Below are positions 1 to 64,000 of a DNA stretch of 64,000 bases, piece by piece; position 1 is the stretch's first letter, and each line of letters begins with the position of its first letter. Where the stretch lies: contig LT599018.1 in the NCBI GenBank assembly GCA_900079685.1, positions 1,769,528 to 1,833,527 on the forward strand, written 5' to 3'. The position numbers and the translations under genes are program-made. The DNA is from an uncultured delta proteobacterium. GTDB lineage: Bacteria; Desulfobacterota; Desulfovibrionia; Desulfovibrionales; Desulfovibrionaceae. Below the pieces are notes generated by a model. It was not told the DNA's origin. It made no database searches and saw only the letters and a program-made list of their open reading frames with translations.

Positions 1-1482
1 TTGAATCCGCCAGATTTTATCCAGATCGGTTGTAGACCTGGCAAGCTTGGCCATGCCGATGATAGCGTTCATGGGGGTGCGTATCTCATGGCTCATGTTC
101 GCGAGAAAATTCGATTTTGCCTTGGCGTTTTCTTCAGCCCGCTCTTTGGCGAGATACAGCTCGCGCTGCGTTTTTTCTATTTCCGCCATGTGGGCCTTTA
201 CCTGCCGTAAATCGCGGGCGTACGCCGCGACGCGGTGCTTGCCGTTCCACGGCACCCTGACGAGCGCGATCTGTACCGGTATTTCCGTGCCGTTGGCATG
301 GTAATGGGTCCATTCAACCACTTCCCGGCCGGAGTTAAAGGCTTTTTGCAGCACGGCGGCCGCTTTTATGGCGCTTAATTCGCCATCCGTCTGCTTTTCC
401 GGGGAAAGCCACGGGAACTTTTTAAGATATTCCTCCTTGGAGGAAAGGCCGAAAATGCGGGCGGCCTCCTCGTTGCAATCGAGGGGGGTATGGTCTTCGT
501 CAAACAGCGTGCAGGCCAGGGGGGTGGCATCCAGCATGAGCTGGGTGCGGCGTTCCGATTCGCGTAAACTCGCCTCCGCACGGGTGCGCGCGAGAATACC
601 GCTGAAAAGGTTTTTGAGCATTCTGGCAAGAACGATGTCGCTTTCTTCCCAGAGCCTGCTTTTTGAGCACATTTCCAGGCTGAGTATGCCCCAGAGATCC
701 TTTTTGTAAAAAAGGGGCAGGGCGATCATGGCGGCGGTTTTATGGGCCGCCAGACCGGAGAAGGCAGGGTCCGCCGTAACATCGCTGCACAGGAGGAACT
801 CTTCCTGCCGGTTTTGAAACAGGTCATGGATAGCCGCCACATCCACGGACGGAGCGAGCTTTTTTTCCAGCCGGTAGGCGTCATCTGCATACCAGCTGTG
901 CATAAAGGTCACCACGTTGCTGCCTTTGGTCAGGCGGGCGAGCAGCACGCGGTCAAGTATCAGAAAACCGCCCACCATTTTCAGCGCGTCCCGTGTGGTA
1001 ATATCTACGTCTTCTTCGGTCAGGAACATTTTCGAGAGCACGCTCATCAGTTTTTGCTGCTCCAACCGGCGGCTGAGGACCATCTCCGTGTTTTTATCCT
1101 CGGTGATATCCATACCCTGCTGCAGGTGCACGGCACCGCCATCCGGCCAGTGGATGATCCTGTCCGTGTTCCTGAACCACTTGCCCAGCGCGGTGTTGCA
1201 ATATTCCCAGGTGACCGTTTCTTCCGGTTTTTGCAGCAGCACGTGCACGGCGCAATGCGGGCAGCGTTCCGTCATGCCGGGGCGGTATACTTCCCAGCAG
1301 TTTTTGCCCAGGGGGCTTTCCGTTACCCCGTAGTTTTCGTTCATCTTCTGGTTGGCGTAAATAATCTCGCCGGTCTTGGGGTTGGTAACGAGAAGTTGCG
1401 TCCCGAGACTATCGAGAATGCTGGAAAATATGTTGGGGGACAAATGCGTCCCAGGCTTGGAATATTGCACGAAACTCTCCAT
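1..1482 (-). CDS. PAS-GAF-PAS sensor histidine kinase (C-terminus outside window)
   Basis: At least 494 codons are in the window; the 3' part, including the ATPase domain, lies beyond position 1. Reading from 1482, an N-terminal PAS domain contains a Cys pair (CPHC near residue 90). It is followed by a GAF-like region (about 150-290), a second PAS domain (about 300-420), a short coiled coil and a HisKA motif, [16 protein letters not shown], with the phospho-accepting His near residue 465. Established family role: ATP-dependent autophosphorylation on His and transfer to a receiver domain. No transmembrane segment is visible, so it is probably a cytoplasmic sensor; the ligand is unknown. The ATG at 1482 has no good ribosome-binding site. 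A GTG at 1470 is preceded by GGAGAG and may be the true start. Confidence 0.85.
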
Positions 1483-1665
1483 ATCAGGAAATGGGAAATA
1501 TAAAACGGGTGGGCGGAATATCGCGGATTCACCCGGATACTATTGCTTACAGCCGTTCATATGGCGGAACAAGGTTCGGAGTAATAACGCCGGGAAAATG
1601 AAAACGGCGTAAAACTTGCGGCGGGAAGGGTTTTGCGGCAATCTAACGAGCAAACGGGAGGGAGT

Positions 1666-2442
1666 GTGAAAAAAATAAGTGTGTTATCACTCGCAATGCT
1701 GCTGTGCCTGTGCATACCGTGCACGGGGTTGGCGGCAAAACAGCGCGTCGTGCATGTTACCGTGGCGCTTTGCGATAACGTGAACCAGGGGATAGTGCCT
1801 GTTCCGGCGAAGATAGGGAACGGCGAGGATGCCGCGAACAATCTTTACTGGGGTGCCGCATACGGGGTGAAAAGCTTTATGCGCAAACAGCCCGGCTGGG
1901 GTATGAAGGCGGCTCCCGTTCCCCCCGGTGGGGCGGTTATCGAGCGCCTTGTGTTCACGAACAGGGCGTTATCTACGGTTATCGTTGCCGATGCGTATCG
2001 CGGCAACGCCATCCGCGCGGCGACAATGGACTTTTTATCTTACGCCGCCGGGGAAAAGAAGGAAACCGTTCCGGTGGAAGGTGCAAGCGTCACCGCCGGG
2101 GGCGGTGCCGATCTTGTCGTGTACGTAGGGCATAACGGATTGATGGATTTTTCGCTATCAACCCTCCCGCGAGGGGAAAGGGACAATACCCGCCGGGTTG
2201 CGATTTTCGCCTGCCAGAGCAAGGCGTATTTTGCAACAGCGCTCAAAACGGCCAACGCGTATCCGTTGATCTGGACGCGGGGCAACATGGCCCCGGAAGC
2301 GTATTCCCTGCATGCGCTGGTAACGGCGTGGGCTTCGGGGAAAAGCGGGGAGGCGATACGCGAAGCCGTGGCGGCGGCCTACCATAAGTACCAGAAGTGC
2401 GGCATGAAGGGCGCGCGGAACCTTTTCGCTACGGGGTGGTAG
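1666..2442 (+). CDS. Secreted protein of unknown function with a caspase-like His/Cys pair
   Basis: 258 residues from a GTG start at 1666, chosen because GGGAGGGAG lies just upstream and a signal peptide (basic VKK, hydrophobic 5-20, cleavage near AAK) follows at once. The mature part has two hydrophobic strands that each end in a candidate catalytic residue: DLVVYVGHNG (His156) and RVAIFACQS (Cys183). This order and spacing resemble clan CD peptidases (caspase, CHAT, gingipain folds), where His sits in an HG block and Cys in an AC block. I do not recognise the family, so enzyme activity is inference. The gene is monocistronic and convergent with the chemoreceptor gene downstream, sharing a long bidirectional terminator. 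Confidence 0.7.
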   Translation: MKKISVLSLAMLLCLCIPCTGLAAKQRVVHVTVALCDNVNQGIVPVPAKIGNGEDAANNLYWGAAYGVKSFMRKQPGWGMKAAPVPPGGAVIERLVFTNRALSTVIVADAYRGNAIRAATMDFLSYAAGEKKETVPVEGASVTAGGGADLVVYVGHNGLMDFSLSTLPRGERDNTRRVAIFACQSKAYFATALKTANAYPLIWTRGNMAPEAYSLHALVTAWASGKSGEAIREAVAAAYHKYQKCGMKGARNLFATGW

Positions 2443-2454
2443 CGCTCTCGTGAG

Positions 2455-2509
2455 CCGGAATAACAAAAGGCCCGCGGTATCTGATATCGCGGGCCTTTTG
2501 TTATTCCGG
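2455..2509. terminator. Bidirectional terminator hairpin
   Basis: A perfect 22-bp stem (2455-2476 with 2488-2509) and an 11-nt loop lie between two convergent genes. The stem carries AAAA on one arm and TTTT on the other, so it can serve as a rho-independent terminator in both directions. Confidence 0.9.
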
Positions 2510-2514
2510 TATGG

Positions 2515-4935
2515 CTATGCGTTACGTGAAAGGTCGTCGAGCCTGCCCGCGAGGGTGGCGAGCTCGCCAACGGTTCTGGCGGATGTATCCATCCTGTCCG
2601 TAACGTTTCTGCCCATGGCCGCCACTTCGTCAATGGCGCGGTTAATCTGTTCGCTGGTGGCGGATTGTTCCTCCGCCGCCTTGGCTATCCCCTGCACCTG
2701 GTCGGAAGAGGCCGCCGTGAGCGATACGATGCTGTGCAACGCTTCGCCCGATTTGGCCGCAAGCTCGCTCGCCCGGTCAACCATGCTGCCCGTTTCGTCC
2801 ACCATATGAACGGAGTTTTGCGCGCCCTGCTGGATCGTGCTAATGGCCTTTTCCACCTCGCCCGTGGCTTCCATGGTTTTTTCCGCCAGTTTGCGGACTT
2901 CGTCCGCCACAACCGCGAACCCGCGTCCGGCTTCCCCGGCCCGGGCCGCTTCAATTGCGGCGTTCAGCGCAAGGAGGTTCGTCTGGTCAGCGATGTCGGA
3001 AATAACGCCGAGCACGGCCCCGATGCCGTCTGCCTGCGTGCCGAGGCGGTGCATGGTATCTTTCAGTTTGGCTGTTTGTTCGTTCACGCGCAAAATGGCC
3101 TGCACGGATTCTTCCACAATAGAAGCGCCCTGTTCGGCCCGTTCGCGGGCAGATTGCGATTGTTCCGCCGTATCGGCGGCGCTTCGCGCTACCTGGCGCA
3201 CGCTGTCGTTCATGTGTTCCATGGCTTGCACGGTTTCTTCAAGCCGGTCGCTTTGCGAGGCGATGGCGTGCTGCACATCCGTAAACTGGCCGCCCAGAGT
3301 TTTGGCAGACCCGGCAAGTTGCTCGGCGGCTTCGCGGGTGGCGGCGTTAACGCTCTTGATGCGTTTGAGCTGCTCGTTAATGGCGCGCTCGGAGTTTACA
3401 AGCTCGGTCACCGCGCTGGCCACGGTCACAAAGCCCATGGTATTGCCGGAAGCGTCGCGCAATTCGCCGCTGGAAGGTTTGATGAATGAGGTCTTGCCGT
3501 TACAGTGCAGTTCGATGATGCCCCCTTCTACATGCCCGTGGCTTTTTTTGGCCTTTTGCACCGGGCAGTCGGGCGTGCGGCATACGGGGGTTTTGAACTT
3601 GTCGTAACAATGGCAGGTTTTAAGCTCTTCCTCGGTGACGCCTGCGGCGTCCGCCATGGCCTGGTTGGCCCGGAGAATACGGAAGTTTTCATCCACCATG
3701 AAGATGGGGTCGGGCACGTTGTTGAGCATGCTGACGTACCCGGCTGTTTCTTCCAGCATGGAATCGAGCTTGGTGGTAAAGGTTTTGAAAAGGTTGTCGA
3801 GGTCGCCGATTTCATCCGTTTTTTTGCTGGAAGGCGCTGGGGCGAGTTCGCCCCAGCCTTTGGCGATCTGCTGCATTTTGGCCTTGATGGCCTCAAGCGG
3901 GCGTATGGCCCAGATGCGCAACCCGAGAAGAAGCGCGAGGAACGGCGCGATAGCCATGCCCGCAAGGGCCAGAATAAGCGTAAGCCCGGCTTTTTCGGCC
4001 ACAAGGCTGATGGCGTCCGTACGCATGGCGCATACAAGTACGCCTATTTGCGCGCCGCGATAATCGTTGATGGGCAAGGTTGCAAGGGTCAGCGCGCCGT
4101 GGTTCTCGAACTGGCTGCCTGATTTGCCCGCTTCAAGAAGCTGCGGGGTGACGTAGGCTTCGAAGCCTTTATCTTTGGGTGCAGTTGCGCGAACAAAGCT
4201 GCCTATACGCGGGTTTTTCGCAGGGTCTTGCAGCGCTGTGGCTATGGAAAGGTTCTCGGCGTTGATATACAGCACCATGTCGTTCTGCCCTTCCTCGCGG
4301 GATGCCGCGAGAATGGGGGCGAAACTTTGCAGCGTTTCAACGGAGCCGAGCTGTTTGCCGTTCGGCCCGGTAACGGGAACCACGCCGCGCAGGGCTATGC
4401 CGCCGCTGCCGAGCTCAATGCCCATGACCGGTTTACCGTTTTTGTTCACGTCCATAACCGTTGGGCGGAAAGAGGATAAATCGTCGGAAATATCCACCCA
4501 TTCGCCTTTGCGCCGGGTTTGCTTGTCGCGCCAGAGCCGCACGAGGCTTCTGCCGTTGGGCAGGTGGAAGTGCAGTTGCAGTTTTTCGCCCGCGTAGGTG
4601 GCGTAGCTTTGCAGCATGGGCGCGAGGTCGCGGCGCAGTTTTTCACGCGCCTGTTGCGATTCGGGCGAGCTTTCATCGCGTATGTCGCCGGCAAGGGCGA
4701 TGGCGTATGCCTCTGCCACTACGGGCAGTTGGGCGAAAAGGGCGGATGTGTCTACGGCCCGTTGCGAGCCGGCGGCAATATCCGTATTAATGCGTTTGAA
4801 GCGGCTTTCCACTATGTCGTGCACATAGCGGTCCCTCATGCTGTCAAAAGACGAACTGATGATAAAAAAGCTTACAAAGCCGAGACAAACGACGATGCAT
4901 ACCTGCGGTATGGCAAGTTTCCACAACAATTTCAT
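2515..4935 (-). CDS. Methyl-accepting chemotaxis protein with Cache and PAS domains
   Basis: 806 residues from the ATG at 4935, preceded by GGAG; longer upstream reading adds nothing recognisable. Order: TM1 (about 8-28), a large periplasmic Cache-type sensor (about 40-315), TM2 (about 317-343), a HAMP-like linker, a cytoplasmic PAS domain (about 395-460) rich in Cys ([18 protein letters not shown]), then the methyl-accepting coiled coil with the conserved hairpin tip [19 protein letters not shown] (about 641-686). Established role: the receptor signals through CheW/CheA to bias flagellar rotation. The PAS Cys cluster could bind a metal or sense redox; that is inference. No CheR/CheB tether pentapeptide is seen at the C-terminus, which ends LSRNA. 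Confidence 0.93.
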
Positions 4936-5133
4936 GAAAGAATCTCCAAAAAAAAGAATAATGGCGAAAGAAGAGCCCCAGATCTCCACCGCGTTCTCTG
5001 ACGCGGCGATGCACCTGTAATACGGAAGGCCTATTTTTTCAATTGGTATTATGGGCCCCAAAGAATTTTACCGGTTGCGGCGGTTCGGGCCTTGCTGCTA
5101 TTTTGGGTAAAACAGCGGGAAAGGAGCGTTTAT

Positions 5134-5328
5134 ATGAAAATCGCGGTGCTCGGCGCTGGTAACACGGGCCGTATCATGGCTTTTGACCTTACGCAAAAAG
5201 GGGCCGAAGTGCGTCTTTTTACCGGTTCGCCGGAAAAGGCGGCGTTTATGGCAAAAAACGGGCTGGTCGCCGAAGGGCGGCTTGAAGGGCACGTTCACCC
5301 GGCGCTGGTGACCACGGATAAAGGAGCT
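5134..5328 (+). pseudogene. 5' fragment of an opine/octopine dehydrogenase-like gene
   Basis: From the ATG at 5134 (preceded by AAGGAG) about 65 codons encode a Rossmann dinucleotide-binding start, MKIAVLGAGNTGR, then the pattern typical of NAD(P)-dependent opine dehydrogenases (SPEKAAFM, LEGHVHPALVTTD). Similarity stops abruptly around 5325, where the sequence passes into the antisense of a flavodoxin-type gene; the reading frame closes at 5406. Intact family members are about 350 residues, so most of the gene is missing. The break fits a deletion that removed the 3' ends of two convergent genes. Confidence 0.7.
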
Positions 5329-5600
5329 GTGAATGCTTGCAATAGCGCTTCATGCCTTCTTCAAAAAGGTCGGCCCCGTGTTCGGGCCTGTAGCCGCACG
5401 TGGTGATGATGGCCGCCTCTTTCCCTGCCCAGAGCGCCGGGCCCTTTTTTTCGCCGTAGTATTTGTTCATGCCGTAAACGAGCCTGTCCAGGAGGCTTTT
5501 TAAGGGCGGCGTGCAGAACCACGAGTAAATGGGCGTTGCCATCACAAAAAGATCGCTTCGCAGTATGGCGTCAAATATGGGAACCGCGCCATCCTGGTAC
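5329..5600 (-). pseudogene. Internal fragment of a flavodoxin-fold NADPH-dependent FMN reductase-like gene
   Basis: Read from about 5600 downwards, the minus strand encodes YQDGAVPIFDAI, then LFVMATPIYSWFCTPPLK and LLDRLVYGMNKYYG. These are the FMN-phosphate loop and following helix of the NADPH-dependent FMN reductase/flavodoxin family. The N-terminal strand with the start codon is missing, cut by the IS30-type sequence on the right. The C-terminus is lost at the opine dehydrogenase junction on the left. What remains is about 90 of a usual 180-200 residues, so it should be non-functional. Confidence 0.7.
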
Positions 5601-5631
5601 CGGCAGCCGAACGCCGTCCAGTGCTTCTGGC

Positions 5632-6351
5632 ATGCACCAGGACTTCAGTCCGGAGCAAATCTCTGGAGTTCTCAAACGCAAAGGTTTTGCCCTCAGTCAT
5701 GAATGGATTTACCAGTACATTCTGGCGGACAAAAAACGAGGAGGAACGCTGCACAGCCATTTGCGCTGCCAGCGCAAACGCAAACGACGATATGGCAAAC
5801 CCGACAGACGAGGTCAAATCAAGGGGCGTATCAGCATAGACATACGCCCGTCCATTGTTGCCGAGCGCTCACGCCTTGGTGATTGGGAGGCTGATACCGT
5901 TGAAGGCAGTAAAGGAGGCCCCGTTTTGGTGACACTTGCAGAGCGTAAAAGTCGTCTTTTCCTGTTTGGCAAGGCTCCCAACAAAAGCGCCAGCGAAGTA
6001 AGGCGGGTCATTGAAGGACTCTTGACACCCATTAAGGACTTTGTTCAGACTATTACCTATGATAACGGCAAGGAGTTCAGCTACCATGCCGATGTGTCAG
6101 CTACACTCGAGGCTCAGGGATTTTTTGCGCACCCCTACCATTCGTGGGAGCGTGGCTTGAACGAGAACTCCAATGGCCTTCTACGCCAATACTTCCCCAA
6201 GGGGGTAAGCTTGGCATCGGTCACGCAAGATGAGATCATAGCGGCAATGTGCCGCTTGAACTGGCGGCCTAGAAAATGCCTTGGGTTTAAGACACCCTAT
6301 GAAGTTTTTTTAGAAGACGCCAATACCCAAGGACTGGGTGTTGCACTTTGA
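5632..6351 (+). pseudogene. 5'-truncated IS30-family transposase
   Basis: The readable transposase part starts near QDFSPEQISG and runs to a normal C-terminus (FKTPYEVF). The DDE catalytic triad is present: Asp in GDWEADTVEG, Asp in ITYDNGKEF and Glu in GLNENSNGLLRQYFPKG. The N-terminal helix-turn-helix that binds the terminal repeats is missing; upstream codons are antisense flavodoxin sequence. IS30 transposases are usually 320-390 residues, and about 240 remain. The last codons and the bases after the stop (GTTGCACTTTGAACTTGAAA) look like the right inverted repeat of this family. No matching left end is visible, so the element should be immobile on its own. Confidence 0.8.
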
Positions 6352-6581
6352 ACTTGAAACCGCGATACATAAGAATGCCCCTCCTGTAAAATATAAATAC
6401 TCATATAATATCAGTCAGTTATAAAAATTGCTGTAGAGTGTCCATGTCACGATGCAAATATCTCTATAAGCAGCCTCTCGGTCTAACTATAATTATGGAA
6501 TGTTTTCGATTACGCCAGGCTCTTCATCATTAAAGGAGTAACTAAGAAAAAATTCCGGGTATTCAATGGTTTATATTCTAG

Positions 6582-6605
6582 ATATACCTCATAATGGAGG
6601 TATAT
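6582..6605 (+). promoter_or_regulatory. Inverted repeat covering the ribosome-binding site of the CI-like gene
   Basis: Perfect 9-bp arms, ATATACCTC (6582-6590) and GAGGTATAT (6597-6605), are separated by 6 nt. The right arm contains the GGAGG ribosome-binding site of the gene starting at 6611. It may be a DNA operator for the repressor, an RNA hairpin that masks the ribosome-binding site, or both. Confidence 0.5.
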
Positions 6606-6610
6606 TAACC

Positions 6611-7003
6611 ATGAAACAAGCCTTTAAACGAATTCGCAGCGTCACAGGATGCGGAACACAAGTAACACTCGCTGAATTTTTGGACATCAAGCAGTCTTCA
6701 ATCTCCGATGCGAAACGGCGTAACTCAATCCCTCCCGAATGGCTTATCAAAATCTTTCGCCTGAAAAACATTCACCCGGACTGGATACTGACCGGAGAAG
6801 GCCCGAAGTATCTCCTTCCCTCTGAAACCGCTACCCCGCCTCATCTAATCCGCATTGTTGAAGTACACCCACCGGTAGAGTGTTCCGCTCAAGACCTTAT
6901 CAACGAATTGGTAAGACGGGCTTTGAAAAAAGATGATTTTGACGAGATACAAAAACAGGCCGCTGGTAGCTGGTATCAGGTAAATCAAAATGGCGATAAA
7001 TGA
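6611..7003 (+). CDS. CI-like phage repressor (helix-turn-helix)
   Basis: 130 residues from the ATG at 6611. An upstream ATG at 6566 is in frame, but the GGAGG at 6596-6600 points to 6611. Residues 1-60 match the Bacteriophage CI repressor HTH type: TLAEFLDIKQSSISDAKRRNSIPPEWLIKI followed by HPDWILTGEG, the usual end of that domain. The rest is short and lacks the LexA/CI Ser-Lys self-cleavage peptidase domain, so release would not follow the RecA route. It overlaps the next gene by 14 nt and probably forms one transcription unit with it. Likely role: regulator of this accessory region, possibly autoregulated through the inverted repeat upstream. Confidence 0.8.
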   Translation: MKQAFKRIRSVTGCGTQVTLAEFLDIKQSSISDAKRRNSIPPEWLIKIFRLKNIHPDWILTGEGPKYLLPSETATPPHLIRIVEVHPPVECSAQDLINELVRRALKKDDFDEIQKQAAGSWYQVNQNGDK

Positions 7004-7619
7004 AGAGTTGGCTAAGCTGATTAAAGAATATGGTCTTTTTAATCTGGTGTCGGAACCATCTGATATTGATGATGTTGATGATTATATTGCAGCCGTGCTC
7101 ACTATTGATTTAGCGGCAGCAGGATATTTTAAGCCATACATCGGACTTCAAGATACGATATCAAGTTTATTCCCCGGATACCGTGCCGTTGATGATATTC
7201 TACATCCAGATGATAACGGCCTGTTGACTGTAATCCTTGAGGATATAGAAAAAGGCGAGCAGTACAAAGCTTATCAGGAGAAACGAGAACAAAAGCTACA
7301 TGCTCATATTAAAAAGACCGCTAAACTTCATTTTTACGGTGATACAAATGTACCGGATTATAAAAAGGAAGTGGTCTGTAAGGCTGTATTTAATGTCTAC
7401 GATTATTTTCCCAGCCCGCCATACCACGACCACGGTAAGTTTGATGCATGGTTTTGGTCAGTCACAGCGAATTGTTTTTCTGAGTACGAATGGGTTCATA
7501 TCAACGGTGGTTATACTTTTGGTAACTATGTGCATGTTGTTCTGGTCAGTAAGGCATTGTTGCGAAATCATCTTGAGAGGATAGCTGCGAACATAAATAA
7601 GGAAGATAGCGAGTCATAG
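6990..7619 (+). CDS. Unknown protein, member 1 of a local paralogous family
   Basis: 209 residues; the ATG lies inside the end of the CI-like gene, suggesting translational coupling. I do not recognise the family. It is clearly related to the next gene: both have a KLIKEYG/KLVKERG start, an IDL...GY.K.Y..L segment, an FYGDT..PD..KE.VCK block in the middle and a VVLVSKAL/VVLLSKAL block near the C-terminus. It is acidic, soluble, and has no signal peptide or membrane segment. Codons are AT-rich compared with the flanking chromosome, consistent with horizontal acquisition. Function unknown. Confidence 0.75.
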   Translation: MAINEELAKLIKEYGLFNLVSEPSDIDDVDDYIAAVLTIDLAAAGYFKPYIGLQDTISSLFPGYRAVDDILHPDDNGLLTVILEDIEKGEQYKAYQEKREQKLHAHIKKTAKLHFYGDTNVPDYKKEVVCKAVFNVYDYFPSPPYHDHGKFDAWFWSVTANCFSEYEWVHINGGYTFGNYVHVVLVSKALLRNHLERIAANINKEDSES

Positions 7620-7628
7620 GGGTGCAAT

Positions 7629-8240
7629 ATGCATAGAGCGAGTTATGAAGACCTTGTTAAGCTGGTCAAAGAGCGTGGAACATTTGAGGCGGATACGGAA
7701 GGCACCATAGATGGCGCTCTTAGGATTGATTTATCTGGAACAGGATATTCCAAGCAATACAATAGGCTAGAAGTGGTTCTTAATGAGCTATATCCTGACC
7801 ATGAGGCGGCTTTTGACCTGATGGATATATTGCCGGAAGAGGGTATATTCAAAATCCGCCTTGTCGATAAAAATTGGCGGGAAGATTGGTATAATCCGCT
7901 CATTTCGGAAAAAGAGCACTGGGAGCAAAAGGCGCTTGCCGATATCAAGGAGACCGCCGAGGTCATTTTTTATGGTGATACCAGCTTACCCGATGCGGAA
8001 AAGGAAGCCGTCTGCAAGGTCTCATTCAAGCTTTCAGACTACGGTGACGGCGCTGACAGCGGGCTTGATGATTGCGAGGTATGTGAGTCCTTTTTTTATG
8101 ATGTTGTTCGCTATAAACAAGAATCAGGCTTCACTTGGGGAGATGGTCACACTTATACCGTTGACGGCACAGTGCGTGTCGTGCTGCTCAGTAAAGCTTT
8201 ATATCAAAGAAAAATGCGGGAGTTTTGCGAGAGCGTTTAA
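7629..8240 (+). CDS. Unknown protein, member 2 of the local paralogous family
   Basis: 203 residues, 9 nt after the previous gene, with AGGGG before the ATG; probably cotranscribed with it. It shares with its neighbour the LVKLVKERG start, IDLSGTGYSKQY, the FYGDTSLPDAEKEAVCK block and the C-terminal VRVVLLSKALYQRKMR. The N-terminal 75 residues also follow the pattern seen in the three other small proteins of this region (L..LV, then a hydrophobic strand ending in ID, then L..L.P). No catalytic motif is obvious. Cytoplasmic; function unknown. Confidence 0.75.
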   Translation: MHRASYEDLVKLVKERGTFEADTEGTIDGALRIDLSGTGYSKQYNRLEVVLNELYPDHEAAFDLMDILPEEGIFKIRLVDKNWREDWYNPLISEKEHWEQKALADIKETAEVIFYGDTSLPDAEKEAVCKVSFKLSDYGDGADSGLDDCEVCESFFYDVVRYKQESGFTWGDGHTYTVDGTVRVVLLSKALYQRKMREFCESV

Positions 8241-8260
8241 CTGGTTTCCGTCTGAAACAA

Positions 8261-8294
8261 AAATCCGGCCCATGCTCAAGGCACAGGCCGGGTT
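8261..8294. terminator. Hairpin terminator, conserved-loop type, copy 1
   Basis: Stem AAATCCGGCC / GGCCGGGTTT (one G.T pair) lies between two convergent genes. Its 15-nt loop CATGCTCAAGGCACA is identical to that of the hairpin at 8997-9037. Confidence 0.8.
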
Positions 8295-8307
8295 TTGTTG
8301 GTGTGGA

Positions 8308-8883
8308 TTAAGCGGCGATTTTTACGGCAGGTGCTCTTCTGAGCAAAACAGCAGCGAACTCATCAACAGAGCCTTCAAACAGTTTGTCAAAGGCATAGCC
8401 CGGATATTGTGTGAGAATTAAGCTTGTCATAGCTTTTTCTCCGAAGACATCGAATAAAGGCTGCGGAATATATAGCAAGCAGTCCCTGCCCTGTTCGACT
8501 GGACCACCCAAATCCCAATCGAATGTATCGTCGCCTGCAACTGCTCCCTGCATAGCGTGTTTAACACAGTCAGCCAGCCTTTCACGTCCTTCCGGGGTAA
8601 GGAGTAGTTCATCTCCGCCGTTCCCCTTTTGTTTGCAAGCCTCCACATACTCGTCGCTGCACCACCAAGCCGAGACCTGAAAATGGTCTTCGTCCGGTGA
8701 AAAACCTACGCTCAACCATTCGCGGAGCGGAAAGAGTTCAGCCACGAAGTGAGCAAGCTCCATCGGGTTGTGCCATTCCATGATAGCGTTTGAAAAGTCT
8801 ACGGTGACAACCGCATATTCATGGTTGATGTCGATAACCGCGTTTTGCCGTACCCATTCCGTAAGTGAGTCCAGAGTTGCCAT
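8308..8883 (-). CDS. Unknown protein, member 3 of the local family
   Basis: 191 residues from the ATG at 8883, selected because GGAGGG lies 8 nt upstream. It is paralogous to the next minus-strand gene (9046-9636): LTEWVRQNAVIDINHEY matches LTEMVWQNMAIDANDEH, and AHFVAELFPL matches THFVANLIPL. The C-terminal third repeats the same theme (LLYIPQPLFDVFGEKAMTSL, then a P-containing turn and a hydrophobic strand), hinting at an internal duplication. Acidic, soluble, no signal peptide. It is transcribed towards the convergent pair at 6990-8240. Function unknown. Confidence 0.75.
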   Translation of the reverse strand: MATLDSLTEWVRQNAVIDINHEYAVVTVDFSNAIMEWHNPMELAHFVAELFPLREWLSVGFSPDEDHFQVSAWWCSDEYVEACKQKGNGGDELLLTPEGRERLADCVKHAMQGAVAGDDTFDWDLGGPVEQGRDCLLYIPQPLFDVFGEKAMTSLILTQYPGYAFDKLFEGSVDEFAAVLLRRAPAVKIAA

Positions 8884-8961
8884 AATCAGCCCTCCATAGG
8901 GGTTAAAAGTTGATAATCCTTGAAGCGTACACACATTGAAAAATTCGGTTAACTATCTTTG

Positions 8962-8984
8962 CAAACTTTTTTGAAAAAAGTTTG
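8962..8984. terminator. A/T hairpin between the two minus-strand family genes
   Basis: CAAACTTTTTT and AAAAAAGTTTG (11-bp arms, 1-nt spacer) form a near-palindrome between the start of one gene and the hairpin that follows the other. It could back up the stronger hairpin at 8997, or act as a regulatory site for the gene starting at 8883. Confidence 0.4.
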
Positions 8985-8996
8985 GTTTCTTCCAGC

Positions 8997-9037
8997 CAGT
9001 GACCCGGCCCATGCTCAAGGCACAGGCCGGGTCACTG
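8997..9037 (-). terminator. Hairpin terminator, conserved-loop type, copy 2
   Basis: A 13-bp perfect stem (CAGTGACCCGGCC with its complement) and the 15-nt loop CATGCTCAAGGCACA lie directly after the stop of the gene at 9046-9636. The loop is identical to copy 1, although the stems differ. Confidence 0.75.
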
Positions 9038-9045
9038 GTCAGAGG

Positions 9046-9636
9046 TTAAGCGGCCTTGTTTTCAGGTGCCTCTGGTACAAATATGAGTTCATATGATTCG
9101 CCGCTTTCAGTAGGAATACAGTCAACGATATCCCAATCTGGGATCATGTTATTGACATAGCTTGTCAGGGTTTCTTTCCCCATCAGCCGAAAGAGGTCTT
9201 TGTTGAATGTAACCACAGCAAATTGACCTTCTTCATCGATATCGAAAGAGTCGTTAATCATTTCGCAAAGCCGCTCACAGCCTTCATCTTCAAGGTACAG
9301 GTTCCCATCGTCTCCGTAGTCACCGCCTTCACTCTGCTCAGCAAGCAAGACGTTTTCGTACATCTTTTTAAGGTAAGGCTCTAAAGGCTCACCCTCGAAA
9401 GACCACCAAAGCATCACATAAATGTGTTCAGCTGCACCACTGTTCAGCTTCAAAATACCTTCCTGCCAATCATAAAGCGGGATAAGGTTAGCCACGAAGT
9501 GCGTCAGGTCAGATTCGGTAAACCACTCGGTGATGGACACAGGGAGTTCAACTTCTACCAGAACATGTTCGTCGTTCGCATCGATAGCCATATTCTGCCA
9601 CACCATTTCAGTCAGTTTTTCCAGCTTCGTATTCAT
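9046..9636 (-). CDS. Unknown protein, member 4 of the local family
   Basis: 196 residues from the ATG at 9636, preceded by GGAGG. It seems to be built from two similar halves. The N-terminal half has HVLVEVELPVSITEW...LTHFVANLIPLYDW...IYVMLWW; the C-terminal half has QFAVVTFNKDLFRLMG...LTSYVNNMIPDWDI...YELIFVP. The middle is a very acidic linker. It is paralogous to the gene at 8308-8883. No membrane segment, signal peptide or known motif. The bases before its ATG (GGAGG, then ATATCAACCATG) resemble those before the CI-like gene. Confidence 0.75.
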   Translation of the reverse strand: MNTKLEKLTEMVWQNMAIDANDEHVLVEVELPVSITEWFTESDLTHFVANLIPLYDWQEGILKLNSGAAEHIYVMLWWSFEGEPLEPYLKKMYENVLLAEQSEGGDYGDDGNLYLEDEGCERLCEMINDSFDIDEEGQFAVVTFNKDLFRLMGKETLTSYVNNMIPDWDIVDCIPTESGESYELIFVPEAPENKAA

Positions 9637-10392
9637 GGTTGATATTCCTCCGTAAAGGGGCTATAAGGTTTGGAGTGGGAAGTGCCGAGGACGCTCCGCA
9701 GCTACCGCCCAATTCCGACTATCTTTGAAGTGTAGGATGCGGGCTTCACGGAAGTAAATGTCGCTTGAAAATATTCTTGAAAGATTTTTTGCTCCCGTGA
9801 CGTACCCACAGACCCACCTCCGATTGTGAACGTGAATTGTAGGCAGAAGACCGGGGTCAAAGTAAACTGACGGAAAAATCTTTCTCAAAAAAAAGCTACT
9901 TCTCTTACAGCAGCAAAGAAAAAACGCCATCTGCGACAAGACAGACAGCGTTTTTTTGTTTTATGAATAAAACAACAGTACCGATTTCCGAGACCACCAG
10001 ACGAACCCACCACCCGAACCAGTGAGAGAGACCCACCCATTCCAACAAAATTCAAATCAACAAAAAAATATAACCCAATTTTGTTAATTTTTTCATGTCT
10101 TTATCTTCTTATTCCAGTATTTCCAACATTTTTTGAAATTAGCTACAGTAACCCCGCAGCTTCCCTTTACAGTGTCTTCCCTCCGCATCATCACCCCAGT
10201 TACCCGCAAATCTTGTCTTCCTTGACCTTCCCCGTACCACCCCGATGTGTGCCGCCTTGCGGCAACATATCGCGGGTATTTGCCTTGCAAAGTTGAGAAA
10301 TCCAAGCAGAGCAATAACATTTTGTATGTTTAGAAGTTGCGGACATAGGCATATCTTTGAGCTTCAATCAAAATTGAAAGGAGCGAAAAGCT
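9637..10392. other. AT-rich intergenic stretch without a convincing gene
   Basis: No reading frame here has a credible start and composition. A hairpin at about 9921-9958 (AAACGC...GCGTTT arms with a central mismatch, followed by a T-run) may be a terminator. The rest is AT-rich, with short pyrimidine-rich patches. The promoter of the gene starting at 9636 should lie in the left part, and that of the gene starting at 10393 in the right part. Confidence 0.5.
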
Positions 10393-10689
10393 ATGGACTA
10401 CAACACCTTTGTCGAACTGGTAGAGGGAAGATGTCGGTTGAGCATCGACAAAGACACCATCAACAGGCCCGATGCTGAAAAGAGCGCCATTCTTACGGCT
10501 AAATTTGACTGGTATAAGGAAGTGGGTAAAAACCCTCACTTCAACAGCGTATATAGCATCATGGAGCAGCTATACCCGACGTTTCAGTGGGTAGATGGTT
10601 GTGAGAGATTTCTAGGGGATGAACTAGAGATTCAGGCGTGGTCAAAGACGCTGGCAGAGAGAACTGACGGGTATTGGGCTAATCTATAG
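10393..10689 (+). CDS. Small unknown protein, single-module member 5 of the local family
   Basis: 98 residues with AAAGGAG before the ATG. It looks like one copy of the module that the larger neighbours carry: a start FVELVEGRCRLSID, a strand AILTAKFD, then IMEQLYPTFQW and a final ELEIQAWSK. These match FVAELFPLREW...HFQVSAWW in the protein at 8308-8883 in order and spacing. It is followed by the same class of hairpin as the other members. Function unknown. Confidence 0.65.
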   Translation: MDYNTFVELVEGRCRLSIDKDTINRPDAEKSAILTAKFDWYKEVGKNPHFNSVYSIMEQLYPTFQWVDGCERFLGDELEIQAWSKTLAERTDGYWANL

Positions 10690-10701
10690 CCTGTCATGCA
10701 A

Positions 10702-10745
10702 AGCGGCTCTGGCCTGTGCTTACCGCATGGGCCAGAGCTTTTTCT
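10702..10745 (+). terminator. Hairpin terminator, conserved-loop type, copy 3
   Basis: Stem GCTCTGGCC / GGCCAGAGC and 15-nt loop TGTGCTTACCGCATG, then a T-rich run. In the direction of transcription the loop resembles the inverse complement of the copy 1/2 loop (TGTGC..T...GCATG). Confidence 0.75.
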
Positions 10746-10821
10746 TTCATCTATTTGATTTAATTGAATATATATGAAAAGACGCCGAATCACTCCTTTT
10801 GTTTACCCAGAACGCAAAAAA

Positions 10822-10849
10822 AAGGACTCACGATTTATCGTAAGTCCTT
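10822..10849 (-). terminator. Terminator downstream of tRNA-Ala
   Basis: A 12-bp stem with one mismatch (AAGGACT...AGTCCTT outer arms) is followed on the minus strand by eight T residues, about 10 nt after the tRNA 3' end. Confidence 0.8.
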
Positions 10850-10859
10850 GATTTTCTAG

Positions 10860-10937
<78 letters not shown>

Positions 10938-11010
10938 TAGGGTTTGGCTAGTGCCAATTTCAAAAAAAAGCTGTTCTCGGTGAGGTGTTACTTGGTCAGG
11001 AGAGTTATAC

Positions 11011-11050
<40 letters not shown>

Positions 11051-11429
11051 GGGAGAAAGCGTTATGCCCGATTCAAGTTTCGATGTCAACACCCATTTTC
11101 GCATTATATTTTTTTCCGCAACCGCCCGCATCTCGCCCGGGGCAAGCTCCCGCAAGCGGCAAAGCACCGTGGAGGACGCCGGCGAAAAATTACGGCCCGC
11201 GCCCTTCCATCGTCACCGGCCTGCCTTCCGCCGCCGCAAGAAGAGGGAATTGCCCATTGCACGCGCCGCCGCGCCCGACCGGGCTCCCCCGCGTCCGCCC
11301 GGGGGCTGTTTCCATTCTCCCGCCGGCAACGTCATGAATGATGTTGCTTTCCATAGAGCGATTTTATATTGAAGAGTTACGAGTGCCGTATGGTTCGCCG
11401 CTTTTGGTGCAACTGGCGGGGATAACAAT
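11051..11429. other. Intergenic stretch, no convincing gene
   Basis: GC-rich sequence between the tRNA-Ala fragment and a hypothetical gene. Short open frames exist on both strands, but none has a ribosome-binding site plus coding-like composition. It should contain the tRNA promoter (minus) and the promoter of the gene at 11430 (plus). Confidence 0.5.
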
Positions 11430-12005
11430 ATGCGGAACGCCCGAAATATCTTCTTTTTTGAGAAAAGCCGCCCGGCCGCGCTCCTGCCCTGCCCGGCATC
11501 CTACTTTCCCGCCCGCAAAGGCGCCGGTAACGCGGCCCGGATCGTTCTGCTCTATTTGCTGCTCTTTTTCGTCGCCGCCATCCCCCCCGGCGCCCATGTT
11601 CTGCTTGCCCCCGCTTCCGCCACGGTTTTGGCTGCGCAGCCCCATGACGAAAATGTCTCCAGGCTGGCCCGGCCCCCCGCCGCGCAGCCCTCTTCCCAGG
11701 GCGCGCTCCAGCAATGGCATTTGGAATCCATGCTGCTGTGCGGGCTCACGGGCAAACGCATTCCCCTTGTGGCTTCCCTTTCGGGAGAATTCCAGTGGGC
11801 CGCATACGGGCACGCCAGTGCCGCCTTGCAGCGGAACAGACTGAACCCGGCCCGCCTCCTGGCCTATAATTTTCTCCGCGTCAGCGACGGCGAATGGATT
11901 CCCCTTTGCCGCCCCTTTTCCGGCGAACAACTCTATGCCGGGGCTGTCCGGTCATTTCTCCCCCTACACGGCAACCAGGAGCGTACAAGCGCACTTCCCG
12001 CGTAA
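11430..12005 (+). CDS. Hypothetical protein with one membrane segment
   Basis: 191 residues. Codon use in this frame (GCC, GGC, CTG, CGC) matches the neighbouring genes, which supports it over the overlapping antisense frame. A hydrophobic stretch at about 38-58 (ARIVLLYLLLFFVAAIPPG) could be a membrane anchor or late signal peptide. The C-terminal half (WHLESMLLCGLTGKRIPLVASLSGEFQW) looks globular. I do not recognise the family. It lies about 100 bp upstream of cstA on the same strand and may be cotranscribed, but no functional link is visible. Confidence 0.45.
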   Translation: MRNARNIFFFEKSRPAALLPCPASYFPARKGAGNAARIVLLYLLLFFVAAIPPGAHVLLAPASATVLAAQPHDENVSRLARPPAAQPSSQGALQQWHLESMLLCGLTGKRIPLVASLSGEFQWAAYGHASAALQRNRLNPARLLAYNFLRVSDGEWIPLCRPFSGEQLYAGAVRSFLPLHGNQERTSALPA

Positions 12006-12107
12006 GTTCCGCCCCCCCTCTTTCCGTAGCGTAAATCCTTTCTTCCCGCATCAGGCAACCAACCATGAGTGTTGCTCTGCAGGCACATCATAACCTAAGG
12101 ATTTTAT

Positions 12108-13889
12108 ATGAATATCTTAGTAATACTGATTATTTCATGCTGCTGCTTTGCTGTCGGCGCGAGATTCTACGGGCGCATCGTGGCAAAATGGCTCGGCGAA
12201 GACCCCACCCGGCCGACCCCGGCTGAGGAAATAAACGACGGCACGGACTATGTGCCGACCAACATGAACATCCTTTTCGGGCACCACTTTTCGGCCATCG
12301 CTGGCGCCGGGCCCATCGTCGGCCCGACCGTGGCCATTTTGTTCGGCTTCCTTCCCGTCTGGCTCTGGATCTTGATCGGGGCCGTGCTCATCGGCGCGGT
12401 GCACGACTTCGCCTCCCTTTTCGTCAGCTTGCGCGAACGCGGCAGATCCATTGCGGAAGTGACCAGAGGCGCCCTGGGCACCACCGGGTTTTTCCTGTTC
12501 ATCTGCTTCGCCATTTTGCTGCTCGTGCTGGTGACCTCGGCGTTCCTTTCCATGACCGTGCAGTCCCTGACCAGTACCGCGCCGCTTGAGCAGCTCGGCC
12601 TGCCCGCCGACCAGACCATTCTGGGCACGGTGGTGAAAAACGGCGTAACCCACGGCGTCATCGGCGGCATCGCCTCGACCTCCGTCATCATCATCACGCT
12701 GTTCGCGCCGTTGCTCGGCTACCTCATCTACAAGCGCAACCTGAACACCATGGTCGGCTACGTCATCGCGGCCGTTGTCGCGCTCGGCTCCATCCAGATC
12801 GGCATGACCACGCCCATCACCCTTGATCCCAAGGTCTGGATGCTGGTCATCTCCGTTTACGTAACCCTCGCGGCGGCCCTGCCCGTCTGGCTCATCCTGC
12901 AGCCGCGCGACTTCACCAACGTGCAGATCCTGTACGTCGGCATTCTTGCCATCTTCGTGGCCGTCATTGTCGGCGGGTTCCAGGGCATAACCATCCAGAC
13001 GGCGACGGTGGCCATTGATACGGGCACGGCCAAGCTCGGCGCCATCTGGCCTTTCCTCTTCATCACCGTTGCCTGCGGCGCTGTTTCCGGCTTCCATTCG
13101 CTCGTGTCCACGGGCACGACCTCGAAGCAGCTGGCCAAAGAAAGCCAGGCCCGGAAAATCGGCTACAACGCCATGATCCTCGAAGGCATTCTGGCCACCG
13201 GCACGATCCTGATCGTGGGCGCGGCCCTCTCCCAGCAGGAATACCTCCGCATCGTCTGGCCCGCGCCGGGTGAAGGCGCTTCCAACCCCATTCTGGCCTT
13301 TGCGCTGAGCATGGGCATCATGCTCCATAAGACGCTGGGCATACCCGCTTACTACGGCAGCGTGTTCGGCATCCTGCTGGTGGAAGGGTTCGTCGTGACG
13401 ACCCTTGACGCCGCCGTGCGCCTCAACCGCTACCTCTTCGAAGAACTGTGGCATGTGCTCTTCAAGGGCAATGCCCCCGCGGTCATGCAGAAGATCTGGT
13501 TCAACTCGGGCCTTTCCGTGCTGCTCATGCTCTGGCTGGCCTGGAACAACTCGTTCACGGCGCTTTGGCCGATGTTCGCCACCACCAACCAGTTGCTCGC
13601 GGCCCTGACTTTGCTGGCCGTTACCTCCTGGCTGCTGAAGCGCCGCCGCCAGGCGTGGTTCACCCTCATCCCCGCGACGTTCATGGTGTGCACCACCGTG
13701 GGCGCGCTGTTGATCCTTCTCAACAAGTTCATCGGGCAGATTCAGACGGCCCAGAACATCAGCGGCCCCGCGACGCTCCTGGTCATGGACGTCCTGTGCC
13801 TCGGCCTCGCGATCGGCGTTGTGGCGATGTCCATCAAGGCGTTTATCCGCCTGCGCGGCGAAGGCGCCGGCGCCGACGAACGCGCCTGA
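12108..13889 (+). CDS. cstA: Carbon starvation protein A family transporter
   Basis: 593 residues, highly hydrophobic with many membrane segments. The N-terminal signature GHHFSAIAGAGPIVGP and the following HDFASLFVSLRERGRSI are typical of CstA/BtsT. Known members import peptides or pyruvate in starved cells; the substrate here cannot be told from sequence. It is shorter than E. coli CstA (about 700) and resembles the compact form common in anaerobes. TAAGGA precedes the ATG. No LytS/LytT-type regulator is adjacent, and a strong hairpin follows, so it is probably transcribed alone or with the small gene upstream. Confidence 0.93.
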   Translation: MNILVILIISCCCFAVGARFYGRIVAKWLGEDPTRPTPAEEINDGTDYVPTNMNILFGHHFSAIAGAGPIVGPTVAILFGFLPVWLWILIGAVLIGAVHDFASLFVSLRERGRSIAEVTRGALGTTGFFLFICFAILLLVLVTSAFLSMTVQSLTSTAPLEQLGLPADQTILGTVVKNGVTHGVIGGIASTSVIIITLFAPLLGYLIYKRNLNTMVGYVIAAVVALGSIQIGMTTPITLDPKVWMLVISVYVTLAAALPVWLILQPRDFTNVQILYVGILAIFVAVIVGGFQGITIQTATVAIDTGTAKLGAIWPFLFITVACGAVSGFHSLVSTGTTSKQLAKESQARKIGYNAMILEGILATGTILIVGAALSQQEYLRIVWPAPGEGASNPILAFALSMGIMLHKTLGIPAYYGSVFGILLVEGFVVTTLDAAVRLNRYLFEELWHVLFKGNAPAVMQKIWFNSGLSVLLMLWLAWNNSFTALWPMFATTNQLLAALTLLAVTSWLLKRRRQAWFTLIPATFMVCTTVGALLILLNKFIGQIQTAQNISGPATLLVMDVLCLGLAIGVVAMSIKAFIRLRGEGAGADERA

Positions 13890-13906
13890 GGCGTCTCTCA
13901 CACTCC

Positions 13907-13949
13907 ATAAAACAAGCGGCGGGCAAAATGTCCGCCGCTTGTTTTATGC
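13907..13949 (+). terminator. Terminator after cstA
   Basis: A perfect 17-bp stem (13907-13923 with 13933-13949) and a 9-nt loop, with TTGTTTTATG on the descending arm. Confidence 0.85.
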
Positions 13950-14078
13950 GGCCCGCGATACCTTCTCACGGAGCGCACGCCGCCGCGCGCGGACTCTGTA
14001 ATTGCTTTTTCCCTGCTTATATGCTCAGTTACCATAACCAAATACGTATAGATCCCCAACTTTCACCGTGAGGACATC

Positions 14079-14702
14079 ATGGACAAAAAAACGCTTATCC
14101 GGAAACTTGACGATGGCGTATCCGCCCTGCGCGGCATACTGGAAGACAACGAGGGATCCACCCTCAAGACGATCACCGCGTCCGCCAAGCAGGGGTTCCA
14201 ATCCCTGAAAACCGCGTTCGAACACAATGAAAAAGCCCAAAAGGCCGTGGCCGAGATAAAAAAACAGTTCGACGACCTGGAAGACGCGGTCAAAAAAGGC
14301 GACAAAAAACTTTCCGCAAAACTCCTTGCCGCCGCCGAGAAAAAAATCAAACAATACCGGGAAAAATTTGACGATGCCGCCCCTGCCTCCCGCTCGACCG
14401 AAGGGCGGGAAAAAAGCAAAAAAGCCGCACCCAAAGCGCCGGTAAAGGCCAAAAAGGCAACGGCGAGCGCGACCAAACCGGCGAAACCGAAAAAAGCCTC
14501 CCCCAGCGCGTCCAAAACAGCCAAACCCCAAAAAGCCGCGCCAAGCGCCGCCAAAGCGGCGGCCAAGAAAGCCGTCCCGAGCGCATCCAAGCCCGCGAAG
14601 CCGAAAACGGCGTCCCCCAGCGCCTCCAAAAGCGCGGGCAAACCCAAACCGGCGTCATCCAGCGCGGCCAAAAAGCCCGCGACAGCCAAGAAAAAAGGCT
14701 GA
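14079..14702 (+). CDS. Histone H1-like Lys/Ala-rich protein
   Basis: 207 residues. Residues 1-105 are helical and mixed-charge (MDKKTLIRKLDDGVSALRGI), probably a small coiled-coil domain. Residues 110-207 are a low-complexity tail of K, A, P and S with imperfect repeats of the type KPKKASPSASK. Such tails are known in bacterial histone-H1-like proteins and bind DNA or RNA without sequence specificity, compacting the nucleoid. The role here is inferred from composition. GAGGA precedes the ATG, and a GC hairpin follows the stop. Confidence 0.75.
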   Translation: MDKKTLIRKLDDGVSALRGILEDNEGSTLKTITASAKQGFQSLKTAFEHNEKAQKAVAEIKKQFDDLEDAVKKGDKKLSAKLLAAAEKKIKQYREKFDDAAPASRSTEGREKSKKAAPKAPVKAKKATASATKPAKPKKASPSASKTAKPQKAAPSAAKAAAKKAVPSASKPAKPKTASPSASKSAGKPKPASSSAAKKPATAKKKG

Positions 14703-14710
14703 GATACCAA

Positions 14711-14741
14711 AACCCGGCAGCCGCGGAGCGGCTGCCGGGTT
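14711..14741. terminator. Terminator between the H1-like gene and the sirtuin gene
   Basis: A 14-bp stem AACCCGGCAGCCGC with its complement and a 3-nt loop, between convergent genes. Confidence 0.85.
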
Positions 14742-14744
14742 CAC

Positions 14745-15470
14745 TCAGGCCTTGCCCCCGAGATACTCGCCCACCCAGGCCGGGACCATTTTTGTGGCCG
14801 GCCCGTAATGGCCCGCATGAAAACAGCGGGCGTTGAGCGACGGCTCCATGTTGATCTCCACGACCTTGGCCCCGGCGCTTCTTGCCTGGGCCGCGAACCC
14901 GGCGGCAGGGTATACGTTGCCCGACGTGCCGATGGAGACGAAGGTCGAGCATTCGGAGAGCGCCCGCTCTATTTCCGGCATATACAACGGCATTTCCTCA
15001 AACCACACGATATGCGGCCGTAACCGCCCCATTTTTCCTTTGGCTGCTCCCGGAACGGGCCCGCAGGCCGGGCAGGCGTCAAAAACCGACATGTCGCCCG
15101 GCCAGGGCAGCACCGTGCCGCAATGCACGCAACGCGCCTTGAGAAGCTCCCCGTGCATGTGAAAAAGGTTTTTGCTGCCAGCGCGCTCATGCAGGTCATC
15201 CACGTTCTGGGTCACCACGAGCACACTCTCCCCGCTTTCCCGTTCCAGTTCCGCCAGCGCCGCGTGCGCGGCGTTGGGGTTGACGGCGCCGCCCGTCAAC
15301 TGCCGCCGGCGCGCGTTGTAAAAGTCATAGACCAGATCGGGGTTGCGCCTGAACGCGCCCGGGGTGGCGACATCCTCAATCCGGTGTTTTTCCCATAACC
15401 CTCCGGCATCGCGGAACGTGGAAATGCCGCTCTCCTGGCTGATGCCCGCGCCGGTCAGTACGACAATCAT
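14745..15470 (-). CDS. cobB: NAD-dependent protein deacylase, Sir2 family (class III type)
   Basis: 241 residues. It has the NAD-binding GAGIS and FRD motifs near the N-terminus, TQNVDDLHERAG, the catalytic His106 in HMHGEL, and two Zn-binding Cys pairs (C114/C117 and C133/C136). Tyr51 and Arg54 in the YNARRR segment are the Y-x-x-R pair that lets SIRT5/CobB-type enzymes accept succinyl- and malonyl-lysine. Established reaction: lysine deacylation with NAD cleavage to nicotinamide and O-acyl-ADP-ribose; cytoplasmic. It is convergent with the histone-like gene and has its own promoter region at 15471-15626. Confidence 0.93.
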   Translation of the reverse strand: MIVVLTGAGISQESGISTFRDAGGLWEKHRIEDVATPGAFRRNPDLVYDFYNARRRQLTGGAVNPNAAHAALAELERESGESVLVVTQNVDDLHERAGSKNLFHMHGELLKARCVHCGTVLPWPGDMSVFDACPACGPVPGAAKGKMGRLRPHIVWFEEMPLYMPEIERALSECSTFVSIGTSGNVYPAAGFAAQARSAGAKVVEINMEPSLNARCFHAGHYGPATKMVPAWVGEYLGGKA

Positions 15471-15626
15471 GGCAGCCTCCTGTTCATGTGACTCGCGCCA
15501 TTTAAAAATGAAACAACATTTATAAAAGAGTTTATTACCAAAAAATATTTCTGTTGCGTATCTTTACTCTTACTTATATAGCATTACAACCTTGCAGTAT
15601 AAGAACAAAATACCAGCGACCGGAGT

Positions 15627-16826
15627 ATGGATCAGACGTTCCTTTTTCCTCTTTACTCACTTCTCGATATTCACATAAAAACGCTTATTGCTGTTTTATT
15701 TTGGGGCAATCTCGTCGCCGCGACACTTGTTTATTCCTTCATCGCGCTCACGCCCCGCTCCGGGCACGGGAAACACTCCTACAGCTATTTCACGGGCAAA
15801 GTCTTTCAATCCCTGGCCTTTCTGCTTCTTTTTTTCAGGGATCAGATTCCCGACATTTTATCCGTCAACTGCGGCAATACATTTCTTTTTATCGGCTTCT
15901 GCATTGAGGCGGGTTCCGCCCTGGAGGCAATCCACGCGGACAGCCCGAAGGTGCGCAAACTGTGCATCGGCATTACCGCGGCATGCGTCATCCTCTTTAA
16001 CGCCGCCGAGGTAATCCAGCCGGGCGACCCCGCGTTCCGGGTCTTCATCGCCTCCATCTGCGTTTTTCTCACGTTGTGCGTCCCCACGGAACGGCTGCTG
16101 CGTTTCCCCGGCCCCAGCCAGTTCAAACGGGCAGTGGGGGTCTTCTATCTCGTCTTCCTTGCCATGCTGCTGCCCCGGGCGCTGGCGGCCATGCTGTCCC
16201 CGTTCGGCCTGCACAGCAACACGCTCGTCCAGGCCCTGACGTTCCTTTCCCTGGTGCTGCTGCTTGTGTTCAGCCTAGCCGCATATCTTTTTCTTCTCAA
16301 GGAGGAATCGGACAAAGCCCTGAGCGAGATGGCCGCCATGGATACCCTGACGGGCCTGCCGAACCGCCGCACGTTCTTCGCCAAGGCGCAGATAGCCTTC
16401 GCCGGGCATGCGGGGGGAAATACGCCGCTGGCCGTTTTGCATTTCGAACTTGATGATTTCAAAAACGTCAACGCCATCTGGGGGCACAGTTTCGGCGATT
16501 TTTTCCTCAAAAGCTTCGCAACCGCCCTCAAGCGCTCCCTGCGCGCGACGGACACCCCCTGCCGGTACAGTAACGGGGAATTCCTCGCCATCCTTCCGGG
16601 CGCGGACGCGGAACAGGCCATGGCCATAGCGAAACAGGCCCTGGTCGGTTTGAAAAAAACGTTCCTGGAACGCCGCACCGGCCTCATCTTTACCGTCAGC
16701 GGCGGGGTAAGTTCCGGCGTTCCCGCGCCGGACAGCACCCTGGCGGAGTACCTCCGGCAGGCAAACCAGGCGCTGCACATTGCCCAAACGACCGGCAACA
16801 ACAAGGTCGTGCTCTGGAAAAAATAG
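15627..16826 (+). CDS. Membrane protein with a degenerate GGDEF domain
   Basis: 399 residues. About seven hydrophobic segments fill residues 1-225, followed by a GGDEF-type domain (DTLTGLPNRRTFF, then ELDDFKNVNAIWGHSFGD). The active-site signature GG(D/E)EF is replaced by SNGEF at residues 315-319: the two Gly and the acidic residue are changed. By knowledge of the family, such domains usually do not make c-di-GMP and may bind GTP or act by protein contact. The substrate-side residues (N, D and GH..GD) are kept. The sensory ligand is unknown. It is divergent from the sirtuin gene. Confidence 0.85.
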   Translation: MDQTFLFPLYSLLDIHIKTLIAVLFWGNLVAATLVYSFIALTPRSGHGKHSYSYFTGKVFQSLAFLLLFFRDQIPDILSVNCGNTFLFIGFCIEAGSALEAIHADSPKVRKLCIGITAACVILFNAAEVIQPGDPAFRVFIASICVFLTLCVPTERLLRFPGPSQFKRAVGVFYLVFLAMLLPRALAAMLSPFGLHSNTLVQALTFLSLVLLLVFSLAAYLFLLKEESDKALSEMAAMDTLTGLPNRRTFFAKAQIAFAGHAGGNTPLAVLHFELDDFKNVNAIWGHSFGDFFLKSFATALKRSLRATDTPCRYSNGEFLAILPGADAEQAMAIAKQALVGLKKTFLERRTGLIFTVSGGVSSGVPAPDSTLAEYLRQANQALHIAQTTGNNKVVLWKK

Positions 16827-16844
16827 CTCGCCGTTTCCACCGGG

Positions 16845-16899
16845 CGTCACAAGAACACCGCCGCGCGGCCTTTTGCCGCGCGGCGGTGTTCTTGTGACG
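16845..16899. terminator. Very long GC hairpin between convergent genes
   Basis: A perfect 25-bp stem (16845-16869 with 16875-16899) and loop CTTTT. It lies between the stop of the GGDEF-like gene and the stop of nifS. There is no clear U-run, but stability alone may stop both transcripts. Confidence 0.75.
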
Positions 16900-16930
16900 G
16901 GATCCGATTGCCCGGCTCCCATGCGTTTCG

Positions 16931-18145
16931 TCAGCCTATCGTGCAGGCGCAGGCGTTGCCGTCGCCGGGCAGGGCATCGTCCGCCAGGTTGCGGTACGGG
17001 GAAATTTCCCGCAGCCGCGCGATGACCCTGGGGAACACCTCCAGCGTTGTGTTAATTTCCGCCTCCGTGGTGTAGCGGGAGAGAGACAGCCGCACGGACC
17101 CGTGGGCGTAAGTAAAGGGCACGCCCATGGACCGCAGCACGTGGGAAGGCTCAAGGCTGCCCGAGGTGCAGGCGGACCCGGAGGAAGCGCAGATGCCTTC
17201 CTGGTCGAGCAGCAGCAAAATGGCTTCGCCTTCCACGTATTTGAAGGAAATGTTGGTCGTATTGGGGAGGCGGCTTGCCACATCGCCGTTGATGCGCGCT
17301 TCGGGGATGGCTTGCAGCAGGCCCGTTTCCAGTTTGTCGCGCAAGGCCCTGACCCTGGTGTTCTCGTCCTGGATATGCTTTGCCGCCAGTTCGCAGGCCG
17401 CGCCCAACCCGACAATATACGGCACGTTTTCCGTGCCGGCCCGGCGGCCGTGCTCTTGGTGCCCCCCGCGCAGGAACGGGCGGAACGGTGTGCCGCGCCG
17501 TATGTACAAAACCCCAACGCCCTTGGGCGCATGCAGTTTGTGCCCGGACATGGCCAGGTAACCGATCGGCAGCGTGGCCAGATTTATGGGAATCTTGCCC
17601 ACGGCCTGCACGGCGTCCACATGGAAGGGCACGCCACGTTCTTTCGCCAGCGCCGCCGCCTCCGCGATGGGGAATATCGTGCCGGTCTCGTTATTGGCGT
17701 ACATAAGGGACACGATGCCCGTGTCCGGCGTCATGGCTTTATCAAGCGCATCAAGGCTGATCTGGCCCTTTTCATCCACGTCAAGGGAGGTGACACGGAA
17801 CCCCTTGCGCTCCAGATACTGGCCCATGGCGATAACCGCCGAATGCTCCACCCGGCTGGTGATGAAGTGGCGCTTCTCCGGCTGGGCTTCGAACGCGCCG
17901 AGAATGGCCGTTGAATCGCTTTCCGTGCCGCAGGAGGTGAACACGATTTCCTCGGGATTCGCGCCGAGGAGCGCGGCCACCTGCTCCCGGGCCTTGTCGA
18001 TCGCCTTGTGGGCCGCGCCCGCGAAGGAATACATGCTGGACGGGTTGCCGTACTGGTCGCTCAGGTACGGCAGCATGGCTTCCAGAACTTCCGGAGCCAC
18101 CGCGGTGGTGGCGTTGTTGTCGAGATAGATCAGAGGCGATTTCAT
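16931..18145 (-). CDS. nifS: Cysteine desulfurase, NifS type
   Basis: 404 residues from the ATG at 18145 (GGGAGG upstream); a longer frame to 18247 has no support. It starts IYLDNNATT, and has the PLP lysine in SGHKLHAPKG and the active-site Cys in SSGSACTSGS. Reaction: removes sulfur from L-cysteine as enzyme-bound persulfide, giving alanine, and passes it to a scaffold. The C-terminus (GNACACTIG) adds extra Cys residues. Start and the upstream nifU stop overlap by 4 nt (ATGA), so the two are cotranslated. No nitrogenase genes are present; this pair likely serves general Fe-S assembly, as in many anaerobes. Confidence 0.95.
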   Translation of the reverse strand: MKSPLIYLDNNATTAVAPEVLEAMLPYLSDQYGNPSSMYSFAGAAHKAIDKAREQVAALLGANPEEIVFTSCGTESDSTAILGAFEAQPEKRHFITSRVEHSAVIAMGQYLERKGFRVTSLDVDEKGQISLDALDKAMTPDTGIVSLMYANNETGTIFPIAEAAALAKERGVPFHVDAVQAVGKIPINLATLPIGYLAMSGHKLHAPKGVGVLYIRRGTPFRPFLRGGHQEHGRRAGTENVPYIVGLGAACELAAKHIQDENTRVRALRDKLETGLLQAIPEARINGDVASRLPNTTNISFKYVEGEAILLLLDQEGICASSGSACTSGSLEPSHVLRSMGVPFTYAHGSVRLSLSRYTTEAEINTTLEVFPRVIARLREISPYRNLADDALPGDGNACACTIG

Positions 18146-18978
18146 GCCGTGGCCTCCCTGACGGTTATGTTGGGATCCACATGGTCCCGCAAGGTTTGCT
18201 GGATGAGGCCGTCCAGGGTCAAACGGCTGGACGGGCAGGCGTGGCACATGCCGCGCAGAGCCACCGTGACTATGGGGCCGTCGATATCCACCAGTTCCAC
18301 GTCGCCGCCGTCCTGCTTCAGGCGCGGCCGCACGACCTCATCAAGGGTGCGCATGACGAGCTGCATCCGCTGCACGTTGGACAAGGGCTTGACCTCGGCC
18401 TTTTTCTCGGGCGCCGGGGAGCCGGTTTCGTTCGCGAGGATGGCCGCGATATCTTCGGTACAGTTGCCGCAGCCGCCGCCGGCCTTGGTGAAATTGGTCA
18501 CCTGCTCCACGGTGGTCAGGTTGTTTTCCCGGATGGCCCGTCGGATCTGGTCCTCGCTCACGCCGAAGCAGGTGCAGACGATGCGGCTCTCCTCGTGGGG
18601 GGCTTCAACCGCCTCGCCGCGCCAGTTCTTGATGGCGGCCTCAAGGGCCTCCTGCCCCATGACGGAACAGTGCATCTTCTGCTGGGGCAGCCCGCCGAGA
18701 GCGTCCGCGATTTCCTTGTTCGTGACGGCAAGGGCTTCTTCGACGGTTTTGCCCTTAATCATATCCGTCAGCACGGAACTGGACGCAATGGCCGACGCGC
18801 AGCCGAACGTCTGGAACGAGGCGTCCATGATCCGGTTGTCCTCTATTCTAAGGTACAGTTTCAACGCGTCACCGCAGGCAAGGCTGCCGACTTCGCCGAC
18901 GGCGTTGGCGTCCTTCAGCTCGCCCACGTTGTGCGGAAACAGAAAATGCTCACGAACCTTGTCAGTATAATCCCACAT
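18142..18978 (-). CDS. nifU: Fe-S cluster scaffold protein NifU (three-domain)
   Basis: 278 residues from the ATG at 18978 (GGGAGG upstream). Three domains: an IscU-like scaffold (1-125) with Cys in ACGDALK, FGCASA and MHCSVMG; a central [2Fe-2S] domain with CTCFGVSEDQI and GGGCGNC (about 140-185); and a C-terminal Nfu domain with CHACPSS (about 195-275). It builds and hands on Fe-S clusters with sulfur from NifS, encoded immediately downstream. I see no clear IscR-type site in the 229 bp upstream, which also contain the end and terminator of a gdhA gene. Confidence 0.95.
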   Translation of the reverse strand: MWDYTDKVREHFLFPHNVGELKDANAVGEVGSLACGDALKLYLRIEDNRIMDASFQTFGCASAIASSSVLTDMIKGKTVEEALAVTNKEIADALGGLPQQKMHCSVMGQEALEAAIKNWRGEAVEAPHEESRIVCTCFGVSEDQIRRAIRENNLTTVEQVTNFTKAGGGCGNCTEDIAAILANETGSPAPEKKAEVKPLSNVQRMQLVMRTLDEVVRPRLKQDGGDVELVDIDGPIVTVALRGMCHACPSSRLTLDGLIQQTLRDHVDPNITVREATA

Positions 18979-19146
18979 TATGGCCTCCCGGTGAACGCAC
19001 GTCCGTGCGCTGTAACTCGTCTTTATGGGCGCCCCGGATGCCGGGGCGGATTGCGCGCCGCGGCAAAAGCGCGGGTGTACGCAATTATCTCTATATAATC
19101 CCGGATACAGCCGATGGGAAGGGGCCGCAAGTGATTTTACGCGGAA

Positions 19147-19175
19147 AAGCCGCGAGGAGGAAACGCTCGCGGCTT
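19147..19175 (-). terminator. Terminator of gdhA copy 1
   Basis: Stem AAGCCGCGAG / CTCGCGGCTT with a 9-nt loop, followed by TTTCC on the minus strand. The same stem follows gdhA copy 2 (20930-20958), so it was duplicated with the gene. Confidence 0.8.
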
Positions 19176-19207
19176 GTGCTTCAGCGGAAAACAACCGCGT
19201 GAGAGAA

Positions 19208-20560
19208 TTAATACATGCCCAGATCGCACATGCTGTGCGCCACCCTGCGGAAAGACGCGATGTTCGCGCCCATGACGAGGTTGTGGGGCTGGCCGAATTC
19301 AACGGCGGTCGCATGGGACGTTTCGAAAATGTGCTTCATGACGCCCTTCAGTTCGGCATCCACCTTTTCAAAGGTCCAGGGCTTCATGGAGGCGTTCTGG
19401 GACATTTCCATCTGGGACACGGAAACCCCGCCCGCGTTGGCCGCCTTGCCCGGACCGTAGGCGATTTTCGCCTCCAGGAAAAGATCCACGGCCGCCTGGG
19501 TGGAGGGCATGTTCGCGCCTTCGGCCACGCACACGCAGCCGTTCTTCAACAGTTCCCTGGCGTCGTCCGCGTTAAGCTCGTTTTGCGTGGCGCTCGGGAA
19601 CGCCGCTTTGCAGGGGACGGACCAGACCATGTTGCGGCCTTCGGGGTAGTCCCTGGCCGGCGTGTAGGTGGCGTCCGGGCAGAGCTCCTTGTAGCGGGTC
19701 AGCCGGCCGCGCTCGACTTCCTTGACCTGCTTGAGCACTGCCAGATCAATGCCCGCCGGGTGGTGGATCATGCCGTCGGAGTCAGAAACGGTCACAGCCT
19801 TGGCGCCGATCTGCTGCAGCTTTTCAACGGTATAGATGGCCACGTTCCCGGAGCCGGAAACCGTGCAGGTGGCGCCCTCGAGGAAGTCGCCGCGCGCGCC
19901 GAGCATGTTCTGCGCGAAATACACCGCGCCGTAGCCGGTGGCTTGCTTGCGGCCCAGCGAACCGCCCCATTCAATGCCCTTGCCGGTCAGGACGCCGTCA
20001 TGCCGCCAGGTCATGCGCTTGTACTGGCCGAACATGTAGCCTATTTCGCGGGCCGCGACGCCGATATCCCCGGCGGGCACGTCTATGGTGGGGCCGAGAT
20101 AATGGTGCATTTCCGTCATGAACGCCTGGCAAAAGCGCATGACTTCGTTGTCGGACTTGCCCTTGGGGTCGAAATCCGCCCCGCCCTTGGCGCCGCCGAT
20201 GGCAAGCCCGGTCAGGGCGTTTTTAAAAATTTGTTCGAACCCCAAAAATTTCAGGATGCTGAGGTTGACCGAGGGGTGGAAACGGAAACCGCCCTTGTAC
20301 GGCCCCACGGCATTGTTGAACTGAACCCGGTAGCCCCGGTTGATCTGGTTCCGCCCCTTGTCGTCAAGCCACGCCACGCGGAAGATGACGATCCTGTCCG
20401 GGATGATGATACGCTCGAGCATTTTGCGATCGGCGTAACTGGGGTCGGAATCCAGCAACGGTTTGAGGGAGGAGACGACCTCCTCGACAGCCTGGTGAAA
20501 CTCCGCCTCGGCCGGATCCTGCCTGTGCACCATGTCCATAATACACTGCGTGTAATCCAT
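19208..20560 (-). CDS. gdhA: Glutamate dehydrogenase, copy 1
   Basis: 450 residues, the usual length for the hexameric bacterial enzyme. Signatures: GGAKGG with the substrate lysine region, DVPAGDIGVAAREIG, and the dinucleotide-binding VSGSGNVAIYTVEKL. Reaction: reversible reductive amination of 2-oxoglutarate with ammonium and NAD(P)H, giving glutamate; similarity in layout to E. coli GdhA suggests NADP(H). It is about 90% identical by eye to the gene at 20992-22344 (47 differences in 450, only 5 in the last 150 or so residues). Both have a hairpin-rich leader about 200 nt upstream of the start. Confidence 0.95.
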   Translation of the reverse strand: MDYTQCIMDMVHRQDPAEAEFHQAVEEVVSSLKPLLDSDPSYADRKMLERIIIPDRIVIFRVAWLDDKGRNQINRGYRVQFNNAVGPYKGGFRFHPSVNLSILKFLGFEQIFKNALTGLAIGGAKGGADFDPKGKSDNEVMRFCQAFMTEMHHYLGPTIDVPAGDIGVAAREIGYMFGQYKRMTWRHDGVLTGKGIEWGGSLGRKQATGYGAVYFAQNMLGARGDFLEGATCTVSGSGNVAIYTVEKLQQIGAKAVTVSDSDGMIHHPAGIDLAVLKQVKEVERGRLTRYKELCPDATYTPARDYPEGRNMVWSVPCKAAFPSATQNELNADDARELLKNGCVCVAEGANMPSTQAAVDLFLEAKIAYGPGKAANAGGVSVSQMEMSQNASMKPWTFEKVDAELKGVMKHIFETSHATAVEFGQPHNLVMGANIASFRRVAHSMCDLGMY

Positions 20561-20759
20561 GGAACCCTCCTGATCGTCTTCTGGGCGGCATTATGTATTG
20601 TGCCGCAAAGCGCGTTACGATTTTTCTCTCAGGATAAAAACCGCCGCGCCGCGCCGCAAAACCCCGCCATCCATCCGCCCGCGTCTAACGCGGGGAGCGG
20701 ACGTGCGGCAGGTCAATGCAAGACAACGCGTGAAGGGATATCGGAGGGCCCGCATACAT

Positions 20760-20820
20760 GGCAAAAAGAATCATCGGTGGCGGATGCCCCATCGGCATAC
20801 CGCTGCAGCAGGAGACTCGC
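20760..20820 (-). promoter_or_regulatory. Conserved structured leader element, gdhA copy 1
   Basis: On the minus strand the block contains GTCTCC, GCAGCGG and GCCGATGGG, ending in a T-run before GCC. It can form a hairpin GCGG(T)ATGCC / GGCAT-CCGC. The same words in the same order lie upstream of copy 2 (22557-22620). No riboswitch class is recognised. It may be an attenuator or a protein-binding leader. Confidence 0.45.
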
Positions 20821-20929
20821 CCACTATGATAAAAATATAACAGCACGCGGCATAAAAAGTTTTTTGGAATTTTTTAGCAAAAAAAGCACGCGGGAAATGG
20901 AACGAGGCCACACGCGCTGTTGCGCCAAA

Positions 20930-20958
20930 AAGCCGCGAGGCGGGAACGCTCGCGGCTT
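20930..20958 (-). terminator. Terminator of gdhA copy 2
   Basis: The same AAGCCGCGAG / CTCGCGGCTT stem as after copy 1, 34 nt beyond the stop, followed by TTTTTGG on the minus strand. Confidence 0.8.
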
Positions 20959-20991
20959 GTGTGTCAGCGGAAAACCGGTTGGCGGAATGAA

Positions 20992-22344
20992 TTAATACAT
21001 GCCCAGATCGCGCATGCTGTGCGCCACCCTGCGGAACGACGCGATGTTCGCGCCCATGACCAGGTTGTGGGGCTGGCCGAATTCAACGGCGGTCGCGTGG
21101 GCCGTTTCGAAAATGTGCTTCATGACGCCGTGCAGTTCGGCATCCACTTTTTCGAAGGTCCAGGGCTTCATGGAGGCGTTCTGGGCCATTTCCATCTGGG
21201 ACACGGCAACCCCGCCCGCGTTGGCCGCCTTGCCCGGGCCGTAGGCGATCTTCGCCTCCAGGAAAAGATCCACGGCCGCCTGGGTGGAGGGCATGTTCGC
21301 GCCTTCGGCCACGCAGACGCAGCCGTTCTTCAACAGTTCCCTGGCGTCGTCCGCGTTAAGCTCGTTCTGCGTGGCGCTCGGGAACGCGGCCTTGCAGGGG
21401 ACGGACCAGACCATGTTGCGGCCTTTGGGGTAGTCGCTCACCGGAATATAGGTGGCGTCCGGGCAAAGCTCCTTGTAGCGGGTAAGGCGGCCGCGCTCGA
21501 CTTCCTTGACCTGCTTGAGCACCGCCAGATCGATGCCCGCCGGGTGGTGGATCATGCCGTTGGAATCGGAAACGGTCACGGCTTTGGCGCCGACCTGCTG
21601 CAACTTTTCAACGGTGTAGATGGCCACGTTCCCGGAGCCGGAAACCGCGCAGGTGGCTCCCTCAAGGGAGTCGCCCCGCACGCCGAGCATGTTCCGGGCG
21701 AAGTACACCGCGCCGTAGCCGGTGGCTTCCTTGCGGGCCAGCGAGCCGCCCCACTCGTATCCCTTGCCGGTAAACGCGCCCTCGTGGCGCGAGGTGATGC
21801 GCTTATACTGGCCGTACATGAACCCTATTTCACGGGCCGCGACGCCGATATCCCCGGCGGGCACGTCGACCGTGGGGCCGATGTAGCGGTACATTTCCGT
21901 CATGAAGGCCTGGCAGAAGCGCATGACTTCATGGTCGGACTTGCCCTTGGGGTCGAAATCCGCCCCGCCCTTGGCGCCGCCGATGGCAAGCCCGGTCAGG
22001 GCGTTTTTGAACGTTTGCTCAAACCCCAAAAATTTCAAAATGCTGAGATTGACCGAGGGATGGAAACGGAACCCGCCCTTGTACGGACCCACGGCGTTGT
22101 TGAACTGGATCCGGTATCCCCGGTTGATCTGGTGCTCGCCCTTGTCGTCAAGCCACGCCACGCGGAAAATGATGATCCGGTCCGGGTTGATGATGCGCTC
22201 GAGCATTTTATGGTCGGCGTAGCGGGAGTCGGAGTTGAGCAGCGGTTTGAGCGAAGTGACGACTTCCTCTACAGCCTGGTGGAATTCCGGCTGGGCCGGG
22301 TCTTGTCTGTGCACCATGTCCATAAGGCTCTGCGCGTAAACCAT
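20992..22344 (-). CDS. gdhA: Glutamate dehydrogenase, copy 2
   Basis: 450 residues with the same motifs as copy 1 (GGAKGG, PAGDIGVAAREIG, VSGSGNVAIYTVEKL). AGGAGG precedes the ATG. Differences from copy 1 cluster in the first two thirds (for example residues 2-7 and the 110-160 region), while the C-terminal third is almost identical. That suggests an older tandem duplication with later gene conversion of the 3' part. All catalytic regions are intact in both, so both should be active. Two copies with different leaders would allow different expression, for instance under ammonium limitation or excess; that is inference. Confidence 0.95.
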   Translation of the reverse strand: MVYAQSLMDMVHRQDPAQPEFHQAVEEVVTSLKPLLNSDSRYADHKMLERIINPDRIIIFRVAWLDDKGEHQINRGYRIQFNNAVGPYKGGFRFHPSVNLSILKFLGFEQTFKNALTGLAIGGAKGGADFDPKGKSDHEVMRFCQAFMTEMYRYIGPTVDVPAGDIGVAAREIGFMYGQYKRITSRHEGAFTGKGYEWGGSLARKEATGYGAVYFARNMLGVRGDSLEGATCAVSGSGNVAIYTVEKLQQVGAKAVTVSDSNGMIHHPAGIDLAVLKQVKEVERGRLTRYKELCPDATYIPVSDYPKGRNMVWSVPCKAAFPSATQNELNADDARELLKNGCVCVAEGANMPSTQAAVDLFLEAKIAYGPGKAANAGGVAVSQMEMAQNASMKPWTFEKVDAELHGVMKHIFETAHATAVEFGQPHNLVMGANIASFRRVAHSMRDLGMY

Positions 22345-22556
22345 GATTTCCTCCTGTTTGTCTCCCGAAGTATAATGTTTTTTGCCGGAAGAACATTTTA
22401 CGAAATTTTTTTTTACTCAGCGGGACAAAAAAAATGTCCCCTATGGAACAAAAATCCCAGCCGCAATCCGCGCGCGGTGAATCCGGGACGCGTGCACGCG
22501 CCAATTGATAAACATACAACAATTACAGTGTATTATTCTATCAATTCATGGATTTT

Positions 22557-22640
22557 GGCAAAAAAAAATCGCTGGGCGGTAAACGGCCCATCGGCGTGCC
22601 GCTGCCTCGACGGGAGACGCATGCAACGCGAGTCCCGTAT
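22557..22640 (-). promoter_or_regulatory. Conserved structured leader with terminator-like hairpin, gdhA copy 2
   Basis: On the minus strand: a stem ACGGGA...TCCCGT, then GCAGCGG.A.GCCGATGGG, then a hairpin TGGGC/GCCCA followed by nine T residues. The last part looks like an intrinsic terminator about 215 nt upstream of the start codon, so it may be a transcription attenuator. Its core words are shared with the leader of copy 1. Confidence 0.5.
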
Positions 22641-22777
22641 AGCAGTGAAAAATATAAAAGGGAAGTTGTTTTGGGAATTTTTTTTCACAAAAAATGATTT
22701 TCTGTAAAAACAGCTGATATTGTTAGAAAAATGCGCCGGGTAGCCGGGAAGGAGCAGTGGCGTGTTTCCCGGAAAAC

Positions 22778-22820
22778 CGCCGCATCCGGCCTGCCGGGGC
22801 ACGGCAGGCCGGATGCGGCG
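22778..22820 (-). terminator. Terminator of the MltB-type gene
   Basis: A perfect 19-bp stem (22778-22796 with 22802-22820) and 5-nt loop, followed on the minus strand by GTTTTCC. Confidence 0.85.
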
Positions 22821-22886
22821 GCGGGTATGGAACGGGAAACCGCGCGGGCGCGCCCTGCCCTGCCGGGCGTGAGCCGCGCCCCCGGC

Positions 22887-24551
22887 CTATTTGCCGGACG
22901 GTTGCGGCGCGTTCTTCGCGGCGGCGGGAGCGGCGGGATTTTGCCCGGCCTTGGGTGCGGTTTTCGGGGCCGCTTTCTTGGGAGCCGTTTTGGCGGCGGG
23001 CTTGGCGGCGGGCTTGGCGGCCGATTTGGCGGGAGCCTTTTTCCCCGCGTCGACAGCCGCTTTCGGGGCGGCCTTTTCCGCGCCTTTGGCCTTGGGGCTC
23101 ACCGTTTTGCCGGATGCGGCCCCGGCATCGGCCGTCAAGGTTTCAGGCGGGGCAACAATGGCGCCCGCCAGCGCGAGGATGGTATTCGCGTAGATATTGC
23201 TTTTGTTGTAGCACTTTAAGGCCGCGTGATGCCCGGACCGGCTTTTTTCTTCCAACTCCTTGCCGGACCAGCCGTGTTCCTTAAGATAATTGCCGACGCT
23301 GGGAATGGCGTCCGCCGGGTCGAAAAGATCGATCTTGCCGTCGTTGTTCCCGTCCACGGCAAACTTGGGCAGGTTGCTGGGCATGAACTGACAGATGCCT
23401 ATGGCCCCGTAAACAGACCCCGGCATGCACAAGGGGTCGAGATCGTTCGCCGCGCTGTGCTTGATAAGCGCCAGGAGTTCCTTGTATGCCCAGGCGGAAC
23501 GTTCCCGCAGAATTTTTTGCAGCCATTCTTCCTTGTCCGGCGTCATGGGCAGGGGAAACGCCTGCACGGCAGCCTCCACCCGTTCGGGCGTATCGGCCGC
23601 GGCCATGCAGGCCAGACTCCAGAACGAACTGTTATACCCCAGGAACGTGCCCAGCCGCGTTTCCACCATCAGCAGCCCGGCCACGACCTCCTTGGGCACC
23701 CCGTACCGCTCTTCCATCACGGCAAAGGCGGCGGCATGCGTTGCAAGGTATACTTTGCACTTGGCCACGCTTTCCGGTTTGACCATGCTTTTGTAGACCG
23801 GGGGCGTGTCGGATTTGGGTATCGGGGTCGTGCGCGGGGGTTTTGCCACGTACTTGTTGGTAAAGAGTTCGGTTATTTTGGCGCCCATGGGCTCATGCGA
23901 ATAGGCGTCGCCCATGCGGCCGAACATGCTCCGCAAGTACGCCATATCGATGCCGTCCTTGTGCAGCCGCTTGACCAGGGGAGCCCAGGTTTCCGCAACC
24001 GGCAGCCGGGCGTCCTTTTGGGGAGAGACGGGCATGACCATGGCCGCCGGGAACTTTGGCGGCGCGGCGGGTTTTTCGGTCGGCGCACTCGCCGCGTTGG
24101 CGGCGGATTTGCCCGCCGGCTTGGCCGGGTTGGCCGTTGCGGCCGGTTTCACGGTTTTGGCCGCGCCTTTGGCGGGTGGGGGCGATGCCGCGCCCGCTTT
24201 TGCGGGAGCGGTCTTTTTGGAAGACCCGGCCGTGTTTGCCACGGTTTTTTTCCGGGCGGGGGCCGTTTTCTTTTTTACCGTGGCCGACGGCTGCGCCGTA
24301 TTTTTCACCGCGCTTTTCGCGTCCGTCTTCGCGGCGGAGACAGCGGGCGCGGCGGCAGCCTTCCCCTTGTCCGCGCCCTGGTCCGCTCGAGGCGCAACGG
24401 TCGCGCCGCCTTCACCGGCGGATGCGGCGAATGCCGGGACCGCGCAAACGGACGCGCACAGCAGAACAACGGACACCACCCCAAAAGCCGCAAGACGCTT
24501 CAGGGAAAAAACACGCCGTAAACCGGCATGGTGAAAAAAAAGAGAGAGCAT
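22887..24551 (-). CDS. MltB-family lytic murein transglycosylase with Lys/Ala/Pro-rich arms
   Basis: 554 residues from the ATG at 24551, chosen because a basic start plus hydrophobic segment ending CAVPAFAAS (signal peptide) follows and GAGGAAGG is upstream. A low-complexity K/A/P region (about 45-175) precedes the catalytic part (about 190-480). That part has the probable catalytic Glu in LLMVETRLGTFLG, and GICQFMPSN and VDGNNDGKIDLFDPADAI typical of MltB. A second histone-like A/K/P tail closes the protein. Established reaction: non-hydrolytic cleavage of peptidoglycan giving 1,6-anhydroMurNAc, in the periplasm. The basic arms may bind acidic wall polymers or the sacculus; that is inference. 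Confidence 0.88.
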   Translation of the reverse strand: MLSLFFHHAGLRRVFSLKRLAAFGVVSVVLLCASVCAVPAFAASAGEGGATVAPRADQGADKGKAAAAPAVSAAKTDAKSAVKNTAQPSATVKKKTAPARKKTVANTAGSSKKTAPAKAGAASPPPAKGAAKTVKPAATANPAKPAGKSAANAASAPTEKPAAPPKFPAAMVMPVSPQKDARLPVAETWAPLVKRLHKDGIDMAYLRSMFGRMGDAYSHEPMGAKITELFTNKYVAKPPRTTPIPKSDTPPVYKSMVKPESVAKCKVYLATHAAAFAVMEERYGVPKEVVAGLLMVETRLGTFLGYNSSFWSLACMAAADTPERVEAAVQAFPLPMTPDKEEWLQKILRERSAWAYKELLALIKHSAANDLDPLCMPGSVYGAIGICQFMPSNLPKFAVDGNNDGKIDLFDPADAIPSVGNYLKEHGWSGKELEEKSRSGHHAALKCYNKSNIYANTILALAGAIVAPPETLTADAGAASGKTVSPKAKGAEKAAPKAAVDAGKKAPAKSAAKPAAKPAAKTAPKKAAPKTAPKAGQNPAAPAAAKNAPQPSGK

Positions 24552-24744
24552 GGCCTTCCTCGTGCGGACAAAACAGGGCGTATACTCCGGAAAATACAGG
24601 GCACGCCGTTCCGAGGCGGTAATAATAGAACGTTTTTTCCGGAAAGCAAGGCACGACATTATGCGCGCCATCCCGCTTTGAGGGATACGACGTTGGCGCA
24701 AAGAGAGCAAGCATTTCCGGCGGAAACAGGGAAAATTACACGCT

Positions 24745-24879
24745 TTTATAACACACGAACCCCCGGAAGGGGATTCCGGGGGTTCGTGTGGGGGATGAAC
24801 CGTTGGGGGATGGTTCATAGTAACGTGTAGGCCATGTTAGGGGGAATGACCATGCGAGGGGGAATCGCATCACGTTGCT
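24745..24879 (-). ncRNA. Sigma-54-dependent C-loop small RNA, copy 1
   Basis: Predicted start about 24877-24879, 12 nt after the -12 element, and end after the hairpin at 24752-24790 (17-bp stem). Predicted fold, 5' to 3': AGCAACGTG pairing with CACGTTACT to close a junction; within it ATGCGA/TCGCAT with loop TTCCCCC and GGTCAT/ATGGCC with loop TCCCCCTAAC; then ATGAACC/GGTTCAT with loop ATCCCCCAAC; a single-stranded CCCCC; and the final hairpin with loop TCCCC. Every loop shows a C-tract that could pair with G-rich ribosome-binding sites. It is nearly identical to copy 2 (ungapped, offset 317 bp). No conserved open frame. Confidence 0.75.
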
Positions 24880-24887
24880 TTAATGAT

Positions 24888-24903
24888 AGCAAGGAGCGTG
24901 CCA
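24888..24903 (-). promoter_or_regulatory. Sigma-54 promoter of small RNA copy 1
   Basis: TGGCACGCTCCTTGCT on the minus strand matches the -24/-12 consensus TGGCACG-N4-TTGCW at every fixed base. Confidence 0.85.
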
Positions 24904-25011
24904 CATTGAGAAAAGAAAACAATCTTCAAGTAATTTATTAAAATAATTATTTTTTTTAAAAATGCCTCCAGACAAAAAGGAGAGCCGCCGTGCCGTCCGT
25001 GCGTTTTTAGC

Positions 25012-25044
25012 TGTTCGAATTCGAACATTGCGCGAATCCGAACA
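25012..25044 (-). promoter_or_regulatory. Paired enhancer-like palindromes for small RNA copy 1
   Basis: TGTTCGAATTCGAACA (perfect palindrome, 25012-25027) and TGCGCGAATCCGAACA (25029-25044) lie at 17-bp pitch, centred about 151 bp upstream of the predicted start. The spacing suits an NtrC-type activator. A conserved GCGTTTTT follows on the promoter side. Confidence 0.7.
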
Positions 25045-25061
25045 GGTAAAAAAATGGCGGG

Positions 25062-25196
25062 ACCATAACACACGAACCCCCGGAAGGGGATTCCGGGGGT
25101 TCGTGTGGGGGATGAACCGTTGGGGGATGGTTCATAGTAACGTGCAGGTCATGTTAGGGGGAATGACCATGCGAGGGGGAATCGCATCACGTTGCT
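25062..25196 (-). ncRNA. Sigma-54-dependent C-loop small RNA, copy 2
   Basis: Same layout as copy 1, with predicted start 25194-25196 and terminal hairpin at 25069-25107. The few differences from copy 1 do not disturb the stems. The second hairpin is even better paired here (GGTCAT with ATGACC). An ATG frame that is open in copy 1 meets a TGA after 12 codons here, so the product is an RNA and not a peptide. Confidence 0.75.
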
Positions 25197-25204
25197 TTAA
25201 TAAG

Positions 25205-25220
25205 AGCAAAGAGCGTGCCA
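25205..25220 (-). promoter_or_regulatory. Sigma-54 promoter of small RNA copy 2
   Basis: TGGCACGCTCTTTGCT on the minus strand; full match to the -24/-12 consensus. Confidence 0.85.
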
Positions 25221-25329
25221 ATATTGGAGCGCATGGACATTTTTTTTAACTTACTTTATTCATTAATAAAAATTCAAAAAACAGATTGTGCTTTTTTCCA
25301 TCGCCGGCTCAAAGTGTGCGTTTTTTACA

Positions 25330-25362
25330 TGTTCGATTTCGCACAACGTTCATATTCGCACA
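25330..25362 (-). promoter_or_regulatory. Paired enhancer-like palindromes for small RNA copy 2
   Basis: TGTTCGATTTCGCACA (25330-25345) and CGTTCATATTCGCACA (25347-25362), again at 17-bp pitch, centred about 152 bp upstream of the predicted start of copy 2. Confidence 0.7.
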
Positions 25363-25373
25363 ACTAACGGCCA

Positions 25374-25504
25374 TGAAACAACGACCCTCCGGAAGGGGAA
25401 TTCCGGAGGGTCGTGGGGAATGAACTTCTTGGGGGGAGAGTTCATAGCAACGTGTAGACCAATTTTGGGGGGAGGCCACGCGAGGGGGATCGCGTCACGT
25501 TGCT
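25374..25504 (-). ncRNA. Sigma-54-dependent C-loop small RNA, copy 3
   Basis: The diverged copy, closest to the regulator gene. The fold is kept by compensatory changes: the closing stem is perfect (AGCAACGTG with CACGTTGCT); the first hairpin is ACGCGA/TCGCGT where copies 1 and 2 have ATGCGA/TCGCAT; the terminal stem is changed on both arms (ACGACCCTCCGGAA with complement, 25381-25414). The loops keep their C-tracts (TCCCCC, TCCCCCCAAAATT, TCTCCCCCCAAGAA, TTCCCC). This pattern of constant loops and covarying stems supports a functional RNA. Confidence 0.75.
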
Positions 25505-25512
25505 ATGGGAAA

Positions 25513-25528
25513 AGCAAACCCTGTGCCA
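25513..25528 (-). promoter_or_regulatory. Sigma-54 promoter of small RNA copy 3
   Basis: TGGCACAGGGTTTGCT on the minus strand; matches TGGCAC and TTGCT with correct 12-bp GG-to-GC spacing. Confidence 0.82.
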
Positions 25529-25639
25529 ACCGCGCGGCGGAGAAAAAATTATCGCATAATCGTTCCGGGAGAACGGAAAAATAAAGAATCGCCGGGTACG
25601 GTCTCCGGAGCGGTGCGGCCTTGTTCGTGCGTTTTTGCA

Positions 25640-25672
25640 TGTGCGATTCCGCACACAGTGCAAAGACGCACG
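25640..25672 (-). promoter_or_regulatory. Paired enhancer-like sites for small RNA copy 3
   Basis: TGTGCGATTCCGCACA (25640-25655) and the weaker AGTGCAAAGACGCACG (25657-25672) at 17-bp pitch, centred about 154 bp upstream of the predicted start. They abut the stop codon of the regulator gene. Confidence 0.65.
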
Positions 25673-27145
25673 TTATTCCTTGCTGTTTATCCTGCGGAGC
25701 AACGCATACCGGGACACGCCGAGAAAAGAAGCCGCCTTGCTCTTGTTGCCGTCAAACCGGCTGAGCGCTTGGCGGACAATGGTGTCCGTCAGGGAGTCCA
25801 GCGAAAACGGCGCGTCCGGCAATTGGAGCCAGCCGTTGCTGCCAAAGGAAATCCAGTCAACGTCCGCGGCGGGAGCAACACCGGCGGCTGGCCGGAACTC
25901 CTCCTCCGCGGAGACAAAGTGCAGATGCTCGGGCAGGAGGTATTCGCCGTCGTGCATGAGAACGGCCCGTTCGAGGGTGTTTTCCATCTCGCGCACGTTG
26001 CCCGGCCAGGAATAGGTACGTAAAAGATGCATCGCTTCCGCGCTGATGCCGCGGAACCGTTTCTTTTTGCGTTCCGTTTCGCGGGCAAGAACCATCTCCG
26101 CCAGCGTCACAAGATCGTCGCCGCGCTCGCGCAACGGGATGATGCGCAGATGCCCCACCCGCAAGCGGTGGTACAGGTCGCGGCGGAAAAGCCCTTTTTC
26201 CACCATGCCGGAAAGATCGCGGTTGGCCGCGCAGATGACGCGCGCCGAAAAGGTGCGTTTTTTCACGCCGCCCAGGCGGTAGAAGGTGCGCTCCTCAAGA
26301 ACCCGGAGCAGCTTCGGCTGCAGGGTCAGGGGCAGTTCCGCCACTTCGTCCAGGAACACCGTGCCGGACCCCGCGGCCTCGAGTTTGCCCGGCGCGCCCC
26401 CGGCCCGGCTGCCGGTGAAGGCTCCGGGTTCATGCCCGAACAGCTCACTCTCGAACAGCTCGTGCGGGATGGCCGCGCAGTTGATGGCGATGAACGGCTC
26501 GGGGGAGACGGTCTCCCCATGGTGCACCAGTTTGGCGATCACCTCCTTGCCCGTGCCGGTCTCCCCCTCGATAAGAACGGGGACCGACGGGTTGGCGTGG
26601 ATGATGAGCGCCTCTTCCACCAGACGCCGCATGGCCGGGGAGTCCGCCACGATTTCCCCGATGCCGGTAACCTGCCGCAGCCGAACCTTGACGTCCTCCA
26701 GGCTTTTCACGACGTCCCGGGTGGCTTCGGCGACCTTTTCGTCCATCCTGGTTTTCAGTTCCAGGTTTTCGAGACGCAGGGCCTGGTGCTCGGCACAGCG
26801 GTCCACCACAACGGCCAGCTCGCGGGCGTTGATGGGCTTGTTCAGGTAATCGTAGGCCCCGCGCCGCAGCGCGTCGATGGCGGTCTGCATGTCGCCGTGG
26901 CCGGTAATGAGCACGATGTCGCTGTCTTTGGCCAGCTCGTTTTCCTTGAGCCGGGTCAGCATCGCGAGCCCGTCCATGCCGGGCATGCGGATATCCGTGA
27001 TGATGAGCGGGTAGAAGGCGTGCGTCGCGACCTCGAACGCCTCGAGGGGGTCGGAGAAGGCGCGCACGTCGTGGCCCAGATCTCCGAGCACCAAACTCAG
27101 GCTCTGCAGGCTCTGATCGTTGTCATCCACAACCATGATGCGCAT
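25673..27145 (-). CDS. NtrC-family sigma-54-dependent response regulator
   Basis: 490 residues from the ATG at 27145 (GGGAG upstream). Order: receiver domain (1-125; phospho-acceptor Asp51 in IITDIRMPG); a coiled linker; an AAA+ domain (about 165-400) with Walker A GETGTGKE, the sigma-54-contacting loop GAFTGS and Walker B GTVFLDE; and a Fis-type HTH at the C-terminus (NKSKAASFLGVSRYALLRRI). Established role: when phosphorylated it binds enhancer sites and drives open-complex formation by sigma-54 polymerase. No kinase gene is adjacent. The three sigma-54 small-RNA units directly downstream, each with paired palindromes, are the obvious candidate targets; this is inference from position and promoter class. 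Confidence 0.93.
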   Translation of the reverse strand: MRIMVVDDNDQSLQSLSLVLGDLGHDVRAFSDPLEAFEVATHAFYPLIITDIRMPGMDGLAMLTRLKENELAKDSDIVLITGHGDMQTAIDALRRGAYDYLNKPINARELAVVVDRCAEHQALRLENLELKTRMDEKVAEATRDVVKSLEDVKVRLRQVTGIGEIVADSPAMRRLVEEALIIHANPSVPVLIEGETGTGKEVIAKLVHHGETVSPEPFIAINCAAIPHELFESELFGHEPGAFTGSRAGGAPGKLEAAGSGTVFLDEVAELPLTLQPKLLRVLEERTFYRLGGVKKRTFSARVICAANRDLSGMVEKGLFRRDLYHRLRVGHLRIIPLRERGDDLVTLAEMVLARETERKKKRFRGISAEAMHLLRTYSWPGNVREMENTLERAVLMHDGEYLLPEHLHFVSAEEEFRPAAGVAPAADVDWISFGSNGWLQLPDAPFSLDSLTDTIVRQALSRFDGNKSKAASFLGVSRYALLRRINSKE

Positions 27146-27309
27146 ACCGGCTCCCGGAAACAAAAGGTGACCGCCACAGCGGTCCTTCCATACTGTATAT
27201 ACCTTCTCCGGCCGTCAGGCAAGGCGGGCGGGGGCTCCATCCGCTTGCCCGGAGCCGGGCGGAGCGCAACCGGGACACGGACAGGACCGGGGCGGCGCGG
27301 GAAGCGCGC

Positions 27310-29658
27310 TTACCCCTCCTTTTCAATTTCCAGGTAGGCCCCCATGATGACCTTGAGCCCCATGCCGGGAAAGTTCACCCGGTATTTGTCCGGCGGCAGG
27401 AACTGCACGATCTTTCCCCGGCCGAACACCTTGTGGCGGCAGTACCCGCTCTCTCCCTGCCGCAGCGGGGAAATAAGCCCGGCGGAAGCGCCCTCCCCCC
27501 GGGCCGCGTCATCCGCGATGGGGACGGGCGGAATGGAGGCCGCCCGGGCAGGCCCGGGTTTGAATTCGCGGGGCGGCGCGGGCCGTTCCCCCAGGGCGTC
27601 ATCACCTGGTGCATCATCATCCGGAACATCAAAGGGCGATCTGCGGGCCGCTCCCACCGGCGGCGTGAAGACGGGCCGCCGGGCCAGCCCGGTAAACCCT
27701 TCCAGCCACTCCTCATAGAGCGTCGAGGGAATAATCCGGATGAAGGGGCTCGGCTCTGCGGGAACGGTAACAGCCGATCCCCTGCTGTACAGGGTGGCCG
27801 GGACACACAGCCCCAGGTACTCCCTGGCTCTCGTCACGGCCACGTACATGAGGCGGCGTTCCTCTTCCAGGTCTTCGTGGCGCTGCAAGGCGTGGCGCGA
27901 GGGGAACCGCTCCTCCACCAGATCGATAATGATGACCGCCGACCACTCCAGCCCCTTGGCGGAATGGATGGTGGAAAGCGTCACGTGCTCGCGTTCCCCC
28001 TCTTCCTCAAAGGGATCGTCCAGAGAAAGATCGCTGATGAAAAGGTCCAGATCCGTGTAGGACGCCGCGATCTGGGCCAGCTGTTCCAGGCCCTGCAGCC
28101 GTTTGGGATAGTCGTCGGGGTACAGTTCCTGGAGTTTGGGCGTGTAGTGCGCGATGATCTCGCCGAACAGCGTCTCGGGCGAAAGGTGGCGCAGCCGCAA
28201 GGAATCCACGAAGGCGATGTCCGCGCCGAAATCCGGGTATTTTTTGGCGGCCTTGGCCACGGTCCCCGCGTCTGAATGGCGTAGCGCGTCGTACAGTTTG
28301 CGGCAGGTTTTGTCGCCGATGCCCTTCGTCAACGACGCCATGCGCTGAAAGGCCGTGAAATCCAGAGGGTTCACGGCGAGCCGGGCAAAACTCACGGCGT
28401 CCTTGACATGGGCCGCCTCGGTATAGCGGATGCCCCCGTACTTGGCGAACCGCACGCCCATCCGGGCCAGTTGTATTTCCAAGTGGTAGCTCTGGTACCC
28501 GGCCCGGAACAGCACCGCGATCTCCCGCGCCGGGTACAGGGCCAAGAGCTCGGCGATGCGCTGCGCCACCACGTTGGCCTGGGACAGGTCGGACCGGGGC
28601 CGGATGACCTGGGGCAGGTCGCCCCCCTTCTTTTCCGTGAAAAGATGCTTTTTGTATCCCTCGGACGCGCCTTCCAGGACGGCGTTGGCAAGATCGAGCA
28701 CCGGCTGGGTCGAGCGGTAGTTTTCCTCCAGCCGGATAAGGCGGGTGCCGGGAAACAGGTGCGGAAAATCCCGGATATTGCGGACGTCCGCCCCGCGAAA
28801 GGCGTAGATGGACTGGGCGTCGTCGCCCACCACCATAATGTTGCCCCCGCCTTGCGGCGTTTCGCCGTCCGGGGCGCCCTCCGCCGGGGAAGGGCCGAAG
28901 GCGCCCCGCGAGAACCCGGAAAGCAGGGACGCCAGCCGGGCCTGGACCAGGTTGGTGTCCTGGTATTCGTCAATCATGATGTGGCTGTGCTTTTTCCAGC
29001 ACCAGGCAAGGGCCTCGCGGCTTACGCTGAGGAGCTTTTCCAGCTCGAACAGGAGATCGTCGTAATCCAGCAGGCTCTTGTCGCGCTTGAAGGCGGTATA
29101 GGCCGCCGCGAGCCGCTGCATGTCCGGCGCGTAGGGGAAAAGGTGGGGCGCCTCGCGCATGAGCAGGGTTTCCATATCCTGCTCGCGGTTGCGGCACTTG
29201 CTGATATAGCCCAGAATCGTCTGTGTTTTCGGGAACGATTTGTCGCCCTTGCCGCCCAAGCCCAGGTCGCCCTTGCAGACTTGCAGCGCGGCAAGCATGT
29301 CCGCCGAGTCCATGACCGTGGCGGCGCGCTCGAACCCCACGGGTTTGAACGTGCGCAGCACGGAATAGGCAAAGGCGTGAAAGGTGCCGCCCTGCACCCC
29401 GGCCAGAGAGATATGGGCGGACCCGCTCCGGAAAACGAGCCGTTCCGCCCGTTCCAGCATTTCACGGGCTGCCTTGCGGGTGAAGGTCAGGAGCAGAATT
29501 TTGGAGGCCGGCACCCCGGAGGCGACCAGGTTGGCGAGCCGGTAGACGATGGTGCGCGTTTTGCCGCTGCCCGCGCCCGCGATAACCAGCACCGGCCCGT
29601 CAAGGGCGGTCGCGGCCTCAAGTTGGGCGGGGTTCAGCTCTTTGGAAAAATCGATCAT
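27310..29658 (-). CDS. UvrD/Rep-type ATP-dependent DNA helicase
   Basis: 782 residues. N-terminal LNPAQLEAATALDGPVLVIAGAGSGKT is the Q-motif plus Walker A of superfamily 1A helicases. Then come DEYQDTN (Walker B), GDDAQSIYAFRGAD (motif III), LEENYRS (motif IV), TIHSAKGLEW (motif V) and VAVTRARE (motif VI). Established role: 3'-5' unwinding in repair and replication restart. The C-terminal 130 residues end in a variable region plus a short Tudor-like segment, as in PcrA/UvrD. Genomes often carry several members, so I give no uvrD symbol. The gene is upstream of the NtrC-type regulator, separated by about 165 bp. Confidence 0.93.
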   Translation of the reverse strand: MIDFSKELNPAQLEAATALDGPVLVIAGAGSGKTRTIVYRLANLVASGVPASKILLLTFTRKAAREMLERAERLVFRSGSAHISLAGVQGGTFHAFAYSVLRTFKPVGFERAATVMDSADMLAALQVCKGDLGLGGKGDKSFPKTQTILGYISKCRNREQDMETLLMREAPHLFPYAPDMQRLAAAYTAFKRDKSLLDYDDLLFELEKLLSVSREALAWCWKKHSHIMIDEYQDTNLVQARLASLLSGFSRGAFGPSPAEGAPDGETPQGGGNIMVVGDDAQSIYAFRGADVRNIRDFPHLFPGTRLIRLEENYRSTQPVLDLANAVLEGASEGYKKHLFTEKKGGDLPQVIRPRSDLSQANVVAQRIAELLALYPAREIAVLFRAGYQSYHLEIQLARMGVRFAKYGGIRYTEAAHVKDAVSFARLAVNPLDFTAFQRMASLTKGIGDKTCRKLYDALRHSDAGTVAKAAKKYPDFGADIAFVDSLRLRHLSPETLFGEIIAHYTPKLQELYPDDYPKRLQGLEQLAQIAASYTDLDLFISDLSLDDPFEEEGEREHVTLSTIHSAKGLEWSAVIIIDLVEERFPSRHALQRHEDLEEERRLMYVAVTRAREYLGLCVPATLYSRGSAVTVPAEPSPFIRIIPSTLYEEWLEGFTGLARRPVFTPPVGAARRSPFDVPDDDAPGDDALGERPAPPREFKPGPARAASIPPVPIADDAARGEGASAGLISPLRQGESGYCRHKVFGRGKIVQFLPPDKYRVNFPGMGLKVIMGAYLEIEKEG

Positions 29659-29683
29659 GAAAAGGGAAAAACAAAAACCAGCG

Positions 29684-30010
29684 CTATAACCGGGAAAGGT
29701 CGGTTATATCCGCCGAATCGATGGCCAGTTCCTTGTTGAGCTTGACCCCGCAGCACCGCACGCCCACCCAGGCCACCTTGCCGTGAATGCCTTCAAGAAG
29801 GGCGTTCAGAGGCGCGGGAACGTTCTGCAACGTAACCGGCATGCCCGGCGCGACTTCCGACAAACCGGGCCCCGGCGACAGGGCGAGCTGCACGCCGCCC
29901 CGGCTCACGTCCACGACCATGGCGTGATGCTCCTCTTCGTAGTTCACCAGCAGGGTCAGCAAACAGGGGGCATCCAGGGGGATTCGAGGCGAATTTCTGC
30001 GGTCGTCCAT
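29684..30010 (-). CDS. PilZ-domain protein (c-di-GMP receptor type)
   Basis: 108 residues from the ATG at 30010 (GGAG 6 nt upstream); another ATG 12 nt earlier is possible. It carries both c-di-GMP signature parts of PilZ: RRNSPR (RxxxR) near the N-terminus and DVSRGG (D/NxSxxG) in the first strands. It is a stand-alone PilZ domain without a membrane anchor, so it probably works as an adaptor that changes partner binding when c-di-GMP is present. A PleD-like cyclase gene at 60602-61504 in the same window could supply c-di-GMP. It is close to the helicase gene (25 nt after its start) but on the same strand upstream, so cotranscription is likely. Confidence 0.85.
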   Translation of the reverse strand: MDDRRNSPRIPLDAPCLLTLLVNYEEEHHAMVVDVSRGGVQLALSPGPGLSEVAPGMPVTLQNVPAPLNALLEGIHGKVAWVGVRCCGVKLNKELAIDSADITDLSRL

Positions 30011-30231
30011 CCCTATCTCCATAAAAATGTATGATAATAACTCGGTTACCTTGCCGGATTTTGCAATCAACGTCAACAAACCCGCCCCTCCCCGCCGCGC
30101 GGAAGGCAAGGACGGCTTTTCCGCCGGCACCCGCAAAAAGCCCTTTCAGGAATATCACGAATGGAGTATGAGTTTCCCGGTCCGCGCCACTGTTTTTTCC
30201 GGCGCGTAAATCGTTGTCCCGGATACAGCCT

Positions 30232-32235
30232 ATGAATGAACACACACACCCTGCTGCCACCCTCTCCGTTTCTCCGGAAATAACGCCGGAAACGCCCGCG
30301 GAAGAAGCCGAACGCCGGGCCATGGCCCTGGTCGAGGAAAAGGACAGCGAGTTGCGCGTGCGCAATTTCGGCCCGCGCTGGACGCTCATAATCAGTGCCG
30401 TCGCGGTCATATGGGCTATTTTCCAACTCTATGCGACGACGTTCTCCGTGTTTGACGCCGTGCGCCTCCGGGTCTGGCACATCCTGTTCCTTCTGCTGCT
30501 TTCCTTTCTGATGTATCCCGCCTGGCGGAAGGAAAAACGCGCCCGCACGGCCCCGACCGTTTTTGACGCGCTCTGCATCGGCACGGGATTTTTCGCCTTC
30601 GGCTACATGCTTTTGTACTACGACACCATCACCATGCGCGGGGGCTTTTTCCTGCCCCTGGACTATCTGGTGGCGTCAGCCGGGGTCATCATCGTTTTCA
30701 TTATGGCGTTCCGCGTGGTGGGGAGCCTGGCCTGGCTGGCCTTAGGCTTTCTCGGCTACTGCTTCCTCGGCCAGTATATTCCCGGCGCCTTCGGGCATGC
30801 GGGCTTTTCCTGGAACCGCGTGATGGAGCACATGTTCTGGGGCACCCAGGGCCTTCTGGGCGTGGGTGTCGGCGTTTCCGCAACCTATATCTTCCTGTTC
30901 GTGCTCTTCGGCTCTTTTTTGAAATACAGCGGCTTTTCCTCCTTCATCAACGACATTTCCCTGACGCTGGTCGGCAGAACCTCCGGCGGCCCGGCGAAAG
31001 TCGCGGTCATCGCCAGCGCCCTCATGGGTATGATAAACGGGAGCGCGCTGGCCAACGTGGCCACCACCGGGGCCATCACCATTCCGCTCATGAAACGCAC
31101 CGGCTACAAGGCCGAATTTGCCGGAGCCGTTGAGGCCGTGGCCTCCACCGGCGGGCAGTTCGCCCCGCCCATCATGGGCGCGGTCGGCTTCATCATGGCG
31201 GAATTTCTCGGGGTTCCGTACACCACGGTCATGCTGGCGGCCGCCATCCCGGCCTTTTTGTACTATCTCGCGCTCATCATGGCCGTGCATTTTGAAGCGA
31301 AAAAACTCGGCCTGAAGGGACTCTCCAAAGAAAACATCCCGGACGCCATGCTGGTCATCCGCGAGCGCGGGCATCTCATCATCCCGCTCGTCGTGCTGAT
31401 GGCGGTGCTGTTCCTCGGCTACACGCCGCTGTACGCCGCCAGCATTTCCATTGCCAGCACGGTCGTTGCGTCCTGGCTTTCCCCCAGGACCCGGATGAGC
31501 CTTTCCTCCATCATCAAAGCGTTGGACGAGGGCGCGCGCGGGGCTGTCGGCGTGGGCGCGGCCTGCGTCATCATCGGGGTCATCATCGGCACTGTTTCCC
31601 TCACAAGCCTGGGGCTGACCTTCGGCTACGAGGTCTTGAAGTTCGTCAAGGAAGGCCAGCTCTACCTCGGCGGGGTCTTCGTCATGCTCATGAGCGTGGT
31701 GCTGGGCATGGGCGTCCCGGGCGTGGCCGCCTACGTCATCGTCGCGGCCGTGGCCGTGCCGGTTCTGATAAACGTCGGGGCGTCTCCCCTGGCGGCGCAC
31801 ATGTTTTGTCTTTTTTACGCCTGTTTGTCGAACATCACCCCGCCCGTGGCCATGTCTTCCTATGTCGCGGCCGGGATAGCGCGGTCCAACCAGACAAAGA
31901 CCTCCCTCATCGCGGTACGGCTCGGGCTGGCCGGGTTTATCCTGCCCTTTTTCTTTCTGGACAATCCCCTGCTGTTGTACGATTCTACGCATGGCGCCCT
32001 GCGCACAGTCTGGGCCATCATCTCCGCGTCCATCGGCATGGGGGCTCTGGCCGCCGCGCTTGAGGGCTGGCTCTGGGGGCGATGCAACCCGGTGATGCGC
32101 CTCTTCCTTTTCATCACCGCCGGCCTTGCCGTCCATCCGGGCCTGTTGTCCGACGCCGTGGGGCTGGCCCTTTTCGTTCTTGTGTTTTTCTGGAGCCGCG
32201 CGGTCAACCGCGACCGCCCGGCGGAAGATTCGTAA
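30232..32235 (+). CDS. TRAP transporter fused 4TM/12TM permease, TAXI type
   Basis: 667 residues from the ATG at 30232. After a hydrophilic N-terminus (about 50 residues) there are many membrane segments. The small (DctQ-like) and large (DctM-like) subunits are joined, as is usual for TAXI systems. Typical large-subunit motifs are present: GMINGSALANVATTGAITIPLMKRTGY, AVASTGGQFAPPIMGA, GMGVPGVAAYVIVA and NITPPVAMSSYVAAGIA. It imports an organic acid using a sodium or proton gradient with the binding protein encoded 30 nt downstream. The substrate cannot be read from sequence; known TAXI systems handle dicarboxylates and glutamate/2-oxoglutarate-like acids. Confidence 0.93.
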   Translation: MNEHTHPAATLSVSPEITPETPAEEAERRAMALVEEKDSELRVRNFGPRWTLIISAVAVIWAIFQLYATTFSVFDAVRLRVWHILFLLLLSFLMYPAWRKEKRARTAPTVFDALCIGTGFFAFGYMLLYYDTITMRGGFFLPLDYLVASAGVIIVFIMAFRVVGSLAWLALGFLGYCFLGQYIPGAFGHAGFSWNRVMEHMFWGTQGLLGVGVGVSATYIFLFVLFGSFLKYSGFSSFINDISLTLVGRTSGGPAKVAVIASALMGMINGSALANVATTGAITIPLMKRTGYKAEFAGAVEAVASTGGQFAPPIMGAVGFIMAEFLGVPYTTVMLAAAIPAFLYYLALIMAVHFEAKKLGLKGLSKENIPDAMLVIRERGHLIIPLVVLMAVLFLGYTPLYAASISIASTVVASWLSPRTRMSLSSIIKALDEGARGAVGVGAACVIIGVIIGTVSLTSLGLTFGYEVLKFVKEGQLYLGGVFVMLMSVVLGMGVPGVAAYVIVAAVAVPVLINVGASPLAAHMFCLFYACLSNITPPVAMSSYVAAGIARSNQTKTSLIAVRLGLAGFILPFFFLDNPLLLYDSTHGALRTVWAIISASIGMGALAAALEGWLWGRCNPVMRLFLFITAGLAVHPGLLSDAVGLALFVLVFFWSRAVNRDRPAEDS

Positions 32236-32265
32236 CGCACTTTGCACTATCCAGGAGAGAACTGT

Positions 32266-33228
32266 ATGAAACGCCGGATTCTTTCACTCGCCCTTGCGCT
32301 TCTCATGGCGGCGGCAGCGCCCGCGGCCCTGGCGGCGAACAAAATCAACCTCAGTTTCCCGACGGCGGCCACCACCGGCGCGCTCTACCCCCTCGGCGCC
32401 GGGATCGCCAACCTCTGGAACACCAAACTGGACACCGTCAACGCCCGCGTGCAGGCTTCCAACGGCGGCATCCAAAACCTGAACCTGCTCAAGTCCAAGG
32501 ACGCCCAGGTTTCCTTCGCGGTTTCGAGCATTACGTACGAAGCCCTGCACGGCCTGCGCGGCTTCAAGGACCGCGAGTACAAGGACGTGCGCGTCCTGGC
32601 GGGCCTGTATTACAACCCCAACCAGGTCGTTGCCCGCGGCGAGGCGGATGTGAACGCCCTCGCGGACTTCAAGGGCAAGCGTTTCGCTCCCGGCGCCGCA
32701 GGCGGCACCACGGAAGTGGAATCCCGGGTGCACTTCACCGCCGCCGGATTGAAGTACCCGGACGACATCAAGGCCCAGTTCGTGGGCTTCACCGAATCCA
32801 TCGACCTCATGCGCAACAAGCAGCTTGACGGCGCCTGGATCATGGCCGGCATGCCCACGGCGGCCGTTACGGAAATGTGCTCCACCGCCGGCGGGAAGCT
32901 TGTGCCCATCAACGACGAGATCATCAAGAAGCTCCAGGCCGAGTATCCCTGGTACTCCAAATTCACCATCCCGGCCGGAACGTACGACAACCAGAAGGAA
33001 GACGTGCAGACGACCGCCGTCAAGATGCTGCTCCTCACGGACGCCTCCATGCCCGACGACCTGGTTTACTCCCTGGCGAAGTCCTTCTGGGAAAACCTGC
33101 CGGAGCTGACCAAGGCCCACGCCGTCATGAAGACCGTGACCCCGGACATGGCGGTCAAGGACCTGGCGGGTATTCCTCTGCATCCCGGCGCGGAAAAGTA
33201 TTATAAAGAAGCGGGCCTTTTGAAGTAA
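32266..33228 (+). CDS. TAXI-family TRAP solute-binding protein
   Basis: 320 residues with a classic signal peptide (MKRRILSLALALLMAAAAPAALAA). The mature start NKINLSFPTAATTGALYPLGAGIANLWN is the TAXI signature: the T-A-x-T-G-x-x-Y/Y-P-L-G stretch. Later segments (FAPGAAGGTTEVESRV, DGAWIMAGMPTAAV) fit the family. It is periplasmic and delivers substrate to the fused permease encoded directly upstream. CAGGAGAG precedes the ATG, and a GC hairpin follows the stop, so the two genes form a complete transporter operon. Confidence 0.93.
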   Translation: MKRRILSLALALLMAAAAPAALAANKINLSFPTAATTGALYPLGAGIANLWNTKLDTVNARVQASNGGIQNLNLLKSKDAQVSFAVSSITYEALHGLRGFKDREYKDVRVLAGLYYNPNQVVARGEADVNALADFKGKRFAPGAAGGTTEVESRVHFTAAGLKYPDDIKAQFVGFTESIDLMRNKQLDGAWIMAGMPTAAVTEMCSTAGGKLVPINDEIIKKLQAEYPWYSKFTIPAGTYDNQKEDVQTTAVKMLLLTDASMPDDLVYSLAKSFWENLPELTKAHAVMKTVTPDMAVKDLAGIPLHPGAEKYYKEAGLLK

Positions 33229-33252
33229 CGCCCGGACCGTTGTGAAAATGAC

Positions 33253-33281
33253 GCGGCCCGCCGGTTTTTACGGCGGGCCGC
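33253..33281 (+). terminator. Terminator of the TAXI transporter operon
   Basis: Stem GCGGCCCGCCG / CGGCGGGCCGC (11 bp) with a T-rich 7-nt loop, 24 nt after the stop. Confidence 0.8.
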
Positions 33282-33382
33282 TTTGCGTTCCATGCGGCCC
33301 AACGGTTTGCCGTATCTGGCAAAAATAGCAAAAAACAGGTACAAGAATAAAAATTTTCCGCACGCCGCAATGGGAGCTCCTC

Positions 33383-34930
33383 ATGTACGATATTGACAAG
33401 CAAGCCTTTATCGCTATTTCCGGCAACGCCCCGGTCTGCCTGATTCCCAAAATGGCCAACCGCCACGGCCTTATCACCGGCGCGACCGGCACGGGCAAAA
33501 CCGTGACGCTGCAAACCATGGCGGAGACGTTCAGCCAGATGGGCGTGCCGGTCTTCGCGGCCGACGTCAAGGGCGACCTTTCCGGGGTTGCCGCGAAAGG
33601 CGGGAACAAACAGAGCGTGGTGGACCGCGTGGCCCAATACGGGCTGGAATCCAAAGGCTTCGCGTTCCAATCCTTCCCCGTGCAGTTCTGGGACGTGTTC
33701 GGCGAATCCGGCGCTCCCGTGCGGGCGACCGTCTCGGACATGGGCCCGCTGCTCCTCAGCCGCCTTCTGACCCTGAACGACACCCAGTCCTCCGTGCTGA
33801 CCCTGCTCTTCAAGATCGCCCAGGACGAGAACCTCGCCCTCATCGACCTCAAGGACATGCAAAAAATCGTGGAGTACGTGGCCGACAGCGCGGACAAGTA
33901 CACCACCACCTACGGCAATATCGCGACCGCAAGCCTGGGGGCCATCCAGCGCGGCATCGTGGCGCTGGGCCACGACGGGGCGGACCGGTTTTTCGGCGAG
34001 CCGGCGCTCAATATCGACGACCTCATCCAGACGGACGGCGAGAAGGGCGTCATCAACATCCTGGCGGCGGACAAGCTCATGCAGTCCCCCAAGGTCTACA
34101 CGACCTTCCTGCTCTGGCTCATGAACAAGCTGTTCGACGTGCTGCCGGAAGTGGGCGACAGGGACAAACCCAAGCTGGTCTTCTTTTTTGACGAGGCCCA
34201 CCTCGTCTTTAACGACGCGCCCAAAGCCCTGGTGGAAAAGATCGAGCAGGTCGTGCGGCTCATCCGCTCCAAGGGCGTGGGCATTTACTTCATCTCCCAG
34301 ACCCCGTCGGACATGCCCGATTCCGTTTTGAGCCAGCTCGGCAACCGGGTGCAGCACGCGCTCCGCGCCTATACTCCCAAGGACCAGAAGGCCCTCAAGG
34401 CCGCGGCCCAGTCCTTCCGGGCCAACCCGGCCTTTGATACGGAAAAGGCCATCAGCGAACTGGGCACCGGCGAGGCCCTGCTTTCCTTCCTCGACGCAAA
34501 AGGCGCGCCTATCCCGGTGGAGCGCGGGTTCATCCTGCCGCCCCAGGGGCAGATAGGCCCGCTGGACGGTGCCGCGCGCGAGCAGATGGTGAAAGGATCC
34601 CTCCTCTACCGCCACTATGCCGAAGCCAAGGACCGCGAGTCCGCCTTTGAGATCATTTCAAAGCAGCAAGAGGACGCGCGGAACGCCAAGGAAGACGCCG
34701 CGCGGCAAAAAGAGGACGAAATCCGGCGCAAGGAAGAGGAAAAAGAGGCGGCCAAGCGCCAGAAAGAAGAGGAAAAGATCCGCAAGGAAGAAGAGAAAAT
34801 CCGTTCCGCCCAGGAAAAGGAAGTCCGGCGCGAGTCCGAGCAGCAGAAAAAATTCTGGATCAATACCGCCAAGTCGGTTTTCGTGCCCCTGGTCCGGCAG
34901 GCGTTGGGGTCGCTGTTCAAAAGAAGATAA
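33383..34930 (+). CDS. HerA-like ATPase, DUF853/YjgR type
   Basis: 515 residues. Walker [13 protein letters not shown] near residue 32, Walker [13 protein letters not shown], then the conserved [40 protein letters not shown] of the DUF853 (HerA-like) family. The last 130 residues are a highly charged coiled coil rich in K/E, followed by a hydrophobic C-terminal segment. It belongs to the FtsK-HerA branch of ATPases that pump DNA or peptide through a hexameric ring; the specific role of DUF853 proteins is not established. Monocistronic, with GGAGCTCCTC before the ATG. Confidence 0.9.
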
Positions 34931-34980
34931 CATGAAGGGGGAAGCGGTATGCTACGCTTCCCCCCTTCATTGTCCGGCCT

Positions 34981-36309
34981 TTACTCCTCCGGCTCGGCCA
35001 GGCCGACGAGGTCGTACACCCGCGACTCCACAATATCGGCCCTGACCATTCTCCCGGCGGCCACGCCCGGCCCGCTGATGTAGGTCAGCCCGTCGATTTC
35101 CGGCGCCTGGAACCAGGCCCTGCCGGTGAACAACCCCGGCCATTCCGGATGCGGGGCGTCCACGAGGATATCCATGCTCTCGCCCACGAAATCTTCCAAA
35201 AGCTCCTCGCTGGTCCCGGCCTGCAACTCCATGAGCGCGGCGCGGCGCTCTTCCTTGACCGCATCGGGCACCTGATCCGGCATGGCGGCCGCCGCGGTTC
35301 CGGCTTCCGCCTGGTAGGCGAACACCCCGAGGTGTAAAAACCGCGTCCGTTCGACAAAATCGTACAGGGTTTTGAAGTGCGCGTCGGTTTCTCCCGGGAA
35401 TCCCACTATAATACTTGTGCGGAGCGCGGCCTCGGGGAAGAATTCCCGTACGCGGTCGAGCGCCTTTTCCGGGTCGCGGGCAAAGGGCCTGCCCATGCGC
35501 GCGAGCACGTCCGGATGGGCGTGCTGCACCGGGACGTCGAAATACGGCACAAAGGGCCTGCCCACGTCCCGCAGGAACGTGAGAAACTCCCGGGAAAGAC
35601 CCGCCGGGTACATGTACAGGATGCGCAGCCAGTCCAGGCCTTTCAGAGGCAGGAGCCGCTCCATGAGCGCCATGAGGCCCTTTTCGCCAGGTAAATCCTT
35701 GGGCAAATCCTTGCCCCAGGCCGTGGTATCCTGGGCCACCAGGATCAGTTCGCGCGCGCCGAGGCCGAGAAGCTCCGCGGCTTCCCGGACGAGCACGTCC
35801 TGCGGCGTGCTGTGAAACTTCCCGCGGATGAAGGGAATGGTGCAAAAGGAGCAGGTGTGGTCGCAGCCGTCGCTGATCTTGAGCCAGGCGTACGAGGGAC
35901 CGGTGGACAGAAACCGCGTTCCGGCGCATTGTCCGGAAACGTCGATACCGTGCGCGGCCATGGCGGCGCGCAGCGTTTCCGGCCAGGAGTCAAGTGCCCG
36001 GTTGTCGAGCCAGAGATCGACCTCCGGCAGCTCCGGCGCGAGCTCGGCCGCGCCGTACCGCCCCACGAGGCAGCCGGCAACGGCCAGCAGCGGCTTGGGC
36101 CGCAGGTCGCCGGCATCCACAATGGATTCCGCTATCACGGACACGGATTCGCGGATGGCGGGATCAATGAAGGCGCAGGTGTTGATGATGACGCAATCGG
36201 CGGCATCCATGGATTCCACTACTGTCATGTTCGGAATTGACGCAAGAAGGCGTTCGGTGTCCACTCTGTTTTTCGGGCAGCCGAGGCTGACGGAATAGAT
36301 ATTTGCCAT
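34981..36309 (-). CDS. rimO: Ribosomal protein S12 methylthiotransferase
   Basis: 442 residues from the ATG at 36309, where MANIYSVSLGCPKNRVDTE starts as in the family; the frame extends far upstream without support. N-terminal UPF0004 domain with three Cys (C10, CVIINTC and AVAGCLV), radical-SAM CDHTCSFC motif (CxxxCxxC) near 155, and a C-terminal TRAM domain (about 375-440). Reaction: two [4Fe-4S] clusters plus SAM add a methylthio group to the conserved Asp of ribosomal protein S12. The sequence GCPKNRVD and the radical domain favour RimO over MiaB. Cytoplasmic; divergent from the kinase gene. Confidence 0.95.
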   Translation of the reverse strand: MANIYSVSLGCPKNRVDTERLLASIPNMTVVESMDAADCVIINTCAFIDPAIRESVSVIAESIVDAGDLRPKPLLAVAGCLVGRYGAAELAPELPEVDLWLDNRALDSWPETLRAAMAAHGIDVSGQCAGTRFLSTGPSYAWLKISDGCDHTCSFCTIPFIRGKFHSTPQDVLVREAAELLGLGARELILVAQDTTAWGKDLPKDLPGEKGLMALMERLLPLKGLDWLRILYMYPAGLSREFLTFLRDVGRPFVPYFDVPVQHAHPDVLARMGRPFARDPEKALDRVREFFPEAALRTSIIVGFPGETDAHFKTLYDFVERTRFLHLGVFAYQAEAGTAAAAMPDQVPDAVKEERRAALMELQAGTSEELLEDFVGESMDILVDAPHPEWPGLFTGRAWFQAPEIDGLTYISGPGVAAGRMVRADIVESRVYDLVGLAEPEE

Positions 36310-36396
36310 GAAAGACTCTGATGGTATAACAACCGGTAATGCTGGGCTGTGCCGCAGCGCTCCAAAAAAACGTAGTTTATGACGGGAGGTTTTCCC

Positions 36397-37506
36397 ATGC
36401 AACTGCAAATTACGCCCGGCGGGCCGGACAATGTTCTTTTCAACAACCTCATCGATCAGTTTGAAGAGGATATCGTTCTTGTCGATACGGCGGGGAACAT
36501 TCTGAATCTGAACAAAAGCCTGCTGGACCTTTGGGGCGGCAAACGCGAGGACTATATCGGCAAGAACTGCGAGACCCTGCAGCAAACGGGTCCCGTCTGC
36601 CTGAACACCCAGTTCTTTTTCGACCGGGTCATGGAAGAAGGGCGCCGGATCACGGAGACGTACACGGACGTCACCGAGGACGGCCGGATGAATTATTACC
36701 ACGTCAACGTTTTTCCCCTGCGGGATGAAAACGGGGAAATCTGCCGGTTGGTTCTCACCCGCCGGAACACCACCGCGGAAATGCAGATTGAGCAACGGTT
36801 GTACCAGTCGCAAAAAATGGCGGCCATCGGGGAACTGTCCACGTACATCGCCCATGAGATCCGCAACCCGCTCTTCGCCATCGGCGGGTTCGCCAACGCA
36901 CTGTTGCGCATCCAGTCGCTGGATGAATCCGCCCGGGAAAAGGCGCGTATCATCCTGGAGGAATCCCAGCGGCTCGACGATATCCTGAAAAGCATCATCA
37001 ACTTCGCCCGCCCTACGGAGCAGGCCCTCGGCGCCGTGGACGTCAACGAGCTCGCGGCCCAGACCGTGGAACTCATGGGGTTCGGCACGGAAAAGAACAT
37101 CACCATCAAGCTGCAGATCGCCGAGCATATTCCCCACGTTCACGGCAACGCGGAAATGCTCAAACAGTGCCTGATAAATCTTATCAAAAACGCCCAGGAA
37201 GCCATGGAGGAAGGCGTCATCGACGTGCGCACGCGCTACGTCGACGGCATCGTGTACCTGGAAGTGGGCGACAACGGGCCCGGCATCCCGCAGGAGTTGC
37301 AGGAGAAGATCTTCAGCCCGTTTTTCAGCACCAAGGACAAAGGCTCGGGGCTCGGCCTGGCCATGACGAGAAAAATCATCAATGAAATCGGCGGCAAACT
37401 TCTGCTGCACAGCCAGGTCGGGCACGGAACGCTTGTGACCATGGCTCTGCGCCCGGTACTGGCCGTGGAAGACGAAGAAACGCTCATACCCGGAGAAAAA
37501 AAGTGA
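36397..37506 (+). CDS. PAS-containing sensor histidine kinase (NtrB-like)
   Basis: 369 residues from the ATG at 36397, preceded by GGGAGG. Order: PAS (about 15-125), HisKA with IAHEIRNPLFAIGGFANALL, and HATPase with LINLIKNAQEAM, VGDNGPGIP and GSGLGLAMTRKI. No membrane segment, so a cytoplasmic sensor. The layout (PAS, single HisKA/HATPase) is that of kinases that pair with NtrC-family regulators. The orphan regulator at 25673-27145 is a possible partner, but the genes are about 9 kb apart, so this is only a suggestion. The stop overlaps the GTG start of rdgB by 4 nt; the two are translationally coupled. Confidence 0.9.
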   Translation: MQLQITPGGPDNVLFNNLIDQFEEDIVLVDTAGNILNLNKSLLDLWGGKREDYIGKNCETLQQTGPVCLNTQFFFDRVMEEGRRITETYTDVTEDGRMNYYHVNVFPLRDENGEICRLVLTRRNTTAEMQIEQRLYQSQKMAAIGELSTYIAHEIRNPLFAIGGFANALLRIQSLDESAREKARIILEESQRLDDILKSIINFARPTEQALGAVDVNELAAQTVELMGFGTEKNITIKLQIAEHIPHVHGNAEMLKQCLINLIKNAQEAMEEGVIDVRTRYVDGIVYLEVGDNGPGIPQELQEKIFSPFFSTKDKGSGLGLAMTRKIINEIGGKLLLHSQVGHGTLVTMALRPVLAVEDEETLIPGEKK

Positions 37507-38132
37507 CCCCAACAGTCGTTCTGGCCAGCCGGAACAAGGGAAAAATCAAGGAACTGGCAGTGCTGCTCCAGCCTTTCGGCGTAACGGTCGAGGGGTTGGA
37601 TGCGTTCCCCGCTGTCGGCGAGATAGAGGAAACCGGCGCGACCTTCGCGGAAAACTCCCTGCTGAAAGCCGCGACAGTCAGTAAACTCACGGGCCACATC
37701 GCCGTCGCGGATGACTCCGGCCTGGTGGTGGACGCGCTCGGCGGCGAACCCGGCGTCTATTCCGCCCGGTACAGCGAAGAACCGGGCCGCCCCGCCACGG
37801 ACGAACGCAACACCGAAAAAGTGCTGGAAAAAACCAGGGACGTGCCGGACGGGAGCCGGACCGTGCGGTTCGTCAGCGTCATGGCGGCCGCCGCCCCGGA
37901 CGGACGGCACATCCTGGCCGAAGGGCGCTGGGAAGGCATTCTGGCCCGCAAACCTTCCGGGACGAACGGTTTCGGCTACGACCCGGTGTTTTTTGACCCG
38001 GAAACGGGCCAAACCGCCGCCCAAATGGAACCGGCCCAGAAAAACGCCCGCAGCCACAGGGCCAAAGCCTGCCAAAAGCTGCTCGAACTGTGGCCTGCCT
38101 TCTGGAAAAAAACCGGCGGGCAAACGGCATAA
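37503..38132 (+). CDS. rdgB: XTP/dITP diphosphatase (non-canonical purine NTPase)
   Basis: 209 residues from a GTG that overlaps the upstream kinase stop (GTGA). Family signatures: LASRNKGKIKEL at the N-terminus; FAENSLLKA; ADDSGLVVDALGGEPGVYSARY; the purine-binding TNGFGYDPVFF; and SHRAKA near the end. Reaction: hydrolyses ITP, dITP and XTP to the monophosphate plus pyrophosphate, keeping deaminated purines out of DNA and RNA. Cytoplasmic, homodimeric in known members. The length is normal. Coupling to a histidine kinase is not a known functional link. Confidence 0.95.
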   Translation: MTPTVVLASRNKGKIKELAVLLQPFGVTVEGLDAFPAVGEIEETGATFAENSLLKAATVSKLTGHIAVADDSGLVVDALGGEPGVYSARYSEEPGRPATDERNTEKVLEKTRDVPDGSRTVRFVSVMAAAAPDGRHILAEGRWEGILARKPSGTNGFGYDPVFFDPETGQTAAQMEPAQKNARSHRAKACQKLLELWPAFWKKTGGQTA

Positions 38133-38212
38133 CGACGCCCGGCCCGACCGGGAACACCGCCATGCACCCCGCGCGGGAGAGGATCACCCCTCCCCCGCGC
38201 GGCGCCTTTCGC

Positions 38213-40615
38213 TTAATTCTTGCGCGCGAGAACGATAATGCCGCAGGCCGGAATGGCCACGTTCATGGTCCCTTCATTGCTGTCCACATGCTCGTTGTTG
38301 CCGCCGCCGGGCCCGCCGTAAATGGGGGCCTCGCTGTTGAGCACCTCGACCCAGGTTTTCCCTTTCAGATTCCTGTGCGAGAACACATACCCGCCGTCAT
38401 AGGGGGTATTGCTCAAACTGGCCACGATGACGAACTCCTGGGCCCCGAGCCAGCGGTGCCAGACCAGAACACGGCTCTGGTTGTGCGCCTTCAGAACGGC
38501 GATGTTGGCGGAATGCAGGGCCGGATTTTCCCGCCGCAGCCGGATGATGTCCTGGTAAAAACGGAACATGGGGCCGCCGGAACTTTCCCGCAGGGCTTTG
38601 AAATCCTCGCGGTGCTCCAGAAAGTCGCCGTGCCGGTAGGGCTCGCGGGCGCACACCTCCTCACCCATGAAAAACATGGGCGTGCCGGCGGAAAACAGCG
38701 TCATCCCGGCCACCACGCGGCACCGCGCCTCGCCCCAGGCCCGGGTGTTGTCGAACAGCATGCCGTTGACCGCCACCTCGATATTCCGGGCCGAACGTTC
38801 CGAATTGCCCGACTCGTCGTGGGATTCGTGGTACACAACATGGCCGGGACTGCCCAGCAGCATGCCCGCCATGACGTTCATCCGCAGCGGGCTTGCCGTG
38901 CCGTACCCTGCGTTGCGCAAAAGATGCGCCTTGGCGCTGTCCTGGTCCGCGTCGCCGATGAGCTGGTGGTACCACTCGGACCACCAGGAGGCGGTAAACC
39001 CCACCCCGCCGAGCATCTGCTCCCGCGCCAGCATATTCCAGCCGCTGTGGTCCTCCGCCAGCAGAAACACGCCCGGCTTGAACAAACGGAGCGTGCGCGC
39101 CCACTCGCGCATGAAGCGGATGCCGCTTTCGTTGGCTTCCGGCACGGGGCTGCCGTCCTTATGCAACACGTTGAAGCTGTGCAGCGCCTGGGTCAGGTCC
39201 ATGCGGAACCCGTCCACATGGTAGTCCAGCAGCATGGCGGCGGCGCTGCCGATCAGCATGGCGCGCACCATTTCCTCGCCCACGTTGGGCAGATAGCCGG
39301 TGGAATAGTTGTCGCAATAGCCGCCTTCCGGGAAATCCTCCGGATAGTCTTCCTGTTTACCCTTGTAATAGTAGTACATGTTGTGATCGTGGCGGGTGGT
39401 GTCATACATCCAGTGGACGCGTTCGCTGTCCGGGGAATAGTGGTTGTACACCACGTCCACAATCACGGCGATGCCCCGGCGGTGGCATTCGCGCACGAAA
39501 CGCTTGAACAGGTCCTGCCCTTCCCTGTCGTATTTGATGGCATGAAAGTGCGTGCTGCCGTAGCCCCAGCCCGCCGTATCCTCAAACTCGCTCATGGGGA
39601 GCAGTTCCACGGCGTTGACGCCGAGGTCCGTCAGGTAATCGAGCATGCCCATGGCGTGGCGCAGGGTTCCCGGCCCTGCCTGCCCTTCTTGTGGCCCGGT
39701 CCACAGCCCCGCGATATGCATTTCGTAGATGATGAGGTCTTCCAGTTGCGAGGGCACGGGAGCCAGCGGCGAAAATTCATGCGCCCAGAACGTTTCAGCA
39801 TCAACCCATGCGTCTGCCTCGTCCGCTCCGCCGCCCTGGTTGACCGAATCGGGATTCTTGACCACCGAGCAGCTCTTGGTGCTCTCCAGGTCATCGAGTT
39901 TCCCGTTCCACCCGCCCTCTTCCGGGTTGACGGTTCCCTTCCCGGCCTGGCAGCGCGAGTAAAGATCCGTGCGAAACGCGACGGAGCCGTCCTCCCGGGT
40001 TATTCTGAACATGTACCGCGCGTGCTCCAGCCGGGTGTAATCGGTCAGGGCCGGATCGTCCGGGCTCGTCGCCCAGATGCCGGAAGCGTCGCGGGTCATG
40101 GCGAAGCTCTCGCCCGCGCCTTTGCCGTTGTTCCAGATATAGCCGTCGCCGTTGCCCGACTCGATGACGGTTTCCACCTTTTGCGCGTGCGGGGCCCAGA
40201 CGGAGAACCGGATACCCGGCGCCTCCCCTTCCTTCCGGTAATATTTGTTGGCCCCCAGGTACCGCCCGCCGGCCAGGCAGTAAGATTGCGCGCCGCCTTT
40301 GGCGTCCAGCGTGAAGGCGCGGTGCAGCTCGGACGAGGCGAACGGCCCGTATTCCGCCGCGATGCCCCAGAGATCGACCCGGCCGGGCGCGTTGACGATG
40401 ACCCCCCAGAAAAATTCCTTGCCCGCCTCTTCGTTGGCGAAGGACACCGTCGCCCTGTACGCGAGGCAGCCGTGATTGTCCCGGAACGCGTCCATGGGCA
40501 GGATGCGCCACTCGCCGCTTTGGCGGCCTTCGGCGGACCAGTTGCCCGTCAGCCTGACTGTATTGAAAAGTTCCCGCACCGTTCCGGTGTGGTAGGTGAA
40601 TGTCACTTCCGGCAT
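38213..40615 (-). CDS. GH13 alpha-glucan enzyme, probably branching type
   Basis: 800 residues. An N-terminal region and CBM48-like beta domain (about 130-300) precede the GH13 barrel. Barrel motifs: VIVDVVYNHY (region I), DGFRMDLTQAL (region II, catalytic Asp), LLAEDHSGWN (region III, acid Glu) and VVYHESHDE (region IV). The ESHD form and the C-terminal EVLNSEAPIYGGPGGGN segment resemble 1,4-alpha-glucan branching enzymes more than debranching enzymes. A debranching or trehalohydrolase activity is not excluded. Expected role: glycogen synthesis or remodelling in the cytoplasm. No other glycogen gene is in the window. It is followed by rdgB in convergent orientation. Confidence 0.8.
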   Translation of the reverse strand: MPEVTFTYHTGTVRELFNTVRLTGNWSAEGRQSGEWRILPMDAFRDNHGCLAYRATVSFANEEAGKEFFWGVIVNAPGRVDLWGIAAEYGPFASSELHRAFTLDAKGGAQSYCLAGGRYLGANKYYRKEGEAPGIRFSVWAPHAQKVETVIESGNGDGYIWNNGKGAGESFAMTRDASGIWATSPDDPALTDYTRLEHARYMFRITREDGSVAFRTDLYSRCQAGKGTVNPEEGGWNGKLDDLESTKSCSVVKNPDSVNQGGGADEADAWVDAETFWAHEFSPLAPVPSQLEDLIIYEMHIAGLWTGPQEGQAGPGTLRHAMGMLDYLTDLGVNAVELLPMSEFEDTAGWGYGSTHFHAIKYDREGQDLFKRFVRECHRRGIAVIVDVVYNHYSPDSERVHWMYDTTRHDHNMYYYYKGKQEDYPEDFPEGGYCDNYSTGYLPNVGEEMVRAMLIGSAAAMLLDYHVDGFRMDLTQALHSFNVLHKDGSPVPEANESGIRFMREWARTLRLFKPGVFLLAEDHSGWNMLAREQMLGGVGFTASWWSEWYHQLIGDADQDSAKAHLLRNAGYGTASPLRMNVMAGMLLGSPGHVVYHESHDESGNSERSARNIEVAVNGMLFDNTRAWGEARCRVVAGMTLFSAGTPMFFMGEEVCAREPYRHGDFLEHREDFKALRESSGGPMFRFYQDIIRLRRENPALHSANIAVLKAHNQSRVLVWHRWLGAQEFVIVASLSNTPYDGGYVFSHRNLKGKTWVEVLNSEAPIYGGPGGGNNEHVDSNEGTMNVAIPACGIIVLARKN

Positions 40616-40712
40616 GCCGTTCCTCCTGATTATTATTTTCGCCTACGGTAACACAGCCGGGACGCCGTTTCCATTAGTATCGCCATTCGTATCGAAAACC
40701 CCGCGCTTCTTT

Positions 40713-40749
40713 CGATAACGGCGGCCGGGCGCTCCGGCCGCCGTTATCG
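40713..40749. terminator. Terminator downstream of the BON-domain gene
   Basis: A perfect 16-bp stem (40713-40728 with 40734-40749) and 5-nt loop, directly after the BON-domain gene on the minus strand. Confidence 0.8.
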
Positions 40750-40763
40750 GTATAAACACGGTG

Positions 40764-41294
40764 TTACTTTTTCACGACAAGCCTGTTGTCGACAGCCTTG
40801 ACGCCCTTCACTTCCCTGGCCACTTTTTCGGCCAGCCCGATCTGGGCCTTGTCGTCCACATCACCCATCAGGGTGACCGTGCCGTCAACCGTGACGACCT
40901 TGATGTCAAGGGAATCAAGCCCTTTCTGGCCGACGAACTTGCCCTTGACCTTGGTCGTGACCGCGGCGTCATCCATGTATTCGCCGGCGCTCTGCTGGTC
41001 CTCCTGCTTCTGAAGGCGATTCATGGTGGCCTCGTCCTTTTCCTCCTGGGTCGTGCTTCCGTCCTGTACGTTTTTCATTTTTTTCTCCGTTGCATCGCGG
41101 ACTTCCCGAGCTTTCTGCTTGGCGTCGTCGCGGATTTCCTGCGTCTTTTCCCTGGCGTCGTCGCGGATCTCGCGCGCCTCTTTGCGCGCCTTGTCCGCGG
41201 TATCCGCCGGCTCGTCGGCCGCGCTCACGCAAAGGGGCAGGGCCAACATGAAGGCAGCGGCGAAAACCCCTGCTCTCATCATCCGTCTGGTCAT
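40764..41294 (-). CDS. Periplasmic BON-domain protein (OsmY-like)
   Basis: 176 residues. Signal peptide (residues 1-25, ending VSAAD), then a charged helical linker with three near-repeats of the type KAREIRDDAREKTQEIRDD (about 35-75), and one BON domain at the C-terminus (about 105-176: AAVTTKVKGKF, LDIKVVTVDGTVTLMGDV, VKGVKAVDNRLVV). BON proteins bind phospholipid or other envelope components and are often induced by osmotic or envelope stress. E. coli OsmY has two BON domains; this has one. AAGGAGG lies just before the ATG. Role by analogy only. Confidence 0.88.
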   Translation of the reverse strand: MTRRMMRAGVFAAAFMLALPLCVSAADEPADTADKARKEAREIRDDAREKTQEIRDDAKQKAREVRDATEKKMKNVQDGSTTQEEKDEATMNRLQKQEDQQSAGEYMDDAAVTTKVKGKFVGQKGLDSLDIKVVTVDGTVTLMGDVDDKAQIGLAEKVAREVKGVKAVDNRLVVKK

Positions 41295-41558
41295 GGTAAA
41301 CCTCCTTGAATTTAAGGCGCGTGACCAACGCGCCTGTTGTTGGAGGCTATGTAAGCACCGCGCCGTGAGCCGTGGAGTATTTAGCCGCTTATCATCATGA
41401 TTCTATCTATAAACGATTGACCGATTGTATTTGCCGCGCAACGGCAAACGCACAATAGAACCCGGCCGCCCCCGCCGGACGCAACGCACCGGGCGAAACG
41501 CAAAAACGCCCGCGGCGAGCCGCGGGCGGAAAAGGTCCGGAGAAAAAGGCGGGAAGCG

Positions 41559-44183
41559 TTACGCGGAACCGCCGGAGAGCGGCTTGCCGCCGGGCCTGGC
41601 GAACCAGCGCTCCAGCGTCGCGTAGAGCGTATCGACCTCAATGGGTTTGCTCAGGTGGTCGTTCATGCCCGCGGCAAGGCAGCGCTCGCGTTCGCTGACC
41701 ATGGCGTGGGCCGTCATGGCGATGATGGGCAGACCGGCGTTATGGGGATATTCCCTGGCGCGCCGCGTGGCTTCGTGCCCGTCCATGACGGGCATTTGCA
41801 CGTCCATCAGCACGAGGTCGAACCCGTGATGGGGTTTGGAGAGGATGTCAACCGCGATTCTGCCGTTGTCGGCCTTGATGACGATGATGCCGACCCCGAG
41901 CAGGAGCTCCGAGGCCACATCCTGGTTGATGGGGTTGTCTTCCACCAGCAGCACGCGTTTGCCGGCAAGGACCTCGAGATCGGGTTTATGGGCGGGCGGC
42001 GCTTCCCCCGTGCCCTCGCCGTCCCAAAGCCCGAAGCGCGCCGAGAAGGAAAAGGTGGTCCCTCTGCCGGGCGTGCTCTCAAGGGCGATTTCTCCGCCCA
42101 TGAGCTCGACCAGGAGCTTGGCGATAACGAGGCCGAGCCCCGTGCCCCCGTATTTGCGTGTGGTGGAGGTATCCGCCTGGGAGAAAGCTTTGAAAAGTTT
42201 TCTGCTTTCCTCTTCCGTCATGCCGATGCCCGTATCCTTAACCTGGAATTGCAGGAGCAGGCTGGACGCCGTTTTTGACAGGAGGAAAACGTTCAGGGTC
42301 ACGCTGCCTTTTTCCGTGAACTTGAGGGCGTTGCTCGCCAGGTTGGAGATGACCTGTTCCAGACGGAGCGGGTCGCCCACAAGGTTGCGGGGCACTTCCG
42401 GATCGCAGTACACCTCGAAGTGGATATTTTTATCCTTGAAGGGCTGCTGGAAAATGGACCGGATACGCTCAAGGACGTTGGAAAGGTCGAAGAGAACGGA
42501 TTCCACCGTCATCTTGCCCGCCTCGATCTTGGAAAAATCCAGCACGCTGTTGATGACGCCCAGGAGGAGCTTCCCGGCGGTCTGTATCTTCTCGGCATAG
42601 CCGCGCTGTTTGTCCTCCAGCTCCTGCTGGAGCAAAAGATGCGCCATGCCGATGATCGCGTTCATGGGCGTGCGTATTTCATGGCTCATGTTGGCCAGAA
42701 ATTCCGTTTTGGCGCTGTTCGCCCGTTCCGCCTCGACGCGGAGGCGCTCGGATTCCTTCAGCGAGGCAGCGAGGTTTTCGGAAAGTTCCACGGTTTTCTT
42801 GCGGTGGGCTTCCAGTTCCGTTTCATCCCGGAAAAAGACCAGGTTCTGCCCGCTGCCGAGCGCGCAAAAATCGTAAATAAATATCAGAAGGCGGCCGCTT
42901 TTCGCGCGGCCGGTGCATTCGCCGCTGGGCCGCGCTGCCGCGAGTTCGGAAAAAAGCCCGTTCAGCGGCAGGATCAGCTCGTCAAGACTCCGCCCCAGAA
43001 GCTCGTCTTCCCGATACTCAAAAAGCGTGACCGCCGCCGGGTTGACGTCAATAATGCCCCAGTCCGGGCCGGTCAGCATGACGGCATAGGGCGCGGCGTC
43101 CACAAAGACCTTTTTGAGCTCCGATTCCTTGCGTTTGGCCCGCTCCTGCTCTTCCCGCAAGGCCGCGCGGCTGCTGCGCACCGCCATGAGGATCATGAAC
43201 AGGGCCGCCACGGAGCAGACAAGAAGAAGCCAGTCGCGCGCCCCGCCGAGCTCCGCATGCAGCTCGCTGGAGTTTCTGCGGAAGAGCACCCACCAGGAAG
43301 TGGCCATATCGTGAGGGGTCCAGACCGGAGATGCGGCGTAATCATAGGTGCCGGAATCGAGCGAAAGCGTGAAGCTCACGCTTTTGTGCGGGTCCAGGTT
43401 CGCGCGGATGGCCTCGCCTTCGGCTCGTGCTTTTTCCGTCAGTATCTTGGCGTGCTCCGGGGTTCCCATGAACAGGCCCCGGTTGTCGATGATCTCGACG
43501 CGGCCGGTCCGCCCCATCTGGAAGTTCGTGATGAACTGGCGGTTGAAATGGTCGAGCTTGACGCCGAACCCGAGGGCGGCCAGGAGCTGCCCCTGCCCGT
43601 TCCGCACGGGGACCGCCACCATGTAAATGGGCGGCAGCCCCGGGATGGCGTTGGGCTTGGCTTCGCTGATAAAGGCGTAGGAGCCCTCGGCAATGGCCTT
43701 GATGTAGCTGAAGGAAAACCCGCCCACCCCGACGCTCTTGTCGCTGATGGAATCCACCAGGGAATAGCCGTTCAGGATGTGGCGCCTGCTCCCGCCGACG
43801 GTCAGGGTGATGGCGTCTTCCCCCTCCTGCAGGTAATACATGACGTTAATCAGCGTGAAGTAGGGGAGAACCTTGTGGCTGCGCTCAAGGTAGGCTTTCG
43901 CGGCGGCGCGTTTCTCGCCGTCAAGGGGCGACTCGCAGTACTCGATGATTTCGGGCGCGCTGGCGAGCACGTCCGCCAGCTGAACCTGGTCGTTCAGCCA
44001 CAGCGCCATGGCCGCGGCGACCTGGGTACTGATGTATGAATTGCCTTCCGCGGCCATGGCGCGCCGCTGCCCGTACATTTGGCTATATGCCAGAATGCCG
44101 ATCGCCGCGACCGATGCCACAATGGCCGCCACGGTAAACACGAGAAAGAATTTCCCGCCGGAACTGAAAAGGCCTTTTTTCAT
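41559..44183 (-). CDS. Hybrid sensor histidine kinase (Cache-PAS-HisKA-HATPase-REC)
   Basis: 874 residues from the ATG at 44183, where a basic, hydrophobic N-terminus ([20 protein letters not shown]) begins. TM1 (about 11-33), periplasmic double-Cache sensor (about 40-305), TM2 (about 310-330), PAS (about 360-480), HisKA with [23 protein letters not shown], HATPase with [20 protein letters not shown], then a receiver domain with [10 protein letters not shown] and [13 protein letters not shown]. No Hpt domain, so phosphate must leave through a separate Hpt protein. Cache domains in this class often sense small organic acids or amino acids; the ligand is unknown. Confidence 0.92.
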
Positions 44184-44497
44184 AGATTCTCGATAATACA
44201 GAAAATGCGAATAACAATCCACTCTCTGATACAAACAAAATGCCGACCGCCGGCGATTGCCGGAGGCGGCCTTTAACCCCTTGCCGTTTGACCCTGAAAA
44301 AAGTACATTACACCGCTTCACATTTTCGCTAGAGCAATTTCTCTTTGAAATTGCTCGGCAGACGCGTAGCGGCTGCCCGCGAAGCGTGTCGTTTATGCTT
44401 GTACTCTCACATTATTATTGCGGATACTGGCGTAGTTTTCAAAACTGTTCCAATGCAATTTTAATGGTAATCTGCTCTAGGAAGGACTGTCACAGCC
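44184..44497. other. Intergenic region between hybrid kinase and leuS
   Basis: There is no gene. The right half is filled by the MITE-like element at 44329-44480; leuS has GGAAGGA close to its start. I see no T-box motif. Confidence 0.6.
44329..44480. mobile_element. MITE-like 152-bp element with terminal inverted repeats
   Basis: The ends are CTAGAGCA and TGCTCTAG, and similarity continues inward over about 28 bp (CTAGAGCAATTTCTCTTTGA against the complement CTAGAGCAGATTACCATTAA). The left end also contains a hairpin, GAGCAATTTC/GAAATTGCTC; the interior holds a second one, GGCAG/CTGCC. It carries no gene. Its insertion upstream of leuS places the end 8 bp before the ribosome-binding region. 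Confidence 0.6.
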
Positions 44498-47002
44498 ATG
44501 AAGTATGATCCGCAGGCCCTTGAGGCCAAATGGCAGAAAACATGGACGGAGCGCGGCGTTTTCAAATGCGGCGCGGCACCGGAAAAACCCAAGTACTATT
44601 GCCTGGAAATGTTCCCCTACCCTTCGGGGCGCATCCACATGGGCCACGTGCGCAACTATTCCATCGGCGACGTCATCGCCCGGTTCAAGCGCATGCAGGG
44701 GTTTGACGTGCTACACCCCATGGGTTGGGACGCCTTCGGCCTGCCCGCGGAAAACGCGGCCATCCAGAACAACACCCACCCCGCCAAGTGGACGCATTCC
44801 AACATCGAAACCATGAAGGCGCAGTTGAAACGCCTGGGCTATTCCTACGACTGGGAACACGAGCTCGCCACCTGCGACGTGCCTTACTACCGCTGGGAAC
44901 AGCTCTTTTTTCTCCGCTTTTACGAAAAAGGCCTGGTCTACCGCAAAAAGGCCGCCCAGAACTGGTGCCCGCACTGCCACACGGTGCTGGCCAACGAGCA
45001 GGTTATCGAGGGGCTTTGCTGGCGCTGCGACGCGCACGTGGAGCAAAAGGACCTCGCCCAGTGGTTTGTGCGCATCACCGATTACGCCCAGGAACTTCTG
45101 GACGACCTGGACAAGCTTGAAGGCGGCTGGCCCGAGCGCGTCATCAGCATGCAGCGCAACTGGATCGGCAAATCCATCGGCGCGGAGATCCAGTTCCCGC
45201 TGGAAACAGCCTCCGGAAGCGTTTCCGACGAACGGATCACCGTCTTCTCCACCCGCCAGGACACCGTTTTCGGCGCCACCTTCATGAGCCTCGCCCCGGA
45301 GCATCCCCTGGTGGAAAAGCTCATCGCGGGCAAACCCGAGGAAGACGCTGTCCGCAAGTTCATCGCCAGGACAAAGGCCATGGACAACACCACCCGGACC
45401 GCCGAAACCATGGAAAAGGAAGGGGTGTTCACCGGCGCCTATTGCCGCAACCCCTTCACGAACAAACGCATGCCCATCTACGCGGCCAACTTCGTCCTGG
45501 CCAGTTACGGTACCGGCGCCGTCATGGCGGTTCCGGCCCACGACCAGCGGGACTTCGAGTTCGCGAAAAAGTACGGCCTGCCCATTACCGTCGTCATCCA
45601 GCCCGAGGGGCAGACTTTGGATGCCGAAACCATGACCGAAGCCTATACCGAGCCCGGCATCATGGCTAACTCCGGTTCCTTCGACGGCCTCCCCAACGAG
45701 GAAGGCAAACTGAAAATCGCGGACTGGCTGGAAAAGAACAACTTCGGCCGCCGCACCGTGAACTGGCGCCTTCGCGATTGGAACATCTCCCGCCAGCGCT
45801 ACTGGGGCGCGCCCATCCCCATGGTTTACTGCGACGTGTGCGGGGTGGTGCCGGAAAAAGAGGAAAACCTCCCGGTCATCCTGCCGCTGGACATCAAAAA
45901 CCGCGAAGACGGCCGCTCCCCCCTGCCGGACAGCCCGGAATTCTACGAATGCGCCTGCCCGCAGTGCGGCGGCAAAGCCCGGCGCGAGACCGACACCATG
46001 GACACCTTTGTGGAGTCTTCCTGGTACTTCGCGCGCTTCACGGACCCGAAAAACGACACCGCCGCCTTCACCCCGGCGGCGCTGGAACGCTGGCTGCCCG
46101 TGGACCAATACATAGGCGGGGTGGAACACGCCATTTTGCACCTTCTGTACGCCCGCTTCTTTGTCAAAGCCCTGCGCGACTGCGGGTTCATGAACCTTGA
46201 CGAGCCCTTCGCCAACCTCCTGACCCAGGGCATGGTCCTGATGGACGGGACCAAGATGTCCAAATCCAAGGGCAACACCGTTGACCCCACGGACATGATC
46301 GCCAGATACGGCGCGGACACGGTGCGGCTCTTCTGCCTGTTCGCCGCGCCGCCGGAACGCGACTTCGACTGGACGGATTCCGGCATCGAGGGCGCATACC
46401 GCTTTGTCGGGCGCGTATGGCGCCTGTGCGAAGAACTCGCGGGCGTTATCCCGCCCTCCGGGGCCTGCCGGGCGACGGCGGCGGACGCGGCGACGCCGCT
46501 GGCCCGCGAAATCCGCCTGAAGGAACACGCCACGGTCAAAAAGGCCACGGCCGACATCATGCAGAAATTCCAGTTCAACACAGCCATCGCGGCCACCATG
46601 GAACTGGTCAACGCCCTGTACCTCGCCAAGGACGAACTGGCCCAGAGTGACGACGGCAAACGCGTCCTTGCCTCCGCGCTCGCGAGCACCCTGACCCTCC
46701 TGGCCCCGGTCATCCCCCACGTCTGCGAAGAGCTGTGGGAACAGACCGGCATGAAGACGCTCCTCCTGGATGAACCCTGGCCGGTCTACGCCGAGGAGGC
46801 TCTCGTCAGGGACGAAGTGGAAGTGGTCATCCAGGTGAACGGGAAACTGCGCGGCAAAATTTCCGTTGCCGCGGACGCGGACAAGGCGGAAGTGGAAAAA
46901 ATGGCCCTTGCGGAACCCAACGTCGCCAAACACATAAGCACCCTCACCGTGCGCAAGGTGGTGGTCATCCCAGGGAAGCTCGTCAATGTGGTCGCCAACT
47001 GA
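44498..47002 (+). CDS. leuS: Leucyl-tRNA synthetase
   Basis: 834 residues, normal for the bacterial enzyme. Class I signatures: [20 protein letters not shown] (HIGH-type HMGH) and [10 protein letters not shown] (KMSKS). The CP1 editing domain (about 225-420) is present with [12 protein letters not shown] and [14 protein letters not shown] Zn-type Cys cluster CDVCGVV/CPQCGGK appears before KMSKS. Charges tRNA-Leu with leucine in the cytoplasm. The ATG is preceded by GGAAGGA. It is the first gene of a three-gene operon; the following lptE start overlaps its last 17 nt. Confidence 0.97.
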
Positions 47003-47525
47003 TATCATATCATCGCTGCGGCGCACGGCCGCGCCCGTGGCGCTCCTGCTCTGCGCCCTTGTCCTCTCCGGCTGCGGCTACGGCTTCGGCGGCGACGGGC
47101 CGTCCGTCCTCGCGGCGCCGGAAGGCGGGGGCCTGCCCACCATCAAGTTCAAGAGCGTGGAAAGCCCCACCATGCACAGCTGGCTGCCGCACATCATCCG
47201 CACGGAAATGCGCGATGAAATCGCGGGCCGCGATCTGGCCCGCTGGGTGGATTCCGGCCGGGCGGACTATGAACTCGCCATCACGGTGAACACCTTCACC
47301 TTCCGCTCCTGGATCACGGACCGGGATGACGACACCATGCTGTATTCCGCGTCCATGGCCATTCAGGGCACGGTTTACAAGGGCAACAGCAACGAAGTCG
47401 TGTGGCGCTCAGGCGTTCTCGGCTACAGCCAGTCGTACGAAACCGTGCAGGAACGCGTGGCCGCGTCCGACCTGACCCGCGAACTCGCCCGCCGGTTCGC
47501 GAGCGCCATGCGGCAGGCCTTTTAA
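46986..47525 (+). CDS. lptE: LPS-assembly lipoprotein LptE
   Basis: 179 residues. Lipoprotein signal with lipobox LVLSGC; Cys30 would be acylated. The mature start GYGFGG is typical of LptE, followed by the family's DUF-type fold ([32 protein letters not shown]). Role: outer-membrane partner of LptD in inserting lipopolysaccharide. Sequence conservation in the family is low, but the position between leuS and holA is the usual one in many proteobacteria and supports the call. Its start lies inside leuS, so translation is coupled. Confidence 0.88.
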
Positions 47526-47549
47526 CCCGCCCCGCCCGGGAGGGAGTTC

Positions 47550-48554
47550 ATGGCACGCCCCGGCTTTACCATCTGCGTGTGTCCGGACAGGTATCTTGTC
47601 CGGGCGCATATCGAGGAAACCCTTCAAACCGTCGCGCCGGAAAGCGGCGGCCTGCTCGGCGGCCCTTCCGCCACATCGTGGGAACGCCATGCCTTCTGGG
47701 GCGATGACCCTCTTCCCCCGGCTTTCTGGGAGCACCTGACGCTGCAGGGGCTGTTCGCAACGCCCAAGGCCGTCATCGTCCATAACGCCCAGAACATCCC
47801 GGCGGACGCCTGGAAGAAAATTTCCGCCGCCTTGAGCTCCCCCAACGCCGAGACTTGGCCGTTCTTCTGCCTGTATGTCGCCTTCGAACGGGGCAAACCC
47901 AAAATTCCCGCGCATATCGCAAGCCTCGCCTGCATGCGGTTCGCGGAACAAAAGGGCTGGATCTGGTCCTCCCAAGGCCTTGATGAACGGAGCAAAACGC
48001 TTTTCGTCCAGGCCGAGGCCAAAAAACGCAGCCTCGCCTTCGCCCCCGGCGCCCTGGAAGCGGTGGTCCCTCGCCTGCCCCTGGACGCCACGGCCATCGG
48101 CACGGAAATGGACAAACTGGCTCTTGCCGCGACGGAGGGCCGCATAACGGCGGATCTCGCCGCCATCCTGGACCATGAAACCGAACCGGACGTTTTTTCC
48201 CTCATCCGCAACCTGCAACAACGGCGCGGCTCCCTCGCCGTGTGGGAGCAGGCACTGGCCTCGGAGCGCGGTTCCGACTCCATGGCCTTCGCCTTCCTCG
48301 CCATGCTGACGCGGGAAGCCCGCCAGTTGTGGCAGATCAGCCTTGGAGAACCCGTACGGTTGCCGCCGCAGATTTTGTCCGCAAAGACCGCCATCGCCCG
48401 CTCCCTCGGGCCGGCGGGCATAGCCAAGCTCTGGCACCTCGCTCTGGAAGCGGACAAGGGCGTCAAGACCGGGGAGAGAACGCCCGACCAGGCGCTGGAC
48501 AACCTCCTTGCCTCCCTTTCCCTTCTCTTTTCGCCACCGGGGCAAAGCAGGTAG
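47550..48554 (+). CDS. holA: DNA polymerase III delta subunit
   Basis: 334 residues. It has the layout of HolA: an N-terminal AAA+-like fold without Walker motifs (RPGFTICVCPDRYLVRAHI), a middle lid domain (FAPGALEAVVPRLPLDATAIGTEMDKLAL is the well-kept block) and a C-terminal collar domain (QQRRGSLAVWEQAL, LAMLTREARQLWQI). In the clamp-loader complex, delta opens the beta sliding clamp. It is the third gene of leuS-lptE-holA, an order that is itself strong evidence. GGGAGGGAG precedes the ATG by a short spacer. Confidence 0.9.
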   Translation: MARPGFTICVCPDRYLVRAHIEETLQTVAPESGGLLGGPSATSWERHAFWGDDPLPPAFWEHLTLQGLFATPKAVIVHNAQNIPADAWKKISAALSSPNAETWPFFCLYVAFERGKPKIPAHIASLACMRFAEQKGWIWSSQGLDERSKTLFVQAEAKKRSLAFAPGALEAVVPRLPLDATAIGTEMDKLALAATEGRITADLAAILDHETEPDVFSLIRNLQQRRGSLAVWEQALASERGSDSMAFAFLAMLTREARQLWQISLGEPVRLPPQILSAKTAIARSLGPAGIAKLWHLALEADKGVKTGERTPDQALDNLLASLSLLFSPPGQSR

Positions 48555-48664
48555 GCAATGAGTCTTTTCTTCGCGATGCCGCGCGCGGATGCTTCACGGA
48601 CAATCCGCCCGCGCGCCGCCCTTTTTTCACGCACCCCTTGCCATGAGGAGAGGACTGCTTATTT

Positions 48665-49345
48665 ATGATGCAGCACGCGCACGGACACCGCGAGCGCCTT
48701 CGTGAACGCCTGAAAGCGGCAAGCCATGCCCTGGCGGATTACGAGGTGCTGGAACTTCTCCTCGGGCACGTCCTTCTCCGGCGGGATACGAAACCGCTGG
48801 CCAAGGAGTTGCTCGCGCGGTTCGGGTCCTTACGCGGCGTGCTGGACGCCCGGGTGCAGGAACTGACGGCTGTTCCGGGGTTTGGTCCCGCGCTTGAGGC
48901 TTACTGGGTCCTGCTCCGTGAGGTCATGGCCCGGTATACTGAATCCCCCGCCCGGCGACGAACGGAACTGTGCTCGCCCCAGGCCGTGGCGAGCATGGCG
49001 AGGATGCGCCTTGCCGCCAGCGACCATGAGGAGTTCTGGGTGGCGTTTCTGGATACCCAGAACCACCTTATCGCTTGGGAAATGGCCGCGAAAGGCTCGG
49101 TACACACCGTGCCGCTCTATCCCAGGGATGTTATGGCGCGCGCCCTGACCCTTAAAGCTTCCAGTGTGATTCTGGTCCATAACCACCCGGGCGGGAGCCC
49201 GAAGCCCTCGGGCGCCGACATCGACCTGACGCAAAAGGTCCGGGAAGCGGGCGAGGTGCTGGGAATACGGGTAACGGACCATGTAATCGTCACGGATGAC
49301 GCCTGCTACAGCCTTGTGGAAGATTGTATCATATCCCGGCGGTAG
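48665..49345 (+). CDS. radC: RadC-family JAB-domain protein
   Basis: 226 residues. N-terminal helix-hairpin-helix-like region (YEVLELLLGHVLLRRD, LTAVPGFGPA) and a C-terminal JAB/MPN domain with the metal motif HNHPGGSPKPSGADI and an upstream Glu (MAAKGSVHTV region). The family name comes from a mis-assigned E. coli repair mutant; the true role is unsettled, though the JAB fold and HhH suggest a DNA-linked hydrolase. It lies 110 bp after holA on the same strand and has GAGGAGAGG upstream of its start region. Confidence 0.92.
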   Translation: MMQHAHGHRERLRERLKAASHALADYEVLELLLGHVLLRRDTKPLAKELLARFGSLRGVLDARVQELTAVPGFGPALEAYWVLLREVMARYTESPARRRTELCSPQAVASMARMRLAASDHEEFWVAFLDTQNHLIAWEMAAKGSVHTVPLYPRDVMARALTLKASSVILVHNHPGGSPKPSGADIDLTQKVREAGEVLGIRVTDHVIVTDDACYSLVEDCIISRR

Positions 49346-49624
49346 GAAACGGACCGCGACATGACACGCGGAATGTGCATAATACATACATGTTATGAAT
49401 GAATTCGCATAAAATACTTCCCTGCCCAACTGCATAGCGGTATGGTTTCCACATGGCCTGTCCTCGTCGTTTTCCAATGCTTCCGGGACGTACACAGAAT
49501 ACGCGGATCAGAGTGACCCGCCGTTCCGGCGCTTGCAAGAGGCCCGCCACAGGTGCACTCCGTTTGTATTTCACGCTACGCGCCATTGTGAGCGTCTCAA
49601 ATTCCGCTCTATAAGGGGACCATC

Positions 49625-52165
49625 ATGACTGACGATATATTCCGGCCCGGCGATGACAAGGAGCCTCTCGCCATGAGCCCGTCTGATAATACGATCGCTA
49701 CGCCGCCCGTCACCGCGGAGGACTCCGAAGGGCATACGCCCCCGGATTTTCCCAATGTGCTGCCCGTACTGCCCGTACGCGACATCGTGCTTTTCAATTA
49801 TATGATCCTGCCGCTGCATGTGGGGCGCGAAGCTTCCGTCAAGGCGGTGGACGCCGCCCTCAACGGCAGCCGCTATCTTTTCGTGCTGACGCAGAAGGAT
49901 GAAGCGGTCGACGAACCCGGCCCCGACGACCTGTACACCACGGGGACCGTGGTCATGGTCATGCGCATGCTCAAAATGCCCGACAACCGGCTGAAGCTTC
50001 TGGTTCAGGGCGTAAGCCGCGCAAAGGCCGACACCTTTGTGGAAAAGGACGGGTACCTGGAGGCTTCCATCTCCCCCCTGGCCGAACCGGACGACTTCCC
50101 CCTCACCGTCAAGGTAGAGGCCATGATGCGGGCCGCGCGCGAACAGTGCGAAAAAATCCTCGCCATGCGGGGCATGGCCTCGCCGGAAATCGTCACCGTG
50201 CTTTCCGGCCTGGACCATCCGGGACGGCTGGCGGACCTTATCGCCTCCAACCTGCGCCTGAAAATAGAAGACGCCCAGGCCATCCTCGAATGTCTCGACC
50301 CCATCGAACGCCTTTCCATGGTCAACAAACACCTCTCCAAGGAGGTGGAAGTGACCAACATGCAGGCCAAGATCCAGGAAAGCGCCCGCGAAGGCATGGA
50401 CAAGGCCCAGCGCGACTACTTCCTGCGCGAGCAGCTCAAAGCCATCCGCAAGGAACTGGGAGACTTCGACTCCGAGGACGCGGACCTGGATGAACTCGCC
50501 GAGGCCCTGGAAAAGGCCAAGCTTCCCAAGGACGTAAAAAAGGAAGCGGACAAACAGTTGAAACGCCTGGCCACCATGCACGGCGAATCATCCGAGGCCA
50601 CGGTTACCCGGACCTACCTGGAATGGCTCGCCGAGCTGCCGTGGAGCAAGCTTTCCCGCGACCGCCTGAGCATCCCCAAGGCCGAGGAAATCCTGGCCGA
50701 GGACCATTACGGGCTGGACAAGGTCAAGGAGCGCATCCTTGAATTTTTGTCCGTGCGCAAGCTCAACCCCAAATCCAAGGGGCCGATTCTCTGTTTCGTG
50801 GGCCCTCCGGGGGTGGGGAAAACCTCGCTCGGCCGTTCCATCGCCAAAGCCATGGGCCGCAAATTCCAGCGGATGTCCCTGGGCGGCATGCGCGACGAGG
50901 CGGAAATACGCGGGCACAGACGCACATACGTGGGCGCGCTTCCGGGGCGCATCATCCAGACGCTGCGGACCGCGGGAACACGCAACCCCGTAATAATGCT
51001 CGATGAAATAGACAAGATCGGCGCGGATTTTCGTGGCGACCCCTCTTCCGCGCTCCTGGAAGTGCTCGACCCGGAACAGAACTTCTCGTTCAGCGACCAC
51101 TACCTCAACGTGCCCTTCGACTTGTCCAAGGTCATGTTCATCTGCACGGCGAACAATCTGGAAACCATCCCCGGCCCCCTGCGCGACAGGATGGAGATCA
51201 TCCGGATACCGGGCTACACCATGCAGGAAAAACTGGTTATCGCGCGGCGCTTCCTTCTGCCCCGGCAGATACGGGAAAACGGCCTTACCCCCAAGGATAT
51301 GACCATGGCCGACGCGGTCATGCAATCCATCATCGAAGGCTATACCCGTGAAGCGGGCCTCAGAAACCTGGAGCGCGAAGTCGGTTCCGTGTGCCGCAAA
51401 CTCGCCCGCAGAAAGGCGGAAGGCGTCAAAGGCCCCTTTGCCGTCACCCCGGCGATGGTGCACGAATTCCTCGGCGCGCCGCGTTTTTCCGAGGAAGAGC
51501 GCGAAAAGGTGCTTACCCCCGGCGTCGCCATGGGGCTCGCCTGGACGCCGTTTGGCGGCGAAGTGCTGAGCATCGAAGTCTCGACCATGAAAGGCAAGGG
51601 CAAACTCACCCTGACCGGGCAGCTCGGCGACGTGATGAAGGAAAGCGCCCAGGCGGCCGTTTCCTACGCGCGGGCCAACGCGGAAACGTTGGGCATCGAT
51701 CCCTGCTTCACGGACAATCTGGATATCCACCTCCACGTCCCGGCGGGCGCCACGCCCAAAGACGGCCCCAGCGCCGGGGTGACCATCGCGACGGCCCTGG
51801 TTTCCGCCCTTTCGGGCAAGCCCGTGAACCCGGCGCTCTGCATGACCGGGGAGATAACCCTGCGCGGCAGAGTGCTGCCCATCGGCGGCGTGAAGGAAAA
51901 AATCCTGGCGGGCGTTGCCCGGGGCTTCACGGACGTCATCATCCCCAAACAGAACATGAAAGACCTTGAGGATATTCCCAAGGATCTCCTTGAAAAAATC
52001 GCCGTGCATCCCGCCGTGCTGCTTGAGGACGTGTTCGGCCTGGCGTTCGCGGCAACGATCAAAAAAGCCAAAGCCAAGGGCACGCCGCCGTCCCGGAAGG
52101 CCGCGAGCGTTCCCAAGCGCAAGGCCAAGGGCGTGAAGCTGGAAAAAGAAAAACGCGTGGGATAG
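49625..52165 (+). CDS. lon: ATP-dependent protease Lon
   Basis: 846 residues. N-terminal substrate domain (about 45-245), coiled-coil linker, AAA+ with GPPGVGKTSLG (Walker A) and VIMLDEIDKIG (Walker B), and a C-terminal protease domain with catalytic Ser716 in KDGPSAGV and the dyad lysine in GGVKEK about 43 residues further on. It degrades misfolded and regulatory proteins in the cytoplasm. The last 40 residues form an extra basic tail (KKAKAKGTPPSRKA) not found in E. coli Lon. ATAAGGGGAC precedes the start. The 279-bp upstream region has no evident heat-shock operator. Confidence 0.96.
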   Translation: MTDDIFRPGDDKEPLAMSPSDNTIATPPVTAEDSEGHTPPDFPNVLPVLPVRDIVLFNYMILPLHVGREASVKAVDAALNGSRYLFVLTQKDEAVDEPGPDDLYTTGTVVMVMRMLKMPDNRLKLLVQGVSRAKADTFVEKDGYLEASISPLAEPDDFPLTVKVEAMMRAAREQCEKILAMRGMASPEIVTVLSGLDHPGRLADLIASNLRLKIEDAQAILECLDPIERLSMVNKHLSKEVEVTNMQAKIQESAREGMDKAQRDYFLREQLKAIRKELGDFDSEDADLDELAEALEKAKLPKDVKKEADKQLKRLATMHGESSEATVTRTYLEWLAELPWSKLSRDRLSIPKAEEILAEDHYGLDKVKERILEFLSVRKLNPKSKGPILCFVGPPGVGKTSLGRSIAKAMGRKFQRMSLGGMRDEAEIRGHRRTYVGALPGRIIQTLRTAGTRNPVIMLDEIDKIGADFRGDPSSALLEVLDPEQNFSFSDHYLNVPFDLSKVMFICTANNLETIPGPLRDRMEIIRIPGYTMQEKLVIARRFLLPRQIRENGLTPKDMTMADAVMQSIIEGYTREAGLRNLEREVGSVCRKLARRKAEGVKGPFAVTPAMVHEFLGAPRFSEEEREKVLTPGVAMGLAWTPFGGEVLSIEVSTMKGKGKLTLTGQLGDVMKESAQAAVSYARANAETLGIDPCFTDNLDIHLHVPAGATPKDGPSAGVTIATALVSALSGKPVNPALCMTGEITLRGRVLPIGGVKEKILAGVARGFTDVIIPKQNMKDLEDIPKDLLEKIAVHPAVLLEDVFGLAFAATIKKAKAKGTPPSRKAASVPKRKAKGVKLEKEKRVG

Positions 52166-52190
52166 CGGACCGGCCCTGCCGTCTCCATCA

Positions 52191-52224
52191 AAACCGCCTG
52201 CCGGCAACGGCGGGCGGTTTTTTT
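52191..52224 (+). terminator. Terminator of lon
   Basis: A 13-bp stem with one G.T pair (AAACCGCCTGCCG with complement), 4-nt loop and a seven-T run. Confidence 0.9.
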
Positions 52225-52254
52225 CATGCCCGGTCCGTAAAAAAGAACGCACGA

Positions 52255-52283
52255 CAAGACCGCAAGGGCTTCTTGCGGTCTTG
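52255..52283 (-). terminator. Terminator of the 78-residue gene
   Basis: A perfect 12-bp stem CAAGACCGCAAG / CTTGCGGTCTTG lies 26 nt after the stop of the small minus-strand gene. Confidence 0.65.
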
Positions 52284-52308
52284 CCCCGGTAAACACGGCG
52301 CTCCCGGC

Positions 52309-52545
52309 TCAGCCCTTCATCGACGCGATGGCGCCCTTGGCGCTGTAAACGGACGAAAGCACCGACTTGTTGAAGTCGTAGCTGGCGGCCATATCGCCGC
52401 CGCCGCTGCTGTACTTGCCTTTGCCCTTGCTGGGCGCCGTCCTGTTCAGGGTATCCAGCGTCTTGGTCACGATCTGCCCGCCGATGACCGCCTTGCTCGT
52501 GCTGGCGGCAGCCACCGCCAGCGCCGCTGCTGCATTGCTGCTCAT
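52309..52545 (-). CDS. Small Ala/Ser/Lys-rich protein of unknown function
   Basis: 78 residues from the ATG at 52545, chosen for its strong ribosome-binding site (GAGGGGAG). The N-terminal half is an Ala/Val-rich helix (SSNAAAALAVAAASTSKAVI); the middle is KGKGKYSSGGG; the end is YDFNKSVLSSVYSAKGAI. It has no signal peptide or membrane segment of clear type and its own terminator. The family is not recognised. It lies alone between lon and the telA operon, convergent with lon. Confidence 0.65.
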   Translation of the reverse strand: MSSNAAAALAVAAASTSKAVIGGQIVTKTLDTLNRTAPSKGKGKYSSGGGDMAASYDFNKSVLSSVYSAKGAIASMKG

Positions 52546-52608
52546 ATCTCTCCCCTCCTCGCGTGCGGAGAGCACGCCTTGTCCGTCTTATCGGACAACG
52601 GGAAAAAA

Positions 52609-52655
52609 ACCTTTAGGGCCTGCCGTCGCAAAAGTAACGGCAGGCCCTGAAGGTT
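52609..52655 (-). terminator. Terminator of the telA operon
   Basis: A 12-bp perfect core AGGGCCTGCCGT with its complement, flanked by AACCTT/AAGGTT; a T7 run follows on the minus strand. Confidence 0.85.
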
Positions 52656-52678
52656 CTTTTTCATGGGGTTGCAAGACC

Positions 52679-53014
52679 CTAGTGGCCGGAATACTCCAGC
52701 ACATGGTTCAAGCCGCGCGTCTGGATATCAAACGCCCCGCCGCGCCACAGGCAGCGCGTCAGGGTCCAGGCTTCCAGATCCAGATAATCCAGCTTGCCTT
52801 CGGCCTCGGGGGGCAGGGCCATCCGCAACGCGTCGAGCGCGTCTTCCAGGGGAAACCAGATTCCCGCCCAGGAGATGCGCACGAGGCCGTCTTCCCGGAA
52901 AAGCCACGGCTCGTCGCACCCCACGGCGCCGCGCGCGGCCCGTTCCAGGGCCTCGCGGCAGGCCTCTTCCACGGGGGAAAAGGCGGCGAACACCTTGACG
53001 AGTTCCCGTGTCAT
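52679..53014 (-). CDS. Small hypothetical protein, last gene of the telA operon
   Basis: 111 residues from the ATG at 53014; the frame continues upstream without coding support because it overlaps the previous gene antiphase. It begins 29 nt after the xpaC-like stop with only a weak ribosome-binding site, so it probably depends on translation from upstream. It is soluble and rich in acidic residues and Trp (VRISWAGIWFPLEDALDAL, LDLEAWTLTRCLWRGGAF). The family is not recognised. A conserved place in the operon would suggest work with the TelA/XpaC-like pair at the membrane; not testable here. Confidence 0.6.
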   Translation of the reverse strand: MTRELVKVFAAFSPVEEACREALERAARGAVGCDEPWLFREDGLVRISWAGIWFPLEDALDALRMALPPEAEGKLDYLDLEAWTLTRCLWRGGAFDIQTRGLNHVLEYSGH

Positions 53015-53042
53015 GCCTGGTACGAGCCTGGACAGACCGGGG

Positions 53043-54131
53043 TCACCGGCCGTCCATTTTGAGGAGCGTATCGATGACGGCAAGATCGGCCGAGAAATCC
53101 GAAACGTCGTTTTCAAGCAGCCGGGCGTGCTCTTTGGCGAAAACCGCGTCCAGCCGGGCGAGCATCTCCTCGCTTCTGGCAAGGGCTTCCATGATTTCCG
53201 GGGTGATGACCTTTTCCCGCGCGAGGCTGATATGCTTGTCCACCACGGCATGCGCGGCCTTGAAGTACCGGTTCAGGAACCGGTGGCCCGGCTCGAGGTC
53301 GCGGGGGTCCGTAGCCATGCTGTCCAGGATGTTGCCGGTGCATGCGGCGATGGATGTGGCGACAGCCTGCGCGCTTTTGGGCAGGCTGTGGATTTTCCCG
53401 CTGAAGTCCGCCAGGGAGGCGCGGTACAGGACGACCCGTTCCGGCTCGGGCGGGCCGGCTTGCCGCAGTTCCTCGGCCCTGGCCGCAAGGGCCTGTTTCC
53501 GGTAAACGGCTTGCGAAAGAATCACTCCGATAACGGCCATGCCCGCGAACGAGCTGGAGAGGAGAAGCAGAGGCGTTTGCCCCAGCAGGGAGATGCCGAC
53601 CGGCAGCAGGAACAGCAGCATGATCCATTCCCCGCCCATGCGGAACCGCTTCTGGAAAAGCCGTTGCAGCCAGGACTGCGCGCCACCCCAAAACAGGGCC
53701 TGCGGGAAGGGAAAACCGAACAGGGCGAGGATGACCGTCTGCGCGACGCCCGTCACCGCCGGGATCAGCCAGGCCGGGCTCGCGGCCATGCCTCTGGCGA
53801 TGATGCAGACCCCGCCGACATACGCGCAGATGCCCGCCAGAAAACTCCCGGCGGAAACCGCCACGGCGGCGGCCCCGGCGAAAATCGCGATGTGCGCGAA
53901 CACGCGCTTGCCCAGGCTTTTCAGTTCCTCCAGGCTCCGCGCGCCCCACCGGGCGGCAAGACCGAGGCCCGGAATCTCATTGTCCGTGGGGGGCGCCATG
54001 GGCGCGCCGCCGTTGAACGTCTCCGGTTTGCCGGGGGTGTTCGGCCGTTCCGTCTTGCCGGAGTTATACGGGCGTTCCGCCTGGCCGGAGCTATGGGGCC
54101 GTTCCGGCTGGCCGGGCTTCATGGCGTCCAC
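53043..54131 (-). CDS. XpaC-like protein (5-bromo-4-chloroindolyl phosphate hydrolysis family)
   Basis: 362 residues. A hydrophilic N-terminal 45 residues carries three imperfect repeats (ERPHSSGQA, ERPYNSGKT, ERPNTPGKP). Four membrane segments follow (about 78-205), then a helical cytoplasmic domain (about 225-360) typical of XpaC. These proteins occur with TelA in many bacteria; they are linked to resistance to toxic anions and cell-envelope stress, with the biochemical role unknown. The start is uncertain: a GTG at 54131 or an ATG at 54122, both without a clear ribosome-binding site and 8-17 nt after telA. Confidence 0.8.
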   Translation of the reverse strand: MDAMKPGQPERPHSSGQAERPYNSGKTERPNTPGKPETFNGGAPMAPPTDNEIPGLGLAARWGARSLEELKSLGKRVFAHIAIFAGAAAVAVSAGSFLAGICAYVGGVCIIARGMAASPAWLIPAVTGVAQTVILALFGFPFPQALFWGGAQSWLQRLFQKRFRMGGEWIMLLFLLPVGISLLGQTPLLLLSSSFAGMAVIGVILSQAVYRKQALAARAEELRQAGPPEPERVVLYRASLADFSGKIHSLPKSAQAVATSIAACTGNILDSMATDPRDLEPGHRFLNRYFKAAHAVVDKHISLAREKVITPEIMEALARSEEMLARLDAVFAKEHARLLENDVSDFSADLAVIDTLLKMDGR

Positions 54132-54139
54132 GGCCGCGC

Positions 54140-55354
54140 CTATGCCCGGCCTTCGGGATTTTCAGGTCCCGCCGGAGCCGGTGACGCGTTTTCGCCTTCC
54201 GGCAGGGCCTGCTGCCCGGAAGCCGCGTCAATGGTTTCCTGGGTTTTCCGGGCGGCCAGGGACGTGAGTTTTTCCTTAAGCTGCAATTCCATCTGGCCGA
54301 GTTCCTTTTCCGCCGCCAGCCGCTTTTCCCGGCCTTCCTGGGCGATGCGCATGGATTCCTCAATGGTGCTGATGAGCTTGGCGTGCACGTCGCGCAAGGT
54401 GTCGATATCCACCACGGAGCGCTCCACTTCGCGGGCGGTCGCCACGCTGGACTGTTCCAGGAGTTCGGCGTTCTTGCGCAGCATGTCGTTTGTGGTATCG
54501 GCCACGCTTTTTTGCAGCAGGGCCGCGTTTTTCTGCCCCTGGAGCGACAGGGCCAGCACCATTTGGCTTTTCCAGATGGGGATGGTCGTCAGGATGCTGG
54601 TCTGGATCTTTTCCGCCAGCGTCTGGTTGTTGCTCTGGATCAGGCGGATCTGCGGCGCGGTCTGCACGGTGATGGTGCGGGACAGCTGCAAATCGTGCAA
54701 CCGGCGCTCGAAGCGGTTGATCTGCTCGGCAAAGTCGCGGACCTTCTGGGCTTCCATGGGATCGTTCGAGGCATCCGCCGCAGCTTTGAGCGCGGGCAGG
54801 TCACCCGCCCGCACCTCTTCCACTTTGCGCTTGCCCGCTTCAATGTAAGCGGAAAGCTCATGATGAAATTTCTCATTGTGTTCATAGAGCTGTTGCAGCA
54901 CGTTCACGTCGCGCAGGAGGCCCACCATCGCCTCCTCAAGCTTGTCGGTGATGACGCTCACCTGCTCGGACAAGGTGTTGAACTTGGCGATGGTCCGTTC
55001 CATGGAGTCGAAAAAGGAGCCGATGACCGGGATGCGCTCAAGGATGCCGCGCTTGCCCCCGGCGATTTCGGCAACGTCTATCCCCTTGACGCGGACCATC
55101 AGGTCCGTAAGGGTCTCCCCGACCTGGCCGGAATCCTTGGCCTGGACGCGGGCCAGGAGGTCGTCCGCGAAGCGGGAGATTTCCTGCATGGTCTGCGCGC
55201 CGTAAGTGACGGTCAGCGAAGGGTCGCCGATATTGATGGATTTTTCTATGGCCGCAACACGGGACGCGTCACCCGCCTGAAGAGCGCCGCCTTCGGGGGG
55301 TTGTTCTTTCACCGCCGGAAGAGCTTCGGCATTTTGGGTCTCGTTGGTTTCCAT
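54140..55354 (-). CDS. TelA-like toxic anion resistance protein
   Basis: 404 residues from the ATG at 55354 (METNETQNAEA). It is almost wholly helical, with the TelA-family core IPVIGSFFDSMERTIAKFNTLSEQVSVITDKLE, then LYEHNEKFHHELSAYIEAGK, the highly conserved TVQTAPQIRLIQSNNQTLAEKIQTSILTTIPIWKSQM, and a C-terminal coiled coil. Members confer resistance to tellurite or other agents when overexpressed; the mechanism is not known. First gene of a three-gene minus-strand operon with the xpaC-like gene and a small unknown. The C-terminal tail is Pro/Gly-rich. Confidence 0.9.
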   Translation of the reverse strand: METNETQNAEALPAVKEQPPEGGALQAGDASRVAAIEKSINIGDPSLTVTYGAQTMQEISRFADDLLARVQAKDSGQVGETLTDLMVRVKGIDVAEIAGGKRGILERIPVIGSFFDSMERTIAKFNTLSEQVSVITDKLEEAMVGLLRDVNVLQQLYEHNEKFHHELSAYIEAGKRKVEEVRAGDLPALKAAADASNDPMEAQKVRDFAEQINRFERRLHDLQLSRTITVQTAPQIRLIQSNNQTLAEKIQTSILTTIPIWKSQMVLALSLQGQKNAALLQKSVADTTNDMLRKNAELLEQSSVATAREVERSVVDIDTLRDVHAKLISTIEESMRIAQEGREKRLAAEKELGQMELQLKEKLTSLAARKTQETIDAASGQQALPEGENASPAPAGPENPEGRA

Positions 55355-56070
55355 GGTATGCTCACTTGTGTTTGGGAAATATCCCGGTTTTATACCAAGC
55401 GGCCGGTAAAGAGGCAAGGATAGTGGCTCATTATGGCATTATACCGCGGCAAACCATACAGCTGTCTCACCAAAGGCCTTGCGGGTTGACAAATCCGGGC
55501 GAAGCGTTTCTACAATGCTCCTTTCACCATGATGCGCGGGCGCATGCCCGCGCCAACCAGCCGAGGCCGTTATGACAGTGCAAACGACTAAAAAATCGAA
55601 ACTTCCCATTATCCTGGGCATTCCCCTGCTCCTTGCCGCCGTTGTTTTCGGGGCGGGCAAATATATGGAATCCACGCAGATCAAGCGGCTTAACGAGGCG
55701 ATCGCCCGCATCCCCGCGTCTTACGCGTTCCGCGTCGGCGCCGTTGACGGCAGCCTGTTCGGCCGCTCGCTGACCTTGCGCAAGGTTGCCTTCACCCTTC
55801 CTTCGGATACGGCGGGCGCCTCCGTCACAATGGAATCCGTCGCTGTCGAGGGCATCTCCTTCGAGGGGCTCTCCGCGCCCGGCATGGCCGCCCTGGCCGA
55901 CTCGGTGACCATTACCGATATGGTCACAACGGGGGGCGACTTTGTCGCCTCCACGGAGCAGTGCACGCTGCAAGGCTTCAAAGCCGATCTGCCGCAACTG
56001 GCGACGGAATGGGAGGCCGTTTTCCGGGAAAACGCCGCCTCTCTCAGCTGGCTGGCCCGGTTCGCCCTAG

Positions 56071-56891
56071 GGCCTGTTAACACTATTTGAGGGCCTCAAC
56101 GATGAGAGCGAAAACGATAAAGGCAAGGAACATGACATCCAGCTTGTCATAGCGAGTCGCTATGCGCCTGAAGCCTTTAAGTCTCCTGAACAACCTCTCA
56201 ACTTCGTTGCGTTTTTTGTATAGCTCTTTGTCATACTCCCACGGCTTCAGCCGATTGGGATTTGGCGGAACCACCGGTTCGTAGCCCAAGGCGCGACTTA
56301 AGCACTGTGTTTCATTGCCTTCATAGGCTCTGTCCATGAGAAGGCTATATCGCTTCGGAGCAGGGCCAAGGCGTTCCAAGAGCCTTCGGCCCTGAGGCGC
56401 ATCCCCGGCATTGCCGGGGGAGAGACTGAATATCAACGCGCATTCGGCTGACGCGGCAACCATATGAATTTTGGTTGTCCATCCGCCCCTGGATTTTCCG
56501 ATGGATTGTGGACCAGTTTTTTTAAGGCCCCTGTTCCGTCGGGGTGAACTTTAACAATAGTGCTGTCGAGAGAGAAGGCTTCTATTTTGATGGAGATCAA
56601 GCGTTCCCGCTGGAGGCGTTCAAAGATTCTGTCAAGTACGCCATTTTTGCTCCATCGACTCATGCGAGTATAAATAGAATGCCAGTTTCCAAACTCTTTC
56701 GGCAGACTTCGCCACTTGCAGCCATTTTCGGCAACATACAAGATGGCATTGATAATTTTAAGGTTGTCCTGGGTAACGTTGCCGCGCTGTCGCGGAAAAC
56801 TATCCGCAATGCGCTCGTATTGTTCTTTGGAAATCTTCATGGGTTAATTGTAACCCGATATAAACATTTTTGCAATTAGTGTTAACAGGCC
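56071..56891 (-). mobile_element. IS5-family (IS427-type) insertion sequence
   Basis: About 821 bp. Perfect 15-bp terminal inverted repeats GGCCTGTTAACACTA (56071-56085 and 56877-56891) are bordered by CTAG on both sides (56067-56070 and 56892-56895), the target duplication. It encodes one transposase on the minus strand in two overlapping frames. The sequence appears complete and without inactivating changes, so it may be mobile. Confidence 0.92.
56083..56840 (-). CDS. IS5-family transposase made by -1 frameshifting
   Basis: The first frame (start 56840, ending 56433) gives a DUF4096-type N-terminal part (NGCKWRSLPKEFGNWHSIYTRMSRW) and the first catalytic Asp (AFSLDSTIVK). The second frame carries LLMDRAYEGNE and RNEVERLFRRLKGFRRIATRYDK with the remaining Asp and Glu. 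A run of seven A on the minus strand (56517-56523) lies where the frames should join: a -1 slip there yields TGPQSIGKSRGGWTTKIHMV, the sequence normally seen in the family. The fused product would have about 252 residues. Confidence 0.88.
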
Positions 56892-57986
56892 CTAGAGGAT
56901 AATACCCCGGCCCCCGCCGAGCGGACAGCGGACAAAAAGCCGTTGTCCCTGGCGTTCAGTGCCGACCGGTATCTCTCCAAAGGCGACCGGTTTGCCTTTT
57001 CAGACCGGGGGACCCAGCTTGAAGTGTTTTTCGGCGCGTCGGAAGCCACGGATTTTTCCTTTGAAAAATTGGGCCCCACGACGTTCAAGGATATCCAGGC
57101 GAAACGCGACGGCAAACTCTTTTTCTCCATGGCGGAATTCGGCCTCGCCGGAACCGCGTCCCCCCTCCCGAAGAGGCTCGACGAAGAGCCGCCCTTGGGG
57201 AAGAACCCGTTTAGCGGGGACTTTGTCCTTGACGGCGGGTATGTGAAGGACATGACCCTGATGATGACCCTCCCGGACGGAACCGCCTCCCCGGTCACCG
57301 CGAAGGAAGCGACACTGGCCGCAAACTTCACGGAAGCCCGGCAGCGGATGTCCATGGCCGTCTCCTCCCTGACCCTCGCGAAAGAATTGCTGCGCGGCAA
57401 CACGGCAGCAACCGCCGGGCTTGTGGATATGGAGGACGTCCTCGCCGTTCTGCCCGCCACCCTTACGGTTGACGGGCAATTCGTGATGGATGTCAAGTCT
57501 TTGGAAAGCAATGAAATTTCCCTGGACCTCACCCCGCTCTCCCTTTCCGTCAAGGATCTGGGGGCTTTCTCCCTTGCCGTGGGCATACAGGGCCGCCCGG
57601 AACTGGACCTGGACAAGGATGCCAAATGCCGGTTCCTGGAAATTTCCGTCACGGATTCAGGCATCTCGGAACCCCTGTTCGCCCTGATCGCCAAACAGCA
57701 GGACAAAACCCCTTCGTTCCTGCGCCGGGAAGCCCGCATGGCCCTCTCCGCCGCGGGGCTCGCCCTGCAAGGCCCCCTTGCGGACCTCGTCGCGCACTGC
57801 CTGGATTTTCTGGAAAAACCGGGCGCTACCTTGACCATAAAGCTGGAACCGGCCCAGCCGACGAGCGCCGAGGAACTCGGCGAAACGATGATACTGGACC
57901 CGGCCAAAGCCGGGCTTTCCTCCTCCGTCTCCCGGCCGGAGCCGGAAAAAAGCAACCCGTAACGGGCAGGGCTGCAAGGGATTTTC

Positions 57987-58652
57987 ATGCGCATACACCG
58001 CACAACCTCGCAGGACGTCTGGAACAGGGTAAAAACAGCCCGCCGCGTGCTCCGCGACCGGCACCACTGTCCGCCGGACCGGGACCCGGCGCGGCACAAG
58101 GTCAGGGTCAGGGCCAAGGCCTATTTCGCCAAGATGCGCGGCATGCCGGGCAAGGGTACCGAAATCTTCCCGGTGGAAATTTTGTGGTCGTTCATCGGCT
58201 CCCTCGCCGGGATGACCGTGCTGGCGCTCGTCAACACGGAGGTGTTCGGCCGCGCGGACAATCTGCTGCTCATGGGCACTTTCGGCGCGTCGGCCATGCT
58301 CCTTTTCGGCGCGCCACAGGTGCCTTTCGCCCAGCCGCGCAACGTTATCGGCGGGCACGTGGTATCCGCCCTGGTGGGCATTACCGTGTACACGCTCTGC
58401 GGCGAAAGCTCGCTCGTCGGCCCGGCGCTCGGCGTGGCCGGGGCCATTGCGGCCATGCACGCCACCGGCACACTCCACCCGCCCGGCGGCGGCACGGCCC
58501 TTATGATGGCGACGGGCGACCAGTCCGTTATTCAGTACGGCTACCTGGCCGTTCTGTTCCCCGTGGCTACGGCCACAATCGTTTTGGTGGCGGTGGCGCT
58601 CATAACCAACAACCTGGCCCGCGACAGGCGGTACCCGGTTTCCTGGTGGTAG
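57987..58652 (+). CDS. HPP-family integral membrane protein
   Basis: 221 residues. A basic cytoplasmic N-terminus of about 65 residues is followed by four membrane segments. The family motif lies in the third to fourth segments: VGPALGVAGAIAAMHATGT followed by LHPPGGGTALM. HPP proteins are membrane proteins without a CBS domain in the short form; a plant homologue moves nitrite, while the bacterial role is not settled. It begins 25 nt after the interrupted gene and was probably cotranscribed with it. The IS may therefore reduce its expression. No terminator is seen before tRNA-Phe. Confidence 0.88.
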   Translation: MRIHRTTSQDVWNRVKTARRVLRDRHHCPPDRDPARHKVRVRAKAYFAKMRGMPGKGTEIFPVEILWSFIGSLAGMTVLALVNTEVFGRADNLLLMGTFGASAMLLFGAPQVPFAQPRNVIGGHVVSALVGITVYTLCGESSLVGPALGVAGAIAAMHATGTLHPPGGGTALMMATGDQSVIQYGYLAVLFPVATATIVLVAVALITNNLARDRRYPVSWW

Positions 58653-58717
58653 ACGGCTAAAATGTAAAAAAGAGCTTGCCATCGTCCCAAACTTTGGGTA
58701 CTTGAACTCTTCGACAC

Positions 58718-58793
58718 GCCGGGGTAGCTCAGTTGGTAGAGCAGCGGACTGAAAATCCGCGTGTGGGCGGTTCAATACCGTCCCCCGGCACCA
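58718..58793 (+). tRNA. tRNA-Phe (anticodon GAA)
   Basis: 76 nt with encoded CCA. Acceptor GCCGGGG/CCCCGGC, D-arm GCTCAGTTGGTAGAGC, anticodon stem GCGGA/TCCGC with loop CTGAAAA, T-arm GGCGG TTCAATA CCGTC. All stems pair. A terminator hairpin follows after 9 nt. Confidence 0.97.
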
Positions 58794-58802
58794 TAAAATA
58801 TC

Positions 58803-58842
58803 AAGAGGCTGAAGACGCTTGCCGCGTGTTCAGCCTCTTTTT
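58803..58842 (+). terminator. Terminator of tRNA-Phe
   Basis: An 11-bp stem AAGAGGCTGAA / TTCAGCCTCTT, then a T-run. Confidence 0.88.
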
Positions 58843-58862
58843 CCGTTTACCGCACGGTACCC

Positions 58863-59366
58863 TCACAACCCGCGCAGCACGTCAAAACCGGGCGGGGCCG
58901 CCTTCTCCCCGGCTTTGATCCTGTTGCGCAACAAGGTCGCGAGGGCCGCGAAATGCTCCTTCTCATAGCCGTGGTCGGCATTGGCCTTTGCCCGGTCCAG
59001 CACGGCGGCGGCTTCTTCCAGCTTGCCTTCGCTCGCCAGGATATTGGCCGTCACCGCATGGCCCATCATACTGCGCGGACTGATCCGCAGGGTTATGGCC
59101 GCTTCCCGCCCGGCTTCGGCCAGGTCCTTTTGCAGCCAGCGGGCATGGCCGCGCAGAGCGTGGACATAGCCCATAAATTCCGCGTCGCCCTCGCCTTTCG
59201 CAAGGGCCGTTTCGCTGGCGGACAAAAAAGCATCCGGTCCCATGCCGCCATCCAGAAACGCGTCCGCCGTGGCGTAAAAATCCTCCGGGGACGCGGCCTG
59301 GGCCGCCACGGCGACCGGGAGCGACAGCAGCAGGGTCAAAAAGCAAAGGCGCAAGAAAGAGAACAT
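58863..59366 (-). CDS. Secreted TPR-like helical protein, unknown function
   Basis: 167 residues with a signal peptide (1-24, ending AAQAAS). The mature part is all-helical with TPR-like pairs: ADAFLDGGMGPDAFLSASETALAKG, MGYVHALRGHARWLQKDLAEAGREA and ANILASEGKLEEAAAVLDRAKANAD. Such repeats make protein-binding scaffolds. Periplasmic by prediction. The family is not named. It lies between tRNA-Phe and another secreted protein gene on the same strand, about 145 bp away, so cotranscription is uncertain. Confidence 0.75.
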   Translation of the reverse strand: MFSFLRLCFLTLLLSLPVAVAAQAASPEDFYATADAFLDGGMGPDAFLSASETALAKGEGDAEFMGYVHALRGHARWLQKDLAEAGREAAITLRISPRSMMGHAVTANILASEGKLEEAAAVLDRAKANADHGYEKEHFAALATLLRNRIKAGEKAAPPGFDVLRGL

Positions 59367-59510
59367 GGCGACGCCTCACAATGGATTGCGCGGGCGCGCC
59401 GGAAGACTCCCTCTTCCCGCAACGCCGTGGTTTGCTGCGGCGTTGCGGGGACGCGCCCGCGCCGATACTCCTCTATAAAAGCCGGTGCATACCGGCGTAT
59501 GCACAGCCGC

Positions 59511-60353
59511 CTAATCCAGATAGGGCCGGTTGGCCGCCAGAAGATACGAAGGATCTTCCTCGCCCTCAACCGGCTCGGCCAGGGTCAGCCGCACCTTGTC
59601 GTTGTCCAGCAACCAAACATGCATGTTGGGCATGGGGTCGTCGGATGCGCCGTAGGCTTTGGTCCAGTCTGCAAGCACCTTTTGGTACACGGCGCCGGAC
59701 GCTTTTTTCTCCGCCGCCGTCTTGGCGGGCAGGCCGATGGTCACGCCCAGGGTGACGCCCTTGTAGTAGGAGACTTCCACCACGGCGTCCACGCCGTCCA
59801 CCGTGCCGTCGTACACGATATTGTAAATCGTCGGGTCCTCGCTCCCGCGTTTGCGCGATTCCTTGAAACCCTTGCCTTTCAGCATGGCATCGGTAACATC
59901 GGTGGGAGAACCATGCACCACCTCCAGCAGATACACGTGCTTCACGGCCGGCGCCGCCGGCGCGGCCGTGAAATAAAGGACTTCCCTGCGGTTCTTGCCG
60001 TCCGCCTGGCCGAGGGACATTTCCTTTTTGCCCTGCATTTTGAGACGCAGAACAGGGCCGCCCGTGATCTGCAGATCGGCACCGGTCGCGGAGGGGCTTT
60101 GCACCGTGAATTCCATCATCCCTTCCTGGCCGCTTCGGCTATCCCGCATGGTCAGGGTGTTCCGGTCCTTGTTGATGACAACGGTATCAAAGGGAACGTC
60201 CTTGCTTCCATCGGCGGCTTTGGCGGTTTTTGCCGCGTCCAGCTTCCAGGTGCCGTGGGCGTCGTCCATGGCGCCGGCAAAAGCGGCCAGAGGCAGGCAG
60301 AGAGTAAAGAACAGCGCGAGGGCGAAACGGGATTTCAAACGGTTCTCGATCAT
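59511..60353 (-). CDS. Secreted hypothetical protein
   Basis: 280 residues with a signal peptide (MIENRLKSRFALALFFTLCLPLAAFAGA). The first half looks beta-rich and lipocalin-like (HGTWKLDAAKTAKAADGSKDVPFDTVVINKDRNTLTMRD), a pattern seen in proteins that bind small molecules. The second half (DAVVEVSYYKGVTLGVTIG, AYGASDDPMPNMHVWLLDNDKVRLTLAE) is mixed. No lipobox Cys and no catalytic motif. GAGAA precedes the ATG. I do not recognise the family. Periplasmic location is predicted. Confidence 0.75.
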   Translation of the reverse strand: MIENRLKSRFALALFFTLCLPLAAFAGAMDDAHGTWKLDAAKTAKAADGSKDVPFDTVVINKDRNTLTMRDSRSGQEGMMEFTVQSPSATGADLQITGGPVLRLKMQGKKEMSLGQADGKNRREVLYFTAAPAAPAVKHVYLLEVVHGSPTDVTDAMLKGKGFKESRKRGSEDPTIYNIVYDGTVDGVDAVVEVSYYKGVTLGVTIGLPAKTAAEKKASGAVYQKVLADWTKAYGASDDPMPNMHVWLLDNDKVRLTLAEPVEGEEDPSYLLAANRPYLD

Positions 60354-60543
60354 ACTTTTCTCCTTACAACAGGCTAAATTTTTTTATTCACTGTTCCGTG
60401 TGCGTCAAAAATATTCCCGGGCCGCCTCACGGCCAGTCCTTTCTGCACGATAGCAGCTTTTTTATTTTTTACCACAACCGCATTGCAGAACACCCCGGTT
60501 CGAACAGGGGGATTCGGACGTTCCCGCCTCCGCCGGGCCACAC

Positions 60544-60583
60544 AAAAAAAGCCGGGAACACCATCGGTGTTCCCGGCTTTTTT
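60544..60583 (-). terminator. Terminator of the PleD-like gene
   Basis: A 13-bp stem AGCCGGGAACACC / GGTGTTCCCGGCT with A-run and T-run flanks. Confidence 0.88.
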
Positions 60584-60601
60584 CCCGTAAAAATCGCGGC
60601 C

Positions 60602-61504
60602 TCAATCGCAAACCCGGTTGCGCCCGGCGCCTTTTGCCTTGTAGAGCGCCTTGTCCGCCGAGGCCACAAGGTCGGCGACACAATCGCCCACGCCGGGAAA
60701 GGCCGTGGAAACCCCGATACTGACGGTTACCGTGGGAAATTTTTCGCCGCTGCCGTCCCGGATATCCATATTGCAGACGTTGGAGCATATTTTCCTGGCT
60801 ATCTCCAAAGCCCCCCGCTTGTCCGTATTGGAAAGAACGACGGCGAACTCCTCGCCCCCGATGCGCGCGACCAGGTCGAACGGCCTGCTGACGGAATTCT
60901 GAAAAATCCGGGAAACCACCACCAGCAGACTGTCGCCCTGCTGGTGCCCGTAGGTGTCGTTGTAGTGCTTGAATTCGTCCACATCGATGATAAGCAGGCT
61001 GATCGGGGTGTGTTCCCTGATGGCGCGGGCCCATTCCAGGTTGATCTGGGCGTCGAAGCTGCGCCGGTTGGGCAGCTCGGTCAGGGGATCTATCATGCAC
61101 AGCCGCTCGATGGTCCGCCGCTGCTGCACGATCTGCCACTGCGTGCGGACGCGCGCCTTGACGATGGAGCCGTGAAAAGGTTTTTTGATGTAATCCACCG
61201 CTCCCAGAAAGAGCCCTTTTTCCTCGTCTTCCACGCTATCAAGCGCCGTAATGAATATTACCGGAATATCGCGTGTTTTTTCGGATGTTTTGAGCTGCTC
61301 CAGGACTTCAAAGCCGTCCATCCTGGGCATGAGAATATCCAGAAGGATCAGATCCGGCTCGACCTCGTGGGCGATTTGCAGGGCCGTTTCCCCGGATTTA
61401 GCCATGTACACGGTAAAGCCGGGGTTAAGAATTTTGCTCAACGTGCTGAGGTTGGGCTTCTCATCGTCGACGATCAGGACACTGGGCCTACTCTGTTCCG
61501 ACAT
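60602..61504 (-). CDS. Response regulator diguanylate cyclase (REC-GGDEF)
   Basis: 300 residues from the ATG at 61504; GGAGG lies just upstream and another ATG adjoins at 61507. Receiver domain (SVLIVDDEKPNLSTL, phospho-Asp in LILLDILMPRMDG) and a full GGDEF domain: DPLTELPNRRSFD, DVDEFKHYNDTYGHQQGD, and the active-site GGEEF in RIGGEEFAVVL. Unlike the degenerate protein at 15627-16826, all residues for making c-di-GMP from two GTP are present. No I-site RxxD is evident directly before the motif. No kinase is adjacent, so its activating input is unknown. Confidence 0.92.
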   Translation of the reverse strand: MSEQSRPSVLIVDDEKPNLSTLSKILNPGFTVYMAKSGETALQIAHEVEPDLILLDILMPRMDGFEVLEQLKTSEKTRDIPVIFITALDSVEDEEKGLFLGAVDYIKKPFHGSIVKARVRTQWQIVQQRRTIERLCMIDPLTELPNRRSFDAQINLEWARAIREHTPISLLIIDVDEFKHYNDTYGHQQGDSLLVVVSRIFQNSVSRPFDLVARIGGEEFAVVLSNTDKRGALEIARKICSNVCNMDIRDGSGEKFPTVTVSIGVSTAFPGVGDCVADLVASADKALYKAKGAGRNRVCD

Positions 61505-61843
61505 CATGCCTCCGCACAGGCTCCATAACGCCAATTCAAACAGACTGGTCTACCATGCAAAAAAACGCAAGGCAGCAGTCTCCCTGAGTTTTTATCGAAA
61601 TGATTGTAACACAATTATATACTGCAATCAATGAGACAATATGGAGGATCTGTAGAAAACACCGTTTCCCGCGCGCGCCTTTTACGGCCCCGGGGCAACG
61701 GCTGCCCGAGGCAAAGGGAAGGAATAGCTGGCAATATTCGCCCTTTTAAGGCAGTGAAAAACGAGCGGGGATACATGCCTGCCGTCCCGGCGGCAAAAAT
61801 TCCTGAATCCGCCGCGCAACGCCCCTTCACAAAAGGATTGCCG

Positions 61844-62527
61844 ATGCTGCCCTATATCCCCAAAGCCGTCAGGCTCTTCTTCGGCATATTTCTCATGTCC
61901 CTGGGGTCGTATATGACCGTGCAGGGCAATATCGGCCTGTCGCCGTGGACGGCTTTTGCCATGGGCCTGTCGCTGCAGACCGGCGCGTCTTTCGGCAACA
62001 TGATGATCGCGGTCAGCGTGGTTATCGTCATTATCGACTTCGCCCTCAAGGAAAAAATAGGGTTCGGCACCCTGATAAACGGCGTCATGATCGGCGTGTA
62101 CATCGACATCATCGCCTATACCGGCCTTGTCCCGATGATGACCGGCTTCTGGTCCGGCCTGGCCATGCTTATCCTGAGCCTGTTCACGTTATGCCTGGGG
62201 AGTTATTTCTATATCGGGGCCGGGCTCGGCTGCGGCCCCCGGGATTCGCTCATGGTCGCGTTGTGCAGACGCATGGCGAAAACCCCCATCGGCGTGGTGC
62301 GGAGCCTCCTGGAGGGCACAGCGCTGACCATCGGCTGGCTGATGGGCGCAAAAATCGGCTTGGGGACGGTCATTTCGGTCTTCTGCATCGGCGCCATTCT
62401 CCAGGCCACCTTCACGGCCCTGCGGTTCGACGTTAAAGCCGTTCAGCACGAAAATATGCTCGATACCATCCGGATATTCCAGCGCGCCTGCACGGTAAAG
62501 CAGGCCGGGAGTTCCGTCCGCAAATAA
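61844..62527 (+). CDS. YczE/YitT-type integral membrane protein
   Basis: 227 residues from the ATG at 61844 (AAAGGA upstream); a longer frame from 61631 has no support. It has five to six membrane segments; the N-terminal AVRLFFGIFLMSLGSYMTVQGNIGLSPWTAF and the central GSYFYIGAGLGCGPRDSLMVAL are typical of the YczE-like membrane family (COG2364). The function of the family is not established. It is divergent from the PleD-like gene; the intergenic region of about 340 bp holds both promoters. Confidence 0.82.
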   Translation: MLPYIPKAVRLFFGIFLMSLGSYMTVQGNIGLSPWTAFAMGLSLQTGASFGNMMIAVSVVIVIIDFALKEKIGFGTLINGVMIGVYIDIIAYTGLVPMMTGFWSGLAMLILSLFTLCLGSYFYIGAGLGCGPRDSLMVALCRRMAKTPIGVVRSLLEGTALTIGWLMGAKIGLGTVISVFCIGAILQATFTALRFDVKAVQHENMLDTIRIFQRACTVKQAGSSVRK

Positions 62528-62610
62528 CGGCCCATGCCGTGCAAAAGCAGGACATGGGCCGCAATGAAGGTCCGTCCCCGGCGCGTGAGCCGGGGACGGA
62601 TGCTGTTTTT

Positions 62611-63996
62611 CTACTCCTGATCTTTCCAGATCGCGGGTTCGTCGATCTTGCGGCCGGGCAGAAGGTCGGTGCCGTAGATCAGTATGCAGGCGATGATGCC
62701 CACGGCGAAGCCCCAGTCGGAACCGCGCGCAAGAAGGGCGCCGGCAACCATGCCGCCGATGCCGAGGTCCTTGAGGTTCTTCGCTTCGCGCGCGCCGACG
62801 TACACGGACACGAAGCCCTGGATGAGCAGCGTCAGGCACAGCGCCGCCGGAAGAACGGCCCTGGTGATGGTGACGATGGGCAGGATGAGATAACCGGTGA
62901 ACGTGCCGAAACGGAACGACGCGGCGCCGCCCAGGAGGGTATCCATGGTGGCGCGGCCTTTTTTCCAGCGTTCCACGATGACCACGTGCATGGCCGCCCA
63001 GAGGGGGCCGCACATGGAGATGTCCGGGCCGAACACGCCCATGATGCCGTTACGGATGCCCACGATAAGGTGGGTGCGGTTCACGCTGTATTCGGCGGGG
63101 TCGTCCGGGCGGACTTTGCGGCCGTCCGCGAGGATGGCCTGCACCTGGATAACGTCGCCGAAAACGACGATATAGGTGGCAAGCACAAGGGGAATGGCAT
63201 GAACGAATTCAGAGACGGAAGGCCAGCCGAGCTTGCCCCAGGGCACCCAGTCGGACCACAGGGTGGCGAAGTCCGGACGGGAGAAGCCCCACTGGACGTT
63301 AATGGTGGCTTCGCCCACAATGGGCGCCACGATGATGGCGAGCACGATGGCCGGCAAAAGGCCCAGGTTGGCCACGAGCCGCAGCACCGTGTTGTTGGCG
63401 GCGGCTTTCCGGAAGCCGTAGTTGTACATCAGGAACATCGTGAAAAGGGCGCAGATGGAAATGGTGATGGGCATGGTCATAAGACGGCCGCCCTCGGGCT
63501 TGAACACCATGAAAATGGCGGAGACGCCCGCGCCCAGAATGATACCGCATTTGATCCCCGGCGGGATGATGTCGATAACCCTCCGGCCCAGGCCCGTGAT
63601 GCCGAGGAACAGGCACCAGACGGCGAACAGCACCTGGAAGGCGATCAGCGCGTGCATGCGGGCCGCGCCGGGCTCGAACAGCATCACGTGGGCCACGATG
63701 AGAGGAATGGCCGGGGTGATCCAGCCGGGCACCACCGGGTCGCCCAGAGCCGTATGCCAGCAATACAGAAAGCCGTTCAGCACGACGATGGCCAGCGCGA
63801 CTTCAAACGGCATCCCCAAGGTTTCCTGCAGGATGGGGATGATGGAAAGGCAGACCGCGCACATGAGCAAGCCCTGGATATAATCGTAGGGCTCAAATTT
63901 GTAGTGAATGCCGGGCAACCGCAGCTGGAAGGGACCCAGAGGAATATACGGGCTTTCCTGCCCATCGGGGCGAATTCTTCTCCAATCTCTCAACAT
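62611..63996 (-). CDS. Multi-span membrane permease, possibly NCS2/SLC23-like
   Basis: 461 residues with about 12 membrane segments. Pro/Gly-rich stretches such as LGDPVVPGWITPAIPLIVAHVMLF, IIPPGIKCGIILGAGVSAIF and the later VFGDVIQVQAILADGRKV, MGVFGPDISMCGPL are reminiscent of nucleobase-cation symporter 2 (SLC23) or sulfate-permease-like folds with a 7+7 repeat. The match is by pattern only; the substrate is not predictable. The ATG is 4 nt from the window end, so the ribosome-binding site, promoter and any operon partner are out of sight. A longer N-terminus cannot be ruled out. Confidence 0.65.
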   Translation of the reverse strand: MLRDWRRIRPDGQESPYIPLGPFQLRLPGIHYKFEPYDYIQGLLMCAVCLSIIPILQETLGMPFEVALAIVVLNGFLYCWHTALGDPVVPGWITPAIPLIVAHVMLFEPGAARMHALIAFQVLFAVWCLFLGITGLGRRVIDIIPPGIKCGIILGAGVSAIFMVFKPEGGRLMTMPITISICALFTMFLMYNYGFRKAAANNTVLRLVANLGLLPAIVLAIIVAPIVGEATINVQWGFSRPDFATLWSDWVPWGKLGWPSVSEFVHAIPLVLATYIVVFGDVIQVQAILADGRKVRPDDPAEYSVNRTHLIVGIRNGIMGVFGPDISMCGPLWAAMHVVIVERWKKGRATMDTLLGGAASFRFGTFTGYLILPIVTITRAVLPAALCLTLLIQGFVSVYVGAREAKNLKDLGIGGMVAGALLARGSDWGFAVGIIACILIYGTDLLPGRKIDEPAIWKDQE

Positions 63997-64000
63997 ACTG

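Follow-up and report, generated by a model that had tools for sequence, protein, structure and literature searches.

The locus examined here lies within a 64-kb stretch of DNA (the whole stretch analysed, hereafter the window) and raises the question of how small RNAs that display runs of C in their loops, in three tandem copies, are controlled, and what these runs might act upon.

Three tandem RNAs and their C-tracts

The RNAs and their terminal hairpins were delimited as follows:

24748-24877, minus strand: C-loop sRNA copy 1 (5' end approximate, placed from the sigma-54 promoter; 3' end at a 17-bp hairpin)
24752-24790, minus strand: terminal 17-bp hairpin of copy 1, with a TCCCC loop
25065-25194, minus strand: C-loop sRNA copy 2, 97% identical to copy 1
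25069-25107, minus strand: terminal hairpin of copy 2, equivalent to that of copy 1
25376-25507, minus strand: C-loop sRNA copy 3, diverged (about 80% identity), with compensatory stem changes
25381-25414, minus strand: terminal hairpin of copy 3, shorter

Each RNA is about 130 nt long, and the three are arranged in tandem, with a response regulator gene on one side and a lytic transglycosylase gene on the other. A whole-genome search revealed no further copies in the window's own genome. Elsewhere in the window, two very similar tandem genes of the glutamate dehydrogenase type are present on the minus strand (19208-20560 and 20992-22344).

A previous reading of the letters alone (the sequence-only reading) had proposed five C-tracts per RNA, exposed in loops or single strands and retained while the stems change on both sides. 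All three copies do carry five such tracts: TTCCCCC, TTCCCCCTAAC, ATCCCCCAAC, a CCCCC between two stems and the TCCCC of the 17-bp hairpin in copies 1 and 2, and TCCCCC, TCCCCCC, TCCCCCC, TTCCCC and TTCCCC in copy 3. Structure prediction assigns them an unpaired probability of 0.8-1.0, versus 0.24-0.25 for the remaining positions, and 767 nt contain 8 hairpins with a loop of C5 or more, where 500 dinucleotide shuffles give a mean of 0.28 and a maximum of 2. Between copies 1/2 and copy 3, double changes were verified in P2 (UA to CG), P3 (UA to CG, via UG), P4 (CG to UA) and the terminal stem (AU to CG and CG to UA); in the latter the arms of copy 3 were paired by hand, as the MAFFT alignment was wrong there. 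The tracts are thus kept across the copies, as had been claimed; what needs correction is that their length is not constant (4-6 in the window copies, up to 10 in relatives) and that the RNAs lie on the minus strand.

A plus-strand, CsrB-like interpretation, in which G-tracts with GGA would occupy the loops, was also considered. It was rejected because the promoters, terminators and array hairpins are all on the minus strand and the reverse strand beside the arrays has no C-loops.

Promoters, palindromes and the adjacent regulator

While the RNAs and their loops had been recognized before, the sequence-only reading overlooked the sigma-54 promoters, the enhancer palindromes and the response regulator next to them, as well as the absence of Hfq and ProQ (see below). 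The control elements are:

24889-24903, minus strand: sigma-54 promoter of copy 1, TGGCACGCTCCTTGC
25206-25220, minus strand: sigma-54 promoter of copy 2, TGGCACGCTCTTTGC
25514-25528, minus strand: sigma-54 promoter of copy 3, TGGCACAGGGTTTGC
25014-25025, minus strand: candidate enhancer (UAS) of copy 1, TTCGAATTCGAA, at conserved spacing to the sigma-54 site
25332-25343, minus strand: candidate UAS of copy 2, TGCGAAATCGAA
25642-25653, minus strand: candidate UAS of copy 3, TGCGGAATCGCA; its TGCG-N4-CGCA motif recurs in other genera
25673-27145, minus strand: NtrC-type sigma-54 response regulator, the presumed activator (Pfam: receiver, AAA+ with GAFTGS loop, Fis-type HTH)

Each RNA copy is immediately preceded by a perfect sigma-54 element, TGGCAC-N6-TGC, and the pattern TGGCAC-N4-6-TTGC has exactly three matches on the two strands of the window together, one for each RNA. 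A palindrome of the TKCG-N4-CGMA type lies about 110 bp upstream of every promoter, with a second, half-matching site directly upstream of the candidate UAS of copy 1. The features of a sigma-54-dependent sRNA, i.e. a -24/-12 promoter at each RNA together with an enhancer-binding protein, are therefore both found at the window locus. The gene preceding the regulator encodes a UvrD-type helicase in the window and a PAS/histidine kinase in other genera, and the latter arrangement identifies a two-component system. The link between regulator and promoters is strongly supported, and the neighbouring regulator is presumed to activate the three RNAs.

Among 199 genomes of the same bacterial family, 43 contain an orthologue of the regulator (E <= 1e-125), and these represent 10 of 44 genera; when named organisms were scanned with the regulator alignment, the matches listed comprised distant activators alone. 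In genera g1, g10, g14, g15, g21 and g50, and in genome G189 of g19, the orthologue is followed on the sense strand by a palindrome, a sigma-54 site (120-300 nt past the regulator stop codon) and runs of C5-C10 in hairpin loops, which are lacking on the reverse strand. The strict palindrome expression overlooks some members, e.g. G001 and G074. Genera g17, g3 and g34 and most g19 genomes have no array after the regulator. In g3 (L161, L146), which has the most diverged regulator (52%), a sigma-54-like site downstream of the regulator precedes multihaem cytochrome-like genes, with no C-loop RNA. Another observation concerns g50, where an FMN riboswitch lies directly 3' of a C-loop array (L158:4832-4991, G108). 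Genera g10 and g15 have an ORF of 114-132 aa, for which Pfam gave no confident match, between the sigma-54 site and the hairpins with C-loops (L153 and L154; +186 to +585 after the regulator in G010, beginning MHVLVIH in G015).

Altogether, at least eight genera of the family have RNAs with C-runs in hairpin loops. Their stem sequences are wholly different between genera, and yet the C-run loops are retained. In g21, g50, g14 and g15 the terminator loop is itself a C-run and U-tracts follow; a good U-tract is absent after the terminal hairpin in the window genus and present in other genera. Within g21, double compensatory changes were found in 15 of 64 and in 7 of 52 pairs, the C-runs remaining unpaired. 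Maintenance of the C-loops despite stem change, noticed originally in the three window copies, therefore extends across genera on unrelated or covarying stems and is strongly supported.

A whole-genome search was performed with a pattern consisting of the palindrome, the spacing and the sigma-54 element. C-tracts were not required, so this test could fail. It recovered C-loop RNAs in G017, G118, G173 and G181. G017 has two tandem copies with shorter C-tracts, 55 kb away from the regulator, and in G118 the RNA, with three C-loop hairpins, the terminator among them, is on a contig other than that of the regulator. As the G173 regulator is at a contig end and that of G181 was not identified, linkage is certainly broken in G017 and G118 only. 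Other matches outside the known loci had no C-loops and were mostly within coding sequence. The strict pattern overlooks sites with TTCG halves (as in G000), and therefore a missing match is no proof of absence. As a separate observation, the matches L341, L339 and L337 (G158, G295, G077) precede enzyme-like ORFs, not C-loop RNAs; by eye, these ORFs are CoA-transferase-like, glycyl-radical-like and nitrogenase-cofactor-like.

That a search free of C-tracts recovers C-loop RNAs indicates that palindrome, promoter and RNA belong together, and it favours action in trans, which is likely also because the downstream neighbours are not conserved. The C-loop arrays might instead act only in cis, as leaders or attenuators of downstream genes, given that copy 1 is followed on its own strand, some 200 nt further on, by the lytic transglycosylase gene and that the ORF in g10 and g15 is inside the same transcript. 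However, the genes downstream of arrays differ among genera, U-tract terminators end the arrays in several of them, copies 2 and 3 precede just another copy, and the RNA is unlinked to the regulator in G017 and G118. We regard a purely cis-acting role as very improbable.

Comparison with known small RNAs

Hfq was found in none of 13 genomes and ProQ in none of 8, the window's genome being included in both sets and the control genomes being positive. Mycobacteria likewise lack Hfq and ProQ, and their B11 (6C) RNA represses through C-rich loops (PMC10470900; PMC12395582). Repression of eccB4, a target with six Gs in its 5' UTR, depends on these loops (PMC10470900), and the B11 terminator contains a functional C-rich loop (PMC12395582). 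The 6C/B11 family (RF01066; Actinobacteria) thus resembles the window RNAs in having C-runs in hairpin loops, one of them in the terminator loop, in its hosts without Hfq and ProQ and in the proposed pairing with G-tracts. It differs in belonging to another phylum and in having two or three such loops, compared with three to five here, whereas the window RNAs have sigma-54 promoters, a linked response regulator and tandem copies. The 6C covariance model matched copy 3 only, with 28.2 bits, below its gathering score of 47.

Alpha-r14 (RF02344), represented by NfeR1 of Sinorhizobium meliloti, also combines several hairpins with a common C-rich unpaired motif on differing stems, and three redundant loop motifs of NfeR1 silence mRNAs (PMC10746234). 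However, its loops carry the motif CCUCCUCCC, which is absent from the window RNAs, whose loops are pure C-runs. The alpha-r14 model gave 32.1, 32.0 and 25.9 bits in the window and 34.3 in L144, all below the gathering score of 58.8.

In terms of control, a comparison can be made with the Qrr RNAs and LuxO of Vibrionaceae, which share with the window locus an NtrC-type response regulator, sigma-54 promoters and several sibling sRNAs (PMC10162802, PMC8043402). Qrr RNAs are, however, Hfq-dependent and use a single conserved pairing region in place of C-loops, and the window RNAs had no Rfam match to Qrr. One could suppose, by analogy, that another conserved unpaired stretch does the pairing and that the C-loops mainly stabilize or protect the RNA. 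The sigma-54 control and tandem copies would fit this, as would CAACCTATC, which stands before the terminator and is nearly invariant in g21 in spite of complete change in the middle hairpin. Since CAACCTATC is absent outside g21 and the C-loops are the sole feature common to all genera, we find this explanation improbable. On our reading, the RNA works like 6C and alpha-r14 and is controlled like Qrr, and by score it is neither Rfam 6C nor Rfam alpha-r14.

A further parallel is found in Desulfovibrio vulgaris Hildenborough, where DVU0679 targets Dv_sRNA2, an expressed RNA of stated unknown function downstream of the regulator's own gene (PMC3333781). DVU0679 is the sole listed D. vulgaris activator with a GAYTGS loop (PMC4641369). 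Both loci have an sRNA directly downstream of an NtrC-type regulator, with control at the window locus being presumed, and GAYTGS agrees with the GA[FY]TGS of the window-type regulators. In the main texts of PMC3333781 and PMC4641369 we came across no account of C-loops, tandem copies, structure conservation or a mechanism for Dv_sRNA2. Judging from motif and gene order, the window locus is probably the counterpart of the Dv_sRNA2/DVU0679 system.

Possible targets of the C-loops

The sequence-only reading had suggested that the C-rich loops could pair with Shine-Dalgarno sequences. This idea is in line with alpha-r14 and 6C/B11, the nearest characterized analogues, but the target searches did not separate array-bearing from other genomes. 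In most genomes G-tracts before the ATG exceeded a reversed control, yet they were equally common where the regulator has no array beside it, and some array-bearing genomes showed no enrichment; no orthologous target common to several genera was found among the sampled G8 sites. In the window, none of 47 long ORFs has G5 or more before a candidate ATG start. G015 contains 21 G7- or G8-ATG sites, versus 1 in the reversed control. In this genome, G8 tracts were seen a few bases before the ATG of chemotaxis/sensor-like genes (L271, L273, L274, L277, L281), including one for a CheW-like protein. A feedback loop acting on the ribosome-binding site of the regulator itself was discarded as a candidate, a G-run being absent there in all genomes except one. 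Moreover, a loop made purely of C7-C10 is not an obvious design for pairing with GGAGG.

Because these searches give pairing no direct support, the main rival is a protein sponge, in which the repeated C-loops would sequester a protein that binds C-runs (e.g. Rho, a cold-shock or a KH-domain protein), as CsrB does with CsrA via GGA loops. Poly(C) is a strong Rho ligand. A short loop motif repeated many times, on stems that change freely and in several tandem RNAs, is the architecture of a sponge, homopolymeric C7-C10 without conserved flanks suits recognition by a protein, and a conserved mRNA target was not found among the sampled G8 sites. On the other hand, the sequence-matched precedents, 6C/B11 and alpha-r14, act through base-pairing, and the candidate protein is so far hypothetical. 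We therefore consider a sponge unlikely. Its more specific form, a family-wide two-component/sigma-54 regulon whose RNAs capture a particular RNA-binding protein, possibly Rho, through long C-runs in a CsrB-like manner, appears more doubtful still; if true, it would newly place a C-run-binding protein under small-RNA regulation.

Taking the promoters, palindromes and unlinked copies together with the precedents of B11, with its C-rich loops and G-rich target 5' UTR, and of NfeR1, with its redundant loop motifs, we favour, with some reservation, two-component-induced RNAs that act in trans, their C-loops pairing with G-rich translation starts. We infer that the response regulator (25673-27145) would occupy the TGCG/TTCG palindromes, which lie some 110 bp in front of each promoter, and activate sigma-54 RNA polymerase at the three promoters. 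The hairpins of the resulting transcripts would keep the C-tracts unpaired in loops, and these redundant loops may then base-pair with G-rich segments within or close to the ribosome-binding sites of the targets and block translation, with no need for Hfq or ProQ.

In bacteria that have neither Hfq nor ProQ, such a system would couple a two-component system and sigma-54, as the signalling input, to an RNA whose C-loops were retained while the rest of its sequence changed. Should the identity with Dv_sRNA2 hold, an expressed RNA of D. vulgaris would gain a structure, a family and a testable mechanism. Together with mycobacteria and rhizobia, this family suggests that C-rich loops are a recurrent solution among small RNAs, possibly one that is independent of chaperones.
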